Assembly (NCBI GenBank): GCA_030691265.1
Contig: JAUYET010000110.1
Location: 1-49,683, forward strand
DNA length: 49,683 bases
Direction of reading: 5' to 3'
Origin: Pseudomonadota bacterium
GTDB taxonomy: Bacteria > Pseudomonadota > Gammaproteobacteria > Burkholderiales > Thiobacillaceae
The position numbers and the translations under genes are program-made. The notes below the pieces were generated by a model. That model was not told where the DNA came from, made no database searches, and saw only the letters and a program-made list of their open reading frames with translations. Positions 1 to 49,683 of the stretch are shown here, in pieces; position 1 is the first letter of the stretch, and the number at the start of each line of letters is the position of its first letter.

Positions 1-1986
1 GCGCAGCACTTGGCGGCGGGCGACGAAACTTCCGTCGGCCTGTTTGCGTTTCTCCCAGATTTCCTTGACCCGGCCGTTGCCGTCGAAGACGGTCTGGACC
101 TGGTGGCCCAGCGCGTCGGTGGTCAGCACGATCCGGCCCAGTGCGTCGTAGGCGGTGGCGCTGGTGAGGGGGGTCAACGTGGCGTCGGTCGGGCTGGCGC
201 GGCGGGGGCGGGTCTCGCTGAGTGGGCGGCCGAGGCTGTCCCAGGTGTATTGGGTGGCGATGCTGATGCCGCCGCCGCTGACGGTGACGGATTGCAGGTT
301 GAGGCCGTTGTCTTGCCAGGCATAGTCGGTGATGCGGGTCTTGGCCGCGTCGGCGGGGTCGAGGTATTCGGTCTGGCGCTTGACGGTGCCGTCGGGGTGG
401 TAGGTGTATTCAGCCAGGGTGACGTTGCTGTGGACGATGCCGTCCACCGTGAGCTGGCCGATGCGGGTCTTGTACAGGCGGCCTTTGATCGCGCCGCTGG
501 CGGTGTCGGTCGCGGCGGAGTAGTCGTGGTAGGTCTGGTAGCCGCGCTTGTCCTTGATCCGGCTGGGCTGGTCGTACAGGCCGTAGTCGATGTCCACTAT
601 TTGCTCCAGGGCGTCCTGTTCGCGGGTGACCTGGCCGCCGGCGTCACTCGCGCCGGCAAAGGCGCGGTCGAGGCGGTAGGAATACGTGGTGGCGTAGCCC
701 TGGGCGTCGTATTTCTTGTTGCGCAGGCCTTCGGGCGTGTTCTCAAACAGCAGGATGGCGCCGTCGGGTTCGGTCAGCTTCTCCAGCGCGCCGCTGTCGC
801 CGCTGTAGGCGTAGGTGCGGATGCCGCCGCGTGGGTCGGTGACGCGGGTGGCCTTGCGGTAGAGGTCGTAGTCCAGGGTTTCGCTGTGGCCCAGGGCGTT
901 CTTGTAGTTGAAGGTCTTGCCGTTGCGGTAGTAGCTGAAGGTGGTCTTGGACGCCTGGCCGTTGCGCAGTTCCGGCAGGATGACTTCGTTGAGCAGGTGG
1001 CCCGTGTGGTAGGTGTAGGCGGTGGTCTGGTTCAGGGGATTGGCGTAGGCGGTGAGCTCGCCGGTGGCGGAAACGGTGTAGTCCCACACCCGGCCGGTCC
1101 AGTCGGTGATCGTGTCCAGGCGGCCGTTGGCGTCGTAGGCGAAGGCGAGGCCAGTGCGGCCGGTGATGCCCAGGTTGTCGGCGACGCTGGTGAGGTGGCC
1201 GGGCCAGGCGCTGGTGTCGTAGCCCAGGTTAAGGTGGTCGCCCCAGGCGTTCTTGATAGCCTTCAGGCGAGCGGTCTTGGCCGGCGTGACGCGCAGATCG
1301 ACGCCCGCTTCGCTCTCGAAGACGTATTGGGTGCCGTTGCGGAAGGTCAGGGTGTGCTGGCCGCTGGCGGGGGTGTCGAAGGCCAAGCTATCGAATTCGC
1401 CGGCCGGGGCGGTGACCGCCTGGTTGGCCTCGTTGACCTTGTACAAGTGTTCGCCGCCGCGCTCGTCGACATAGGTGATGCTGGCGGTGACACCGTTGCC
1501 GTTCTCGGGCCGCTGCCCGGCCCCCGTGCCGGCGGGGCAGTTGGGGCAGTCGCCATGGTCGTTGGACTTGAGCCGCATGGCGTAGCTGTGGCTCCAGCCG
1601 TGGCCCAATGGGCCGTTCTGGGCGGTGGCGCTGGGGCCGGAGTTGTAGGTGCGAGTGAAGACGGTGTTGAGCCCGCCCCGGCCCTTGATCGCCAGGTCGG
1701 TCTCGTCGTGGTAGTTGTTGCCGTTGACGGTGGACACCGGGTCGGCGGTGCTGGGCGTGCGGATCAGGTCGTTGCTGACCGCGCCAACCAGAAGCTGGTC
1801 GGTGAACACGGCGTTGTTGAAGGTGGGTAACACTTGGGTGGTGCCCAGCACCGGGATCGAGGTGGCGGGGTTGAGCGTGCCACCAGTGATGTCCACGTAG
1901 CCGCCGGCCAGGACGGAAGCGGAGAGGAACAGGAGGGCCGGGGTGGCGGTCAGGCGAGCAAGGGGGCGCTGGGCGGCTGGGTTCAT
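1..1986 (-). CDS. Rhs/YD-repeat secreted protein (3' end outside window)
   Basis: The open frame runs 662 codons from ATG at 1986 to the left edge without a stop, so only the N-terminal part is present. It begins with a signal peptide (basic n-region, hydrophobic core ALLFLSASVLA). Next comes a DUF6531-like Rhs opening domain (DLAIKGRGGLNTVFTRTYNS, then GPLGHGWSHSY), a CPNCPAG segment, and many YD-type repeats (FAYDANGRLD, AYDALGRI, TTFSYYRNGKTFNYKN). Rhs proteins form large beta-cocoon shells around a C-terminal toxin or adhesive tip; that tip would lie beyond the window. The start follows the stop of the transglutaminase-fold gene by 5 bp, with a GGGAG ribosome site overlapping that stop, which suggests translational coupling. 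Confidence in the Rhs family is high; function is unknown. Confidence 0.85.
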   Translation of the reverse strand, partial: MNPAAQRPLARLTATPALLFLSASVLAGGYVDITGGTLNPATSIPVLGTTQVLPTFNNAVFTDQLLVGAVSNDLIRTPSTADPVSTVNGNNYHDETDLAIKGRGGLNTVFTRTYNSGPSATAQNGPLGHGWSHSYAMRLKSNDHGDCPNCPAGTGAGQRPENGNGVTASITYVDERGGEHLYKVNEANQAVTAPAGEFDSLAFDTPASGQHTLTFRNGTQYVFESEAGVDLRVTPAKTARLKAIKNAWGDHLNLGYDTSAWPGHLTSVADNLGITGRTGLAFAYDANGRLDTITDWTGRVWDYTVSATGELTAYANPLNQTTAYTYHTGHLLNEVILPELRNGQASKTTFSYYRNGKTFNYKNALGHSETLDYDLYRKATRVTDPRGGIRTYAYSGDSGALEKLTEPDGAILLFENTPEGLRNKKYDAQGYATTYSYRLDRAFAGASDAGGQVTREQDALEQIVDIDYGLYDQPSRIKDKRGYQTYHDYSAATDTASGAIKGRLYKTRIGQLTVDGIVHSNVTLAEYTYHPDGTVKRQTEYLDPADAAKTRITDYAWQDNGLNLQSVTVSGGGISIATQYTWDSLGRPLSETRPRRASPTDATLTPLTSATAYDALGRIVLTTDALGHQVQTVFDGNGRVKEIWEKRKQADGSFVARRQVLR

Positions 1987-1991
1987 GGGGG

Positions 1992-4900
1992 TCACTCCCT
2001 GGATTTCTTGGTGTCGTTGGGCAGGAACGGCGCCGTGGGGGCCACATAGCCACCGCCGGCGCTGATGCCGCTCAGGTTCTGGATTTCGTAGAGGGCCGAG
2101 ATCAGGTCGCCGGTCGAGGTTTCATAGGCCTTGCGGACATCAACGCTGAACCGATAATTGGGGCCGACCGAGAGTCGGGAAGGAATGACGTATTCGATCC
2201 AGGCCTGGCTGGTATCCCGCAGATGCAGGTCGTTGCGGATGTCCACCACGGCAGAGGTCAATTGGCTGTCGCTAGCCGCTGGAACCGCACGGTATTCCAG
2301 AGTGGCGACGGGATCGAAGAAATCCAGCATCGGTCCGATGCCATCCAGGCTGACGATATTGTTCAAGCAGGCATGCAGGTTGCCCAACACGACGCTAGGA
2401 GCGCCGGAGTAGTTCACCGCTTCGCCGTTGGGTCCGCCGCCACAGGTCAGGTTCATGGTGTCCGAGGTATCCAGAGACCCCAGCGTGATGGTACCGGAAA
2501 CGTCCACCCAGCGGCCCGAGGCTACCTCGACGGTGACCGAGGGAGCCCAGGTATAGATCATCGAATTGGAAAGCAGGCTCACCTGCAGCGTCACCGTGTA
2601 GGTGGCGTTGGCGTGGGCGCTGGTTTCCTTGAGGACTACGTTCAGGGTGTCGGCGGTGGGTTTGTTGTAGCTCTTGACCGCGAAGCCGGCAGGGCTGGTG
2701 ACGCTCACGCCGATCACCGAATAGCCTGTGAGTCCTGAGAAGTCATAGGTGGCCTCGTTGATAGCGTCGCCGAGCTTCAGGGACAGGGTCAGCGGGTAGA
2801 CGCCATCCGTGTGGTTGGCGGTTTCGTTGACCACAAAGTCGTAGGTGCCGGCACCGATCCGGGCATAACTGGCCACGCTGAAGCCGGTGGGGCTGGTGAT
2901 CAGCGCGGACAACACGTCCTGGGTCTGGTAGTTGGTCAGACTAGAAGGGAAATTCACGTTGGTCTTGAGTTGACCTTCCGTGGTCTGGGCGGTGAGCAGT
3001 GCGTTTTCCATCCCGTCGTAATTTGAGAGGAAGGTGTCGATGCCGTTGTCGGCTCGCCAAGTCCAGTAGAGTAGCCTGGAGTCGTAGGCCGGCACGCCGC
3101 GCACGTCCGGGACGAAGGCCACGAAACCGGCGTTGGCGGGATCGGTGCCGACATAGCTCCATGACAGGTAGCTGTGGTCGAACAGGGGGTAAACCTTGCG
3201 GGTGAATCCGGCAGGGGCGAACTGGGCATAGCCGAATCCGGGATAGGCGCTGGCCAGTGTGTCACCGGCAGCGTTGGTTTTGGGATTGAGCAGGGTAGCG
3301 CCGTTAGCCAGCGCCATCTGGATACCGTGGACCGTGGAGATGGCATCGTAACCGGTGATCTCCTGCCAGATTTCGTGCTCCAGGGAAGACATGATGTGGC
3401 CGATGAGGTCGAAGTGCTTTCGGGCGGAAACCGCGGGCGCGTTGTCGCGCCAGTTGCCGGCGAATTGCTGGCCTTTCATGTCGATGAGCAGGCCGCCCGG
3501 AAGTACCGAGAAGGCCGTTCCGTCGACGTACTCCACGTCGTAGACGGAGCTGACCACCCCAACGAAACCTTCAATGGGTGACTTGACATGGTCGATCCCG
3601 TCCAGCCGATCCACGGCCTCGCGGAACTTGGCGAAGTATTGGGTCATGGCTACATAGAGCAGGCCGCCAGTCAGGTCGTCCATGGCCTGGGGATGATCCA
3701 GGAGCCTCGGGTCGAGGGCATCCCAGCCATTGCCGTTGCTGTCGATATACGGGGTGCAGTCGACACCGTCCGACTGGCAGCCTGATTCGGCGGAATTGAA
3801 GACGATGGGGTAGCGGGTGTTTGCCTGGAGCAGTTCGTCCGCCGCCCGGTTCACTTGGCTCCAGTTGGAAGTTTCGCCACCGGTGCCGATCAGGTAGTAG
3901 CCACCGAACACGGCACTGTAGCTGGCCGTGATGGGGGTCGCGCCGCTGCCGTCCAACTCCAGGGAGAGGGTCAGCGGCGAGCCCATGCCGAGCGCCTTGC
4001 CGTTGACGATAATGGAACCGGCCGTGATCGAGCTGACATTGCTCCCGTCCAAGCGGAAGGCCATTTGTATGGTGCCGGGATTGGCGTTGTTGTATGCGAA
4101 GGTGAGTTTTTGCGTGGACAGGGTGGCAACAGACTCGACTACGGAGGCTAGCGTCATCCCCTCGAATTGCACCTGGGCTTTGAGATACTTGCTCCACTTC
4201 TTGGTTTCCGCCGCGCCCACCTGGAGATCATGGTCCGCTACCATGTCGTAGTGGCGCGCCGTACCCACCACCTGATAGGGCAGCGAAGCCGGCAACAGGC
4301 CTGCCTCTTCCTTGACGATCTCGCCGGGATCGGCCACATCCTCCAAGGTCTTGCCCGGATGGTTGGCCCGCAGCCAGGACAGAACCTGTTCCTCGTAAAT
4401 GGCCAAGGGGTTCTTGTCCTTACGCGCCGCATCGTTGTTCTTGAGCGCGTTGAAATACGCGCTGTAGTCGAAATCGATACTGTCGTAGATATCCAGGGCG
4501 GCAGCTTTGTAACGCCGCAGCTTGAAGGCGGGATCGAGTCCTACCCAGGTACACTTGGACGGTTCCGCCGTGCAGTTGATGGCCCCCGCCTCGGGGCCGG
4601 TGCCCCGGTAATCGCCGAACGGCACTTGCGCTTCCACCCAGACGCGCTCCAGGTCCACATAGGAACGATCCGCGGCGAGCACGACGTTGGGGATGCCCTG
4701 GTCGCGCAGGAGGTTGGTCGCCAGTTCCAGATTCTTGACGCCCAGCCAGTTCTGGATATCCGCTGCCGGGGTGCGCACCGTGCCGACGGCATAGCGGGAT
4801 GGAACGCCGCGCGAGCGCAACATGGCAACGAGGGTAGAAGCCAAATCCACGTCGTTGCCACGTTTGCCCAGGAAAGCGTTCACGGAGTTGGAGCGGGCAC

Positions 4901-5117
4901 CGTGGTAGAGGGTGAAATCGTGGTTGTTGCGTAGGTATTCGTAGATCTTTACGGGGGTGGCAAGCGCGGCCGCCTTGTCCCGCAGAGCCTGGGCGGCAGC
5001 GGTAGCAAACTGGACCTCAGTGGTCTCAGCCAGGGGGTTGGCCAGAGACGGTGCTGCGGCAACTGCGATAGTCACCACGGCGAGGCCAGTCAGAAATAGA
5101 CGGATAAAGGTAGGCAT
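1992..5117 (-). CDS. exported transglutaminase-fold protein, catalytic Cys/His replaced
   Basis: 1041 residues with a signal peptide (residues 1-26, ending SLAN). Residues about 45-200 match the bacterial transglutaminase-like fold: GNDVDLAS (87-94) then LRSRGVPSRYAVG, LERVWVEAQVP (156-166) and WVGLDPAFK (191-199). In active members the first block is G-x-C-x-x-x-A and the second begins H-x-W-V-E. Here the Cys position is Asp89 and the His position is Arg158; only Asp195 remains. The protein is therefore probably not a catalytic transglutaminase. The central region contains SLEHEIWQEITGYDAISTVH, a long uncharacterised stretch. Two tandem Ig-like repeats follow (SPTGFSVASY... and SPAGFAVKSY..., each about 65 residues). 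The start has AGGAAG upstream and lies 17 bp after the preceding gene. It probably assists folding or display of the downstream Rhs protein (inference). Confidence 0.75.
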   Translation of the reverse strand: MPTFIRLFLTGLAVVTIAVAAAPSLANPLAETTEVQFATAAAQALRDKAAALATPVKIYEYLRNNHDFTLYHGARSNSVNAFLGKRGNDVDLASTLVAMLRSRGVPSRYAVGTVRTPAADIQNWLGVKNLELATNLLRDQGIPNVVLAADRSYVDLERVWVEAQVPFGDYRGTGPEAGAINCTAEPSKCTWVGLDPAFKLRRYKAAALDIYDSIDFDYSAYFNALKNNDAARKDKNPLAIYEEQVLSWLRANHPGKTLEDVADPGEIVKEEAGLLPASLPYQVVGTARHYDMVADHDLQVGAAETKKWSKYLKAQVQFEGMTLASVVESVATLSTQKLTFAYNNANPGTIQMAFRLDGSNVSSITAGSIIVNGKALGMGSPLTLSLELDGSGATPITASYSAVFGGYYLIGTGGETSNWSQVNRAADELLQANTRYPIVFNSAESGCQSDGVDCTPYIDSNGNGWDALDPRLLDHPQAMDDLTGGLLYVAMTQYFAKFREAVDRLDGIDHVKSPIEGFVGVVSSVYDVEYVDGTAFSVLPGGLLIDMKGQQFAGNWRDNAPAVSARKHFDLIGHIMSSLEHEIWQEITGYDAISTVHGIQMALANGATLLNPKTNAAGDTLASAYPGFGYAQFAPAGFTRKVYPLFDHSYLSWSYVGTDPANAGFVAFVPDVRGVPAYDSRLLYWTWRADNGIDTFLSNYDGMENALLTAQTTEGQLKTNVNFPSSLTNYQTQDVLSALITSPTGFSVASYARIGAGTYDFVVNETANHTDGVYPLTLSLKLGDAINEATYDFSGLTGYSVIGVSVTSPAGFAVKSYNKPTADTLNVVLKETSAHANATYTVTLQVSLLSNSMIYTWAPSVTVEVASGRWVDVSGTITLGSLDTSDTMNLTCGGGPNGEAVNYSGAPSVVLGNLHACLNNIVSLDGIGPMLDFFDPVATLEYRAVPAASDSQLTSAVVDIRNDLHLRDTSQAWIEYVIPSRLSVGPNYRFSVDVRKAYETSTGDLISALYEIQNLSGISAGGGYVAPTAPFLPNDTKKSRE

Positions 5118-5134
5118 GATGGGCTTCCTACGGC

Positions 5135-5977
5135 TTAGCGCCGTTTGTTCTTGGTGTTGGGTTTCTTGATCTTGAGCTTTTTCGGCTCGATGGCAGTCGG
5201 CTCGGTATTTACACTGGCCTCTGAATCGACTGGGGCAACATGCCTCACCCGGGTCGTCAGGGTGGGTTGCGGGCCTTGGCCCGGCACCAGGCGCAGAAGC
5301 TCGTCCAGAGATCGGGGTTCGAGCCGCTGTCTGAGATCGATCAAGTGTTGTCGGCGTGTTTGAGGCGCTTCGGCCAGGGCCACATCCAGTTCCTGTTCCA
5401 GTCCCTCCAGGCGGGAAACGGCCGGCTTGACCATCAGTGCACTTTTCCCATCTGGGTTCTTGTTCAGCTCAGTCTGGACTCTGGACCGGCGTTCCGCTAC
5501 GGCGGCAAGACGCGACCGCGCAGGGGCCAGGCGGTTGTCTTGGGTAGACGGGAAGGGGGCGGCTATTTCTTCCCGGTCGATGGGGGCCGAAGCCTCCAGT
5601 GGTTTGTGACTGCCCGATTCGACGAGGGCGTGCTCGGCCGGGTAGACGATGGCGGGCGGCACGGCCGAAGCGAGCGTCGATGCGGGGCCAGCCCGGGAAA
5701 TCCTGGGAGCGGAAACCGCATCCATCCGGACATCTGCCATAGCGGCAAGACTGAGTTCCTCCCTGGTCAAGGCCCGCAATTCCTCCACGCCCTGGCGCAG
5801 TTCGGCCATGGCCGGGTCGGCGGCCTGAGCCTTCTTGGCGGTCAGCACCGCACGGCCGATGGCGCGGATGGACTGGATTTGATCGGGCTTAAGACCCACG
5901 GCCGGAGCGGGGTTTTCCGCTTGGGCGGCGCTCGCCAACAGGCCAGCGGCCATCAGCAGCCATCGTTGTATCTTCAT
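5135..5977 (-). CDS. exported protein of unknown function
   Basis: 280 residues from ATG at 5977, placed one base after the TGA of the upstream gene and preceded by GGGAG; an ATG at 5992 would overlap that gene. Residues 1-20 form a signal peptide (MKIQRWLLMAAGLLASAAQA). The rest is Ala/Pro/Arg-rich, with charged probably helical stretches (RLEGLEQELDVALAEAP, RRQHLIDLRQRLEPR) and a strongly basic tail (KKLKIKKPNTKNKRR). I recognise no domain. Its position between the sorting-tail protein and the transglutaminase-fold/Rhs pair, with coupled starts, makes it part of the same operon and probably of the same envelope assembly. Confidence 0.65.
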   Translation of the reverse strand: MKIQRWLLMAAGLLASAAQAENPAPAVGLKPDQIQSIRAIGRAVLTAKKAQAADPAMAELRQGVEELRALTREELSLAAMADVRMDAVSAPRISRAGPASTLASAVPPAIVYPAEHALVESGSHKPLEASAPIDREEIAAPFPSTQDNRLAPARSRLAAVAERRSRVQTELNKNPDGKSALMVKPAVSRLEGLEQELDVALAEAPQTRRQHLIDLRQRLEPRSLDELLRLVPGQGPQPTLTTRVRHVAPVDSEASVNTEPTAIEPKKLKIKKPNTKNKRR

Positions 5978-5978
5978 C

Positions 5979-7223
5979 TCACGCACTCCCATACATGTTT
6001 GCGTTCCTCGCCTGCCGACGGCGCAGCATGCCGCCCACCAGGCCCGCCCCCAGCGCGATCAGGCTCCACGCCGGCAAAGGTACATCTCCTTCAACATCGC
6101 CCCCCGCGACCGGGTTGCCGTCCAGCATGAGGCTGGCGATATTCAGACCGTCGATGGGAGTGGTGGAAGCGATCTGGTTGTTGCGGGCATCCAGAGTGGC
6201 AAGGTTTGTCGCCCATTCCAGGCCGGACAGGTCGGTGATGCCCCGGTTGGCGATGTTGAGGCTGGTGAGCTTGGCCAGCTCGCCTTTGTTGAGGTGATCC
6301 ATGACGTTGCGGCCCATGGCCTCGTTGATGGCCGCCCGCAGAGCCTGATCGTTGATCGATACGGTTTCGGCCAGGCTGGCGAGATCCGCTCCAGCCGCTG
6401 CGGCCAAAGTTCGGCCGGCCAAGGCGGTCTGCAGGACGTCATTGCCAACGCCGCCATCGCCTGCTTGGGCCGTGACCAGAGAGTCCAATAGTGCGGCGGG
6501 GTTCTGCCCGGCACGGATCAGGGCGATGGCCGCCAGGGCTTTGACCCGGTTGGGAGAGGCCGTGGTCACCTGGGTATTCAACGTGGCGGCGGCATTGGCA
6601 ATGACCGAGGAGAGCGCGCCGTCCATGCCGACAAAAGATTGCAGGCCCAGGATCACCTGGGCGGTGACCACCGGGTCGCTGGCCGCATTCTGGCCGAGGG
6701 CCCAGCCATTGTCGGTGCCCGACAACTGGCTGACCTTGAGCCAGTCCAGGGCGTACTGGACATTGGCGGTCTGATTGAGCTTGGCCAAAGCCTGCAAGGC
6801 CAGGGCGGTATCCAGAGCGGCGCTCTCATAGGATTCGGTCAACCCCCAGGCGCCGGTCAGGGGCGCGGCCAGGTTCTGGGCCTGCTGGAGATAGGCGAGA
6901 TCGTCGCCCAACTCGTCGCCATGGGCGGTCAGGGCCAGGATGCGCCGGGCGCTGTAATCGATGTTGCCGGCAGCCTGATTTTCCAGCCAGGCAATGCCGC
7001 TCCAGTAGGCCCCATTGCGCTCGTTGGTTGCGGCCAGAGCCTGGACGGCCTCCGAGGTGTAAAGGATTTTTACTTCCTCGACACTACCCCAGCTGCCGTC
7101 CGGGTTCTGGTGGCCTGCAAGCCACTGGGCCGACTTCTGGGCCGGCGTCAGGTAAGCGTTCGACGCCTGGGAGCCTGCTGCGGCGAGCAGGCAGGCGAAG
7201 AACAATGCATTGCTGCGGATCAT
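5979..7223 (-). CDS. alpha-toroid (prenyltransferase-repeat) and LRR protein with C-terminal sorting tail
   Basis: 414 residues from ATG at 7223, chosen because GGGAGG precedes it and a signal peptide follows (IRSNALFFACLLAAAGSQA); an upstream ATG at 7457 adds 78 residues without any known feature. Residues about 25-290 carry alpha-alpha toroid repeats like those of squalene cyclase and protein prenyltransferase (AQWLAGHQNPDGSWG, ESAALDTALALQALAKL, DPVVTAQVILGLQSF). Residues about 315-365 are leucine-rich-repeat-like (LTSLNIANRGITDLSGLEWA). The end, VPLPAWSLIALGAGL plus RRRQAR, has the motif, transmembrane helix and basic cluster arrangement of PEP-CTERM/VPLPA/IPTL-type exosortase sorting signals. 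It is first of a four-gene operon and is probably a surface-anchored protein. Enzyme activity is not implied. Confidence 0.75.
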   Translation of the reverse strand: MIRSNALFFACLLAAAGSQASNAYLTPAQKSAQWLAGHQNPDGSWGSVEEVKILYTSEAVQALAATNERNGAYWSGIAWLENQAAGNIDYSARRILALTAHGDELGDDLAYLQQAQNLAAPLTGAWGLTESYESAALDTALALQALAKLNQTANVQYALDWLKVSQLSGTDNGWALGQNAASDPVVTAQVILGLQSFVGMDGALSSVIANAAATLNTQVTTASPNRVKALAAIALIRAGQNPAALLDSLVTAQAGDGGVGNDVLQTALAGRTLAAAAGADLASLAETVSINDQALRAAINEAMGRNVMDHLNKGELAKLTSLNIANRGITDLSGLEWATNLATLDARNNQIASTTPIDGLNIASLMLDGNPVAGGDVEGDVPLPAWSLIALGAGLVGGMLRRRQARNANMYGSA

Positions 7224-7567
7224 GGGTGACCTCCCCCGTTGCGTTCCCGAATGGCCGTTTGGCCGGGTTGTGCTGCCAGCGTAAGGGGGGTTAATGACAG
7301 TTTGTGTGGGTTCGAGCACCCTAAAAGATGAGCCGAACGGCTCTACCCGAAAGGATATAGGCCAAAAGTAATAGGCCCGTGGAGCCGCGCTGGCATTGGG
7401 CTGAGGCGTATCCGCCCAGAAAATAATCGCCCCGGAAATGTCATTCTGCTGCAACAAAGGCGGCGGCCTGGGTCAGCGCTTGGCCTCGGGCGAGCCTCTT
7501 CTTCCAGTAGTTCCTGGTAGCTGATGGGGGGCATCGCAACCCTGTGTTTGTTGTCTGTTTGCTCCCG

Positions 7568-7621
7568 AAAAAAGAGCGGCGCCCGATTGGGCGCCGCTAA
7601 AAACTCGCCGTTGCGGCGAGT
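7568..7621 (-). terminator. two tandem intrinsic terminators (minus strand)
   Basis: Read on the minus strand, ACTCGCCG/CGGCGAGT (7621-7603, loop of 3) is followed by TTTT. Then AGCGGCGCCC/GGGCGCCGCT (7598-7575, loop of 4) is followed by C and six Ts. They would end any leftward transcript from zwf or from the interval 7640-8140, about 345 bp before the next minus-strand gene. Confidence 0.75.
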
Positions 7622-7821
7622 CAGGGAGGCGTGCAGTGTATTTGGGGGACGATGACGAGAGGATGACAACCCGATGCGAAGCGGTTTACGGCTTGAGGCC
7701 CGAACACGTGTTTTCCAGCATGGCGTTCACGACATGCGACGACAACCGCCTGCATCGAGAATCATGCGTTCCGCAGGCGGCGGGTTTGCTTCGGAATGCG
7801 TGGCACCCGCAAGGGGCACGC

Positions 7822-7855
7822 CGGATTCGTAAGCGCTGAAGCGCTAACGAATCCG
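7822..7855. repeat. 34-bp near-perfect palindrome
   Basis: Arms of 16 bp with one mismatch (CGGATTCGT then AGCGCT) around a 2-base loop. It lacks the GTAG foot of the other palindromes in the window, so it is listed separately. It lies in the gene-poor interval. Confidence 0.6.
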
Positions 7856-7872
7856 CTGCCCAGCCGGCAATC

Positions 7873-8055
7873 TCAGTTTCCTGTTGCCTCGCCGAGCTGT
7901 AGCGGCCGGGCCACGTTCAGGCGAAAGCGGCCTCGCCCGGTTTTTTCGATGGCGAGGCAGGGGCAGCGCTCGGCGAGTCGGCGTTGCAGCAGGAACAGCC
8001 GGGCATCCTGGTTGTCGGTGATGTCGGGCAGCTTGAGGGAGGCATCGAGGCGCAA
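7873..8055 (-). CDS. possible small or truncated ORF, unrecognised
   Basis: This 60-codon frame from a TTG at 8055 (or read-through from further upstream, the frame being open into the end of zwf) reads as a natural-looking protein with high third-position GC. It contains [19 protein letters not shown] and [18 protein letters not shown]. The RGRF/YRL ending recalls the wing of winged-helix DNA-binding domains, so it may be the 3' remnant of a regulator. No good ribosome site was seen, and a plus-strand terminator hairpin lies just upstream. Low confidence. Confidence 0.2.
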
Positions 8056-8068
8056 TTCTCGGTTGGTG

Positions 8069-8097
8069 AACGCGGCCTGAAGGCCGCGTTTCTTTTC
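8069..8097 (+). terminator. intrinsic terminator (plus strand)
   Basis: Perfect 10-bp stem AACGCGGCCT/AGGCCGCGTT with a 2-base GA loop, followed by TCTTTTC. It would end rightward transcription, but no convincing plus-strand gene lies upstream. Alternatively it protects zwf from antisense transcription, or is only a hairpin. Confidence 0.5.
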
Positions 8098-8140
8098 GAC
8101 GTTCTGCTTTGCAATACTCGACGCAAACAGACTGACTGAT

Positions 8141-9622
8141 TCAAACCGAATTCCGCCACTCCGTATCCTCGCCGTCGAACAGCCGGTTCGCCTCGATCGG
8201 CCCCCAGCCGCCGGCGGCGTAGGTGTGGATGAAGTCGCGTTCCTGCGCCCAGTATTTCAGGATCGGATCGACCACGCGCCAGGCCCATTCCACTTCATCG
8301 AAGCGGATGAACAAAGTGCCGTCGCCTTCGATCACGTCGAGCAGCAGCGCCTCGTAGGCATCGAGCGGGTTCTCGTCCGGGTTGCGGAAGCTGGCGTTGA
8401 GTTTGACCACACGGGTTTTCATTTCCAGGCCGGGCTGCTTGGCGTGGATTTCCATGTGCATGCTTTCATCGGGCTGGATCGACAGCACGATCCAGTTCGG
8501 TTCCAGCGTTTCCAGCGCCGTCTCGCGGAACAGTTGCTGCGGCGGATGGCGCAGGCGCAGCGCGATCATCGACATCGACTTGTTCAATCGCTTGCCGGTG
8601 CGCAAATAGAACGGCACGCCGCGCCAACGCCAGTTGTCGATGTAGAACTTGGCGGCGGCGAAGGTCTCGGTGACGGAATCCGGCTCGACGCCCATCTCGT
8701 CCTGATAGCCCGCGGCCGGTTGGCCGTTCACTTGCCCCGCCTTGTATTGCGCGCGGAAGGCATGCGCATGCACCGAGCGTTTTGAAATCGGACGGATGGA
8801 ACGCAGCACCTTCACCTTTTCATCGCGCAGCGCATCGGCTTCCAGCGCCGGCGGCGGCTCCATGCCGACCAGGGTGAGCAGTTGCATCAGGTGGTTCTGC
8901 AGCATGTCGCGCAGGGCGCCGGCCTTGTCGTAGTAGTCGGCGCGCTTTTCGATGCCCAGGTTCTCGGCCACGGTGATCTGCACGTGATCGATGTAATTGC
9001 GGTTCCACAACGGTTCGATCAGCGTGTTGGCGAAGCGGAACACCAGCAGGTTCTGCACCGTCTCCTTGCCCATGTAATGGTCGATGCGGAAGATCTGGCT
9101 CTCGTCGAAATAGCGGTGCAAGAGCTGGTTGAGCATCTGGGCCGATTCGATGTCGGTGCCGAACGGTTTTTCGACCACGATGCGGTGCAGACCGCGCGGC
9201 TTGGAAAGCCCGGCGGCGTCCAGATTCTTGATCACCGCGGAAAAATCGTTCGGCTTGATCGCCAGGTAGAACACCACGTTGGAACAGACGCCCAGCTTCG
9301 GCTTGGCGAGTACTTCCTTGAGGTCGATATAGGCCTGCGGATCGTTCAACTCGCCGCGCGAATAATCGAAGCGGCTGGCGAAACGCTCCAACGACGCGCC
9401 TTCTGCTTTCAGTTTTTGCGTCAGCAACGTTTTCACATTTTCGCGCCAGCCGGCGTCATCGAAATCGCGTCGCCCGAAGGCGATGAAGTTCAGCCCATCC
9501 GGCAGCTTGCCGGCCAGTTCCAGCCGGTATAACGCCGGCAACAGCTTGTTGGAAGCGAGATTACCGGTGGCGCCGAAGATGACGAAATTGCACGGGGGCA
9601 GCGGGGTTTCCTGATCGAACAT
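8141..9622 (-). CDS. zwf: glucose-6-phosphate 1-dehydrogenase
   Basis: 493 residues, the usual length. It oxidises glucose 6-phosphate to 6-phosphogluconolactone with NAD(P)+, the entry to the oxidative pentose phosphate and Entner-Doudoroff routes, in the cytoplasm. Visible marks are the nucleotide-binding GATGNLA (17-23), VVEKPFG (149-155), the active-site signature RIDHYMGKE (about 179-187), and the C-terminal domain with a tail [17 protein letters not shown]. The start at 9622 follows AGGAG by about 7 bases. An in-frame upstream codon lies inside the palindromic element and is not believed. gnd is upstream on the same strand, separated by that element. Confidence 0.97.
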
Positions 9623-9640
9623 AAAAGGCTCCTGAGTTTC

Positions 9641-9699
9641 CGTAGGGTGCGCCGCGCGCACCGATGCAACGGTCAATGGTGCGCATGGCGCACCCTACG
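9641..9699. repeat. REPIN-type palindrome, family A, between gnd and zwf
   Basis: Inverted pair with GTAGGGTGCGC at the left and GCGCACCCTAC at the right; each half is itself a hairpin above a GTAG foot. It sits between gnd and zwf, 18 bp upstream of the zwf start, and would be transcribed in both. Confidence 0.9.
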
Positions 9700-9705
9700 T
9701 TGCGC

Positions 9706-10617
9706 CTATTTCTGCACGGCGTGGCCGCCGAAACCCTGGCGCATCATGGCCAGCATCTGGTTGGCGAAGTCGCCCTTGCCCTGGCTGGCGAAGCGGCTCA
9801 TCAACGCCAGCGTCATCACCGGCGTCGGCACCCCCAGATTGACCGATTCCAGCACTGTCCAGCGGCCCTCGCCGGAATCCGCCACGACCGGCGCGATGGC
9901 ATCCAGCTTCTGGTCGTTCTTCAGGAAATCGGCGGACAGATCAAGCAGCCAGGAACGCACCACGGAGCTGTGCCGCCAGAGTTCGGCGATGGCGGAAATA
10001 TCGAGTTCGAATTCCTGTTTCGCGCTCATCAGCGCAAAACCCTCGGCCAGCGCCTGCATCATGCCGTACTCGATGCCGTTGTGAACCATCTTGGTGAAGT
10101 GCCCGGAACCGGCCGGGCCGGCATGCAGCCAGCCGGTTTCCGGCGTCGGCGCGAGGGCTTGCAGATAGGGTTGCAGGCGCGCGACATCCGGTTCGGTTCC
10201 GCCGGCCATCAGGCAGTAGCCGTTGGCCAGGCCCCAGACGCCGCCAGAGACGCCGACGTCGACGAATTTCAGTCCCAGCCCGCTCAGATGCTCGGAGCGG
10301 CGCATCGCCTCCTGATAAAACCCGTTGGCGCCATCGACCAGCAGATCGCCGGGCGACAGCAGCGCGGAGAGTTCGTTGATCGCCGCTTCGGTCGCCTCGC
10401 CCGCCGGCAACATCAACCAGACGATGCGGGGTGCGGCGAGGCCAGCCAGCATTTCTTTCGCGTCGCGGCAGGGCGTGATGTTCGCCTCTTCCGCGGCCAG
10501 CTTTTGGGTGACTTCAAAACTGCGATTCAGCGCATGCACCCGAATGCCGCCGCGCGACAAACGCCGCGCCATGTTGCCGCCCATGCGACCCAAACCGTAA
10601 AGACCGATCTCCAGCAT
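9706..10617 (-). CDS. gnd: 6-phosphogluconate dehydrogenase, decarboxylating (short form)
   Basis: 303 residues, matching the short GndA/YqeC-type enzymes rather than the roughly 470-residue form. It converts 6-phosphogluconate to ribulose 5-phosphate with reduction of NAD(P)+. The N-terminal Rossmann motif GLYGLGRMG (5-13) is followed by the catalytic-region SGGVWGLANGYCLMAGG and KMVHNGIEYGMMQALAEG, where Lys and Asn bind substrate. ATG at 10617 is preceded by GGGGGA; a TTG 12 bases earlier is less likely. It is co-oriented with zwf, consistent with an oxidative pentose phosphate operon. Confidence 0.92.
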   Translation of the reverse strand: MLEIGLYGLGRMGGNMARRLSRGGIRVHALNRSFEVTQKLAAEEANITPCRDAKEMLAGLAAPRIVWLMLPAGEATEAAINELSALLSPGDLLVDGANGFYQEAMRRSEHLSGLGLKFVDVGVSGGVWGLANGYCLMAGGTEPDVARLQPYLQALAPTPETGWLHAGPAGSGHFTKMVHNGIEYGMMQALAEGFALMSAKQEFELDISAIAELWRHSSVVRSWLLDLSADFLKNDQKLDAIAPVVADSGEGRWTVLESVNLGVPTPVMTLALMSRFASQGKGDFANQMLAMMRQGFGGHAVQK

Positions 10618-10672
10618 GCCGTCCCCCAAATCTGTTTGAACCTCCGCACTATCGGCATGCTTTCCGAAAACT

Positions 10673-11449
10673 TCAGGCTTTCACATAAATCCAGCCCTGG
10701 CCCATGAGCGTGATGATCTCGTTGATCGCGGAACTTGCGCTATGGACGACCGGCAGCAGTTCGACCTTGACGCCCTCGCGCTTCAAGCGCGCCACGGTCT
10801 GGCCGCAGGCGACAAAACTCAGGTTGGCATGACGCCGCGCCATGGCCTCGATACGCCCGGCCAGCGGCGTGACGTCGGCGCGCAGCAGGTTGAGTCCGAA
10901 GCTGTTGGCGACGATCTCGACCCGGCCGGAGGCGCCCTTTTGCGCCAGCAGTTTCTCGGCCACATCGAGCACCGCGCTGAAGCGTTCCGGATCGCCGGAA
11001 TCCAGATGCAGGATCACCTTGTCGGCATCCACCTTTTCGGCCAGCGCGAAAACCTGATAGCCGGCCGGCAGACCGGAAAGTTGACCATAGCCCGGCTCCG
11101 ACCCGACCCGGTCACGCGCCAGCCAGCCGCCGCCCAGGCCCAGGGCGAGCAACAGACCGGCGGCCATGGCCTGTTTCAGTCCCGACTGGAAGCGACCGCC
11201 CGCCCGCCCGCCATCGAGTCGGCCCGGCGCGGCCGGCGCTTCGGCGTAGGCGCCCTTGACCATGTCCTTGAGCGTGCGCAACTCGCAGGCGCGCGCCTTG
11301 AACTCGGGATCGGATTCCAGCCGCGCCATGACCCGGGCGCGCTCATCGGCGGCCAGCTCGCCGTCCACGAAGGCGTTGATGTATTCGGGCGTCAGCGTTT
11401 CCTTTGCCACTTCCGTCAATGGCGTTTCCCGCATCGGTGGTTCCCTCAT
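10673..11449 (-). CDS. anti-sigma factor fused to a DsrE-like domain
   Basis: 258 residues. Residues 20-75 resemble the N-terminal sigma-binding domain of RsiW/RseA-type anti-sigma factors (YINAFVDGELAADERARV), but no H-x3-C-x2-C zinc motif is present; the only Cys here is Cys55. A Gly/Arg-rich linker precedes one membrane helix (about 93-110, AAGLLLALGLGGGWL). Residues about 143-258 resemble DsrE/DsrF sulfur-relay proteins (KVILHLDSGDPERFSAV, SFVACGQTVARLK with Cys215, and the ending INEIITLMGQGWIYVKA). The start overlaps the sigma-factor stop as ATGA and has GGAGGG upstream. The DsrE part, placed after the membrane helix, probably sits in the periplasm as a sensor of sulfur or redox state (inference). 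Confidence 0.75.
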   Translation of the reverse strand: MREPPMRETPLTEVAKETLTPEYINAFVDGELAADERARVMARLESDPEFKARACELRTLKDMVKGAYAEAPAAPGRLDGGRAGGRFQSGLKQAMAAGLLLALGLGGGWLARDRVGSEPGYGQLSGLPAGYQVFALAEKVDADKVILHLDSGDPERFSAVLDVAEKLLAQKGASGRVEIVANSFGLNLLRADVTPLAGRIEAMARRHANLSFVACGQTVARLKREGVKVELLPVVHSASSAINEIITLMGQGWIYVKA

Positions 11450-12027
11450 TTCACCCTCCTGATCGTCATCTGACTGCGTATCGCCTTATCGCTGGCTACC
11501 TTATCGCTGGCGGCCTGATCCGCCATGAAATGCTGCTTGAGCGCCAGCCGGGCGCGGGACAGCCGGCTCATCACCGTGCCCACCGGAACCTCGAGTATGC
11601 GAGCGACCTCGGCATAGGTCGATTCCTCGATATCCACCAGCGTGATGACCTGACGCTGGCCCAAGGGCAGGCTGGCGATGGCGTGGCGGACCCGCTGGGT
11701 GGTCTGGCGGCTGGCGTAATTCTGTTCCGGGCCGGGCGCATCGGAAAAGATGGTCTCGTCCAGTTCCGCCACATCCACGAACTCGCGCCGGGCGCGCAGA
11801 TGGTCGCGCCAGCAATTGTTCAGGATGGAAAACAGCCAGCTTTCCAGCGCCTGTTCGTCGCGCAATTGATCGCTGCGCACCAGCGCCTTGGCCAGACAAT
11901 CCTGCACCAGATCGTCGGCCAGAACGGCATCGTGGCACCAGGCATAGGCCAGGCGATGCAGACGTGGCCGCAAAGCCTCCAACCGGCGCCGGGCGGGAAA
12001 ATTCAACAGGGAAAACAGATGTCGCAT
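11446..12027 (-). CDS. ECF RNA polymerase sigma factor
   Basis: 193 residues from ATG at 12027; an ATG at 12078 would give 210, and neither has a clear ribosome site. Region 2 is RLHRLAYAWCHDAVLADDLV and region 4 includes LPLGQRQVITLVDIEES then GTVMSRLSRAR, typical of RpoE-like ECF factors. It would direct core polymerase to a small regulon, held by the co-encoded anti-sigma factor. The last residues contain a 15-bp tandem duplication (11484-11513) giving SDKVASDKA. The start region has a perfect inverted repeat upstream (12086-12117) that could be its promoter or operator. Confidence 0.88.
   Translation of the reverse strand: MRHLFSLLNFPARRRLEALRPRLHRLAYAWCHDAVLADDLVQDCLAKALVRSDQLRDEQALESWLFSILNNCWRDHLRARREFVDVAELDETIFSDAPGPEQNYASRQTTQRVRHAIASLPLGQRQVITLVDIEESTYAEVARILEVPVGTVMSRLSRARLALKQHFMADQAASDKVASDKAIRSQMTIRRVK
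11484..11513. repeat. 15-bp tandem duplication inside the sigma-factor gene
   Basis: Two units begin CCTTATCGCTGGC on the plus strand. They encode repeated ASDK near the C-terminus and keep the frame. This is one of several 12-15 bp tandem duplications in the window. Confidence 0.7.
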
Positions 12028-12085
12028 CGGAGAACCCGCCCGCAAATGATGTTGTGATGTTGAGCGGTAAGACGGCATGGCGAGT

Positions 12086-12117
12086 CGAAATATTCCATGC
12101 CGCCGTGGAATATTTCG
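12086..12117. promoter_or_regulatory. perfect 12-bp inverted repeat, possible operator
   Basis: CGAAATATTCCA (12086-12097) and its exact complement (12106-12117) flank an 8-bp spacer. The AT-rich arms stand out from the GC-rich surroundings. It lies between the divergent sigma-factor gene and glgA, 60-120 bp from either start, so it could be a dimeric regulator site. The regulator is unknown. Confidence 0.45.
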
Positions 12118-12235
12118 CTGACCCGCATCGCCTGCCGGCGTGGCATAGCCCGCAACTTCGAGCGTGGATGAATTCAGAGCAGCCATCGGAGAATGCAAGA
12201 TAATCCTGGAAACCTCATCAATGAATTGACCCGCC

Positions 12236-13687
12236 ATGAACGTTCTCTACGCCACTTCCGAGGCCGCGCCCCTGATCAAGACCGGCGGTCTGGCCGATGT
12301 TTCCGGCGCATTGCCGGCCGCCCTGCGCAAAATCGGCATCGATTGCCGGGTGCTGATCCCGGGTTATCCCGCCGTCATGTACAAGCTGGAAGCCACCCGG
12401 CAAATCGCCCGCTTCGACAATTTTCTCGATGCCGAGGGAAAGCCCCTCGCAGCCCGTTTGCTTTTAAGCAGCATGCCGGGTTCCGAGACCCCGCTCTATG
12501 TACTCGACGCACCCAGCGCCTTCGCTCGCACCGGCGGCCCTTATCAGGACAGCGACGGTCTCGACTATCTCGACAACGCACACCGATTCGCCCTGCTCAG
12601 CCAGGTTGCCGCACTTCTGGCCGGCGCCGATTCGCCGGTGGATTGGCAGCCGGACATTCTGCATTGCAACGACTGGCAAACCGGCCTGGCGCCGGCCTAC
12701 CTGCGCCTATCGGGCAGCACCACGCCCAGCGTGATGACCATCCACAACCTGGCGTATCAAGGCATCTTCCCGCCGGAGACATTGGCTGAATCGAATTTGC
12801 CGGCGTCCTCTTTCTCGATCGAGGGCGCCGAGTACTACGGCAATCTCTCGTTCCTGAAGGCGGGCCTGTATTACGCCAACCACATCACCACCGTCTCGCC
12901 GACCTATGCCTGGGAAATCCAGCAACCGCCATTGGGCATGGGCATGCAAGGCTTGCTGACGAGTCGCCAACATCAGCTTTCCGGCATTCTCAACGGCATC
13001 GATACCAACGAATGGAATCCGGCCTCCGATCCGCATCTGCCGTGTGAATTCAACGCCCGCGCACTGGGTGGCAATAACCGCGGCAAGAAACTCTGCAAGC
13101 TGAAGCTGCAAGAAGAGCTTGGCCTGGAACCACTCGCCGACGCGCCGCTATTCGGCATGATCGCGCGCATGACGCATCAGAAAGGGCTCGACCTGGTGCT
13201 CGCCGTCGCCGATGGCATCATCGACCGGGGCGGCCAGATCGCGCTGCTGGGTACCGGCGAAAAATCCATTGAAGCCGCCGTGCTTGCGCTGGTGGCGCGC
13301 CACCCCGGCAAAGTCGCCAGCCTGATCGGCTATGACGAAGGCTTGTCGCACCGCATCGAAGCCGGCTCCGACCTTTTTCTGATGCCTTCGTTGTTCGAAC
13401 CCTGCGGCCTCAACCAGATGTACAGCCTGCGCTACGGCAGCGTGCCCATCGTGCACGCCACCGGCGGCCTGCGCGACACCGTCGAAGACGGCGTCACCGG
13501 CTTCGTGTTCAACCAACCGACGCCGCACGCCTTGTGGCTGGCAGTCGAACGCGCACTCGACCTGTACGCACAAAAATCCGCCTGGAAGACTCTGATGCAC
13601 ACCGGCATGCACCGCGACTTCAGTTGGGAGAAAAGCGCCCTCGCCTATCAGGCTTTGTATCGGGATTTGTCGCCTGCGCAGACATGA
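12236..13687 (+). CDS. glgA: glycogen synthase (ADP-glucose)
   Basis: 483 residues, family GT5. It transfers glucose from ADP-glucose to the growing alpha-1,4-glucan. The ADP-glucose-binding KTGGLADV is at 15-22. DILHCNDWQTGL and TIHNLAYQG are conserved N-domain segments, and LMPSLFEPCGLNQMYSLRYG near the C-terminus contains the catalytic E-x7-E region. The start at 12236 is where GT5 homology begins. No other glycogen gene is adjacent. A hairpin with an A-tract follows the stop. Confidence 0.95.
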   Translation: MNVLYATSEAAPLIKTGGLADVSGALPAALRKIGIDCRVLIPGYPAVMYKLEATRQIARFDNFLDAEGKPLAARLLLSSMPGSETPLYVLDAPSAFARTGGPYQDSDGLDYLDNAHRFALLSQVAALLAGADSPVDWQPDILHCNDWQTGLAPAYLRLSGSTTPSVMTIHNLAYQGIFPPETLAESNLPASSFSIEGAEYYGNLSFLKAGLYYANHITTVSPTYAWEIQQPPLGMGMQGLLTSRQHQLSGILNGIDTNEWNPASDPHLPCEFNARALGGNNRGKKLCKLKLQEELGLEPLADAPLFGMIARMTHQKGLDLVLAVADGIIDRGGQIALLGTGEKSIEAAVLALVARHPGKVASLIGYDEGLSHRIEAGSDLFLMPSLFEPCGLNQMYSLRYGSVPIVHATGGLRDTVEDGVTGFVFNQPTPHALWLAVERALDLYAQKSAWKTLMHTGMHRDFSWEKSALAYQALYRDLSPAQT

Positions 13688-13708
13688 AAAAAGCCGGCTG
13701 ATGCCGGC
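13687..13708 (-). terminator. intrinsic terminator facing leftward at the glgA 3' end
   Basis: Read on the minus strand, GCCGGC-ATCA-GCCGGC is followed by six Ts that overlap the glgA stop codon. It would stop antisense transcription entering glgA; its effect on glgA mRNA is unclear because the plus-strand side lacks a T-run. Confidence 0.45.
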
Positions 13709-13711
13709 ATT

Positions 13712-13753
13712 GGGCCGCAGACTTTGGGCCATAGACTTTGGGCCGCAGACTTT
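13712..13753. repeat. 3 x 14-bp tandem repeat upstream of potA
   Basis: Three units GGGCCGCAGACTTT, GGGCCATAGACTTT and GGGCCGCAGACTTT end 21 bp before the potA ATG, replacing the usual leader. Copy number could change leader length. Confidence 0.85.
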
Positions 13754-13774
13754 GCCAAGGGTATATTTCCCGCC

Positions 13775-14857
13775 ATGGCCCTGCTCGAAATCCGCAACAT
13801 CACTCGCCGCTTTGCCGACTTCGAGGCGGTGAAGGAAGTCAGCTTCACGGTGGAAAGCGGCGAGTTCTTCACGTTGCTGGGGCCGTCGGGCTGCGGCAAG
13901 ACCACCATCCTGCGCATGATCGCCGGTTTCGACCTGCCGGATGCCGGCCAGATTCTTCTGGATGGCCGCGACCTGGCGCGCACGCCGGCCGAGAAACGCC
14001 CGATCCATACGGTGTTCCAGAGCTACGCGCTGTTCCCGCATCTGACCGTCGGCCAGAACATCGCGTTTCCGCTGCGCATGGCGGGGGTGAATACGGCCGA
14101 GTTGCGCCGCCGCGTGCGCGAAACGCTGGAACAGGTGCATCTGGCCGAACTGGCCGAGCACTACCCGCACGAAATTTCCGGCGGCCAGAAGCAACGGGTG
14201 GCGCTGGCGCGCGGCCTGGTCAATCGGCCGCGTCTGTTGTTGCTGGACGAACCGCTCGGCGCGCTCGACCTGAAGTTGCGCGAGGAAATGCAGTTGGAAC
14301 TGATCAAACTGCAACGCGAGGTCGGCGTCACCTTCGTCTTCGTCACCCACGCGCAACCGGAGGCGCTGGCGCTGTCGCACCGCATCGCGGTGATGAACCG
14401 GGGCCAGATCGAGCAACTGGACACGCCCGCGCGCATCTACGGCTTCCCGAACAACCGTTTCGTGGCGGACTTCATCGGCAATTGCAATCTGCTCGAAGCC
14501 GCCGTGATCGAATGCCGCGACGGCCTGCTGCGCCTGGCTGCGACCGGGCTGGGGGAAATCCTGGCGGCGGCGGCAGCCGCGAAAGCAGGTGACAAAGGCG
14601 TGCTCGCATTGCGCCCGGAACAGGTCAGAATCGGCGCCGCCGATAGCGCCTCGGAGGACGCAAACCGCTTCCCAGGCACGGTGCGCGATTTTCTCTATGT
14701 CGGCGATGTCACCACCTATCAGGTCGCCCTCGACAACGGCAAGGAGCTGGCGGCGCTGCGCCCCAACGACGCCCCCGGTCGCGCCCGCTTCTTCGAGATC
14801 GGCGACCGGGTGATGCTGAGTTGGTCACGGGAGGCGGGACATTTTGTCCGGGATTAG
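13775..14857 (+). CDS. potA: polyamine-type ABC transporter ATPase
   Basis: 360 residues. It energises uptake of spermidine/putrescine or a related substrate at the inner membrane. Walker A GPSGCGKTT is at 36-44, followed by a Q-loop (FQSYALFPH), the ABC signature ISGGQKQRVALARGL, Walker B LLLLDEPLGALDLK and a switch His (FVTHAQPEA). The C-terminal TOBE-like domain (LALRPEQVRI) is typical of PotA/CUT1-type ATPases. ATG at 13775 fits the family start; an upstream in-frame ATG lies inside the tandem repeat. The other transporter genes follow only after a toxin-antitoxin pair. Confidence 0.9.
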   Translation: MALLEIRNITRRFADFEAVKEVSFTVESGEFFTLLGPSGCGKTTILRMIAGFDLPDAGQILLDGRDLARTPAEKRPIHTVFQSYALFPHLTVGQNIAFPLRMAGVNTAELRRRVRETLEQVHLAELAEHYPHEISGGQKQRVALARGLVNRPRLLLLDEPLGALDLKLREEMQLELIKLQREVGVTFVFVTHAQPEALALSHRIAVMNRGQIEQLDTPARIYGFPNNRFVADFIGNCNLLEAAVIECRDGLLRLAATGLGEILAAAAAAKAGDKGVLALRPEQVRIGAADSASEDANRFPGTVRDFLYVGDVTTYQVALDNGKELAALRPNDAPGRARFFEIGDRVMLSWSREAGHFVRD

Positions 14858-14901
14858 CGAAATAATCGGCCCGCCGCCGCAAATCGCGCCGAAGAAACAC
14901 G

Positions 14902-14974
14902 GTAGGGTGGATAAGCGAAGCCCCTCCAACAAAGGCGGCGGTGATGGTGGATGCGCTACGCTTATCCACCCTAC
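14902..14974. repeat. REPIN-type palindrome, family F
   Basis: GTAGGGTGGATAAGCG at the left and CGCTTATCCACCCTAC at the right. The right half forms the canonical GTAG-foot hairpin (GGTGGAT...ATCCACC); the left half is degraded internally. It lies between potA and the toxin-antitoxin pair. Confidence 0.85.
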
Positions 14975-15014
14975 GGAATCAATGGGTTGTATGGTGTTTC
15001 TTAAGAGGCTATGA

Positions 15015-15043
15015 GTATTCGGTGGCGTATTCGGTGGCGTATT
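15015..15043. repeat. 2.4 x 12-bp tandem repeat upstream of the antitoxin
   Basis: GTATTCGGTGGC occurs twice, then GTATT starts a third unit. It ends about 40 bp before the antitoxin start, within the likely promoter region of the toxin-antitoxin pair. Confidence 0.7.
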
Positions 15044-15081
15044 ATCCAGCGCACGATTAATCATGCCCCATGGAGTGCGAC

Positions 15082-15339
15082 ATGAACCATCTCAGCGCCA
15101 ACGATCTCAAGGTGAAAGGGGTTTCCGCCATCGAGGCTGCCCTGGCCGATCAACCGGAAGCCATCGTTTCGGTACGCGGCAAGAACCGCTTTGTCGTGAT
15201 GGACATCGCCCACTACAACTATCTGCGCGAGTGCGAACTCGATGCCGCCCTGGCGGAAACCCGCGCCGATCTGGCCGCAGGGCGGTTTGTCGATGAATCG
15301 GTAGACGCTCACATGGCCAGGCTGGACGCGATGCCATGA
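15082..15339 (+). CDS. type II antitoxin, Phd/YefM-like
   Basis: 85 residues from ATG at 15082 (an ATG 12 bases upstream is possible). The N-terminal half, SANDLKVKGVSAIEAAL then EAIVSVRGKNRFVVMD, matches the DNA-binding fold of prevent-host-death/YefM antitoxins. The C-terminal part (LDAALAETRADLAAGRF, DAHMARL) would wrap the toxin. The stop overlaps the toxin start (ATGA). It should repress its own promoter and neutralise the toxin. Confidence 0.82.
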   Translation: MNHLSANDLKVKGVSAIEAALADQPEAIVSVRGKNRFVVMDIAHYNYLRECELDAALAETRADLAAGRFVDESVDAHMARLDAMP

Positions 15340-15611
15340 CCTACTTCCTGCGTTTCACGGAGGATTACCAGCGCCGTGAAAAACGTTTCCTCAAGCGTCA
15401 TCCGGAAATGCGGCAAAAGTATTCGAAGACCTTGCACCTGCTGGAAGCCAATCCATTTCACCCTTCCCTGCGCTTGCATGTCTTGAGCGGTAGACATCAA
15501 GGCCTGCATTCAGTGTCGATCAATCTGTCCTACCGCATCACCCTGGAATTTCTGATTCAGGATGAACGGATCATTCCCGTGGACGTCGGCAACCACGATG
15601 CGGTTTATTGA
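15336..15611 (+). CDS. type II toxin, RelE/ParE superfamily
   Basis: 91 residues. It contains RFTEDYQRREKRFLKRHPEM, then LRLHVLSGRHQGLHSVSIN, LSYRITLEFLI and VDVGNHDAVY, the pattern of RelE/YafQ/ParE-type toxins with a basic active surface (Arg/His) and a C-terminal GxHDxVY. Members cleave mRNA on ribosomes or poison gyrase; which applies here cannot be told. It overlaps the antitoxin by 4 bases and ends 9 bp before potB, so it is probably co-transcribed with the transporter genes. Confidence 0.85.
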   Translation: MTYFLRFTEDYQRREKRFLKRHPEMRQKYSKTLHLLEANPFHPSLRLHVLSGRHQGLHSVSINLSYRITLEFLIQDERIIPVDVGNHDAVY

Positions 15612-15620
15612 GGCGGCGCC

Positions 15621-16505
15621 ATGTCGGCCTCACGCGCGGAAAGATTGACCCGCTGGGCGATCACCGCCCCGCCGACGCTGTTCCTGCTCGCCTTCTTCCT
15701 GGTGCCGGCGCTGATCGTGGTGCTGGCCTCGTTCCAGTATCCCGGCGAATTCGGCGGCCTTGCCCCCTTGTTCGATCCCGGCGACGGCAGCGAATTCGGC
15801 CTCACCCTGGAAAACTACGCGTTCTTCTTCAGCGATTTCCTGTTCACCGAAATCTTCCTGCGTTCCTTCGCTGTCGCGGCGGCTTCCACGCTGATCTGCC
15901 TGATCCTGGCTTACCCGGTGGCCTGGCTGATCGCGCAGAGCCCGACGCGGCATCGCGACCTGCTGGTGCTGCTGGTGATCCTGCCCTTCGCCAGCAACTT
16001 CCTGATCCGCGTCTACGCCTGGATGATCATTCTGGGGCCGCAGGCGGCGCTGGCGCAGATGCTCAACGGCATCCTCGGCGCTTTCGGGCTGGAGCCGGTC
16101 AGCCTGTTGTTTTCGCCGTTCGCGGTGCTAGTCGGCATGGTTTACGTGCATCTGCCGTTCATGATCCTGCCGCTCTACACCAATCTGGAAAAACACGACC
16201 CGGTGCTGCTCGACGCCGCGCAAGACCTCGGCGCCAACGCCTGGCAGACCTTCCGCCTGGTCACCTTCCCGCTGATCCTGCCGGCCGTTGTGGCCGGCTT
16301 TCTGATGTCGTTCACGCTGTCCATCGACGACTTCGTCATCACCTTCTTCACCGCCGGCGTCGGCGTCTCGACGCTGCCGTTGCAGATCTATTCGATGATC
16401 AAGATCGCGGTGACGCCGGAGGTGAACGCCGTATCGACGCTGCTGATGCTGTTGACGCTGGTGCTGGTGATCGCGGCGGTGCGGCTGGACAAGAGAGCTT
16501 CATGA
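15621..16505 (+). CDS. potB: polyamine-type ABC transporter permease
   Basis: 294 residues with about six membrane helices (ITAPPTLFLLAFFLVPALIV, LICLILAYPVAWLIA, LLVLLVILPFASNFLI and others). The permease EAA-like loop LLDAAQDLGANAWQTFRLVT couples to PotA, and SFTLSIDDFVITFF precedes the last helix. The start has GAGG upstream. A PotC partner gene is normally adjacent but is absent; only five codons (ATG AAG GGG GGC GCG TGA at 16502-16519) separate potB from potD. The protein either works as a homodimer or uses a permease encoded elsewhere. Confidence 0.9.
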   Translation: MSASRAERLTRWAITAPPTLFLLAFFLVPALIVVLASFQYPGEFGGLAPLFDPGDGSEFGLTLENYAFFFSDFLFTEIFLRSFAVAAASTLICLILAYPVAWLIAQSPTRHRDLLVLLVILPFASNFLIRVYAWMIILGPQAALAQMLNGILGAFGLEPVSLLFSPFAVLVGMVYVHLPFMILPLYTNLEKHDPVLLDAAQDLGANAWQTFRLVTFPLILPAVVAGFLMSFTLSIDDFVITFFTAGVGVSTLPLQIYSMIKIAVTPEVNAVSTLLMLLTLVLVIAAVRLDKRAS

Positions 16506-16518
16506 AGGGGGGCGCGTG

Positions 16519-17610
16519 ATGAAATGGGTAGGGTGCGCCATGCGCACTGTTTTCCGATGTGCGCACGGCGCACCCTACCTGCTGCTGCTGGGCCTCCCCG
16601 CCCAGGCCGATACCCTTTATCTCTACAACTGGAACAACTACATCTCCGCCGCCACCGTCGCCCGCTTCGAGGCGCAATGCGCTTGCCGCATAGTGCAGGA
16701 CTATTACGCCGACAACGAGGAAATGCTGGCCAAGCTGGCGGCGGGCGCATCCGGCTACGACCTGATCGTGCCAACCGGCAACGCCGTGGAAGCGCTGCTG
16801 CGCTCGAACCAGTTGCGGCCGCTGGACAAGGCGCGCCTGGCCAATCTGAAGAACATCAAGCCGGAATTCCTCAACGCCTTCTTCGATCCCGGCAACCGCT
16901 ATTCGGTGCCTTACGCCTACACGGTGACGCTGCTCGGCTACAACGTCGAGAAGCTGCGCGCGCTGAATCTGCCGAGCGACACCTGGGCGCTGATCTTCGA
17001 GCCGCGTTACCTTGTGAAGCTCAAGGGTCGGGTGACGGTGCTGGATTCGCAACGCGAACTGATGGCCGCGGCGATGCGCTACCTGGGCTATTCGGCGAAC
17101 GACACCGACGAAGCGAAATGGCAACGGGCGCGCGACCTGATCCTGCGCGCCAAGCCGTACTGGGCGGCGTTCAACGCATCGAGCTACATCAAGGAACTGA
17201 CCGTAGGCAACATCTGGCTGGCGCACGGCTATTCCAGCGACATGTTCCAGGCCCGCGCCGATGCCGAAAAGGCCGGCCGGCCGTTCCACATCGGCTATTC
17301 GATCCCCAAGGAAGGCGCGGTGCTGGCGCTCGATTCGATGGTGTTGCACAAGACCGGCCGCCAGCCGGAACTTGCGCTGCGTTTCATCGACTTCATGCTG
17401 GAAGGGCCGAACTCGGCCGAACTGACCAACCTGATCGGCTCCGGCAACCCGAACCGCGCAGCCATGCGCCACATCGCCCCGGAAATCGCCGGCAACCCCG
17501 CCGTCTTCCCCGCGGCCACCGACACCAAGCGCCTGGAAATGCTGCGCGACCTGGACCGCAAGCAGCGCCGCGTACTGAACCGCATCTGGACGGAAATCAA
17601 ACTGCGCTGA
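16519..17610 (+). CDS. potD: spermidine/putrescine-type periplasmic binding protein, REPIN in signal peptide
   Basis: 363 residues from ATG at 16519, preceded by AAGGGGGG. The mature protein begins after PAQA with DTLYLYNWNNYISAATVARF, the PotD/PotF opening, and continues through YDLIVPTGNAVEAL, YSVPYAYTVTLLGYN and FHIGYSIPKEGAVLALDSM. It would bind polyamines in the periplasm and deliver them to PotB/PotA. The signal peptide is unusual: residues 4-20 are encoded by a family A palindromic element, reading VGCAMRT...CAHGAPY, followed by a short hydrophobic run LLLLGLPAQA. An internal ATG at 16540, inside the element, is an alternative start. It ends 27 bp from the convergent ycaO. Confidence 0.88.
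   Translation: MKWVGCAMRTVFRCAHGAPYLLLLGLPAQADTLYLYNWNNYISAATVARFEAQCACRIVQDYYADNEEMLAKLAAGASGYDLIVPTGNAVEALLRSNQLRPLDKARLANLKNIKPEFLNAFFDPGNRYSVPYAYTVTLLGYNVEKLRALNLPSDTWALIFEPRYLVKLKGRVTVLDSQRELMAAAMRYLGYSANDTDEAKWQRARDLILRAKPYWAAFNASSYIKELTVGNIWLAHGYSSDMFQARADAEKAGRPFHIGYSIPKEGAVLALDSMVLHKTGRQPELALRFIDFMLEGPNSAELTNLIGSGNPNRAAMRHIAPEIAGNPAVFPAATDTKRLEMLRDLDRKQRRVLNRIWTEIKLR
16528..16578. repeat. REPIN-type palindrome, family A, inside the potD signal-peptide region
   Basis: GTAGGGTGCGCCATGCGCAC at the left and GTGCGCACGGCGCACCCTAC at the right, 51 bp, wholly within coding sequence. GTA is in frame (Val4 of PotD). Confidence 0.92.
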
Positions 17611-17637
17611 CGCTACGCCGCAAGCCCCTTCACCGTT

Positions 17638-19362
17638 TCAAGGGCACGTTGCAGGGGCCAGCTTGCGATAAGCCTTCAGCAGGCGCTGGTGCATGACGCA
17701 ACCATCCAGATCCATGCCCGGCGCTTGCAGGTCGAAGAAGCGTTCCTCGCCGCGCAGCATGGCTTGTGCGGTGTTCAGCGTATAGGCGCCATACAGGCTC
17801 AGCAGACTGTCGCGATAGGCAGCGGCATCCGGCATTTCCATCAATGTTTCGATGCAGCGATAAACCAGGCGACGGTCTGGGTCGAGTTGTTCGAACTGGC
17901 GCACCCACTGGCAGCCTTCGCGCGTGGCGTCTGCGTCCTGAAGCGCCAGCGCGAGCAGTAATTTCAGTTCGGCGACGCGCAAGTCGTGCCACAGCGACCA
18001 GGCATCTTCCGCCAGGCCGATCAACGCGGGAACCGGGCGCTGGTCGTCGAGGCCGAGTTCGTCCAACGTATCGAGCAAGTCACGCAGTTCCGCATCGCTC
18101 AACTGCGTCAGATTCAGCAAAGACGCATGCAACTGGTTGCCGACGCTGTTGTTGTTCCATTCCAGGTCGTCGAGCGGGTAAATCTCGGACATGCTGGGCA
18201 CCAGAATGCGGCAGGCGTAGACGCCCAGATGGGTGAAATCGGCGATATAGAGGTCGCGCCCGTCGGCATGAATCGCGTCGCACAGCCAGGCGAATTCCGC
18301 TTCCGTGCTGCCGCTGAAATCCCAGTCGACGAAGTCGAAATCCGGCGTCGCGCGCAGGAATTCCCAACTGATGATGCCGCTGGAATCGACGAAATGAATT
18401 TCCAGATTCTGCGACTCGGCGATCTCGTCGAGATCGAAGCCCGGCTCCGGAAACTCGCCCAGCGCATCCAGCGCACGGCCTTGCAGGAGTTCGGTGAGCG
18501 CGCGTTCCAGCGCCACTTCGAAGCACGGATGCGCGCCGAAACTGGCGAAGCAACCCTGGTCGTGCGGATTCAGCAAGGTCACGTTCATCACCGGATATTG
18601 GCCGCCGAGCGAGGCATCCTTGACCAAGATGCCGAAGCCGGCGGCGCGCAGATCGCGGATGCCGGCTTCGATTTTCGGGTAGCGGGCGATCACCGAATCC
18701 GGCACATCGGGCAGGCAAATCCCCTCGCCGATGATGCGGAATTTGACGTGCCGCTCGAAGATTTCCGACAGCGCCTGCACGCGCGCCTCGGCCGCCGTAT
18801 TGCCGGCCGACATGCCGTTGCTGACATACAGATTGCCGATCAGATTGACCGGAAACCATACGGTGACGCCGTCGCGCTGGCGCTGGTAGGGCAAGGCGCA
18901 GATGCCGCGCGCCGCGTTGCCGGAGTTGCGATCGACCAGCGCGCTGGCGGGCACCGCGTCATCCGGGTTGTAGAAAGCGCGCAGTTCGTCATCCAGCAGA
19001 CCGGCTGGCCAAGCCTCATCTTCCGGCAAGGGAAACCATTTTTCCTGCGGGTAATGCACGAATTCGCGCTGCGCGATGGTTTCGCCCAGGTAGTAATGCG
19101 ACCAGAAGTAATTGCAGCCGAGACGCTCGAAGAACTCGCCCAGCGCGCTCGCCCGCGCCGCCAGTTCGGAGGCGCCCTTGCCGTTGGTGAACAGCAGCGG
19201 GCAATCCTGGTCGCGGATATGCACCGACCAGGCGTTGGCGACCGGATTCAGCCAGGAGCGTTCTTCAATGTTGAAGCCCAGGTCCGCCAGCTTGTCCTGC
19301 ATGGATGCAATGGAGGATTCCAGCGAGGCGTCCTTGCCGGCGATGAAGCTTTCTGTAGCCAT
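17638..19362 (-). CDS. ycaO: YcaO protein (ribosomal protein S12 methylthiotransferase accessory factor)
   Basis: 574 residues, close to the 586 of E. coli YcaO and similar along its length: TNGKGASELAARASALGEFF, VNLIGNLYVSNGMSAGNT, ARVQALSEIFERHVK, SLGGQYPVM, FASFGAHPCFEVALER, HFVDSSGIISWEF and HLGVYACRILVPSMSEIYP. YcaO-domain proteins bind ATP to activate backbone amides; the E. coli protein assists RimO-dependent methylthiolation of S12. No peptide precursor or cyclodehydratase partner is nearby, which favours the housekeeping role over peptide modification. ATG at 19362 fits the family start; its ribosome site is weak. Convergent with potD, divergent from selO. Confidence 0.93.
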   Translation of the reverse strand: MATESFIAGKDASLESSIASMQDKLADLGFNIEERSWLNPVANAWSVHIRDQDCPLLFTNGKGASELAARASALGEFFERLGCNYFWSHYYLGETIAQREFVHYPQEKWFPLPEDEAWPAGLLDDELRAFYNPDDAVPASALVDRNSGNAARGICALPYQRQRDGVTVWFPVNLIGNLYVSNGMSAGNTAAEARVQALSEIFERHVKFRIIGEGICLPDVPDSVIARYPKIEAGIRDLRAAGFGILVKDASLGGQYPVMNVTLLNPHDQGCFASFGAHPCFEVALERALTELLQGRALDALGEFPEPGFDLDEIAESQNLEIHFVDSSGIISWEFLRATPDFDFVDWDFSGSTEAEFAWLCDAIHADGRDLYIADFTHLGVYACRILVPSMSEIYPLDDLEWNNNSVGNQLHASLLNLTQLSDAELRDLLDTLDELGLDDQRPVPALIGLAEDAWSLWHDLRVAELKLLLALALQDADATREGCQWVRQFEQLDPDRRLVYRCIETLMEMPDAAAYRDSLLSLYGAYTLNTAQAMLRGEERFFDLQAPGMDLDGCVMHQRLLKAYRKLAPATCP

Positions 19363-19381
19363 GAAATTTCCAGATTTTTGA

Positions 19382-19437
19382 GTAGGGTGCGCCGTGCGCA
19401 CCATGACACGTTAAATGGTGCGCACGGCGCACCCTAC
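19382..19437. repeat. REPIN-type palindrome, family A, upstream of ycaO
   Basis: GTAGGGTGCGCCGTGCGCAC at the left and its complement at the right, 56 bp, 19 bp upstream of the ycaO start in the ycaO/selO divergent region. Confidence 0.92.
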
Positions 19438-19500
19438 AGGAATAGGGGCGAGGCGGAATTATCTGCGAGCCGTCAACCGCGCGGTTAAAATCCCGACAAA

Positions 19501-19536
19501 CTTAGTCGGATACTTAGTCGGATACTTAGTCGGACA
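19501..19536. repeat. 3 x 12-bp tandem repeat in the selO leader
   Basis: CTTAGTCGGATA, CTTAGTCGGATA and CTTAGTCGGACA end 6 bp before the selO ATG. They occupy the position of the ribosome-binding site, and no good Shine-Dalgarno is seen, so unit number may affect translation. Confidence 0.85.
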
Positions 19537-19542
19537 TTAACC

Positions 19543-21003
19543 ATGCCTCAATTTCCCCCCCTCCAAGCCGGATTCCACGCCCTCGGCACGGACTTCTTCA
19601 GCACTATTCAGCCCACACCGTTGAGCGATGCCCACCTCGCCGCCTGGAACCCGGCGCTGGCCGCCGAACTGGGCTTGCCGGAAGAACTGGCGAATAGCGA
19701 CGCCACGCTCGACCTGCTCGCCGGCAACGTCGCGCCGATCAGCCCGCCGGCCATCACCACGGTCTATTCCGGGCATCAGTTCGGCGTCTGGGCCGGGCAA
19801 TTGGGCGATGGCCGCGCCATCCTGCTGGGTGAGTTGTACGACAACGAAATGAACAGCCACGAAATCCAGCTCAAAGGCGCCGGCCGCACGCCCTATTCGC
19901 GTCGCGGCGACGGCCGCGCCGTGTTGCGCTCCAGCATCCGCGAATACCTGTGTTCCGAAGCCATGCACGGCCTCGGCATCCCCACCACGCGCGCGCTGGC
20001 ACTGGTGACATCGAGCGAAGAAGTCTATCGGGAAGACGTGGAAACCGCCGCCGTGGTCACCCGCGTCGCGCCCAGTTTTCTGCGCTTCGGTCACTTCGAG
20101 CATTTCTTTTACGCCGGCGACCACGCCCAGTTGCAACAGCTTGCCGACTACGCCATCCAGCGCTACTTCCCGGCGTCTCTCGATGCCGCCACCCCCTATC
20201 AGGCTTTGCTCGACACCGTCATCGCGCGCACCGCCGAACTGATCGCCGCCTGGCAAGCGGTCGGCTTCTGCCATGGCGTCATGAACAGCGACAACATGTC
20301 GCTGCTCGGCCTGACCATCGACTACGGCCCCTACGGCTTCCTCGACGGCTTCGACGCCAACCACATCTGCAACCATTCCGACCACGAAGGCCGCTACAGC
20401 TACGCCAACCAGCCGGAAATCGGCCTGTTCAACCTGCAATGTCTGGCGCAAGCCCTGCTGCCGCTGCTCGACCGCGATGCGGCCATCGCCACCCTCAACG
20501 GCTATCAAGCCCGCTTCAAAGCCGCCCACCTGGCGCGCTTCCGCGAAAAACTGGGCCTGACCACGCACGAACCGGAAGACAAAAACCTGCTCAACACCCT
20601 GTTCAGCCTGATGCAAACCAGCCGCACCGACTGGACGATCTTCTGGCGCCGACTATGCGACTTCGACAGCCGCCCCGAAGCGGTGAACGAATCTCTTCGC
20701 GATCTCTTCCTGGATCGCCCCGCCTTCGACGCCTGGGCCGCCGATTACCGTTTGCGCCTGCGACACGAAGCCAGCCAGGACAGCGAACGACAAGCCCGCA
20801 TGCGCCGAATCAACCCCAAATACATCCTGCGCAACCACCTCGCCGAACAAGCCATCCGCAACGCCAGCGCCGGCGACTTCAGCCAGATCGAAACCCTGCG
20901 CCGCCTGCTCGCCCGCCCCTATGACGAACAACCCGAATTCGAAACCTACGCCGGCCTGCCACCCGACTGGGCGAATGATTTATCGGTGAGTTGCTCGTCG
21001 TAA
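19543..21003 (+). CDS. selO: protein adenylyltransferase SelO (YdiU)
   Basis: 486 residues, a full-length pseudokinase-fold AMPylase that transfers AMP from ATP to Ser/Thr/Tyr of target proteins, linked to oxidative-stress control. Conserved segments include VYSGHQFGVWAGQLGDGRA, LKGAGRTPYSRRGDGRAVLR, the metal-binding FCHGVMNSDNMSLLGLTID and DYGPYGFLDGFD. The C-terminus ends VSCSS; the penultimate region is where eukaryotic SelO carries selenocysteine and bacteria Cys. Its neighbour ycaO is divergent, with a REPIN and 12-bp tandem repeats between them. Confidence 0.95.
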   Translation: MPQFPPLQAGFHALGTDFFSTIQPTPLSDAHLAAWNPALAAELGLPEELANSDATLDLLAGNVAPISPPAITTVYSGHQFGVWAGQLGDGRAILLGELYDNEMNSHEIQLKGAGRTPYSRRGDGRAVLRSSIREYLCSEAMHGLGIPTTRALALVTSSEEVYREDVETAAVVTRVAPSFLRFGHFEHFFYAGDHAQLQQLADYAIQRYFPASLDAATPYQALLDTVIARTAELIAAWQAVGFCHGVMNSDNMSLLGLTIDYGPYGFLDGFDANHICNHSDHEGRYSYANQPEIGLFNLQCLAQALLPLLDRDAAIATLNGYQARFKAAHLARFREKLGLTTHEPEDKNLLNTLFSLMQTSRTDWTIFWRRLCDFDSRPEAVNESLRDLFLDRPAFDAWAADYRLRLRHEASQDSERQARMRRINPKYILRNHLAEQAIRNASAGDFSQIETLRRLLARPYDEQPEFETYAGLPPDWANDLSVSCSS

Positions 21004-21321
21004 ACGCGCACGGGCGGTCTCCAGTCAACTCAACCGTGAAACCGCGATTCGGCGAGAAGCAGAACAATCCGTCATCTGCCCATCAAGGATATGAAAAACC
21101 GGCTCTCGGATTAATTTGCCTGCCGCGAACAAGCGCCGCGCCGGGAATCTGCTGAACCGCGCTCCGGTTTTCTTGCCGAGGCGGCACGAAACGCCATGCG
21201 GTAGGGCGTGCTGCCGGGTGGAATTCGAGCCTGGAACATTTTTTGTGGAAGCGCTCGTAGGTGCGAATTTATTCGCACCGAAGTCCTTGATTGTGCGAAT
21301 AAATGCGCACCTACGCGCGCT
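21004..21321. other. intergenic stretch with one REPIN
   Basis: 318 bases between convergent selO and manC. Apart from the family E palindrome at 21256-21315, immediately after the manC stop, I see no gene, promoter or clear T-tailed terminator. Confidence 0.6.
21256..21315. repeat. REPIN-type palindrome, family E, downstream of manC
   Basis: CGTAGGTGCGAATTTATTCG at the left and the complementary half ending GCGCACCTACG at the right. Each half is a GTAG foot plus a GTGCGAAT/ATTCGCAC hairpin. It begins 6 bp beyond the manC stop and may act as its 3' stabiliser or terminator. Confidence 0.9.
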
Positions 21322-22737
21322 TCAACTGCGTTGATAAATATCCTCGAAGCGGACGATGTCGTCTTCGCCCAGATAGCTGCCGGATTGCACTTCGATCAGG
21401 TGTAGCGGCACGCGGCCCGGGTTTTCCAGGCGGTGTGTGGTGCCGAGCGGGATGTAGGTGGACTGGTTTTCCGTCAGTAGTTCTTCCACGCCGTCGCGCG
21501 TCACTCGTGCCGTGCCGGAAACCACGATCCAGTGTTCGGCGCGGTGATGGTGCATCTGCAGGGAAAGCTTTTCGCCCGGTTTGACCATGATGCGTTTGAC
21601 CTGGAAACGCTCGCCCAAGTCGATGCCTTCGTACCAGCCCCAGGGGCGGAATACGCGGGTATGGAATTCGTGTTCGCTGCGGCCGCTGGCTTTGAGGAAA
21701 TCGACGATCTTTTTCACGTCCTGGGCGCAGTTTTTGTCCGCCACCAGAACGGCGTCGGCGGTTTCCACGATCAGCAGGTTGGCGACGCCGATTGCCGCCA
21801 CCATGCGCGATTCGGCGCGCACCAGGCTGTCGTTGACGCCATCCAGATAGACATCGCCGCGCAGCACATTGCCGTTGGCGTCCTTGCTGCCGACATCCCA
21901 CAACGCCGACCAGGCGCCGATGTCGTTCCAGCCGATGTCGGTGGGCACCACGGCGGCGTGTTGCGTGTGTTCCATCACCGCGTAGTCGATCGAATCCGAC
22001 GGGCAGGCGGCGAAGGCGGTCTTGTCCAGACGGCAGAAATCCAGGTCGTGCTGGCCGCGATTCAGTGCTTCCTCGCAGGCGGTGAGGATGTCCGGCCGGG
22101 TGCTTTCCAGTTCATCGAGAAATTGCTGGCAATTGAACAGGAACATGCCGCTGTTCCAGTAGTAATCGCCGGCAGCAAGGAATTTTTCGGCGTTTTCCAG
22201 ATTCGGTTTTTCCACGAAGCGCGCAACCCGGTGTGCCGCGCCGGCCGGCAAGACGTCGCCGCGCTGGATATAGCCGTAGCCGGTTTCCGGTGCATCCGGG
22301 ACGATGCCGAAGGTGACCAGAAAACCCGCACCTACCGCATCCAGACCGGCGCGGATGGCGGTATGGAATGCCGCGACATCGCGAATCAGGTGGTCGGCGG
22401 GCAGCAACAACATCACCGCATCCGGGTCGCGTTTGAGCAGCGTCAGCGCGGCAATGGCGGCGGCCGGCGCGGTGTTGCGGCCAACCGGTTCCAGGTAAAT
22501 GCCCAGGGGCTCGATGCCGATTTCGTGCATCTGCTCGGCGATCAGAAAACGGTGTTCGTTATTGCATACGATCAGCGGTTGTCCGATATCCGGCAGGCCG
22601 GCCAGGCGCTGCACGGTTTCCTGCACCATGGTCAGGTCCGATGCCAGCGGCAACAACTGCTTGGGCAGCGCCGCGCGCGACAGGGGCCAAAGGCGGGTGC
22701 CGGAACCACCGGAGAGAATGACGGGATAAATGGTCAT
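21322..22737 (-). CDS. manC: mannose-1-phosphate guanylyltransferase / mannose-6-phosphate isomerase
   Basis: 471 residues, the usual bifunctional type II PMI. The N-terminal nucleotidyltransferase has VILSGGSGTRLWPLSR with PKQ close behind, LLLPADHLI, FVEKPN and WNSGMFLF. The C-terminal cupin isomerase domain has RPWGWYEGID, FQVKRIMVKPGEKLSLQMHH (metal-binding His) and HWIVVSGTA. It makes GDP-mannose for exopolysaccharide or O-antigen. The start at 22737 gives the canonical MTIYPVILSGG; an upstream start lies in a repeat. No other polysaccharide gene is nearby. Confidence 0.95.
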   Translation of the reverse strand: MTIYPVILSGGSGTRLWPLSRAALPKQLLPLASDLTMVQETVQRLAGLPDIGQPLIVCNNEHRFLIAEQMHEIGIEPLGIYLEPVGRNTAPAAAIAALTLLKRDPDAVMLLLPADHLIRDVAAFHTAIRAGLDAVGAGFLVTFGIVPDAPETGYGYIQRGDVLPAGAAHRVARFVEKPNLENAEKFLAAGDYYWNSGMFLFNCQQFLDELESTRPDILTACEEALNRGQHDLDFCRLDKTAFAACPSDSIDYAVMEHTQHAAVVPTDIGWNDIGAWSALWDVGSKDANGNVLRGDVYLDGVNDSLVRAESRMVAAIGVANLLIVETADAVLVADKNCAQDVKKIVDFLKASGRSEHEFHTRVFRPWGWYEGIDLGERFQVKRIMVKPGEKLSLQMHHHRAEHWIVVSGTARVTRDGVEELLTENQSTYIPLGTTHRLENPGRVPLHLIEVQSGSYLGEDDIVRFEDIYQRS

Positions 22738-22764
22738 ATCGGGCTCATCGTTGAAGTTGGAGTT

Positions 22765-22840
22765 GTAGGTTGGGCAAAGCGCAGCGTGCCCAACATCGAC
22801 GCGTGAAATGTTGGGCACGCTGCGCTTTGCCCAACCTACG
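22765..22840. repeat. REPIN-type palindrome, family B, between the CYTH-CHAD gene and manC
   Basis: GTAGGTTGGGCAAAGCGCAG at the left and its near-exact complement at the right, 76 bp, upstream of manC. Each half is a GTTGGGC/GCCCAAC hairpin above a GTAG foot. Confidence 0.93.
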
Positions 22841-22926
22841 AAGCTACGAAGCTGCGTCGCAGCGCTCGCGAGTCTATCGGCCCGGAATCAATTTTTCATG
22901 AGGGTAGAAGAGAAAATCTCCACCAC

Positions 22927-24441
22927 TCATCGCCAGAACAATCTGGATTGCACCAGACGCCGCCAGATCGAGCCGGATAGTTGCGCATGCCGCGCGGCTT
23001 CGACTTCCAGCGCGCCGGCAAGGCGGCCGAGGTCAAAACTGAGCGGGGCGGATTTCTTCGGCAGCGCGTGCAGCAGTTGTGCGCCGACATGCGCGTCATT
23101 TGCGCGTCCCAAGCCATTTTGCAAAGCGGTCAGGGCCTCGATGAAACGCATGCCGCGTTTGCCGTACAGCGGCGCGAAGGCATCTGCCGCGTAACGCATC
23201 TTCTTGGCGGCGATGCGCGCCATGTGGCGCTCGGCCGGGCCGAGTTTGGCGAAGTTGCGGCAGCGTTTGCGCAGCATGAGCCAGCGTTTTTCGAGAATTT
23301 TCGCGGCCCATTCCTTGCTGTCCAGCATGCCTGCGTCGGCGGGCGTCGTCAGCAGACTGCGGCCGATGTCGAGCACAAGTCGGGTGAATGCGGGCGCGAG
23401 CAACAGCGCTTGCGCCTGTTGGCGGGTGTGTGCGGCGATGTCGCGCACCAGGGCGAGCATGGCATCGTCGGCCTGCGCCATCGGTTGCATATTCGTTTGC
23501 GTCTTGCCTTGCACGCCTCCCAGCGCCGCCAGGGTCTTGGGCAGGGTCTCATGCAAGAACACATCCCAGTCGCGCGCGGGATTGAGCGCGCACAACGTCT
23601 CGCGTAGCGACTGATCCCAGTCCGGTGCGGCCTGGCCCAACGCCTTCGCCAGCGTCACCCCTACGCGCAGGCGACGCAGCGCGATGCGAAGTTGATGCAG
23701 ATATTCGGTGTCGTGTGCTTGCTCCAGAAAGCCCGGCACGTTGGCGACGCATTGCACCAGCGCGGCCTGCATTACCGCATTCCAGGCGACACCGGCGGTT
23801 TGTTCCGGCTGAATTGCCGGGCGCACGGCTTTGGCCGGGGCGGGGCTGCTGGCGCCACACAGGAGGTAGCCGCGTTCCGCCTTGCTGCGCGGTTCGATGT
23901 TGAGGGGTACCTGTTCCAGCAACTGTGTCGCCAGGTCGAACAGAAACTTGGGCGCGCCGGACTTGAGTTCGATCTCCACCTCGGAAAGTGCCTGGTGCGC
24001 TTCGCCGGCGTGGATTTCGCCAATATCGAGCGCCAGTTCAGCCTGATCCTCGCCATGCCCGATTTGCCAGGTGGTGCGCTGAAACTCGGTGATGAACGCC
24101 GGTGCGATGTGCTTCAGGTCGATCCCGGCCAGCAAATCCAGCGCCGCTTGCGGCAGCACAGCGAAATCCGGGCTGGCGCCGCCGGCGACGGCCATTTCCC
24201 ATTCCGGTCGGCTCGACAGCGCGCCCACCGCTTGCGCCTCGGCTTTCAGCGTCTGCACCCAGTGATAGCCCACTCGCCGCACGCGCAACGCGATGCCGCG
24301 CTGCATCAGGGCGAACTCCGGCGTGTCGAAATAAATGCTGAGCAGCGCGTGCCGCACCGGTTTGATCGCGCGCAACAGCGGATGCCTGCGGATCGCGGCG
24401 GCATGGCGCGGCGGCAACGCCAGTTTCAGTTCGATTTCCAT
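22927..24441 (-). CDS. CYTH and CHAD domain protein (inorganic triphosphatase-like)
   Basis: 504 residues. The CYTH domain (about 1-205) starts with the signature EIELKL and includes SIYFDTPEFAL, ALRVRR, LKAE and the acidic strand EVEIELKSG. This triphosphate tunnel metalloenzyme fold hydrolyses tripolyphosphate in E. coli YgiF. The CHAD domain (about 230-500) is a helical, His/Lys/Arg-rich phosphate-binding module (EYLHQLRIALRRLRVGV, RHMARIAAKKMRYAADAF). CHAD proteins bind polyphosphate. It is divergent from ppk1, supporting a role in polyphosphate metabolism. Its ribosome-binding site is duplicated by a 12-bp tandem repeat. Confidence 0.9.
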   Translation of the reverse strand: MEIELKLALPPRHAAAIRRHPLLRAIKPVRHALLSIYFDTPEFALMQRGIALRVRRVGYHWVQTLKAEAQAVGALSSRPEWEMAVAGGASPDFAVLPQAALDLLAGIDLKHIAPAFITEFQRTTWQIGHGEDQAELALDIGEIHAGEAHQALSEVEIELKSGAPKFLFDLATQLLEQVPLNIEPRSKAERGYLLCGASSPAPAKAVRPAIQPEQTAGVAWNAVMQAALVQCVANVPGFLEQAHDTEYLHQLRIALRRLRVGVTLAKALGQAAPDWDQSLRETLCALNPARDWDVFLHETLPKTLAALGGVQGKTQTNMQPMAQADDAMLALVRDIAAHTRQQAQALLLAPAFTRLVLDIGRSLLTTPADAGMLDSKEWAAKILEKRWLMLRKRCRNFAKLGPAERHMARIAAKKMRYAADAFAPLYGKRGMRFIEALTALQNGLGRANDAHVGAQLLHALPKKSAPLSFDLGRLAGALEVEAARHAQLSGSIWRRLVQSRLFWR

Positions 24442-24446
24442 GTCGA

Positions 24447-24474
24447 TGCTCCTGTAGGTGCTCCTGTAGGTGCT
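24447..24474. repeat. tandem 12-bp repeat duplicating the Shine-Dalgarno of the CYTH-CHAD gene
   Basis: On the minus strand the unit CACCTACAGGAG occurs twice. The proximal AGGAG lies 7 bases before the ATG at 24441 and the second copy 12 bases further out. Confidence 0.8.
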
Positions 24475-24554
24475 AAGGCCCCAAACCCGACGAGCGTGAT
24501 AGTAGGCGGATACGCATTGAGGTTAGCATCCGGGCCCCTACTTCGTGTTAAAGG

Positions 24555-24566
24555 CTCGTTAACGAG
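24555..24566. promoter_or_regulatory. perfect 12-bp palindrome upstream of ppk1
   Basis: CTCGTTAACGAG, 14 bp before the ppk1 ATG. It could be a small operator or a hairpin sequestering the start region; no Shine-Dalgarno is visible for ppk1. Only the symmetry is observed. Confidence 0.3.
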
Positions 24567-24580
24567 TCTCGAACCTACTT

Positions 24581-26647
24581 ATGAGCGTGCTGCCCGCCCC
24601 CGAACATCTGATCAACCGCGAACTCGGTATGCTGGAATTCAACCGCCGCGTCCTCGCCCAGGCCGAGGATCCCGCCACGCCGTTGCTGGAACGCCTGCGC
24701 TTCCTGTGTATTTTCTCCAGCAACATGGACGAGTTTTTCGAGATTCGCGGCGCCGGCCTGAAAGAGCAGATCAAGCTCAATCCGCTGCATGTCGGCGCCG
24801 ACGGACTCACCGCGCGCCAGATCTACAAGCAGGTGGCCAAGGTCGCGCATGAGCTGGTTGCGCGTCAGTACGACCTGTTCAACCAGGATGTCTTGCCGGC
24901 GCTGGCGCAGCAGGACATCCGGTTTCTACGCCGCACACACTGGAGCGCGGAGCAGGCGGAATGGATCCGCAATTACTTCTTCAACGAATTGATGCCGGTG
25001 CTGACGCCGATCGGGCTCGACCCGGCGCACCCATTCCCCAACGTGCTCAACAAGAGTCTGAATTTCGCCGTCGAGCTGTCCGGCAAGGATGCCTTCGGCC
25101 GCAACTCGGATCGCGCCGTGGTGCAGGCGCCGCGCGCACTGCCGCGGGTGATTCAGTTGCCGACCGAAATCGCCGGCTGCGAATTCGGTTTCGTGTTTTT
25201 GTCTTCCGTTCTGCACGCGCACGTCGGCGAACTGTTCGCCGGCATGGAAATACGCGGTTGCTACCAGTTCCGGGTCACGCGCAATTCCGACCTGTTCGTC
25301 GATGACGAAGAAAACAAGAACCTGCGCGAACAATTGCAAGGTGAATTGCCGCACCGTCATTACGGCGATGCCGTGCGCCTCGAAGTAGCCGACAACTGCT
25401 CGCCGGAAATGACTAATTTCCTGCTGGAGCAATTCGGCCTCGGCCGTGATGACCTGTTCGAGGTGCGCGGCCCGGTCAATCTGGTGCGCCTGATGGGCGT
25501 GCCGGACAAGGTCGAGCGGCCCGATCTCAAGTTCGCGCCGTTCGCATCCGGACTGCCCGGCGCGCTGGTGAAACAGCCGGACGTGTTCCAGGCGATCAGT
25601 GCGGGCGACATCCTGCTGCATCACCCGTATCAATCCTTCCAGCCGGTGATCGACTTCATCCGCCAGGCCGCCGAAGACCCCAACGTGCTGGCGATCCGGC
25701 AGACGGTCTACCGCACCGGCACCGATTCCGAACTGATGCGCCAACTCATCGCCGCCGCCCAGCGCGGCAAGGAAGTCACCGCCGTGGTCGAGTTGATGGC
25801 GCGCTTCGACGAAGAAGCCAACATCAACTGGGCGGAACAACTGGAAAAAGCCGGCGCGCATGTGGTGTACGGCGTCGTCGGCTACAAGACGCACGCCAAA
25901 CTGGCGCTGGTGGTGCGGCGCGAGGGCGGCAAACTCAAGCGCTACGCGCATCTCGGCACCGGCAACTACCACCCGCGCACCGCCCGCATGTACACCGATT
26001 TCGGCCTGCTGACCTGCCAGCCGGACCTGTGCCAGGACGTCAACGACGTGTTCATGCAGCTCACCGGCCTGGGCCGCGCGCATGAACATACCTTGTTGCT
26101 GCAAGCGCCGTTTTCGATGCACGCCCGCATGATGCAGGCGATCCGCAACGAGACGGAAAAGGCGAGCCGCGGCGAGAAGGCGGCCATCATCGCCAAGATG
26201 AACGCCTTGCTGGAGCCGCGCATCATCGCGGCGCTGTATGAAGCCTCGCAGGCCGGCGTGCAGATCGACCTGATCGTGCGCGGCGTCTGTGCGCTGAAGC
26301 CGGGGATCGCCGGGCTATCCGACAACATCCGCGTGCGTTCGCTGATCGGCCGCTTTCTGGAACATCACCGCATCTTCTATTTCCTCAACGGCGGCCAGGA
26401 AGATGTCTGGCTGGCCAGCGCGGACTGGATGGATCGCAACTTCTTCCGCCGCATCGAGACCGGCTTTCCGCTGCTCGATCCCAAGCTCAAGCGCCGCGTC
26501 ATCAACGAAGGCCTCAAAGCCTGTCTGAAGGACAACCAACGCACCTGGGAGATGCAGCCGGATGGCTCGTTCCGCCGCCGCACCCGGCGCGGAAAGGGCT
26601 TCGACGCGCAAGCTTTCCTGATGAGCGCGCTAGGCGCGAAGGCTTAG
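24581..26647 (+). CDS. ppk: polyphosphate kinase 1
   Basis: 688 residues, the normal PPK1 length. It reversibly transfers the gamma-phosphate of ATP to polyphosphate chains. The N and H domains start INRELGMLEFNRRVLAQAED and FLCIFSSNMDEFFEIRG. The catalytic phospholipase D-like half has the autophosphorylated His in GYKTHAKLALVVRR (His438) and a second His in LEHHRIFYF (about His595). LGTGNYHPRTARMYTDF and WMDRNFFRRIE are also typical. It is flanked by other polyphosphate genes (CYTH-CHAD upstream, ppx downstream) and is convergent with a response-regulator gene across a long hairpin. Confidence 0.97.
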   Translation: MSVLPAPEHLINRELGMLEFNRRVLAQAEDPATPLLERLRFLCIFSSNMDEFFEIRGAGLKEQIKLNPLHVGADGLTARQIYKQVAKVAHELVARQYDLFNQDVLPALAQQDIRFLRRTHWSAEQAEWIRNYFFNELMPVLTPIGLDPAHPFPNVLNKSLNFAVELSGKDAFGRNSDRAVVQAPRALPRVIQLPTEIAGCEFGFVFLSSVLHAHVGELFAGMEIRGCYQFRVTRNSDLFVDDEENKNLREQLQGELPHRHYGDAVRLEVADNCSPEMTNFLLEQFGLGRDDLFEVRGPVNLVRLMGVPDKVERPDLKFAPFASGLPGALVKQPDVFQAISAGDILLHHPYQSFQPVIDFIRQAAEDPNVLAIRQTVYRTGTDSELMRQLIAAAQRGKEVTAVVELMARFDEEANINWAEQLEKAGAHVVYGVVGYKTHAKLALVVRREGGKLKRYAHLGTGNYHPRTARMYTDFGLLTCQPDLCQDVNDVFMQLTGLGRAHEHTLLLQAPFSMHARMMQAIRNETEKASRGEKAAIIAKMNALLEPRIIAALYEASQAGVQIDLIVRGVCALKPGIAGLSDNIRVRSLIGRFLEHHRIFYFLNGGQEDVWLASADWMDRNFFRRIETGFPLLDPKLKRRVINEGLKACLKDNQRTWEMQPDGSFRRRTRRGKGFDAQAFLMSALGAKA

Positions 26648-26824
26648 CCGCCGGTCGGACTTTGGAATCGTCGGCTGCAAATCGGCCGCGACGGTCCATT
26701 TTTCACCAACTTTTTGCCCCATAGCTGGGCTATGCGGCTGCAAATCCGGCAAAAACTGGCCTCGCCGGGGCCGATTTTCGCTATCGACGACCAAAGTCCG
26801 ACAGGCTGCTAGCCGCCGGTCGGA
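26645..26824. repeat. long hairpin element flanked by 15-bp direct repeats
   Basis: TAGCCGCCGGTCGGA occurs at 26645-26659 and again, identical, at 26810-26824. Between them is a long imperfect palindrome: GGACTTTGGAATCGTCGG at the left, the complementary GACGACCAAAGTCC at the right, and nested arms (TTTTTGCC...GGCAAAAA, CATAGC-TGG-GCTATG). The repeats overlap the stop codons of both ppk1 and the convergent response-regulator gene. The end sequence GACAGGCTGCTAG also ends the insertion in ppx, so both belong to one family (G). Confidence 0.8.
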
Positions 26825-27342
26825 ATCGCGGTGCGACGCGGAACCAGGTTGTCGTCGAGCATTGCCTCGATACGGCTGAACAGATCGAAGCGTGAGAACG
26901 GTTTCTTCATGAAGCTGTCGGCGCCTATACGCATCCCATAAAACTGTTCGGTGGCCTGTTCGTTGCCGCTCATCATGATCACCGGCAAATGCTGCACCTT
27001 CGGATCGCGGCGTATATGCCGCAAAGCCGCGAAGCCGTTCATGCCCGGCATGACGACGTCAAGAACGACCAGATCCGGGCGCTCCGCGTGCGCGATTTGC
27101 AGGCCACGTTCGGCATCGGCCGCTTCCAGGGTGACATAACCCGCCGAGGTGAAGGTTTTTCTCAAATAGGTCACGACGGTAGGCGAGTCGTCGATGATCA
27201 ACACACGGGTGCCTTTGCGTGCATCGATGCGGGGATGCTTGCGCCGGTTTTGAGGGCGCGCATTTTCAGTAACGGCAGGCGTACTTTTGGGTGTTTCCGG
27301 TGTTTTGGCAAAAATCGTCTGTAATCGGGTAAGCAAGCCCAT
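26809..27342 (-). CDS. single-domain response regulator (CheY/PilH-like)
   Basis: 177 residues from ATG at 27342, which has GGAG 6 bases upstream; ATGs at 27354 and 27369 are less likely. A basic linker (RRKHPRID) precedes a receiver domain with acidic pair Asp51-Asp52, phosphoacceptor Asp95 in LVVLDVVMPGMNG, the switch Ser in IMMSGN and the conserved Lys in KKPF. There is no output domain, so it probably works by protein contact. No histidine kinase is nearby. Its stop codon lies in the border of the long hairpin element shared with ppk1. Confidence 0.88.
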   Translation of the reverse strand: MGLLTRLQTIFAKTPETPKSTPAVTENARPQNRRKHPRIDARKGTRVLIIDDSPTVVTYLRKTFTSAGYVTLEAADAERGLQIAHAERPDLVVLDVVMPGMNGFAALRHIRRDPKVQHLPVIMMSGNEQATEQFYGMRIGADSFMKKPFSRFDLFSRIEAMLDDNLVPRRTAIPTGG

Positions 27343-27509
27343 GCATAACTCCATATCGTTTATTGGCAATACTCGTCACTGACGAGCGGCGTAAGAATAC
27401 CGGCATACCGCGCGGGTTCAATTCTTTCGTTTGATGGGATTGTTTATGTGGGGCAAGGTCAGTTTGGCCGACGCCAGGAAGCCCAACATTCAGTGACATG
27501 AGCCACCCC

Positions 27510-27543
27510 GTAGGTTGGGCAAAGCGAAGCGTGCCCAACGTAG
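27510..27543. repeat. solo REP, family B
   Basis: A single half: CGTAGGTTGGGCAAAGCG then AAGCGTGCCCAACGTAG. The GTTGGGC/GCCCAAC hairpin has a GTAG foot but no inverted partner. It lies between the ppx stop and the response-regulator start. Confidence 0.85.
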
Positions 27544-27572
27544 CGCCGCATTTCTCCGGATACCCCGCTTGT

Positions 27573-29135
27573 TTATTCCGCGCGCAACATCGCCAGCCCG
27601 ATGCTGGGTGCAACGTCGCGCCAGGCTTTCAGTTCGTCGTCCAGCGCGGCCTGGGTCAACGGGTTTGCGTTCAGCCAGGCGGCCGCTAGATGCAGTTCGC
27701 AGGCGCCGTCGCGGCATTCGAGGCGCATTTTCGGTAGCGTCAGGTTGTTGCGGCCGCCGTTGAACAGGACGGCCAGGCGCAGACACAGAATCAGCGGCCA
27801 GTTCGGGTCGGTGCGGCTGAGGACGAGCTTGTTGAGGCCGCCGCGGCTGGCGCGCACCAGGGCGGCGAGGCGGGTCTGGTCGCGCCGCGAGAAGCCGGGC
27901 ATGTCGGCATTTTCCAGGATGTAGGCGCCGTGTTTGTGGAAGCCGGAATGGGCGATGGAGATGCCGATTTCATGCAGCAAAGCGGCCCAGGCCAGCGCGC
28001 GCAGTGCGTCGTCGTCTAGCAGCCTGTCAGGCTTTGGAATCGTCGGCTGCAAATCGCTATCGACGACCAAAGTCCGACAGGCTGCTAGCTGCGGGGCGAG
28101 TCCGTGCGCCAGTTGGCGGGACAGGTCGCCGACCCGGCGCGCCTGTTTGCCATCGACGTGGTAACGGCGCTGGAACTGGCTGACGGTGATGTCGCGCATG
28201 TCGCGGTCGTGCACGCGGCCGAGCAGATCCCACAGGATGCCTTCGCGCATCGCGCCCTGCGCCACGGTCATGATCTCGATGCCGAGTTCTTCGAACAGCG
28301 CCAGCATGATCGTCAGCCCGCCGGCGATCACCGGGCGGCGATCCGGCTTGAGGCCGGGCAGTTCGAGTTGTTCGATCTGCCCGGCCTTGATCATGCGGTC
28401 GCGCAGCCAGTGCAGGCCTGTCAGCGTGATGGCGCCATCGGAGTGGCCATTCAGCCGGCAGATTTCGCCCAGCGCCCGGGCCGTGCCGGATGAGCCGACG
28501 GCTTCTCGCCAAACCGGCATGGCGGCGCTGGCGCGGAATTGGCGGGCGACGAGCTGGATTTCGACGCGGGCGGCGGTGTCGGCGGCGTGCATGGCCGCTT
28601 TGTCCATCGCGCCGGCGGGGAAGAATTGTTTCGAGAATACGACGCAGCCCATGCGCAGGCTTTCGCGTTCTTGTGGATCGTAGCCGGCGCCGATGATGCA
28701 TTCGGTGGAGCCGCCGCCGATATCGACCACCAGGCGCGGCGTCTGCGTCAGCGGCAGGCTGTGCGAGACGCCCAGGTAGATCAGGCGGGCTTCTTCGCGG
28801 CCGGCGACGATTTCGATTTCGAAGCCGAGCGCCGCGCGTGCTTTCTCAAGGAACTCGGGCGAATTCTTGGCGACCCGCAGCGCGGAGGTTCCGACGGCCC
28901 GCACCGCGCCGGCCGGCATGCCTTGCAGACGTTCGCCGATGCGCGCCAGACAGTTCAGCGCGCGTCGTTGCGAGGCGGCATCGAGATGTTTGAGGGCGGT
29001 GAGGCCGCTGGCCAGGCGCACCGGCTCCTTGATCGCATCGAGATAGAACAGTTGGTCGCCTTCGACGCGGCCCACCTGCATGTGAAAGGAGTTGGAGCCG
29101 AGGTCGATGGCGGCGAGGGTTTCGTATTCCTGCAT
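27573..29135 (-). CDS. ppx: exopolyphosphatase / guanosine pentaphosphate phosphohydrolase with a palindromic-element insertion
   Basis: 520 residues from ATG at 29135, the family start (TLAAIDLGSNSFHMQVG). It removes terminal phosphates from polyphosphate or converts pppGpp to ppGpp. The ASKHA ATPase-fold motifs are present: IDLGSNSFH, VGTSALRVAKN, the catalytic Glu in GREEARLIYLG, VVDIGGGSTE and SSGTARALGE. The C-terminal HD-like domain has LLHEIGISIAHSGFHKHGAYI. Residues 350-373 (LAACRTLVVDSD... to ...PDRLL) are encoded by an in-frame 72-bp palindrome (family G) lying just before the HD domain helix; the family normally has no such segment there (from memory). Confidence 0.93.
   Translation of the reverse strand: MQEYETLAAIDLGSNSFHMQVGRVEGDQLFYLDAIKEPVRLASGLTALKHLDAASQRRALNCLARIGERLQGMPAGAVRAVGTSALRVAKNSPEFLEKARAALGFEIEIVAGREEARLIYLGVSHSLPLTQTPRLVVDIGGGSTECIIGAGYDPQERESLRMGCVVFSKQFFPAGAMDKAAMHAADTAARVEIQLVARQFRASAAMPVWREAVGSSGTARALGEICRLNGHSDGAITLTGLHWLRDRMIKAGQIEQLELPGLKPDRRPVIAGGLTIMLALFEELGIEIMTVAQGAMREGILWDLLGRVHDRDMRDITVSQFQRRYHVDGKQARRVGDLSRQLAHGLAPQLAACRTLVVDSDLQPTIPKPDRLLDDDALRALAWAALLHEIGISIAHSGFHKHGAYILENADMPGFSRRDQTRLAALVRASRGGLNKLVLSRTDPNWPLILCLRLAVLFNGGRNNLTLPKMRLECRDGACELHLAAAWLNANPLTQAALDDELKAWRDVAPSIGLAMLRAE
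28017..28088. repeat. 72-bp palindromic element (family G) inserted in ppx
   Basis: Terminal inverted repeats of 21 bp with two mismatches: TAGCAGCCTGTCAGGCTTTG... (28017-28037) and ...CAAAGTCCGACAGGCTGCTA (28067-28087). The length is divisible by three and the reading frame stays open. The same ends and core occur in the hairpin beside ppk1. Confidence 0.88.
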
Positions 29136-29227
29136 GCGAGTGGGTTTTAACGGATGGAGGTGTCCGGAGTATGACATCCGGCGCACATTCCAATTCGCAT
29201 ACACCCGCTATGCCGTAGCCCGTAGCC

Positions 29228-29306
29228 CGTAGGATGCGGTGAGGTACGAACCGCATCACCCGACGCGACCGTGGGTGATGCGGTTCGCAAGCTCACCGCA
29301 TCCTAC
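29228..29306. repeat. REPIN-type palindrome, family C, between ppx and the chemoreceptor gene
   Basis: GTAGGATGCGGTGAGGTACG at the left and GCTCACCGCATCCTAC at the right. Each half is a GATGCGGT/ACCGCATC hairpin on a GTAG foot. Preceded by CCGTAGC repeats. Confidence 0.9.
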
Positions 29307-29321
29307 ATTTGCGTAGCCGGC

Positions 29322-31430
29322 TCAAGCCACGCGGAAGCGGGCGGCCAGGCTGTTCAGTTCGCTCGCCAACTGTTCCATGTGATTCGCCGCGGCCGCTGTC
29401 TGCGTTACCGCCGCGCTGTTTTCCTCGGAGCCCTGGGCGATGCGTTCCACCTTCTGGGCGATATCGCGCGCCGCCACGGCTTGTTCCTTGAGCGCCAGGC
29501 CGATGTCGTCTACCGCCCGAGTCGCCCGTTCCGCGCTGTCGCGGATACTGATGACCGAATCGCCTGCCTTGTGCGCCAGGTTGACGCCCTCGCCGACGCG
29601 TTGCACGCCGGCTTCCATCTCTTGTACGGCGCGCTGCGTGCCTTGCTGGATTTTGCCGATCATGGCGCCGATTTCCTGGGTGGACTTGGCGGTACGCTCG
29701 GCCAGCTTGCGCACCTCGTCCGCCACTACGGCGAAGCCGCGGCCCTGCTCGCCGGCCCGTGCCGCTTCGATGGCGGCGTTGAGCGCCAGCAGATTGGTCT
29801 GGTCGGCGATGTCCTTGATGACCTGGACGATGCTGGAAATCTGGTCGGAATAGCCTTCCAGTTCCTTGATGGTGCCGGCGGTGTTGTTCACGGCGTCGGC
29901 GATATGGCCCATTTCCGCGGCCGCTTCGTGAATGATGCGTCCGCCTTCGCTTGATTGCGTGCTGGATGCCTGGGTCACGCTGTGCGCCTCGCGCGCATGT
30001 TCCTCGACCTGGTCGATGGACACCGACAACTGTTCCACCGAGGCCGCCATGCTGGACGCCGCTTCGGCCTGCATCTCGGTGGCGCGCGCGCTGCTCGCCG
30101 CCGAACTGGAAAGATCGCCGGCAGAATGGTTGAGGGCCTTCATGTTCTGGCTGATGGAGGCGATCAGTTCATGCAGGGTGTTGCGCATGACGCCGAGTTT
30201 GGCCATCAGGTCGCCGATCTCGTCCTCGCCGGCGCGCGGCATCGGCCGCGTCAGGTCGCCGGAAGCGATGGTCTCGGCGGCCTCGCCCGCCGCGCGCAGG
30301 GAGCGCGTGATGTGACCGATGGTCAGGATCGCCTGCGACAGCACGCCGACCAGGCCCAACACCAGCAGCAGCCCGAAAATCATGATGTCCCGTTGATAAA
30401 TCACCTCGGCGGCTTCGAATTGCTGTTTGGCCTGGAGCACCTGATATTCCATCAGCCTGTCCATCGCCGTTTCGGCCGCAATGCCTTCTTCGCGGCCGGC
30501 CTTGAGGAAGGCCGCCATGGTCGCCGACGAATAGTCGTTGGCCGCCAACGCCGCCACGGCGACGCCGAGTTTCTCCGTCCAGGCCTTGCGTTTTTCGACA
30601 AAATCGGCCGCCAGAACCTTCTCTTCCTCGGTCAAGAACGTCGCCATGTACTTGTTCCACAGCGCGTCCAACTCGGCGCGACGGTTTTTCACCGCGTCGA
30701 TGTGGAGGCTGGTCGGATGATCATGCACGGCATGCAACTGTCCCGCCGGGTCGTGCTGGAAACCGCGCAGCACCTCGGCGTAATTTTCCTTGATCAGCGA
30801 GTTGAATCTGGACAGATCGTGCATCGGTACGGCGCGGTCCTCGTACACCGACTTCAGCGCGCTGCGCGCATCGCCCAGGCCTTGCCAGCCGACCGCCACG
30901 GCGACCAGGAACAGCAACGCCGCCGTGCTGATCATCAGCCAGAGCCGCTGGGCGATGCGCATGCGGCCGAACAGCCGCTGCCGCAGGCCGGCCAGGCCGG
31001 TGGGGACGAGATAGCCGCCGTCCAGCTTGATGCCGGCATCGTTGCGCATGTCGCGGTACAGAGCCTCCGCCGCATCGATCTCCTGGCGCGAGGGTTTGCC
31101 GCGCACCGAGGTATAGCCGTCGGCCGTCGGCGAAGTATTGGCGCGCACCCAGTAATGGTCGCCGTTCTTGCGCCGGTTCTTGACCAGCCCGGTCCAGGGG
31201 CGGCCGCGCTTCAGCGTCGCCCACAGATCGCGGAAGGCTTCCACCGGCATATCGGGATGGCGCACGATGTTGTGCGACTGCCCGATCAACTCTTCCCGCG
31301 TGTAGCCGCTCGCCTCGATGAACTCGTCATTGGCGCGGGTGATGCGGCCCTTGGCGTCGGTATGGGTAATGAAGGCGGCATCGTTCCGGGTCGGGTATTC
31401 CTGTCCGGTCACGGGTTGGTTGTTTCTCAT
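29322..31430 (-). CDS. PAS-domain methyl-accepting chemotaxis protein (Aer-like)
   Basis: 702 residues. The N-terminal PAS domain (about 15-120; [37 protein letters not shown]) resembles the Aer redox-sensing PAS. The first membrane helix is at about 163-182, followed by a periplasmic four-helix-bundle sensor (about 185-350), a second membrane helix (about 355-375), a HAMP domain ([16 protein letters not shown]) and the signalling domain with hairpin tip [20 protein letters not shown] and [18 protein letters not shown]. It signals to CheA/CheW in response to aeration or energy state (inference from PAS). A sigma-28-type promoter lies 55 bp upstream, fitting late flagellar/chemotaxis control. 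Confidence 0.95.
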
Positions 31431-31484
31431 GTAGGAGCCTTGTTCTGGTGGGGAAAATAAGCGGTGTATGGCAAACGCGGCTTC

Positions 31485-31511
31485 TTATCGGCAAGCCGGG
31501 TTATATCTTTA
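31485..31511 (-). promoter_or_regulatory. sigma-28 (FliA) promoter of the chemoreceptor gene
   Basis: On the minus strand, TAAAGATA (31511-31504), an 11-bp spacer, then GCCGATAA (31492-31485). The enteric FliA consensus is TAAAGTTT-N11-GCCGATAA, so the -10 is exact, the spacing exact and the -35 matches 6 of 8. It lies 55 bp before the start codon. Confidence 0.85.
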
Positions 31512-31558
31512 GTCATATTGTGGCCCATGCCCGTAGGAGGGCCGCTTGCGGCCCGAAG
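31511..31558. repeat. 48-bp direct repeat, copy 1, with solo REP (family H)
   Basis: Begins AGTCATATTGTGGC and ends with GTAGGAGGGCCGCTTGCGG plus CCCGAAG (hairpin GGGCCGC/GCGGCCC on a GTAG foot, 31533-31556). Copy 2 is at 31697-31745. It abuts the -35 of the chemoreceptor promoter. Confidence 0.8.
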
Positions 31559-31561
31559 TGA

Positions 31562-31646
31562 CGTAGGTTGGGCAAAGCGCAGCGTGCCCAACATCGCAAC
31601 CTCCGAGTGTGAAATGTTGGGCACGCTTCGCTTTGCCCAACCTACG
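31562..31646. repeat. REPIN-type palindrome, family B
   Basis: CGTAGGTTGGGCAAAGCG at the left and CGCTTTGCCCAACCTACG at the right, 85 bp, with a central spacer (CGCAACCTCCGAG) shared with the copy at 35352-35436. Confidence 0.92.
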
Positions 31647-31660
31647 GCGCTGTGCGGGGG

Positions 31661-31684
31661 GTAGGGGGTGACCCCTGTCCCTAC
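31661..31684. repeat. short GTAG hairpin
   Basis: GTAGGGGGTGACCCC followed by TGTCCCTAC: a GGGG-TGA-CCCC hairpin between GTAG and CTAC. Probably another REP core type, seen once. Confidence 0.5.
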
Positions 31685-31696
31685 CGCGACCGGTTT

Positions 31697-31745
31697 GGTC
31701 ATGTTGTGGCTCCATGCCCGTAGGAGGGCCGCTTGCGGCCCGAAG
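31697..31745. repeat. 48-bp direct repeat, copy 2, with solo REP (family H)
   Basis: Near-identical to 31511-31558 (two substitutions and one extra base). The GTAG hairpin is at 31720-31743. It ends about 110 bp before the ovoA start. Confidence 0.8.
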
Positions 31746-31855
31746 CGCGCAAGCGCAAACGCAACGGGTGGCCTTGGCGAAGGTGGGTGACTTGCGTGGT
31801 ACGGTTTCGATCTATACAAATCAAATGCCTGACTCTTTTCTCGCGGTATTCCGGT

Positions 31856-34030
31856 ATGACTTCTCCTCTTTTTCCCCGCACGCCCTCGCTGTCCGGCGAT
31901 GATGTCGTCGCCAAGCGCGAGGAAATCCGCGCCTATTTCCACGCCACGTTCGACCGCTACGAGCAGTTGTTCGAGGTGTTGGTAAGCGATGCGGCGTATT
32001 ACGAGAAGCCGATTCCGCTGCGGCATCCGTTGATCTTCTACTTCGGCCATACCGCCACCTTCTTCGTCAACAAGCTGGTGCTGGCCGGCTTGCTGCATGC
32101 GCGCATCGAGCCGCGCTTCGAGTCGATGTTCGCGGTCGGCGTCGATGAAATGAGCTGGGACGATCTCGACGCCACGCATTACGACTGGCCGAGCGTCGAG
32201 GCGGTGCGCGCCTATCGTCGGCAAGTGCGGGCGGCAGTGGCGGGCGTGATTGCGACCATGCCGCTGACACTGCCGATCGATTGGAATGAGCCGGCCTGGG
32301 TGGTCCTGATGGGCATCGAGCACGAGCGCATTCACCTGGAAACCTCGTCGGTGCTGATTCGCCAGCACGCGCTCAAGCATGTGCGGCCGCATCCGGCCTG
32401 GCAGCCCTGGCGCGCGAGTGGTGCGGCGCCGCTGGGTGTGCCTATTAATGCGTTGGTCGATATTCCGGCTGGTGCGGTGAGCTTGGGCAAGACTGACGCG
32501 AGTTATGGCTGGGATAACGAGTACACCCGCGAGTACACCCGCGAGTACGGCCGCGAGTACGGCCGCCATGACGTGCAGGTTCCGGCATTTCAGGCCAGCC
32601 GCCATCTGGTCAGCAACCAGGAATTTCTCGAATTCGTGCAGGCTGGCGGTTATGCCGACGATGCCTGGTGGGATGCGGAAGGGCGCGCCTGGAAAACCTA
32701 TGCACAAGCGCTGCATCCGACTTTCTGGATCGCCGCCGAATCGGCTAACCGCGATGACTGGCGCTTGCGCCTGATGCTGGAAGAAGTGCCGATGCCGTGG
32801 AATTGGCCGGTGGAGGTGAATTGTCTGGAAGCCAGCGCTTTTTGCGCCTGGAAGGCGGCCCGGGTCGGTTTGCCGGTGCGCTTGCCGAGCGAGGACGAGT
32901 GGGGTCGGCTTTACGCGTATGCCGGCCTCGCCGAAGTTCCGGAAACAGCGGTCGCGTCCGCCAACCTGCATCTCGATCACGCCGCTTCGGCTTGCCCGGT
33001 CGATACCTTCAAACAGGGCGAGTTGTACGACGTGGTCGGCAATGTCTGGCAATGGACGCAAACGCCGATCTACCCGTTCGACGGTTTTCGCGTGCATCCG
33101 CTCTACGACGACTTCACCACGCCGACCTTCGACGGCCGCCACAACCTGTTCAAGGGCGGTTCCTGGATCAGTTCTGGCAACGAGAGCCGCAAGTCCGCGC
33201 GTTATGCCTTCCGCCGCCATTTCTTCCAGCACGCCGGTTTTCGCTACGTGGTGGCTGAAGCCGCGTCATCGACCGAGACCGCCACGCCCGCCTCGCATTA
33301 CGAAACCGACAAGCTGCTCTCCGAGTACGCCGAGTTCCATTACGGCGACAGCCACTTCGGCGTCGAGAACTTCCCCAAGGCGCTGGCCGATCTGGCGATC
33401 CGCGTCATGGGTGCGCGCCCGGCCCGCCATGCGCTCGATCTCGGTTGCGCCGCCGGCCGTGCCAGCTTTGAACTGGCGCGGCATTTCGCGCAGGTCACCG
33501 GCATCGATTTTTCCGCCCGCTTCATCGGCCTCGGTGTGCAGATGGCGGAGCAGGGCCGGCTGCGCTACACCTTCGCCGAGGAGGGCGAACTGGTCAGTTA
33601 CCACGAGCGCCGCCTGGCCGACCTGGCGCTGGAGCAGACGCGCGGCAAGGTCGATTTCTTCCAGGGCGATGCCTGCAACCTGAAGCCGAATTTCACCGGC
33701 TACGACCTGATCCTCGCCGCCAACCTGGTCGACCGCCTGTACAGCCCGGCCAAGTTTCTCGCCAGCGTGCACGAACGCATCAACCTGGGCGGTCTGCTGC
33801 TGCTCGCCACGCCCTGCACCTGGCTGGAAGAACACACCCCGCGCGCGGAATGGATCGGCGGCTTCAAGCAGGACGGCGAAAACTTCACCACGCTGGATGG
33901 CCTCAAAGCCGCGCTAGGCGCGCATTTTCGGCACATCGTAGGGCCGCTCGATGTGCCCTTCGTGCTGCGCGAAACCCGGCGCAAGTTTCAACACACGGTG
34001 TCGGAAGTGACGGTGTGGGAGCGAACCTGA
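31856..34030 (+). CDS. ovoA: 5-histidylcysteine sulfoxide synthase with fused N-methyltransferase (OvoA)
   Basis: 724 residues in three parts. A DinB-like domain (about 20-185) supplies iron ligands His65 (FYFGHTATFF) and the H-x3-H-x-E motif in GIEHERIHLE (His156, His160, Glu162). A formylglycine-generating/sulfatase-modifying-type domain (about 200-470) has LPSEDEWGRLYAYAG, GNVWQWTQTP and FKGGSWISSGNESRKSARYA. A SAM methyltransferase domain (about 520-724) has ALDLGCAAGRASFELARHF. OvoA joins Cys to C5 of His using O2; the methyltransferase is thought to N-methylate the 5-thiohistidine. EgtB lacks the third domain, so OvoA is the better call. Residues 222-237 are four tandem EY(T/G)R units. 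ATG at 31856 fits the family start. Confidence 0.93.
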   Translation: MTSPLFPRTPSLSGDDVVAKREEIRAYFHATFDRYEQLFEVLVSDAAYYEKPIPLRHPLIFYFGHTATFFVNKLVLAGLLHARIEPRFESMFAVGVDEMSWDDLDATHYDWPSVEAVRAYRRQVRAAVAGVIATMPLTLPIDWNEPAWVVLMGIEHERIHLETSSVLIRQHALKHVRPHPAWQPWRASGAAPLGVPINALVDIPAGAVSLGKTDASYGWDNEYTREYTREYGREYGRHDVQVPAFQASRHLVSNQEFLEFVQAGGYADDAWWDAEGRAWKTYAQALHPTFWIAAESANRDDWRLRLMLEEVPMPWNWPVEVNCLEASAFCAWKAARVGLPVRLPSEDEWGRLYAYAGLAEVPETAVASANLHLDHAASACPVDTFKQGELYDVVGNVWQWTQTPIYPFDGFRVHPLYDDFTTPTFDGRHNLFKGGSWISSGNESRKSARYAFRRHFFQHAGFRYVVAEAASSTETATPASHYETDKLLSEYAEFHYGDSHFGVENFPKALADLAIRVMGARPARHALDLGCAAGRASFELARHFAQVTGIDFSARFIGLGVQMAEQGRLRYTFAEEGELVSYHERRLADLALEQTRGKVDFFQGDACNLKPNFTGYDLILAANLVDRLYSPAKFLASVHERINLGGLLLLATPCTWLEEHTPRAEWIGGFKQDGENFTTLDGLKAALGAHFRHIVGPLDVPFVLRETRRKFQHTVSEVTVWERT
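32519..32566. repeat. 4 x 12-bp in-frame tandem repeat in ovoA
   Basis: GAGTACACCCGC twice, then GAGTACGGCCGC twice, encoding EYTR-EYTR-EYGR-EYGR just after GWDN at the start of the sulfatase-type domain. OvoA relatives as I remember them have a single DNEYGRH here, so three units (36 bp) appear to be extra. Confidence 0.85.
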
Positions 34031-34048
34031 TGTCCTTTAGCCTGGATC

Positions 34049-34123
34049 GTAGGTTGGGCAAAGCGCAGCGTGCCCAACATCGGCGCGTGAAATGTTGGGC
34101 ACGCTGCGCTTTGCCCAACCTAC
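34049..34123. repeat. REPIN-type palindrome, family B, between ovoA and ovoB
   Basis: GTAGGTTGGGCAAAGCGCAG at the left and the complement ending GCCCAACCTAC at the right, 75 bp. It lies in the ovoA-ovoB gap and ends 20 bp before the second start codon. Confidence 0.93.
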
Positions 34124-34142
34124 ACATGGGTTGTTGACCGAA

Positions 34143-35348
34143 ATGGACTTTGATCGCCCGATCTCCCGCAACAACACCGACTCGGTCAAACACGACGGCC
34201 GCGCCGATTACTTCGGCACGGCGGATGTGCTGCCGCTGTGGGTGGCCGACATGGATTTCGCCGCCCCGGAAGCCGTCACGCAAGCCTTGTTGGCGCGCGC
34301 CGCGCACCCGATTTACGGCTACAGCCGCTATCCGGAGGCGCTGTTCGAGGCGTTGATCGGCTGGATGCGGCAACGCCACGGCTGGCGGATCGAACGCGAC
34401 TGGATATTGCTGGCGCCCGGCGTCGTGCCCTCGCTGCATGCCGCCGTGCTGGCGTTTGCCGAACCTGGCGAAGGCGTCATCGTGCAGCCGCCGGTGTATT
34501 ACCCGTTCTTCTCGGCGGTGACCGCGACCGGACGCCGGCTGATCGAAAACCCGTTGCGCTTGGACGCAGGCCGCTATCGGATCGATTTCGAGCATCTGGA
34601 AAACTGCGCCGCGCAGACTAACCCCAAGGCCCGCCTGCTGCTGCTGTGCTCGCCGCACAACCCGGTCGGCCGGGTGTGGACGCGGCAAGAATTGGTGCAA
34701 TTGCTGGACATCGCCGAGCGGCACGATCTGGTGGTGTTGTCCGACGAGATTCATCACGACCTGATCTACCCGGGGCAAAAACATCATGTGCTGGCGAGGT
34801 TGGCCGACGATGGGGCAAGCGATTTGGCAACCGATCCCGCCCGCATCGTCACCGCCGCCGCGCCCAGCAAGACCTTCAATATCCCCGGTCTCGGCCTGTC
34901 GGCGCTGATCGTGCCGGACTCGGCCCGCCGCGCAGCGCTGAGCCGGGCGTTCGATCTGCTCCACGCCGGCAATTACAACCCGTTCAGCAGCGCCGCCTTC
35001 ACGGCGGGATACCGCGACGGCGCAGCCTGGCTGGATGCGTTGATGGCGTATCTGGCGCAGACCCGCGATTTCGTCACCGATTTTTGCCATCGCAATCTGC
35101 CCGGCATCCGGGTCATCGAGCCGGAAGGCACTTATCTGCTCTGGCTGGATTGCCGCGAACTGTGCCGTGAGCGCGGCTGGAATGACGCTGCCCTCAAGCG
35201 CTTCTTCGTCGAACAGGCGCGTGTCGGCATGAATCCCGGCACGGTATTCGGCGCCGGTGGCAGCGGTTTCATGCGCATGAACATCGGCGCGCCGCGTAAG
35301 GGGATCGAGACGGCGTTGCGGCGGCTGGCGGAGTCGTTGGCCACGTAG
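34143..35348 (+). CDS. ovoB: PLP-dependent C-S lyase (MalY/PatB family), OvoB candidate
   Basis: 401 residues, fold-type I aminotransferase-like. It opens FDRPISRNNTDSVKHDG and has PLWVADMDFAAPEAVTQAL (typical MalY/PatB), CSPHNPVGRVWTRQEL, VLSDEIHHDLIYPG, the PLP-binding Lys243 in APSKTFNIPGLGLSALI and PGTVFGAGGSGFMRMNIGAP. The general reaction is cystathionine-type beta-elimination. Directly downstream of ovoA it most likely cleaves the histidyl-cysteine sulfoxide to 5-thiohistidine, the OvoB step of ovothiol synthesis. Without the context it would be called cystathionine beta-lyase. The start at 34143 is the first plausible ATG after the palindrome. Confidence 0.85.
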   Translation: MDFDRPISRNNTDSVKHDGRADYFGTADVLPLWVADMDFAAPEAVTQALLARAAHPIYGYSRYPEALFEALIGWMRQRHGWRIERDWILLAPGVVPSLHAAVLAFAEPGEGVIVQPPVYYPFFSAVTATGRRLIENPLRLDAGRYRIDFEHLENCAAQTNPKARLLLLCSPHNPVGRVWTRQELVQLLDIAERHDLVVLSDEIHHDLIYPGQKHHVLARLADDGASDLATDPARIVTAAAPSKTFNIPGLGLSALIVPDSARRAALSRAFDLLHAGNYNPFSSAAFTAGYRDGAAWLDALMAYLAQTRDFVTDFCHRNLPGIRVIEPEGTYLLWLDCRELCRERGWNDAALKRFFVEQARVGMNPGTVFGAGGSGFMRMNIGAPRKGIETALRRLAESLAT

Positions 35349-35351
35349 CCA

Positions 35352-35436
35352 CGTAGGTTGGGCAAAGCGCAGCGTGCCCAACATCGCAACCTCCGAGCGT
35401 GAAATGTTGGGCACGCTGCGCTTTGCCCAACCTACG
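35352..35436. repeat. REPIN-type palindrome, family B, downstream of ovoB
   Basis: CGTAGGTTGGGCAAAGCG at the left and CGCTTTGCCCAACCTACG at the right, 85 bp, 3 bp after the ovoB stop; nearly identical to 31562-31646. May serve as the 3' structure of the ovo transcript. Confidence 0.93.
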
Positions 35437-35463
35437 CTATCAAATTCCACCCCGGCATAACTT

Positions 35464-35496
35464 GCCGCCCCCGGCGAGGCTTGCCGGTTGGGCGGC
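35464..35496. repeat. nested hairpin upstream of the flagellar operon
   Basis: GCCGCCC and CCGGC pair with GCCGG and GGGCGGC around a 7-base loop. No T-run follows. It could insulate the flg promoter or be a partial repeat. Confidence 0.4.
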
Positions 35497-35548
35497 TGCG
35501 TAGCCAGATGGGCGCTACGAAATCAAAGGCTTAAGTAGTTTTTTGGCT

Positions 35549-35564
35549 TGGCATGGCGCTTGCT
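35549..35564 (+). promoter_or_regulatory. sigma-54 promoter of the flg operon
   Basis: TGGCATGGCGCTTGCT fits the RpoN pattern TGGCACG-N4-TTGCW with exact GG/GC spacing and one mismatch (T for C). It lies 22 bp before the flgB ATG, with AGGAGCGGAGA in between as ribosome site. Class II flagellar operons in pseudomonads and several betaproteobacteria use RpoN with a FleQ/FlrC-type activator, not encoded here. Confidence 0.85.
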
Positions 35565-35586
35565 GTAACAGGAGCGGAGACCCCAT

Positions 35587-35988
35587 ATGCTAAGCAAAAT
35601 CGACACCGAGCTCGCCTTCGTCCAGTCCGCCCTTGATCTGAGAGCGCGGCGGCAGGAAATATTGGCGGGCAACATCGCCAACTCGGATACGCCCAACTAC
35701 AAGGCGCGCGATCTGGATTTTTCCGCCGCGCTGAAGGGGGCGATGGGTGCGGAGGGCGGGTCGCTGAAGCTGGCGCGCACCGCTGGCGCGCATCTCGATG
35801 GCACCGGTTCGTCGGCGCAGGCTGGTCACCTCAAATATCGTTCCAGCGTACAGCCCAGCCTGGACGGCAATACCGTCGATCCCGATGTGGAGCGTGCGCA
35901 TTTCACCGAAAACTCGCTGCATTACCAATTCCTGCTCGACCGCGCCGCTTCGTCCTTCAAGACGATGGGCCAGGCGCTGGGGCAGTAA
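35587..35988 (+). CDS. flgB: flagellar proximal rod protein FlgB
   Basis: 133 residues, normal length. It opens LSKIDTELAFVQSALDLRA and carries the rod-protein signature GNIANSDTPNYKARDLDF. The C-terminal helix LLDRAASSFKTMGQALGQ is typical. FlgB forms the rod base joined to FliE. First gene of an eleven-gene operon flgBCDEFGHIJKL, behind a sigma-54 promoter. Confidence 0.96.
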   Translation: MLSKIDTELAFVQSALDLRARRQEILAGNIANSDTPNYKARDLDFSAALKGAMGAEGGSLKLARTAGAHLDGTGSSAQAGHLKYRSSVQPSLDGNTVDPDVERAHFTENSLHYQFLLDRAASSFKTMGQALGQ

Positions 35989-36004
35989 GCAAGGACGCGC
36001 CTGA

Positions 36005-36418
36005 ATGTCTCTGACCAACGTCTTCCACATCGCCGCTTCCGCCTTGACTGCGCAATCCATGCGCCTGAACGCGGTGGCCTCCAATCTGGCCAATGCCGAC
36101 TCCGCGCATGCCTCCACCGGCGAGGGCTACAAGGCCAAGCAGGTGGTGTTTCAGGCGGTCGCGATGGACAAGTCCGCGCCCTGGGCGCAGGGCGTGCGGA
36201 TGTCGGAAGTGCAAGAGGACAAGTCGCCGTCGCGCATGGTTTTCGACCCCAAACATCCCCTGGCCGACGCCAAGGGTTATGTCGCTTATCCCAACGTGGA
36301 TGCGGTGGAGGAGATGGTCAACATGATCTCCGCCTCGCGTTCTTATCAGACCAACGCCGAAGTGATGGCCACCACCAAGTCGCTGCTGCAGCGCACCTTG
36401 GCCATTGCACAAAGTTAG
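36005..36418 (+). CDS. flgC: flagellar proximal rod protein FlgC
   Basis: 137 residues. MSLTNVFHIAASALTAQSMR leads into the rod/hook motif NLANADSAHASTGEGYKAKQ. The C-terminus EEMVNMISASRSYQTNAEVM is the conserved D0 helix of axial proteins. It lies 16 bp after flgB and 12 bp before flgD. Confidence 0.96.
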   Translation: MSLTNVFHIAASALTAQSMRLNAVASNLANADSAHASTGEGYKAKQVVFQAVAMDKSAPWAQGVRMSEVQEDKSPSRMVFDPKHPLADAKGYVAYPNVDAVEEMVNMISASRSYQTNAEVMATTKSLLQRTLAIAQS

Positions 36419-36430
36419 GAGCGCTGAAGC

Positions 36431-37108
36431 ATGGCTATATCCGCAGTCCAGACCGATAGCACCTCAAATCTTGTTGCCAGCTTGAACGGCAGCGCGAACA
36501 CCAAGACGACCGATTCGGCCGCCGAGCTGTCCGATCGTTTTCTCACCTTGCTGGTGACCCAGCTCAAGAATCAGGATCCGATGAACCCGATGGATAACGC
36601 CGAGATGACTTCGCAGTTGGCGCAGATTTCGACGGTGGAGGGGGTCAACAATCTCAACGCCACGGTGGATGGGCTGGTGTCGCAGTACAAGTCGAATCAG
36701 GTCTTGCAGGGTGCGTCGCTGGTCGGCCGCCAGGTGCTGGCTGACGGCGATGCGCTGACTCTTTCGGAGGCTGGCGCGGCGGGCGGCGTCGGTCTGGAAA
36801 CCTCGGCGGATAGCGTCAAGATCAAGGTGCTGGATGGCAATGGCGCCGTGGTGCAGACGCTGGATCTGGGTGCGCAGGACGCGGGCCTGGTGCGCTTTGT
36901 CTGGGACGGCAAGGGCGCCGACGGGCAGAGTCAGGCTGAGGGGCAATACACGTTCGAGGTGGAGGCCGGCGTTGCAGGTAAATCGGTCGCGGCTGCAACC
37001 TACACATTGGGGAATGTGCTGAGCGTTTCCCTCAACGGTAACGACATGGTCGCCGAGGTTTCCGGCTTGGGTGATCGCGGCCTCGATCAAATTCGGCAGA
37101 TTTTCTAG
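36431..37108 (+). CDS. flgD: flagellar hook assembly (cap) protein FlgD
   Basis: 225 residues. The conserved N-terminal block DRFLTLLVTQLKNQDPMNPM followed by NAEMTSQLAQISTVEGVNNL is diagnostic. The C-terminal half contains the FlgD Ig/Tudor-like domain (GAQDAGLVRFVWDGKGADG). FlgD caps the growing hook and is removed on completion. Confidence 0.95.
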   Translation: MAISAVQTDSTSNLVASLNGSANTKTTDSAAELSDRFLTLLVTQLKNQDPMNPMDNAEMTSQLAQISTVEGVNNLNATVDGLVSQYKSNQVLQGASLVGRQVLADGDALTLSEAGAAGGVGLETSADSVKIKVLDGNGAVVQTLDLGAQDAGLVRFVWDGKGADGQSQAEGQYTFEVEAGVAGKSVAAATYTLGNVLSVSLNGNDMVAEVSGLGDRGLDQIRQIF

Positions 37109-37160
37109 GTATCGCCTGGTGTCACGGTTAGGCGCGGATTGAAACTAAGGAGCGAGTGAG

Positions 37161-38444
37161 ATGGGTTTCCAGCAAGGGTTGAGCGGCCTGAATGCCGCCT
37201 CGAAAAATCTCGATGTCATCAGCAACAACATCGCCAACGTCGGCACGGTGGGGTTCAAGTCCAGCCGGGCGGAGTTCGCCGATGTCTATGCCACGGCAAC
37301 CTTTGGCGCGGGCGATCTACAGTCCGGCCTGGGGGCGCAGACCGTCTCGGTGGCGCAGCAGTTCACCCAGGGCGGCTTGAGCGTCACCAACAATCCACTG
37401 GATGTGGCGATCAGCGGCAGCGGCTTCTTCCGTTTGAGCGGTGAGGGCGGGACGACCTATACCCGCAGCGGCCAGTTCCGTCTGGATAAGGAGGGGTTTC
37501 TGGTCACCAATACGGGCGAGAACGTCACCGGCTATACCCAGTTGACCCTGGATTCCGCCTTCAATGTGGTGGGCACCACCAGCCTGGGGAATGTCCAGAT
37601 CGACCTGGATGGCATCAATGCCCAGGCGACATCGGATCTGTCTCTGAACCTGAATCTCGATGCGGCCGCTGTGGCGCCGACGGTGGCGTTCTCCCCAACG
37701 ACTTCGACCAGCTACAACTACAGCACCTCCGTGACGGTGTTCGACAGCCTGGGCAGCGAGCATTCCATACAGTATTACTTCAGGAAGGAAGTGGCGCCGG
37801 ACAACACCTGGTCGGCCTATGCCTACATGGACGGCACCGCGACGGGGCTCTGGCCGGTGGGGGATCAACTGGATTTGAATTTGCTGAATACGAGTACGCT
37901 TCCGGCGGGTGGCGCCCACACCATGACTTTCTCGTCTGCCGGTAATCTGATTACGGGCACGTCGGCCACAAACGCGTCCGTGACGCCCCCAGGCGCGGCG
38001 CCTCTGATCATCGCCATGGACTTCACCGGGTCCAGCCAGTACTCCGGTGGTTCCGGCATCAACTCGGTGAGTCAGAACGGTTTCCAGAGCGGCAATCTGG
38101 TGGGCTTGAGCATCGGCGATGATGGCGTCATCGCCGGTCGCTACAGCAACGGCGTCACCCAGCCCCTGCAGCAACTGGTGCTGGTCACGTTCCGGAATCC
38201 GCAATCGATGATTCCTGTCGGGCAGAACCAGTGGGTATCGACCATCGATGCCGGCGCGGAAACCATCAACAACCCTGGCGAGGGTGTCGCCGGCCTGGTG
38301 CAGGCCGGTTCGGTGGAGGATTCCAACACCGACCTGACCGGCGAACTGGTCAACCTGATCGTGGCGCAGCGGCTCTACCAGGCCAATGCCCAGACCATCA
38401 GCGCGCAAAGCACGATCCTGCAGACGCTGGTGAATCTGCGATGA
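37161..38444 (+). CDS. flgE: flagellar hook protein FlgE
   Basis: 427 residues. N-terminal D0 segment GFQQGLSGLNAASKNLDVIS with NNIANVGTVGFKSSRAEFAD; C-terminal ELVNLIVAQRLYQANAQTIS and QTLVNLR. The central domain (about 150-330) is the variable surface part, Thr/Ser-rich. A GGAG ribosome site precedes the start. Polymerises to form the hook; substrate of the flagellar type III exporter. Confidence 0.96.
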   Translation: MGFQQGLSGLNAASKNLDVISNNIANVGTVGFKSSRAEFADVYATATFGAGDLQSGLGAQTVSVAQQFTQGGLSVTNNPLDVAISGSGFFRLSGEGGTTYTRSGQFRLDKEGFLVTNTGENVTGYTQLTLDSAFNVVGTTSLGNVQIDLDGINAQATSDLSLNLNLDAAAVAPTVAFSPTTSTSYNYSTSVTVFDSLGSEHSIQYYFRKEVAPDNTWSAYAYMDGTATGLWPVGDQLDLNLLNTSTLPAGGAHTMTFSSAGNLITGTSATNASVTPPGAAPLIIAMDFTGSSQYSGGSGINSVSQNGFQSGNLVGLSIGDDGVIAGRYSNGVTQPLQQLVLVTFRNPQSMIPVGQNQWVSTIDAGAETINNPGEGVAGLVQAGSVEDSNTDLTGELVNLIVAQRLYQANAQTISAQSTILQTLVNLR

Positions 38445-38460
38445 AATCCGCTGCCACTTT

Positions 38461-38535
38461 CGTAGGTTGGGCAAAGCGCAGCGTGCCCAACATCGTGGCC
38501 GCTTCGTTGGGCACGCTGCACTTTGCCCAACCTAC
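38461..38535. repeat. REPIN-type palindrome, family B, between flgE and flgF
   Basis: CGTAGGTTGGGCAAAGCG at the left, GCCCAACCTAC at the right (with GCTGCACTTTG, one change from the usual GCTGCGCTTTG), 75 bp, beginning 17 bp after the flgE stop and ending 19 bp before flgF. Confidence 0.92.
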
Positions 38536-38554
38536 TCCATAGCGAGCCGCCCAC

Positions 38555-39295
38555 ATGGACCGCGTGATCTACATCGCAATGACCGGCGCTCGCGAGGTGA
38601 CTCGCCAGCAAGCGGCGGTGTCGCACAATCTGGCGAATGTCTCGACGCACGGCTTCCGCCAGGAACTGAACGTGTTCCGCGCCTTGCCGGTGGTGGGGGA
38701 GGGCGCCAAGACGCGCGCCTTCGTGCTGGAAACCACGCCGCGCACCGATTTCACGCCGGGCGCCATTCAGCAGACCGGGCGGCCGCTCGATGTCGCGTTG
38801 CGCGGGGCGGGCTGGATCGCGGTGCAGGATGCCGGCGGCCAGGAGGCTTACACCCGCATGGGGCATCTGCAGGTCAGCCAGAACGGCGTCATACAGACCA
38901 GCAACGGCCTCAACGTCCTGGGCGATGGCGGCCCGATGTCGGCGCCGCCGGATCAGGACATCCTGATCGCCAAGGACGGCACGGTGTCCACCGTGCCCAT
39001 CGGCCGGGGCCTGAATGCAGTAGAGATCGCCGGCCGCATCAAGCTGGTGAACCCGAGCGAGACCGATCTGGTGCGCGGCGAGGATGGTCTGTTCCGGCAG
39101 AAATCCGGCCAGCCTGCGGCGGCGGATGCGAGTGTCACGCTGATCTCCGGCGCGCTGGAAAGCAGCAATGTGAACCCCGCCGAGGCGATGGTGAATATGG
39201 TCAGTCTGGCGCGCCAGTTCGAACTGCAGATGCGTGTTTTGCGCGCTGCCGAAGACAACAACCGCAGCGCCGACAAAGTGCTGACGGCTAATTAA
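38555..39295 (+). CDS. flgF: flagellar proximal rod protein FlgF
   Basis: 246 residues. MDRVIYIAMTGAREVTRQQA, then NLANVSTHGFRQELNVFRAL, DVALRGAGWIAVQDAGG and the C-terminal D0 helix EAMVNMVSLARQFELQMRVL. It is homologous to FlgG, which follows after a stretch of palindromes. Confidence 0.95.
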   Translation: MDRVIYIAMTGAREVTRQQAAVSHNLANVSTHGFRQELNVFRALPVVGEGAKTRAFVLETTPRTDFTPGAIQQTGRPLDVALRGAGWIAVQDAGGQEAYTRMGHLQVSQNGVIQTSNGLNVLGDGGPMSAPPDQDILIAKDGTVSTVPIGRGLNAVEIAGRIKLVNPSETDLVRGEDGLFRQKSGQPAAADASVTLISGALESSNVNPAEAMVNMVSLARQFELQMRVLRAAEDNNRSADKVLTAN

Positions 39296-39338
39296 CCGGT
39301 AACGATAAAGGTCGCTGAATCATGAAATCTTGTCCCCT

Positions 39339-39373
39339 CGTAGGATGTGGTGAGCTTGCGAACCGCATCGCCC
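39339..39373. repeat. solo REP, family C, between flgF and flgG
   Basis: CGTAGGATGTGGTGAGCTTG then CGAACCGCATCGCCC: a single half with its GTAG foot, cut off where the family D element starts. Confidence 0.8.
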
Positions 39374-39377
39374 AGCA

Positions 39378-39455
39378 CGTAGGGCGGAAAAGCGCCGCGC
39401 CTACCGCCAACGCTCGGTGCATTCGGCGGAAGGCGATGCGCTTTTCCGCCCTACG
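39378..39455. repeat. REPIN-type palindrome, family D, between flgF and flgG
   Basis: CGTAGGGCGGAAAAGCGC at the left and GCGCTTTTCCGCCCTACG at the right, 78 bp. Only copy of this core in the window; immediately adjoins the family C half. Confidence 0.9.
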
Positions 39456-39476
39456 ATTCTGATTCGAGGATAAATA

Positions 39477-40262
39477 ATGCTGCGCTCACTGCACATCGCC
39501 CGTACCGGCCTGGAAACTCAGCAAACCCAGCTCGACGTGATTTCCAACAACCTGGCCAACGTCTCCACCACCGGCTTCAAGCGGGGCCGCGCGGTGTTCG
39601 AGGATCTGCTCTATCAGATCATCCGCCAGCCCGGCGCGCAGTCTTCGCAGCAGACCCAGTTGCCGTCCGGCTTCCAGCTCGGCGTCGGCTCCCGCACCGT
39701 GGCCACCGAGCGCATCTTCCAGCAAGGCAGCCTGCAACAGACCAGCAACTCGCTCGATGTGGCGATCAACGGGCGCGGCTTCTTTCAGGTTCAGATGCCG
39801 GATGGCGGCACGGCTTACTCGCGCGACGGTTCTTTCCAGGTCGATAGCCAGGGCACGCTGGTGACCGCCAGCGGTTATGCCGTGCTGCCGAACATGCAGA
39901 TTCCGGCGGATGCGCTGGTGGTCAGCATCGCCCGCGATGGCGTGGTCAGCGTGACGCAGCCGGGCAGCCCCAATACGGTGACGCAACTCGGGCAGATGCA
40001 ATTGGCGGCCTTCGTCAACCCCGCCGGCCTGCAAAGCCAGGGCGAGAACCTGTACATCGAGACCGCCGCTTCCGGCGCGCCCCAGATCAACAATCCCGGT
40101 ACCAATGGCCTCGGCGTGCTCAACCAGAGCTTCGTCGAAACCTCCAACGTCAACGTGGCCGAGGAGTTGGTCAACATGATCATCGCGCAGCGCGCCTTCG
40201 AGCTGAACTCGAAGGCGATCACCACGTCGGACCAGATGTTGCAGCGTTTGACACAGCTTTGA
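39477..40262 (+). CDS. flgG: flagellar distal rod protein FlgG
   Basis: 261 residues, standard length. [40 protein letters not shown], the FlgG-specific early block [20 protein letters not shown], and [20 protein letters not shown] at the C-terminus. The start has GAGGA upstream. Forms the distal rod crossing the peptidoglycan and P and L rings. Confidence 0.97.
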
Positions 40263-40284
40263 TCCGAGCTGATTGGAGACTGAC

Positions 40285-41022
40285 ATGAGCCGATTCAATC
40301 CTGATCCCGTAGGGTGCGCCATGCGCACCGATTCACGTCAATGGTGCGCATGGCGCACCCTACTTATCGCCGCTGTTTTGCTCACCGGCTGCGCGATACC
40401 GCCGTCCACCGCGATCAAACAGCCGCTCAGCGTGCGGCCGGAAGCGGTTGCCGTAGCGCCCGTCAACAACGGCGCCATCTTTCAGCCCGCGCCCAGCCAG
40501 GCGCGACCCGGCGCGAGTCTGTTCGAGGACCGCAAGGCGCGTTATGTCGGCGATACCTTGACGGTCAATCTGGTGGAAAAAACCGAGGCCAAGCGCAAAT
40601 CGGAAACCACGGACGAGCGCAAGGCGAATGCTTCGTTGAATATTCCCGCGCCGACCATCCTGGGCACCACCACCGGCATCGGCGCGACCGCCTGGGCGCC
40701 TGCAAGCAGCAGCAAGCAGGAGCTGAAGGACAACGAGAGCAACTCCAACAGCTTCACCGGTTCGATCACCGTCACCGTGGTGGAGGTGCTGCCGAACGGC
40801 CATCTGGTCGTGGCCGGCGAGAAGCAGGTGGCGATCAACAGCGATACCGAATACATCCGCCTGGCCGGCGTGGTGAATCCGAACCAGATCACCAGCGCCA
40901 ACAGCATCAATTCGACCCAACTGGCGAATGCGCAGTTCGAGTCGAAGAACACCCAGAGCATGGATGTCGCGCAGGTCGGCAGCATGTTGGCGCGCTTTTT
41001 CCTGACCGTTCTGCCGTTCTAG
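40285..41022 (+). CDS. flgH: flagellar L-ring lipoprotein FlgH with REPIN in signal peptide
   Basis: 245 residues from ATG at 40285, preceded by GGAG 8 bases upstream. Lipobox LLTGC gives lipid-modified Cys36 in the outer membrane. The mature part has SLFEDRKARYVGDTLTVNLV, ATAWAPASSSKQEL, GSITVTVVEVLPNGHLVVAGEK and IRLAGVVNPNQI, all FlgH hallmarks. The signal peptide is abnormally long because residues 9-27 (VGCAMRTDSRQWCAWRTL) are encoded by a family A palindrome; the hydrophobic core IAAVLL follows. Two extra Cys (11 and 21) come from it. An ATG at 40321 within the element is an alternative start giving a 24-residue signal. Confidence 0.95.
   Translation: MSRFNPDPVGCAMRTDSRQWCAWRTLLIAAVLLTGCAIPPSTAIKQPLSVRPEAVAVAPVNNGAIFQPAPSQARPGASLFEDRKARYVGDTLTVNLVEKTEAKRKSETTDERKANASLNIPAPTILGTTTGIGATAWAPASSSKQELKDNESNSNSFTGSITVTVVEVLPNGHLVVAGEKQVAINSDTEYIRLAGVVNPNQITSANSINSTQLANAQFESKNTQSMDVAQVGSMLARFFLTVLPF
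40309..40363. repeat. REPIN-type palindrome, family A, inside the flgH signal-peptide region
   Basis: GTAGGGTGCGCCATGCGCAC at the left and its complement at the right, 55 bp, wholly coding. GTA is in frame (Val9). Confidence 0.93.
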
Positions 41023-41031
41023 GCGCGTGAC

Positions 41032-42327
41032 ATGACAAAAACCGTTAATACCGCTTGCGTAGGATGTGGTGAGCTTGCGAACCGCATCGCACACTGCTCA
41101 CCGAGGCGATGCGGTTCGTTCCTCACCACATCCTACGGCCTGCTGCTTGTCCAACCGGCCTGGGCCGAGTTCGTAGGTTGGGCAAAGCGAAGCGTGCCCA
41201 ACATTGCGACGGATTGTTGGGCACGCTTCGCTTTGCCCAACCTACGTTGGTTTTCATTAGTCTTTTTCCCCGTTTTTCTGGCGCAGCCGGCCTGGGCCGA
41301 GCGCGTCAAGGACATCGCCACGATCGACGGCGTGCGCTCCAACCCGTTGATCGGATATGGCGTGGTGGTCGGCCTGGACGGCACCGGTGATTCCAGCCAG
41401 GCGCTGACCAACCAGAGCATGGCCACCTTGCTCGGTCAGTTGGGCTTGCAGCAGGATGCCAACGCGATCAAATCGAAGAACGTCGCCGCGGTGACGCTGA
41501 CCGCCGTGATGCCGCCTTACGCGCGGCCCGGCCAGCAACTCGATGTCACCGTCTCCAGTCTCGGCAATGCCAAGAGTCTGCGCGGCGGCACCTTGCTGTT
41601 GAGCCCGCTGAAAGGCGCCGACGGTCAGATTTATGCGCTTGCCCAGGGCAACATGCTGGTCGGCGGCGCGGGCGGGGCCGCGGGTGGTTCCAGCACCCAG
41701 GTCAATCATCTTTCGGCCGGCCGCATTCCCTCGGGGGCGACGGTCGAACGTGGCGTGCCGACGGCATTGGGGCAGGGCGATTTCGTGCATCTGGAACTGC
41801 GCGAAGCCGACTTCACCACCGCCAGTCGTTTGATGGATGCGGTCGATCGCGCTTTCGGCAAGGGTTCGGCCATGGCGCTCGATGGCCGCGTGGTGCGGGT
41901 CAGGGCGCCGGCCGATTCCGGCGCGCGCGTGATGTTTTTGTCCAAGCTGGAAAATCTCAGTCTCAACCCCGGCTTGCCGATGCCGCGCGTGATCATCAAC
42001 CCGCGCACCGGTTCCATCGTCATGAACCAGTTGGTCAGCGTCGAGAAATGCGCCATCGCGCACGGCAATCTGTCCGTCACCATCAGCGCCGACGCGCAGG
42101 TTTCGCAGCCCAACGCGCTGTCCGGCGGCCAGACCGTGGTGACCTCCAATACCGATGTGCAGGTGAAAAGCGACAAGGGCGAGCTGATCGTGCTGTCGTC
42201 TGCCGCCACGCTCAACGACGTCGTGCAGGCGCTCAATGCGGTCGGCGCGACGCCGCAGGATCTGCTCGCCATTCTGCAAGCCATGAAGGCTTCCGGTGCG
42301 TTGAAAGCGGAACTCGAGGTGATTTGA
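41032..42327 (+). CDS. flgI: flagellar P-ring protein FlgI with two REPINs in an extended signal region
   Basis: 431 residues, about 60 longer than usual. Mature FlgI begins near residue 90 with RVKDIATIDGVRSNPLIGYG, then VVGLDGTGDSS, VAAVTLTAVMPPYARPGQQL, LRGGTLLLSPLKGADGQIYA and the ending VVQALNAVGATPQDLLAILQ. The first 89 residues are built from repeats: residues 10-35 derive from a family C element, residues 48-72 from a family B element, and QPAWAE occurs twice (41-46 and 85-90). Each follows a hydrophobic run and each looks like a signal-peptidase site (AWA before E). A shorter product from GTG (codon 55) or TTG (codon 68) inside the second element would also have a good signal peptide. 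Confidence 0.93.
   Translation: MTKTVNTACVGCGELANRIAHCSPRRCGSFLTTSYGLLLVQPAWAEFVGWAKRSVPNIATDCWARFALPNLRWFSLVFFPVFLAQPAWAERVKDIATIDGVRSNPLIGYGVVVGLDGTGDSSQALTNQSMATLLGQLGLQQDANAIKSKNVAAVTLTAVMPPYARPGQQLDVTVSSLGNAKSLRGGTLLLSPLKGADGQIYALAQGNMLVGGAGGAAGGSSTQVNHLSAGRIPSGATVERGVPTALGQGDFVHLELREADFTTASRLMDAVDRAFGKGSAMALDGRVVRVRAPADSGARVMFLSKLENLSLNPGLPMPRVIINPRTGSIVMNQLVSVEKCAIAHGNLSVTISADAQVSQPNALSGGQTVVTSNTDVQVKSDKGELIVLSSAATLNDVVQALNAVGATPQDLLAILQAMKASGALKAELEVI
41058..41137. repeat. REPIN-type palindrome, family C, inside the flgI 5' coding region
   Basis: CGTAGGATGTGGTGAGCTTG at the left and CTCACCACATCCTACG at the right, 80 bp. GTA is in frame (Val10). Confidence 0.92.
41172..41246. repeat. 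REPIN-type palindrome, family B, inside the flgI 5' coding region
   Basis: CGTAGGTTGGGCAAAGCG at the left and CGCTTTGCCCAACCTACG at the right, 75 bp (25 codons). GTA is in frame (Val48). It lies between the two identical 15-bp copies of CCGGCCTGGGCCGAG (41155-41169 and 41287-41301). Confidence 0.93.
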
Positions 42328-43235
42328 TGATCGCCACCGGGGAACGACTTGCAATCGACGTCGCCGATGTCCAGGCGCTGAAGGCGCGGGCGGCTTCCGG
42401 CGACCCGGCAGCGCTGCGTTCGGCGGCGCGCCAGTTCGAGTCGTTGATGATGGCGCAGATGCTGAAAACCATGCGCGAGACCCGTTTCAGCGATGAAGAC
42501 GACCCGATGACCGGCGGCGAAGGCGTCAAGCTGTACCAGGAACTGCTCGACCAGCAATGGGCCTCCAAACTTTCCAGCGGACGCGGCCTGGGTTTCGCCG
42601 AGATGATGGTGAAGGCGATGGAAAGCCGCGGCATGAATGTCGGCGCTGCGCCCGAAGCGACCCCAGTCCCTGGCTGCGTAGGGTGCGCCGTGCGCACCGA
42701 GTCACCCGCAATGGTGCGCACGGCGCACCCTACAACCGAGGCGGCAGCGACCGTTCCCGTTGCGGCGAGCGTCGGCAATCGCAAGCAGGCCTTCCTGGAA
42801 ACCATGCAGCCGCATGCCGAAGCCGCCGCCGAGGCGACCGGCGTGCCGTCGCGTTACATCCTGGCGCATGCGGCGCTGGAGTCCGGCTGGGGCGAGCGCG
42901 AGATTCGCGGCCAGAATGGCGAGGCCAGCCACAATCTGTTCGGCATCAAGGCCGGCCGCAACTGGGACGGCGCATCGGTGCAAACGCTGACCACCGAGTA
43001 CCGCCAGGGCATGCCGATGAAGTTGGCGCAGAACTTCCGCGCCTACGACGACTACAGCGCTGGTTTCACCGATTACGCGAAGGTGTTGAAGTCACGTTAC
43101 GGCGCGGCGCTGGCGGCGGGCGCCGATGGCGATGCATTCGCCAACGGCCTGGCTGCCGGCGGCTATGCCACCGACCCGGCCTATGCCGGCAAATTGAAGG
43201 CGGTCATCGCCAGTGTGGCGATGGCGGGCGGTTAA
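42327..43235 (+). CDS. flgJ: flagellar rod-cap/peptidoglycan hydrolase FlgJ with REPIN in linker
   Basis: 302 residues; the ATG overlaps the flgI stop (TGATGA). The N-terminal rod-binding domain (about 15-110) has LRSAARQFESLMMAQMLKTM, DEDDPMTGGEGVKLYQELLD and SGRGLGFAEMMV. The C-terminal glucosaminidase-type domain (about 155-300) has LAHAALESGWGEREIRGQNG, containing the likely catalytic Glu, and HNLFGIKAGRNW. It opens peptidoglycan for the rod. Residues 118-136 (VGCAVRTESPAMVRTAHPT) in the linker are encoded by a family A palindrome, which adds a Cys pair but leaves both domains intact. Confidence 0.95.
   Translation: MIATGERLAIDVADVQALKARAASGDPAALRSAARQFESLMMAQMLKTMRETRFSDEDDPMTGGEGVKLYQELLDQQWASKLSSGRGLGFAEMMVKAMESRGMNVGAAPEATPVPGCVGCAVRTESPAMVRTAHPTTEAAATVPVAASVGNRKQAFLETMQPHAEAAAEATGVPSRYILAHAALESGWGEREIRGQNGEASHNLFGIKAGRNWDGASVQTLTTEYRQGMPMKLAQNFRAYDDYSAGFTDYAKVLKSRYGAALAAGADGDAFANGLAAGGYATDPAYAGKLKAVIASVAMAGG
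42678..42733. repeat. REPIN-type palindrome, family A, inside the flgJ linker
   Basis: GTAGGGTGCGCCGTGCGCAC at the left and its complement at the right, 56 bp, coding throughout. GTA is in frame (Val118). Confidence 0.93.
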
Positions 43236-43264
43236 ATGAACCTGGAAACATCAGTTGAGGTGCT

Positions 43265-43323
43265 CGTAGGTGCGAATTCATTCGCACAATCAACGACTTC
43301 TGTGCGAATGAATTCGCACCTAC
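43265..43323. repeat. REPIN-type palindrome, family E, between flgJ and flgK
   Basis: CGTAGGTGCGAATTCATTCG at the left and the complement ending GAATTCGCACCTAC at the right, 59 bp, 29 bp after the flgJ stop. A further 124 bp separate it from flgK; no clear sigma-28 or sigma-54 promoter was found there. Confidence 0.92.
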
Positions 43324-43447
43324 AGACATCTCGCAACACATTGAATCGTAATGAATTTATCCGTCAACCGGGGTTTTCAGGATGAACCTGCGCGAAAGTG
43401 CGGAAACTGCGGCAGAAGGCCGTTATTAAACGCAACAGGAGGTTGCC

Positions 43448-45115
43448 ATGGCATCAGGAACACTAGGAATCGCGCTGACTGGTTTGAACGCTGCGCAAGC
43501 GGGGATACGCACCAGCCAGCACAACATTGCCAACGTCAACACGGCGGGCTTTCGGCGCCAGGAAGTCGATTACGCGTCGTTGACGCCCAACTTCTCCGGC
43601 TCGGGGTACTTCGGCACCGGGGTCGGCGTCAGCACGGTCCGCAATCTCTACAGCCAGTTCCAGGATAGCCAGGTACTGCTCAATCAGGGCCAGCTCTCGC
43701 GCAATGAGGCGTATGCCAGCCAGGCCAGTCAGATCGACACGCTGGCGGGCGATGCCAATAGCGGTCTGACCGGCGCGATGGATGCGTTTTTCAGCGCCAC
43801 GCAAACCGTCGCGACCGATCCGACTTCGAATGCTGCACGCCAGGTGATGTTGTCTTCCGGGCGCAATCTCGCCGCGCGTTTCAACACGCTTTCCAGCGCG
43901 TTCAACAACATCCGCGTCGACACCAATCACGAGATCGCGGCGACGGTGACGCGCATCAATACCTATGCCGGGCAGATCGCGCAATTGAGCGGCAACATCG
44001 CCCAGGGCGAAGCCAGTAACGGACAGCCGGCCAACGATCTGCGCGACCAGCGCGATCAATTGGTGGCGGAACTGAACAAGCTGATCAATGTGACGCCGGT
44101 GCAGCAAGGCGATGGCGCCTTCAACCTGTTCATCGGCAGCGGCCAGCCGCTGGTCGTGGGCTCAAGCGTGACGACCATGAGCAGCGTTGCCGATGCGACG
44201 AATACGGAATTCGATGTGCCGGCGCTGAATCTGGCTGGCGGCGCTACGCAGCCGCTGGACGCGTCGGTGATCACCGGCGGCAAACTGGGCGGCCTGCTGG
44301 CTGCGCGTGAGGCGGTGTTGCAGCCGGCAATGCAGGATCTGGACAGGTTGGCGCTGACTTTCTCGGCGCAGTTCAATGGTCAGCATGACAATGGTTACGA
44401 TAAATCCGGCGTCTTGGGCACCAATTTCTTCACCGCCAGCACGACGTTGTTTCAGCAACCCGCCGCAGGGACGGGCAATACCGGCACGCAGGTCATCAAT
44501 GCGACGCTCACCAACGCTGCGCTACTCGAAGCGAGCAACTATGAGTTGTCTTACGACGGTACGAACTACACGCTGACGCGTCTGTCGGATGGTGTCAGCA
44601 GCGCCGCTGGAACGCTGGCTGCGGTGACCACCATCGGCGGTGTCGCGCAGGGCTTCACGCTGGCGGCGGGCGCCGGTGCGCCGGTGGCGGGCGATGCCTG
44701 GTTGCTGCGCCCCAGTCACGGCGCTGCCGGTTCGCTGACCGCTCTTCTTACCGACCCGAACAAGATCGCCGCCTCGTCAAGCAGCGCGGGCAGCCCCGGC
44801 GATAACGCGAATGCGTTGTTGCTGGCGGGTTTGCAGACCCAGGCGAACACGGTCAACGGTACGGATACTTTTTCCAGCGCCTATGCTCAACTGGTGGCGC
44901 GTACCGCGACCTTGGCTTCCGAGGCGGATATCAACGTGGCGGCCTATGAAACACTGACCAGCCAGGCCAAACAGGCGCAGCAGGCGGTTTCGGGCGTGAA
45001 TCTGGACGAGGAGGCGGCGAATCTGATCCGCTTCCAGCAGGCTTATCAGGCTTCCGCGAAGGCGATGCAGGTTGCATCCAGCCTGTTCGATGATCTGATC
45101 GGCATCCTGCGTTAA
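43448..45115 (+). CDS. flgK: flagellar hook-filament junction protein FlgK (HAP1)
   Basis: 555 residues. GTLGIALTGLNAAQAGIRTS and NIANVNTAGFRRQEVDYASL at the N-terminus; SGVNLDEEAANLIRFQQAYQ and AKAMQVASSLFDDLIGILR at the C-terminus. The middle is the variable domain. AGGAGG precedes the start at good spacing. Junction protein between hook and filament, exported by the flagellar type III apparatus. A 212-bp gap before it may contain its own promoter. Confidence 0.96.
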   Translation: MASGTLGIALTGLNAAQAGIRTSQHNIANVNTAGFRRQEVDYASLTPNFSGSGYFGTGVGVSTVRNLYSQFQDSQVLLNQGQLSRNEAYASQASQIDTLAGDANSGLTGAMDAFFSATQTVATDPTSNAARQVMLSSGRNLAARFNTLSSAFNNIRVDTNHEIAATVTRINTYAGQIAQLSGNIAQGEASNGQPANDLRDQRDQLVAELNKLINVTPVQQGDGAFNLFIGSGQPLVVGSSVTTMSSVADATNTEFDVPALNLAGGATQPLDASVITGGKLGGLLAAREAVLQPAMQDLDRLALTFSAQFNGQHDNGYDKSGVLGTNFFTASTTLFQQPAAGTGNTGTQVINATLTNAALLEASNYELSYDGTNYTLTRLSDGVSSAAGTLAAVTTIGGVAQGFTLAAGAGAPVAGDAWLLRPSHGAAGSLTALLTDPNKIAASSSSAGSPGDNANALLLAGLQTQANTVNGTDTFSSAYAQLVARTATLASEADINVAAYETLTSQAKQAQQAVSGVNLDEEAANLIRFQQAYQASAKAMQVASSLFDDLIGILR

Positions 45116-45148
45116 GGAACCCCGATAGGAACCCGATAAGGAGGCATT

Positions 45149-46108
45149 ATGCGTATCGATACGATGACTTATCTCAATACCAGCCTGACCGGTATCCAGA
45201 GCAATCAATCCGCCATCGCGCGACTGAATCAACAGATCGCCAGCGGCCTGATCATGCAGTCGACCAAAGACGATCCGGTGACTTCGGTGAAGGCGATGGA
45301 GTTGAGCAATCGCATCGCCGTGCGCACTCAGTACGCGGCGAATCAGGACAAGGCCGAGCTAGACCTCAACTACGAAACCGCGGTGACGAGGGAAATGAGC
45401 AGCGCCTTGAACCAGGCGCGCGCCTTGCTCACGGGGATCAGTTCGTCTCACTCGGCGTCGCTGCGCAATATGCACGCCGAACAGTTGAAAGGCGTGTTCA
45501 ACCATGTGCTCGACCTGGCCAATACGCGCGACCCGGCCGGGAATTACATATTTTCCGGCTTTGAAACCGCGACCAAGCCGTTCGCCAATACCAGCACCGC
45601 CACCGTGCCGGCCACCGTCGTGGCAACCACCTACAGCGGCACCGCGGCGCCGGGCGGGGTGCGCAACATCGAAGTGGAAAGCGGGCGCTTTGTGCAGGCG
45701 AACGACAACCTCTCCGATGTCTTTAATTTCACCGATGCCAGCATCGTCGATCCGGCGCAAGGCGGCGCCACGCACGATGTGCTGGAAAACCTGGCGGACG
45801 CCATCGTCAATTTGCCGCTCGCGGTCACCGAGGCGGATCTGAAGGGCTATATGGATGTGCTCGATGTGGCGCTGACCAATCTCAGCTTGAAAGAACACCG
45901 CATCGCCGGCGCGCTGACCGAGATCAAGGATGTGCGCAAATCGACCGAATCGTTGCTGCTGCTGGAAAAAAACGCCTTGAGCGATATGACGCAGGTGGAT
46001 AAAGCCGCCGCCATCGTCGAGCTGCAAAGCCGGCAAACCTCGCTGGAGGCGATCAGCCGCGCCTACTCGCTGACTTCGGGGCTGTCGTTGTTCAATTACC
46101 TGGGCTGA
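45149..46108 (+). CDS. flgL: flagellar hook-filament junction protein FlgL (HAP3)
   Basis: 319 residues, flagellin-like ends: MRIDTMTYLNTSLTGIQSNQ with LNQQIASGLIMQSTKDDPVT, the HAP3 segment DPAGNYIFSGFETATKPF, and C-terminal VDKAAAIVELQSRQTSLEAI. It follows flgK by 33 bp; AAGGAGG precedes the start, and the leader contains a near-duplicate (AGGAACCCCGAT/AGGAACCCGAT). Last gene of the operon. Confidence 0.96.
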   Translation: MRIDTMTYLNTSLTGIQSNQSAIARLNQQIASGLIMQSTKDDPVTSVKAMELSNRIAVRTQYAANQDKAELDLNYETAVTREMSSALNQARALLTGISSSHSASLRNMHAEQLKGVFNHVLDLANTRDPAGNYIFSGFETATKPFANTSTATVPATVVATTYSGTAAPGGVRNIEVESGRFVQANDNLSDVFNFTDASIVDPAQGGATHDVLENLADAIVNLPLAVTEADLKGYMDVLDVALTNLSLKEHRIAGALTEIKDVRKSTESLLLLEKNALSDMTQVDKAAAIVELQSRQTSLEAISRAYSLTSGLSLFNYLG

Positions 46109-46111
46109 ATT

Positions 46112-46169
46112 CGTAGGGTGCGCCGTGCGCACCATTCGACGTGAATCGGTGCGCACGGCGCACCCTACG
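46112..46169. repeat. REPIN-type palindrome, family A, at the end of the flg operon
   Basis: CGTAGGGTGCGCCGTGCGCA at the left and the complement at the right, 58 bp, between the convergent flgL and FGE-like gene, 3 bp after one stop and 8 bp from the other. Probably a bidirectional 3' structure. Confidence 0.92.
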
Positions 46170-46177
46170 CGGCCTGG

Positions 46178-47026
46178 TTAAATCCCGCGTACCACCCGGA
46201 AACCCAGGTTGACGTCGAGTTCGTCGAACCAGCGCGGTTTGCGCGCGCACGAGCGAGCCTGCCAGGCGGATTCGAACCAGGAGCCGCCTTTGGTGACATA
46301 CCACTTGCCGGTTTTGCCCGGGCTGTTCGGGTCGGCCTGGCCTTCCCACAGATCGCTGGTGAACTCCCAGACGTTGCCGTGCATGTCGTGCAGGCCCCAG
46401 AGGTTGGCCGGGTAGAGACCGACATCTATCGCCTGCTGCATCGGCGCACAAAACGGTAAAAATCGCCGCCACCCGGCCACGCTGCGGCCGACGACCTGGA
46501 ACGAGCCGGTATTGGCTTCGCTACAGCCGAGGTCGTCGCCGAAGCAATAGCGGCTGGCGCTGCCGGCGCGGGCGGCGTATTCCCATTCGGCTTCGCTCGG
46601 CAAGCGATAGGTGTGGCCGCTTTGTTCCGCTAGCCAGGCGAGATAGGCGGCGGCGTCAAGACGGCTGACGTTGGTGACCGGTTGACGCGCTTCGGTACGG
46701 ACCAGATGGTCGGGCCAGAGATGCCCGGTGCTGTCGGCATAGCGCTGGAATTCGTCGGCAGTGACGCAATAACGCCCGATGGCGAAGGCGCGCTCGATAG
46801 CGACGTGGCGCGGGGCGAGTTCGCCGAAGCCGCGCTCCGCCTCGGCATTGCCCAGCGTGAATACGCCGGCCGGGATGATGGCCAGCTCCGGGCCGGGATT
46901 GCCGTCCTGCATCGCGTCCTGAAAAAAGAGGCTCAGGCCAGCCTGTCGCGCGCTGTTTTCCTGCCAGGCGCGCAACTGGGCGGGACTGAGGTCATGCACG
47001 AAAGGCGCGTCGTTGGCGGCATTCAT
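46178..47026 (-). CDS. formylglycine-generating-enzyme-like (SUMF1/FGE fold) protein
   Basis: 282 residues. FGE-sulfatase fold from about residue 45: IPAGVFTLGNAEAE, FAIGRYCVTADEFQRYADST, RLPSEAEWEYAARAGSASRY, LWGLHDMHGNVWEFTSDLWE, YVTKGGSWFESAWQARSCAR and the ending LDVNLGFRVVRG. True FGE oxidises a sulfatase Cys; most bacterial members have other or unknown roles. No signal peptide, sulfatase or kinase is adjacent, so the function is open. It lies 10 bp after moaC on the same strand, but a functional link to molybdopterin synthesis is not implied. Confidence 0.82.
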   Translation of the reverse strand: MNAANDAPFVHDLSPAQLRAWQENSARQAGLSLFFQDAMQDGNPGPELAIIPAGVFTLGNAEAERGFGELAPRHVAIERAFAIGRYCVTADEFQRYADSTGHLWPDHLVRTEARQPVTNVSRLDAAAYLAWLAEQSGHTYRLPSEAEWEYAARAGSASRYCFGDDLGCSEANTGSFQVVGRSVAGWRRFLPFCAPMQQAIDVGLYPANLWGLHDMHGNVWEFTSDLWEGQADPNSPGKTGKWYVTKGGSWFESAWQARSCARKPRWFDELDVNLGFRVVRGI

Positions 47027-47036
47027 GGGGTGAACC

Positions 47037-47510
47037 CTATGCTTTCCAGTGTCCCGACTTGCCGCCGAGTTTTTCCAGCAGGCGCACCGATTCGATGACC
47101 ATGCCGCGGTCCACCGCCTTGCACATGTCGTAGATGGTGAGCAGGGCGATGCTGGCGGCGGTGAGCGCTTCCATTTCGACGCCGGTGCGGCCGACGGTTT
47201 CGGCCATCGCGCTGCAATCGATGGCGTTGGCGGTCTCGTCCAGCGTGAAATCGACGGTGACCTTGGTCAGCGCGATGGGATGGCACAGCGGGATCAGGTC
47301 GGCGGTGCGCTTCGAGGCCATGATGCCGGCCAGTCGCGCGACGCCGAGGACATCGCCTTTTTTGGCCGCGCCATCGCGAATCATCGCGAAGGTGGCGGCT
47401 TGCATGGCGATACGGCCGGCGGCGATGGCGACGCGGCGGGTTTCGGTTTTTTCGCCGACGCCGACCATCACTGCGCGGCCTTGCTCGTCGAAATGGGTGA
47501 AATTGTTCAT
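47037..47510 (-). CDS. moaC: cyclic pyranopterin monophosphate synthase MoaC
   Basis: 157 residues, family length. With MoaA it converts GTP to cyclic pyranopterin monophosphate in molybdenum cofactor synthesis. Signatures: [34 protein letters not shown], and [20 protein letters not shown] followed by CKAVDRGM. The start at 47510 is preferred over a codon 27 bases earlier. It is divergent from the bepA-like gene with only 40 bp between starts, so the two promoters must overlap. Confidence 0.96.
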
Positions 47511-47550
47511 GGCGGGGGGAACTGGTGGGGAGGGCAAGTATCATAGCCCG

Positions 47551-48966
47551 ATGCTGAAACGCCGCTCCATCGTCCTCGCCTTGCTGATCGCTTTACCCGC
47601 GCACGCGCTGGAATTGCCCGATCTGGGCGAAGTCTCGCGCGTGGCGCTGAGCGAGGCGCACGAAGCGCGCATCGGTCGCGAGATCATGCGTCAGATTCGT
47701 GGTAGCGCCGACAGCCTCGATGATCCGGTCCTGATCGAATACCTGAATACGCTGGGCGAACGTCTGGCCGCCGCGTCGCCGGAGCCGGCGCGGCGCTTCG
47801 AATTCTTTCCGGTACGCGATGCCAGCATCAATGCGTTCGCCTTGCCGGGCGGTTATGTCGGCGTCCACACCGGCCTGATTTCCGCCGCGCGTAATGAGTC
47901 CGAGCTGGCCGGTGTGCTGGCGCACGAGATCGCCCATGTGACGCAGAGCCACATCGCACGCATCGTCGATGCGCAAAAAAACGCCGGCCTGGTTTCGCTG
48001 GTGGCGTTGGCCGTCGCGATTCTGGCGGCGCGTTCGAACCCCGACGCCACGCAGGCCGCTATCGTCACCGCGCAAGCCATGAGCATCCAGACCCAGCTCG
48101 ATTTCACGCGTGAACATGAACGCGAGGCGGATCGCGTCGGCCTGCAAACCCTGGCGGATGCCGGTTTTTCGCCGCAAGGCATGGGGACGTTTTTCGAGCG
48201 CTTGCAGGCGCAAGGCCGTTTTTATGAGAACAACGCGCCGGCTTATCTGCGTACTCACCCGCTGACCTTCGAGCGCATCGCCGATATTCAGAATCGGCTG
48301 GGCAGCATTCCCTACCGGCAATTTTCGGATAGCCAGGAATTCACGCTGGTGCGGGCGCGGGTACAGGCGGCGGCCGGCGAGGCGCGCGACGCTGTGCGTG
48401 AATTTGAGGCGAAAGTGCAGGAACAGCCTGCGGCCGCAACCTGGTATGGCCTGTCGCAGGCCTATTTTCGTGCGGGCGATCTGGCGCCGGCTGCGCGAGC
48501 TCTGGAGCACGCGAGCAAGCTGGAGAGCGGTTCGCCTTTGCTCGACCTGGCGCGCGCCGAACTCGCGCTGGCGCGTGGCCAGGCGGTCGAATCCGCTCGT
48601 CTGTCGGCCGCCGCGCTGGTCAACAACAGCGCTTACAGACCGCTTGCCTATCAGCATGCCCAAGCGCTGCTGGCGGCTAAACAGCCGCGCGAGGCGCTGG
48701 ATTTCCTGAACGAGCGGCAACGTATCTGGTCTTCCGATGCCGCGCTCTTCGCGCTGAAGGCGCAGGCGCATCAGGCGCTCGGACAGCGCGCGGAGTCCTA
48801 CCTTGCGCAGGCCGAGTTTTATGCGCTTACGGACCGCATCGGTGCGGCGATCGAGCAATTGTTGATGGCGCAACGTCACGGCAAGTCCGATTTTTTCACG
48901 CTATCGATCATCGATGCCCGTGTGCGCGAATTACGCGAGCGGCAGCAGAAAGAACCCTCGCGCTGA
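47551..48966 (+). CDS. bepA: M48 metalloprotease with TPR repeats (BepA/YfgC-like)
   Basis: 471 residues. Signal peptide MLKRRSIVLALLIALPAHA. The peptidase domain has FPVRDASINAFALPGGYVGV, the zinc motif HEIAH (125-129) and the third ligand in HEREADRVGLQ. The C-terminal half (about 270-460) is TPR-like (AATWYGLSQAYFRAGDLAPA). BepA is a periplasmic protease and chaperone for outer-membrane assembly, acting on LptD and BAM. ATG at 47551 gives a clean signal peptide; longer frames run back over moaC and are rejected. Confidence 0.93.
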   Translation: MLKRRSIVLALLIALPAHALELPDLGEVSRVALSEAHEARIGREIMRQIRGSADSLDDPVLIEYLNTLGERLAAASPEPARRFEFFPVRDASINAFALPGGYVGVHTGLISAARNESELAGVLAHEIAHVTQSHIARIVDAQKNAGLVSLVALAVAILAARSNPDATQAAIVTAQAMSIQTQLDFTREHEREADRVGLQTLADAGFSPQGMGTFFERLQAQGRFYENNAPAYLRTHPLTFERIADIQNRLGSIPYRQFSDSQEFTLVRARVQAAAGEARDAVREFEAKVQEQPAAATWYGLSQAYFRAGDLAPAARALEHASKLESGSPLLDLARAELALARGQAVESARLSAAALVNNSAYRPLAYQHAQALLAAKQPREALDFLNERQRIWSSDAALFALKAQAHQALGQRAESYLAQAEFYALTDRIGAAIEQLLMAQRHGKSDFFTLSIIDARVRELRERQQKEPSR

Positions 48967-48976
48967 CCGGTTCGGG

Positions 48977-49017
48977 CTTGGTACTTACATACTCGGGTTG
49001 GAAAATATCGTACCAAG
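48977..49017. promoter_or_regulatory. inverted repeat upstream of soxX
   Basis: CTTGGTAC (48977-48984) and GTACCAAG (49010-49017) are exact complements 25 bp apart. They lie between bepA and soxX, about 140 bp before the soxX start. Possible operator for sox control or loose 3' hairpin of bepA. Unproven. Confidence 0.3.
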
Positions 49018-49094
49018 TCGCTCGCTTTGGCCTTGTGCCGCTTGGGACGTTGCGAATATCCTTCGTCGCCCCAACACGGGCCCATCCATTTTTT

Positions 49095-49112
49095 CTATGT
49101 CTTTCGACATAG
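49095..49112. promoter_or_regulatory. hairpin in the soxX leader
   Basis: CTATGTC-TTTC-GACATAG, preceded by a run of six Ts, 46 bp before the soxX ATG. Symmetry only; could be a regulator site or leader structure. Confidence 0.3.
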
Positions 49113-49158
49113 GCCGAATGGCATAGCCAGATTGCATTCGATAGAGGAAGGAGACGTT

Positions 49159-49515
49159 ATGCGGAAACGCGCCGCCGTAATTACCGGGGTTCTTGCTGCC
49201 CTGCTCGCCACGACCGCCTTCGCGCAACAGCCGAAGAAGGGTGAGACCGGCAAGGACATCGCTTACAACCGTTCCAAGGGCAACTGCCTGGCCTGCCACG
49301 GCTTCCCGACACTGCCCGACGCCGAGCAGACCGGCAACAGCGGCCCGCCCCTGATCGCCATGCAAGCGCGCTTCCCCGACCGGGCCGTGTTGCGCGCCAA
49401 GATCTGGGACGCCACCGCATCCAGCCCCACGACCTTCATGCCGCCGTTCGGTAAGCACCAAGCGCTGAGCGAGGAAGAAATCGATAAGGTCGTCGACTTT
49501 ATCCATAGTCTGTAA
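49159..49515 (+). CDS. soxX: sulfur-oxidation c-type cytochrome SoxX
   Basis: 118 residues with a Sec signal peptide (RKRAAVITGVLAALLATTAFA). One haem-binding CLACH (43-47) and a distal ligand Met94 in TTFMPPFGKH; RFPDRAVLRAKIWDAT and SEEEIDKVVDFIHSL are typical of SoxX. With SoxA it forms the cytochrome that attaches thiosulfate to the SoxY swinging-arm Cys in the periplasm. GGAAGGAGA precedes the start. soxY follows 27 bp later, indicating a soxXY... operon that continues beyond the window. Confidence 0.94.
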   Translation: MRKRAAVITGVLAALLATTAFAQQPKKGETGKDIAYNRSKGNCLACHGFPTLPDAEQTGNSGPPLIAMQARFPDRAVLRAKIWDATASSPTTFMPPFGKHQALSEEEIDKVVDFIHSL

Positions 49516-49542
49516 CCCCCTGAATTGATCTTAGGAGTGCAT

Positions 49543-49683
49543 ATGAACATTCTGCGCAGGAACGTACTGAAGGGCGCTGGCGCAGCCAGCGCGGTGAGCG
49601 TAGCGGTAGTCGCGGGCCTGCTGAAGCCGGGCGCTGTATTTGCGGCCGAGTGGAACAAGTCCGTGTTTGATAGCAAAGACCTG
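49543..49683 (+). CDS. soxY: thiosulfate oxidation carrier protein SoxY (5' part)
   Basis: 47 codons to the right edge. It opens with a twin-arginine signal (RRNVLKGAGAASAVSVAV, cleaved near FAA) and continues EWNKSVFDSKDL, as in SoxY, which is exported folded with SoxZ. The sulfur-binding C-terminal GGCG lies outside the window. TAGGAG precedes the start. Confidence 0.88.
   Translation, partial: MNILRRNVLKGAGAASAVSVAVVAGLLKPGAVFAAEWNKSVFDSKDL

Follow-up and report, generated by a model that had tools for sequence, protein, structure and literature searches.

This locus raises the question of how five palindromes came to lie inside the coding sequences of potD, flgH, flgI (two) and flgJ, all in frame, and whether they are translated. 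The sequence-only reading had reported these palindromes, and all five are present where it placed them, although for the two flgI elements its ends were one base too long on each side (Table 1). In the window, by which we mean the whole analysed stretch of 49,683 nucleotides, a palindrome scorer for GTAG...CTAC elements detected 18 elements with a GTAG foot and none in 40 dinucleotide shuffles, which excludes chance as their origin. The pattern GTAGGN{10,40}CCTAC returned just four short matches, with no claimed element among them, because the true loops are longer, and the palindrome scorer was used instead. The five in-gene elements start with GTAG and end with CTAC, both of which the detector demands, and have the reading frame GTA-GGx in common.

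The elements of the window consist of paired REPs in inverted order with a short loop between them (51–83 nt in total, arms 75–100% complementary), and the loops vary between copies. In families A–F the GTAG foot is followed by a hairpin arm, as in the GTAG superfamily of REPs and REPINs. The genome to which the window belongs (G000), that of an uncultured bacterium, contains six Y1_Tnp genes. Each of these is closely flanked by REPs that belong to a single family (E, F, F, GTAGGATGGG, A and D, scored by family and presence on both sides rather than by strict inverted order for each gene). At 58% completeness, this genome holds 50 family A and 90 family B REPIN copies with exact arms, and the search of it gave no RAYT accompanied by REPs of family B or C. 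A 615 kb sample of the genome, in which many stretches were picked for family-A elements, contained 146 elements, of which 101 are intergenic, 25 partly within genes and 20 inside genes, i.e. the high copy number and mostly intergenic location of REPs and REPINs. On the grounds of paired inverted REPs, high copy number and Y1-transposase genes flanked by one-family REPs, the elements are REPINs, as had been proposed, and they have probably been moved by RAYT.

Table 1. Coordinates of REPINs and of the genes that contain them (positions in the window)
Feature	Position	Strand	Remarks
REPIN family A	9642..9698	.	over 5' end of called gene
REPIN family F	14902..14974	.	intergenic
potD/potF-like periplasmic substrate-binding protein	16519..17610	+	SBP_bac_8; best NCBIfam models PotF and PotD, both under cut-offs
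REPIN family A in potD signal peptide	16528..16578	.	51 nt = 17 codons, VGCAMRTVFRCAHGAPY; between MKW and LLLL
REPIN family A	19382..19437	.	over 5' end of called gene
REPIN family E	21257..21314	.	intergenic
REPIN family B	22765..22839	.	over 5' end of called gene
REPIN family C	29229..29306	.	intergenic
REPIN family B	31563..31645	.	intergenic
REPIN family B	34049..34123	.	over 5' end of called gene
REPIN family B	35353..35435	.	intergenic
REPIN family B	38462..38535	.	between flgE and flgF
REPIN family D	39379..39454	.	between flgF and flgG
flgH, L-ring lipoprotein	40285..41022	+	lipobox LLTGC intact
REPIN family A in FlgH lipoprotein signal peptide	40309..40363	.	55 nt
flgI, P-ring protein	41032..42327	+	mature start ERVKDIAT at 41299
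REPIN family C, first element of FlgI N-terminus	41059..41136	.	78 nt
REPIN family B, second element of FlgI N-terminus	41173..41245	.	73 nt; upstream of stronger signal peptide core
flgJ, rod-cap/peptidoglycan hydrolase	42327..43235	+	Rod-binding and glucosaminidase domains
REPIN family A in FlgJ inter-domain linker	42678..42733	.	56 nt; residues 118-136
REPIN family E	43266..43323	.	between flgJ and flgK
REPIN family A	46113..46168	.	after flgL

Alignment with orthologues, the check that the sequence-only reading had suggested, revealed close orthologues without the elements. In PotD the comparison gives an insertion of exactly 51 nt, in frame after codon 3, and the site is empty in G007 (MRWLLLIFYV) and G017 (MRWLLLLCLAG). 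Empty sites were likewise seen for FlgI, for FlgH in G007, and for a loop of a CbbO-like protein in G007, G013, G018 and G016. The REPIN-encoded residues were absent from the orthologues of FlgH, FlgI, FlgJ and PotD that were compared. The same residues without palindromic DNA, which had been named as grounds for doubting insertion, were thus not encountered among these orthologues, and decayed copies occur in the same family. EarP and the second CobQ site are not pure insertions, since the element there replaces some native residues. The double signal peptide of FlgI could conceivably be a target-site duplication.

What relatives have at the same sites, again in frame, is a different REPIN family or an unrelated palindromic repeat, as seen in the signal peptides of PotD and FlgH, the FlgJ linker, the CbbO-like loop, the CobQ linker and the prepilin leaders; the classes of these inserts were assigned by eye from the peptides, and the detector found GTAG...CTAC elements only. 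FlgH of G011, for example, has a family-B REPIN at the matching place, lying in the other open frame, and FlgH of G006 has the same kind of peptide. With states judged by eye, the FlgJ linker has undergone at least six state changes on the tree and the CbbO-like loop at least seven. Decayed copies that are still in frame were found in EarP (G013, G021) and FlgJ (G016, G002). The inserts “TTEA” and “VRPEPVEG”, which from their inverted ends are probably repeats, occur in the loci compared at their own orthologous place only.

The explanation that we regard as highly probable is that REPINs are moved by RAYT, survive inside genes where the added residues do little harm, reuse the same tolerant sites and keep the reading frame through decay. 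Consisting of two inverted GTAG-footed REPs, they would be non-autonomous, depend on the RAYT (Y1/HUH) transposases of the same genome and scatter genome-wide, most in-gene insertions presumably being lost. A REPIN is nearly a coding cassette in itself. Judged family by family, it can as a rule be read through in two frames, so that a minority of in-gene insertions could keep the frame; the third frame is always closed because of the TAG in the GTAG foot. Survivors would be expected where extra residues cost little, i.e. in signal-peptide n-regions, in prepilin leaders, in disordered linkers between domains and in surface loops. The in-gene elements of the window do occupy insertion-tolerant sites, as had been claimed: those outside FlgJ are in signal-peptide regions, and the FlgJ element has the Rod-binding domain on one side and the glucosaminidase domain on the other, within residues 107–139 of mostly <50 pLDDT. 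Other REPIN families and unrelated palindromic repeats would hit such sites again in related species, and decay of the palindrome with retention of the frame may leave lineage-specific protein segments.

A more far-reaching reading, which is conceivable but which we hold with less than even confidence, is that a small set of peptide sites serves as genus-wide landing pads, repeatedly rewritten by palindromic repeats of five or more unrelated classes, and that mobile palindromes rank among the leading sources of new coding sequence for the exported and modular proteins of the lineage, some of it later exapted. The landing pads would be, with the same reserve, n-regions in signal peptides, leaders of prepilins, linkers between domains and surface loops.

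It could also be speculated that the insertions are adaptive, with REPIN peptides selected for altering export, assembly or stability of the host proteins. The repeated hits at the same sites and the retention of the EarP insert through decay are consistent with this. Different species, however, have unrelated peptides at one site, suggesting tolerance rather than one useful sequence, and close relatives such as G007 have empty sites, which makes an adaptive origin unlikely. The earlier wording that the lineage “uses” REPINs for new protein segments implies a benefit and goes too far: tolerance together with loss of harmful insertions explains the pattern, and neutrality is the more probable condition of the inserts.

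Less likely still is that the elements at N-termini remain untranslated, as 5' leaders or as RNA hairpins controlling translation, with the true starts downstream. The preponderance of elements outside genes or at gene edges would fit such a role, and a similar view was taken of many N-terminal REPs in the main text of PMC3733652. In 7/20 of the cases called inside, the element is N-terminal and the real start may follow it, so that it may belong to a 5' leader; in two accepted cases, both prepilins, an in-frame start codon follows 2 to 4 codons past the element, and PotD of G029 could start at an ATG downstream of its element. Against this, the FlgJ element is entirely internal to its gene, as are those in EarP, CobQ, the CbbO-like protein and an ABC protein. 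The next in-frame ATG/GTG/TTG lies 38 codons past the PotD element and 28 codons past the second FlgI element, in both cases within the mature protein. A downstream start is hence excluded for PotD, FlgJ and the second FlgI element, whereas translation from an in-frame start codon within the second element, 19 codons further along, could bypass the first FlgI element. In FlgH a TTG is found four codons past the element, in the hydrophobic core immediately before the lipobox. PotD and FlgH also have an in-frame ATG within the element itself, and the first third of these elements could therefore be untranslated. In PotD and in the first prepilin (MC...), orthologues with an empty site share the upstream start. 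The frame of PotD is that of the ATG at 16519; the ORF from the ATG at 16524 is in a different frame, is not PotD and was rejected. Masking of the ribosome site by a hairpin is unsupported, as the predicted openness of the ribosome-binding region is no less than in G007 (0.45 vs 0.42 for potD, 0.54 vs 0.41 for flgH). Lengths divisible by 3 are found in 5/11 of the in-gene elements accepted as translated and in 20/126 others (Fisher p 0.029), and in 5/9 when the two prepilins are left out (p 0.011). Translation through the in-gene elements is supported at the level of sequence, and the residues are probably made in vivo.

That reads of intergenic REPINs were wrongly joined into genes might be imagined for an incomplete MAG of 117 contigs, in which arms repeated many times may misassemble, but it is very improbable given that the same gene continues in frame on both flanks of the in-gene elements, that other assemblies carry different repeats at the same sites and that the element loops differ from copy to copy.

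In total, 11/146 elements of the 615-kb sample were accepted as translated. The sequence-only reading had further supposed a preference for export signals, which was assessed on samples rather than the whole genome. Export leaders account for 6/11 of the accepted insertions, in line with the supposition, but four of these are the discovery set. Outside the window the share is 2/6, both in prepilin leaders, and by a strict count it could be 0/4, as both prepilins have the in-frame start just past the element. Internal cases in export leaders numbered 0/2 in G006, a REPIN-rich genome sampled without its flagellar contig and partly from contigs already known to hold elements, and 0/3 in G022, whose stretches, as those of G007, were picked partly to take in known loci. 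The 44 kb sampled from G011 had 6 elements, none in genes. Linkers and loops also receive insertions.

The view that Rickettsia is the main place where in-frame palindromes are established has to be revised, since intragenic GTAG REPs were catalogued in 2013 by Di Nocera and co-workers (PMC3733652). The main text of that study describes ORFs that contain GTAG REPs and REP dimers, with translated stretches 20–30 residues long at N-terminal and linker positions, a gene with two insertions and, in one case (recB of two Xanthomonas), different REPs at about the same site. Its emphasis is on genes of DNA synthesis and repair, and the main text does not contain “flagell”, “secreted”, “periplasm”, “leader peptide” or “signal peptide”, although its supplementary table of target genes may hold such cases. 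Compared with that main text, the present data add orthologous sites that are empty, six or more sites hit recurrently across genus and family, and a mixture with palindromic repeats that are not of the GTAG type. Rickettsia palindromic elements, in the accessible text of PMC3733652 and PMC10969869, are similarly short palindromes tolerated in frame in many genes. They are of the CGTC type (PMC3733652), whereas the elements here have GTAG...CTAC ends and no CGTC tag, and RAYT genes with matching REPs are present here. The enterobacterial RU/ERIC repeats (Delihas 2007, PMC2759123) are likewise small mobile repeats fused in frame, but in the accessible part of that paper they are larger (103–168 bp), have no REP/RAYT system and are fused at C-terminal regions, none in conserved domains according to the author.

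A literature search that covered subscription journals thinly returned nothing on repeat-encoded peptides or same-site REP insertion. The elements described here are in-frame intragenic REPs, lying in frame in conserved genes and absent from orthologues. REPINs inside genes are thus already known; what is new is that relatives carry different palindromes at the same tolerant sites.

This turns an anecdotal list of in-gene REPs into a comparative system, in which one orthologous site is visible empty, freshly hit, hit by another class, and decayed yet in frame. Gene annotation calls for caution, as repeats at the N-terminus can be genuine coding sequence here. The sites provide natural maps of where signal peptides and linkers tolerate insertion. 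They also allow tests of how frequently a mobile palindrome extends a protein while the gene survives, and of whether the added sequence ever gains a function.

The window comes from an uncultured betaproteobacterium near Hydrogenophilales (genome G000; 2.02 Mb in 117 contigs, 58% complete), whose closest named FlgI loci, L007-L011, share 82-87% identity with it. A palindrome scorer requiring GTAGG...CCTAC ends and arms at least 75% complementary found 18 elements in the window. A second version (GTAG...CTAC, at least 77%), the basis of all later counts, likewise found 18, whereas 40 dinucleotide shuffles of the window yielded no element. Only GTAG...CTAC elements were found by the detector; other insert classes were assigned by eye. 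The five elements that the sequence-only reading had described are present and free of stops in the reading frames of PotD, FlgH, FlgI (twice) and FlgJ, with the mature domains located downstream of or around them according to Pfam. In FlgJ the element separates the Rod-binding domain from the glucosaminidase domain, and an AlphaFold2 model based on 36 FlgJ sequences puts residues 118-136, the insert, within a stretch (107-139) of pLDDT mostly <50.

PotD is the cleanest case. The window's potD begins ATG AAA TGG and continues with CTG CTG CTG after the 51-nt element; the gene of a close relative, G007, reads ATG CGT TGG TTG CTG TTG, and its upstream region is closely similar. The first in-frame start codon past the element is 38 codons on in PotD, and 28 codons on past the second element of FlgI, in both cases inside the mature protein. 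The inserted residues were absent from the N-termini of all 17 PotD-like loci compared, including one distant relative (26% identity), and those of FlgI were absent from the compared FlgI N-termini, mostly ordinary short signal peptides. The end of the FlgI signal peptide is duplicated around the second element (AACCGGCCTGGGCCGAG / AGCCGGCCTGGGCCGAG; 16/17 identical, encoding PAWAE), and FlgI therefore has two cleavage-like motifs.

Every element consists of two REPs arranged head to head. The 146 elements sampled in G000 belong to families A (GTAGGGTGCGC..., 48 elements), B (GTAGGTTGGGC..., 38), E (GTAGGTGCGAAT..., 30), F (GTAGGGTGGATAAG..., 11), D (GTAGGGCGGA..., 9) and C (GTAGGATGYGG..., 4), leaving six others; exact-arm copies in the genome number 50 for family A and 90 for family B. 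Six Y1_Tnp (RAYT) genes are present, one below the Pfam cut-off and one above it only together with neighbouring matches. Each is flanked on both sides by REPs of a single family (E, F, F, GTAGGATGGG, A, D), and some of the ORFs have a 5' extension overlapped by a REP. In having REPs on both sides, strict orientation apart, this resembles the REP-RAYT arrangement described in PMC2817692.

The G000 sample covers 615,049 bases, about 83% of them coding, with 502 genes called by our own codon-pair method; many of its stretches had been picked for containing family-A elements. Of its elements, 101 are intergenic, 25 lie across a gene edge and 20 are inside a called gene. We accept 11 of these 20 as putatively translated; the two prepilins are the least certain, because an in-frame start codon follows 2 to 4 codons past the element. 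Two others lie at C-terminal ends, and in a further seven, all N-terminal, the true start may be downstream of the element.

Elements inside genes and associated features, with locus and positions where available
Feature	Protein or gene	Locus	Positions
Accepted	PotD	window	
Accepted	FlgH	window	
Accepted (two elements)	FlgI	window	
Accepted	FlgJ	window	
Accepted	EarP	L123	
Accepted	CobQ	L152	
Accepted	oligopeptide ABC ATPase, two ABC domains	L157	
Accepted	VWA protein	L167	
Accepted (two elements)	two prepilin-like proteins, NCBIfam support for second only	L170	
C-terminal end	called gene	L125	5766-5821
C-terminal end	called gene	L125	10144-10219
N-terminal	called gene	L125	4431
N-terminal	called gene	L132	
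N-terminal	called gene	L138	
N-terminal	called gene	L148m	
N-terminal	called gene	L161	
N-terminal	called gene	L167	13488
N-terminal	called gene	L171	
Duplicated signal-peptide ends	FlgI	window	41153-41169; 41285-41301
CobQ second site	CobQ	L152; L248; L253	10412-10459 (L152)
In-frame element before HMA-like motif	ATPase-like protein of G022	L329	4269-4327

The VWA protein, for which Pfam gives VWA only, is presumably CbbO-like. Its gene adjoins the RAYT gene that has family-A REPs on either side (L005, also on contig C92), and carries a second, tail-to-tail REP pair (residues GAHGAPYGQPRVGCAVRT), which is confined to G000 in a comparison with 17 loci of 16 other genomes.

By family, the accepted elements are seven A, two B, one C and one D; families E and F (41/146 elements) are missing among these 11, their frames being about equally open. 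Two of the three frames are mostly stop-free in each family, less so in C (8 strands only), and the TAG of the GTAG foot closes the remaining frame in every case. Lengths divisible by three occur in 5/11 accepted elements vs 20/126 others (Fisher p 0.029), or in 5/9 without the prepilins (p 0.011). Only two of the 50 exact-arm family-A elements are 48 nt long, those in CobQ and the CbbO-like gene. As a rough estimate, uniform insertion without target preference would give about 600 in-gene hits per 126 outside, with the frame preserved in about one in five. Since only 11 are seen, some nine of every ten hits that preserved the frame have apparently disappeared, a figure that in this biased sample is a guide only. 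As an internal control, in-gene elements of the window's flagellar operon are confined to flgH, flgI and flgJ, with none inside flgB-flgG, flgK or flgL; the sole exception in the flagellar loci scanned is in L077, where flgE has a weak match of 38 nt that looks like chance. In G022, an in-frame element directly precedes an HMA-like motif in a protein that by eye resembles a metal-transporting ATPase.

Comparison with relatives shows, unexpectedly, that the same peptide sites have been occupied repeatedly. Among 29 FlgJ orthologue loci from genomes of the family, the linker contains detector-found REPINs in G011, G022, G006 and G017. At this place G002 and G016 have REPINs recognised by eye as decayed, the close relative G007 has another kind of palindromic repeat (VRPDPVEG), and G019 and G024 have a PLPSGEG-type repeat. 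FlgJ was readable through in 70 of 80 FlgI-matched loci, with an intact REPIN in 3/70, all Hydrogenophilales-like and matching same-genus genomes. The PotD signal peptide contains a REPIN in G029, where a later ATG might be the true start, PLPSGEG-type repeats in G019 and probably G030, and TTEAQRHR-type repeats in G036 and G137; it is empty in G007, G017 and others. In the FlgH signal peptide, G011 has a family-B REPIN using the other open frame, G006 a peptide of the same kind, and G007 an empty site. Across 17 genomes, the CbbO-like loop contains a family-A element in G000, G004 and G002 and a different REPIN in G011; nine genomes have PLPSGEG-like inserts there, some weak, and the loop is empty in G007, G013, G018 and G016. 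The CobQ linker carries PLPSGEG-type repeats in G000, G007, G016 and G019, an SRAGGNP-type in G011 and a family-D remnant in G006, and a second CobQ site a family-A REPIN in G000, G002 and G011. At this second site the 48-nt REPINs of G011 and G000 differ, with each change in one arm matched in the other, which gives the impression of a palindrome being corrected or replaced while in frame. Prepilin leaders contain REPINs in G000, PLPSGEG-type repeats in G015 and G019, ARGKEQ-type in G016, VAPASLPA-type in G022 and SAGVLA-type in G019, and are clean and short in G012 and G030. In the prepilin cluster of G016 (L365), the leaders of three adjacent prepilin-like genes each contain a palindromic repeat of the ARGKEQ/LAPCPLPL type.

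All eleven inserts used for BLAST have inverted ends (self-match or by eye). Among the loci compared, the PLPSGEG, SRAGGNP, VAPASLPA and SAGVLA types were each repeated in 5 to 25 loci, some overlapping, and ARGKEQ in two, with multiple copies in one; TTEA and VRPEPVEG were not found beyond their own orthologous place. A tree of 24 genomes was built on FlgI together with the CbbO-like protein, or on FlgI alone for seven rows. It requires at least 6 state changes for the FlgJ linker, 7 for the CbbO-like loop and 3 for FlgH; because the G006/G011/G019 fork is drawn open on this tree, 2 are possible for FlgH.

Some REPIN-derived segments have outlived their palindromes: EarP carries, always in frame, a family-D element with 16 of 18 arm pairs in G000, a comparable element in G013 (15 of 18) and a worn copy in G021 (8 of 18). 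The element replaces about 15 native residues and is absent from the other EarP loci compared.

The REPIN load is sharply unequal between relatives: 146 elements in 615 kb of G000, 47 in 286 kb of G006, 11 in 392 kb of G022, 6 in 44 kb of G011 and 1 in 349 kb of G007. Densities per kb in G000 and its close relative G007 are >80-fold apart, the G000 sample being biased towards elements, despite six and three Y1_Tnp genes, respectively. Exact family-B arms number 224 in G006, 189 in G011, 90 in G000 and 51 in G016, and ≤8 in the other 19 of 23 genomes. Y1_Tnp genes are present in 17/23, and their presence alone is therefore no predictor of load.

Intragenic GTAG REPs and dimers have been catalogued in several species, with N-terminal cases possibly misannotated, linkers suggested to be tolerant and a single same-site case, recB of two Xanthomonas (PMC3733652). 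In-frame fusions of ERIC-type repeats include one within a predicted signal peptide (PMC2759123), a review of in-frame repeats describes Rickettsia as unusually frequent (PMC10969869), and REPINs are regarded as extragenic populations (PMC8049555). No report of orthologous peptide sites serially colonised by unrelated palindromes came up in the literature searched, which at its incomplete coverage, supplements excluded, is not proof of absence.

The sequence-only reading had proposed that this lineage uses REPINs as a source of new protein segments, preferentially in export signals. If 80/502 genes have a hydrophobic N-terminus and 30 codons of each count as leader, 1.4% of the coding sequence is leader; taking every N-terminus as a leader gives an upper limit of 8.8%. 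For the accepted insertions in leaders (6/11) the binomial tail is 3e-9 with the first figure and 1.4e-4 with the second, but four of these six are the ones that made the window stand out, two of them in one gene. Outside the window the share is 2/6 (0.003 and 0.09), or 0/4 without the two prepilins, and neither the 2 internal cases sampled in G006 nor the 3 in G022 (one FlgJ) are in a leader. The proposal is right in kind, but states the preference too strongly. It also overstates matters with "uses". The excess in leaders, possible and modest, is read here as due to the tolerance of leaders and linkers; the presence of unlike repeat classes at one site likewise points to tolerance rather than targeting by the elements. 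The comparative record is unusually clear, within an already known kind of phenomenon.
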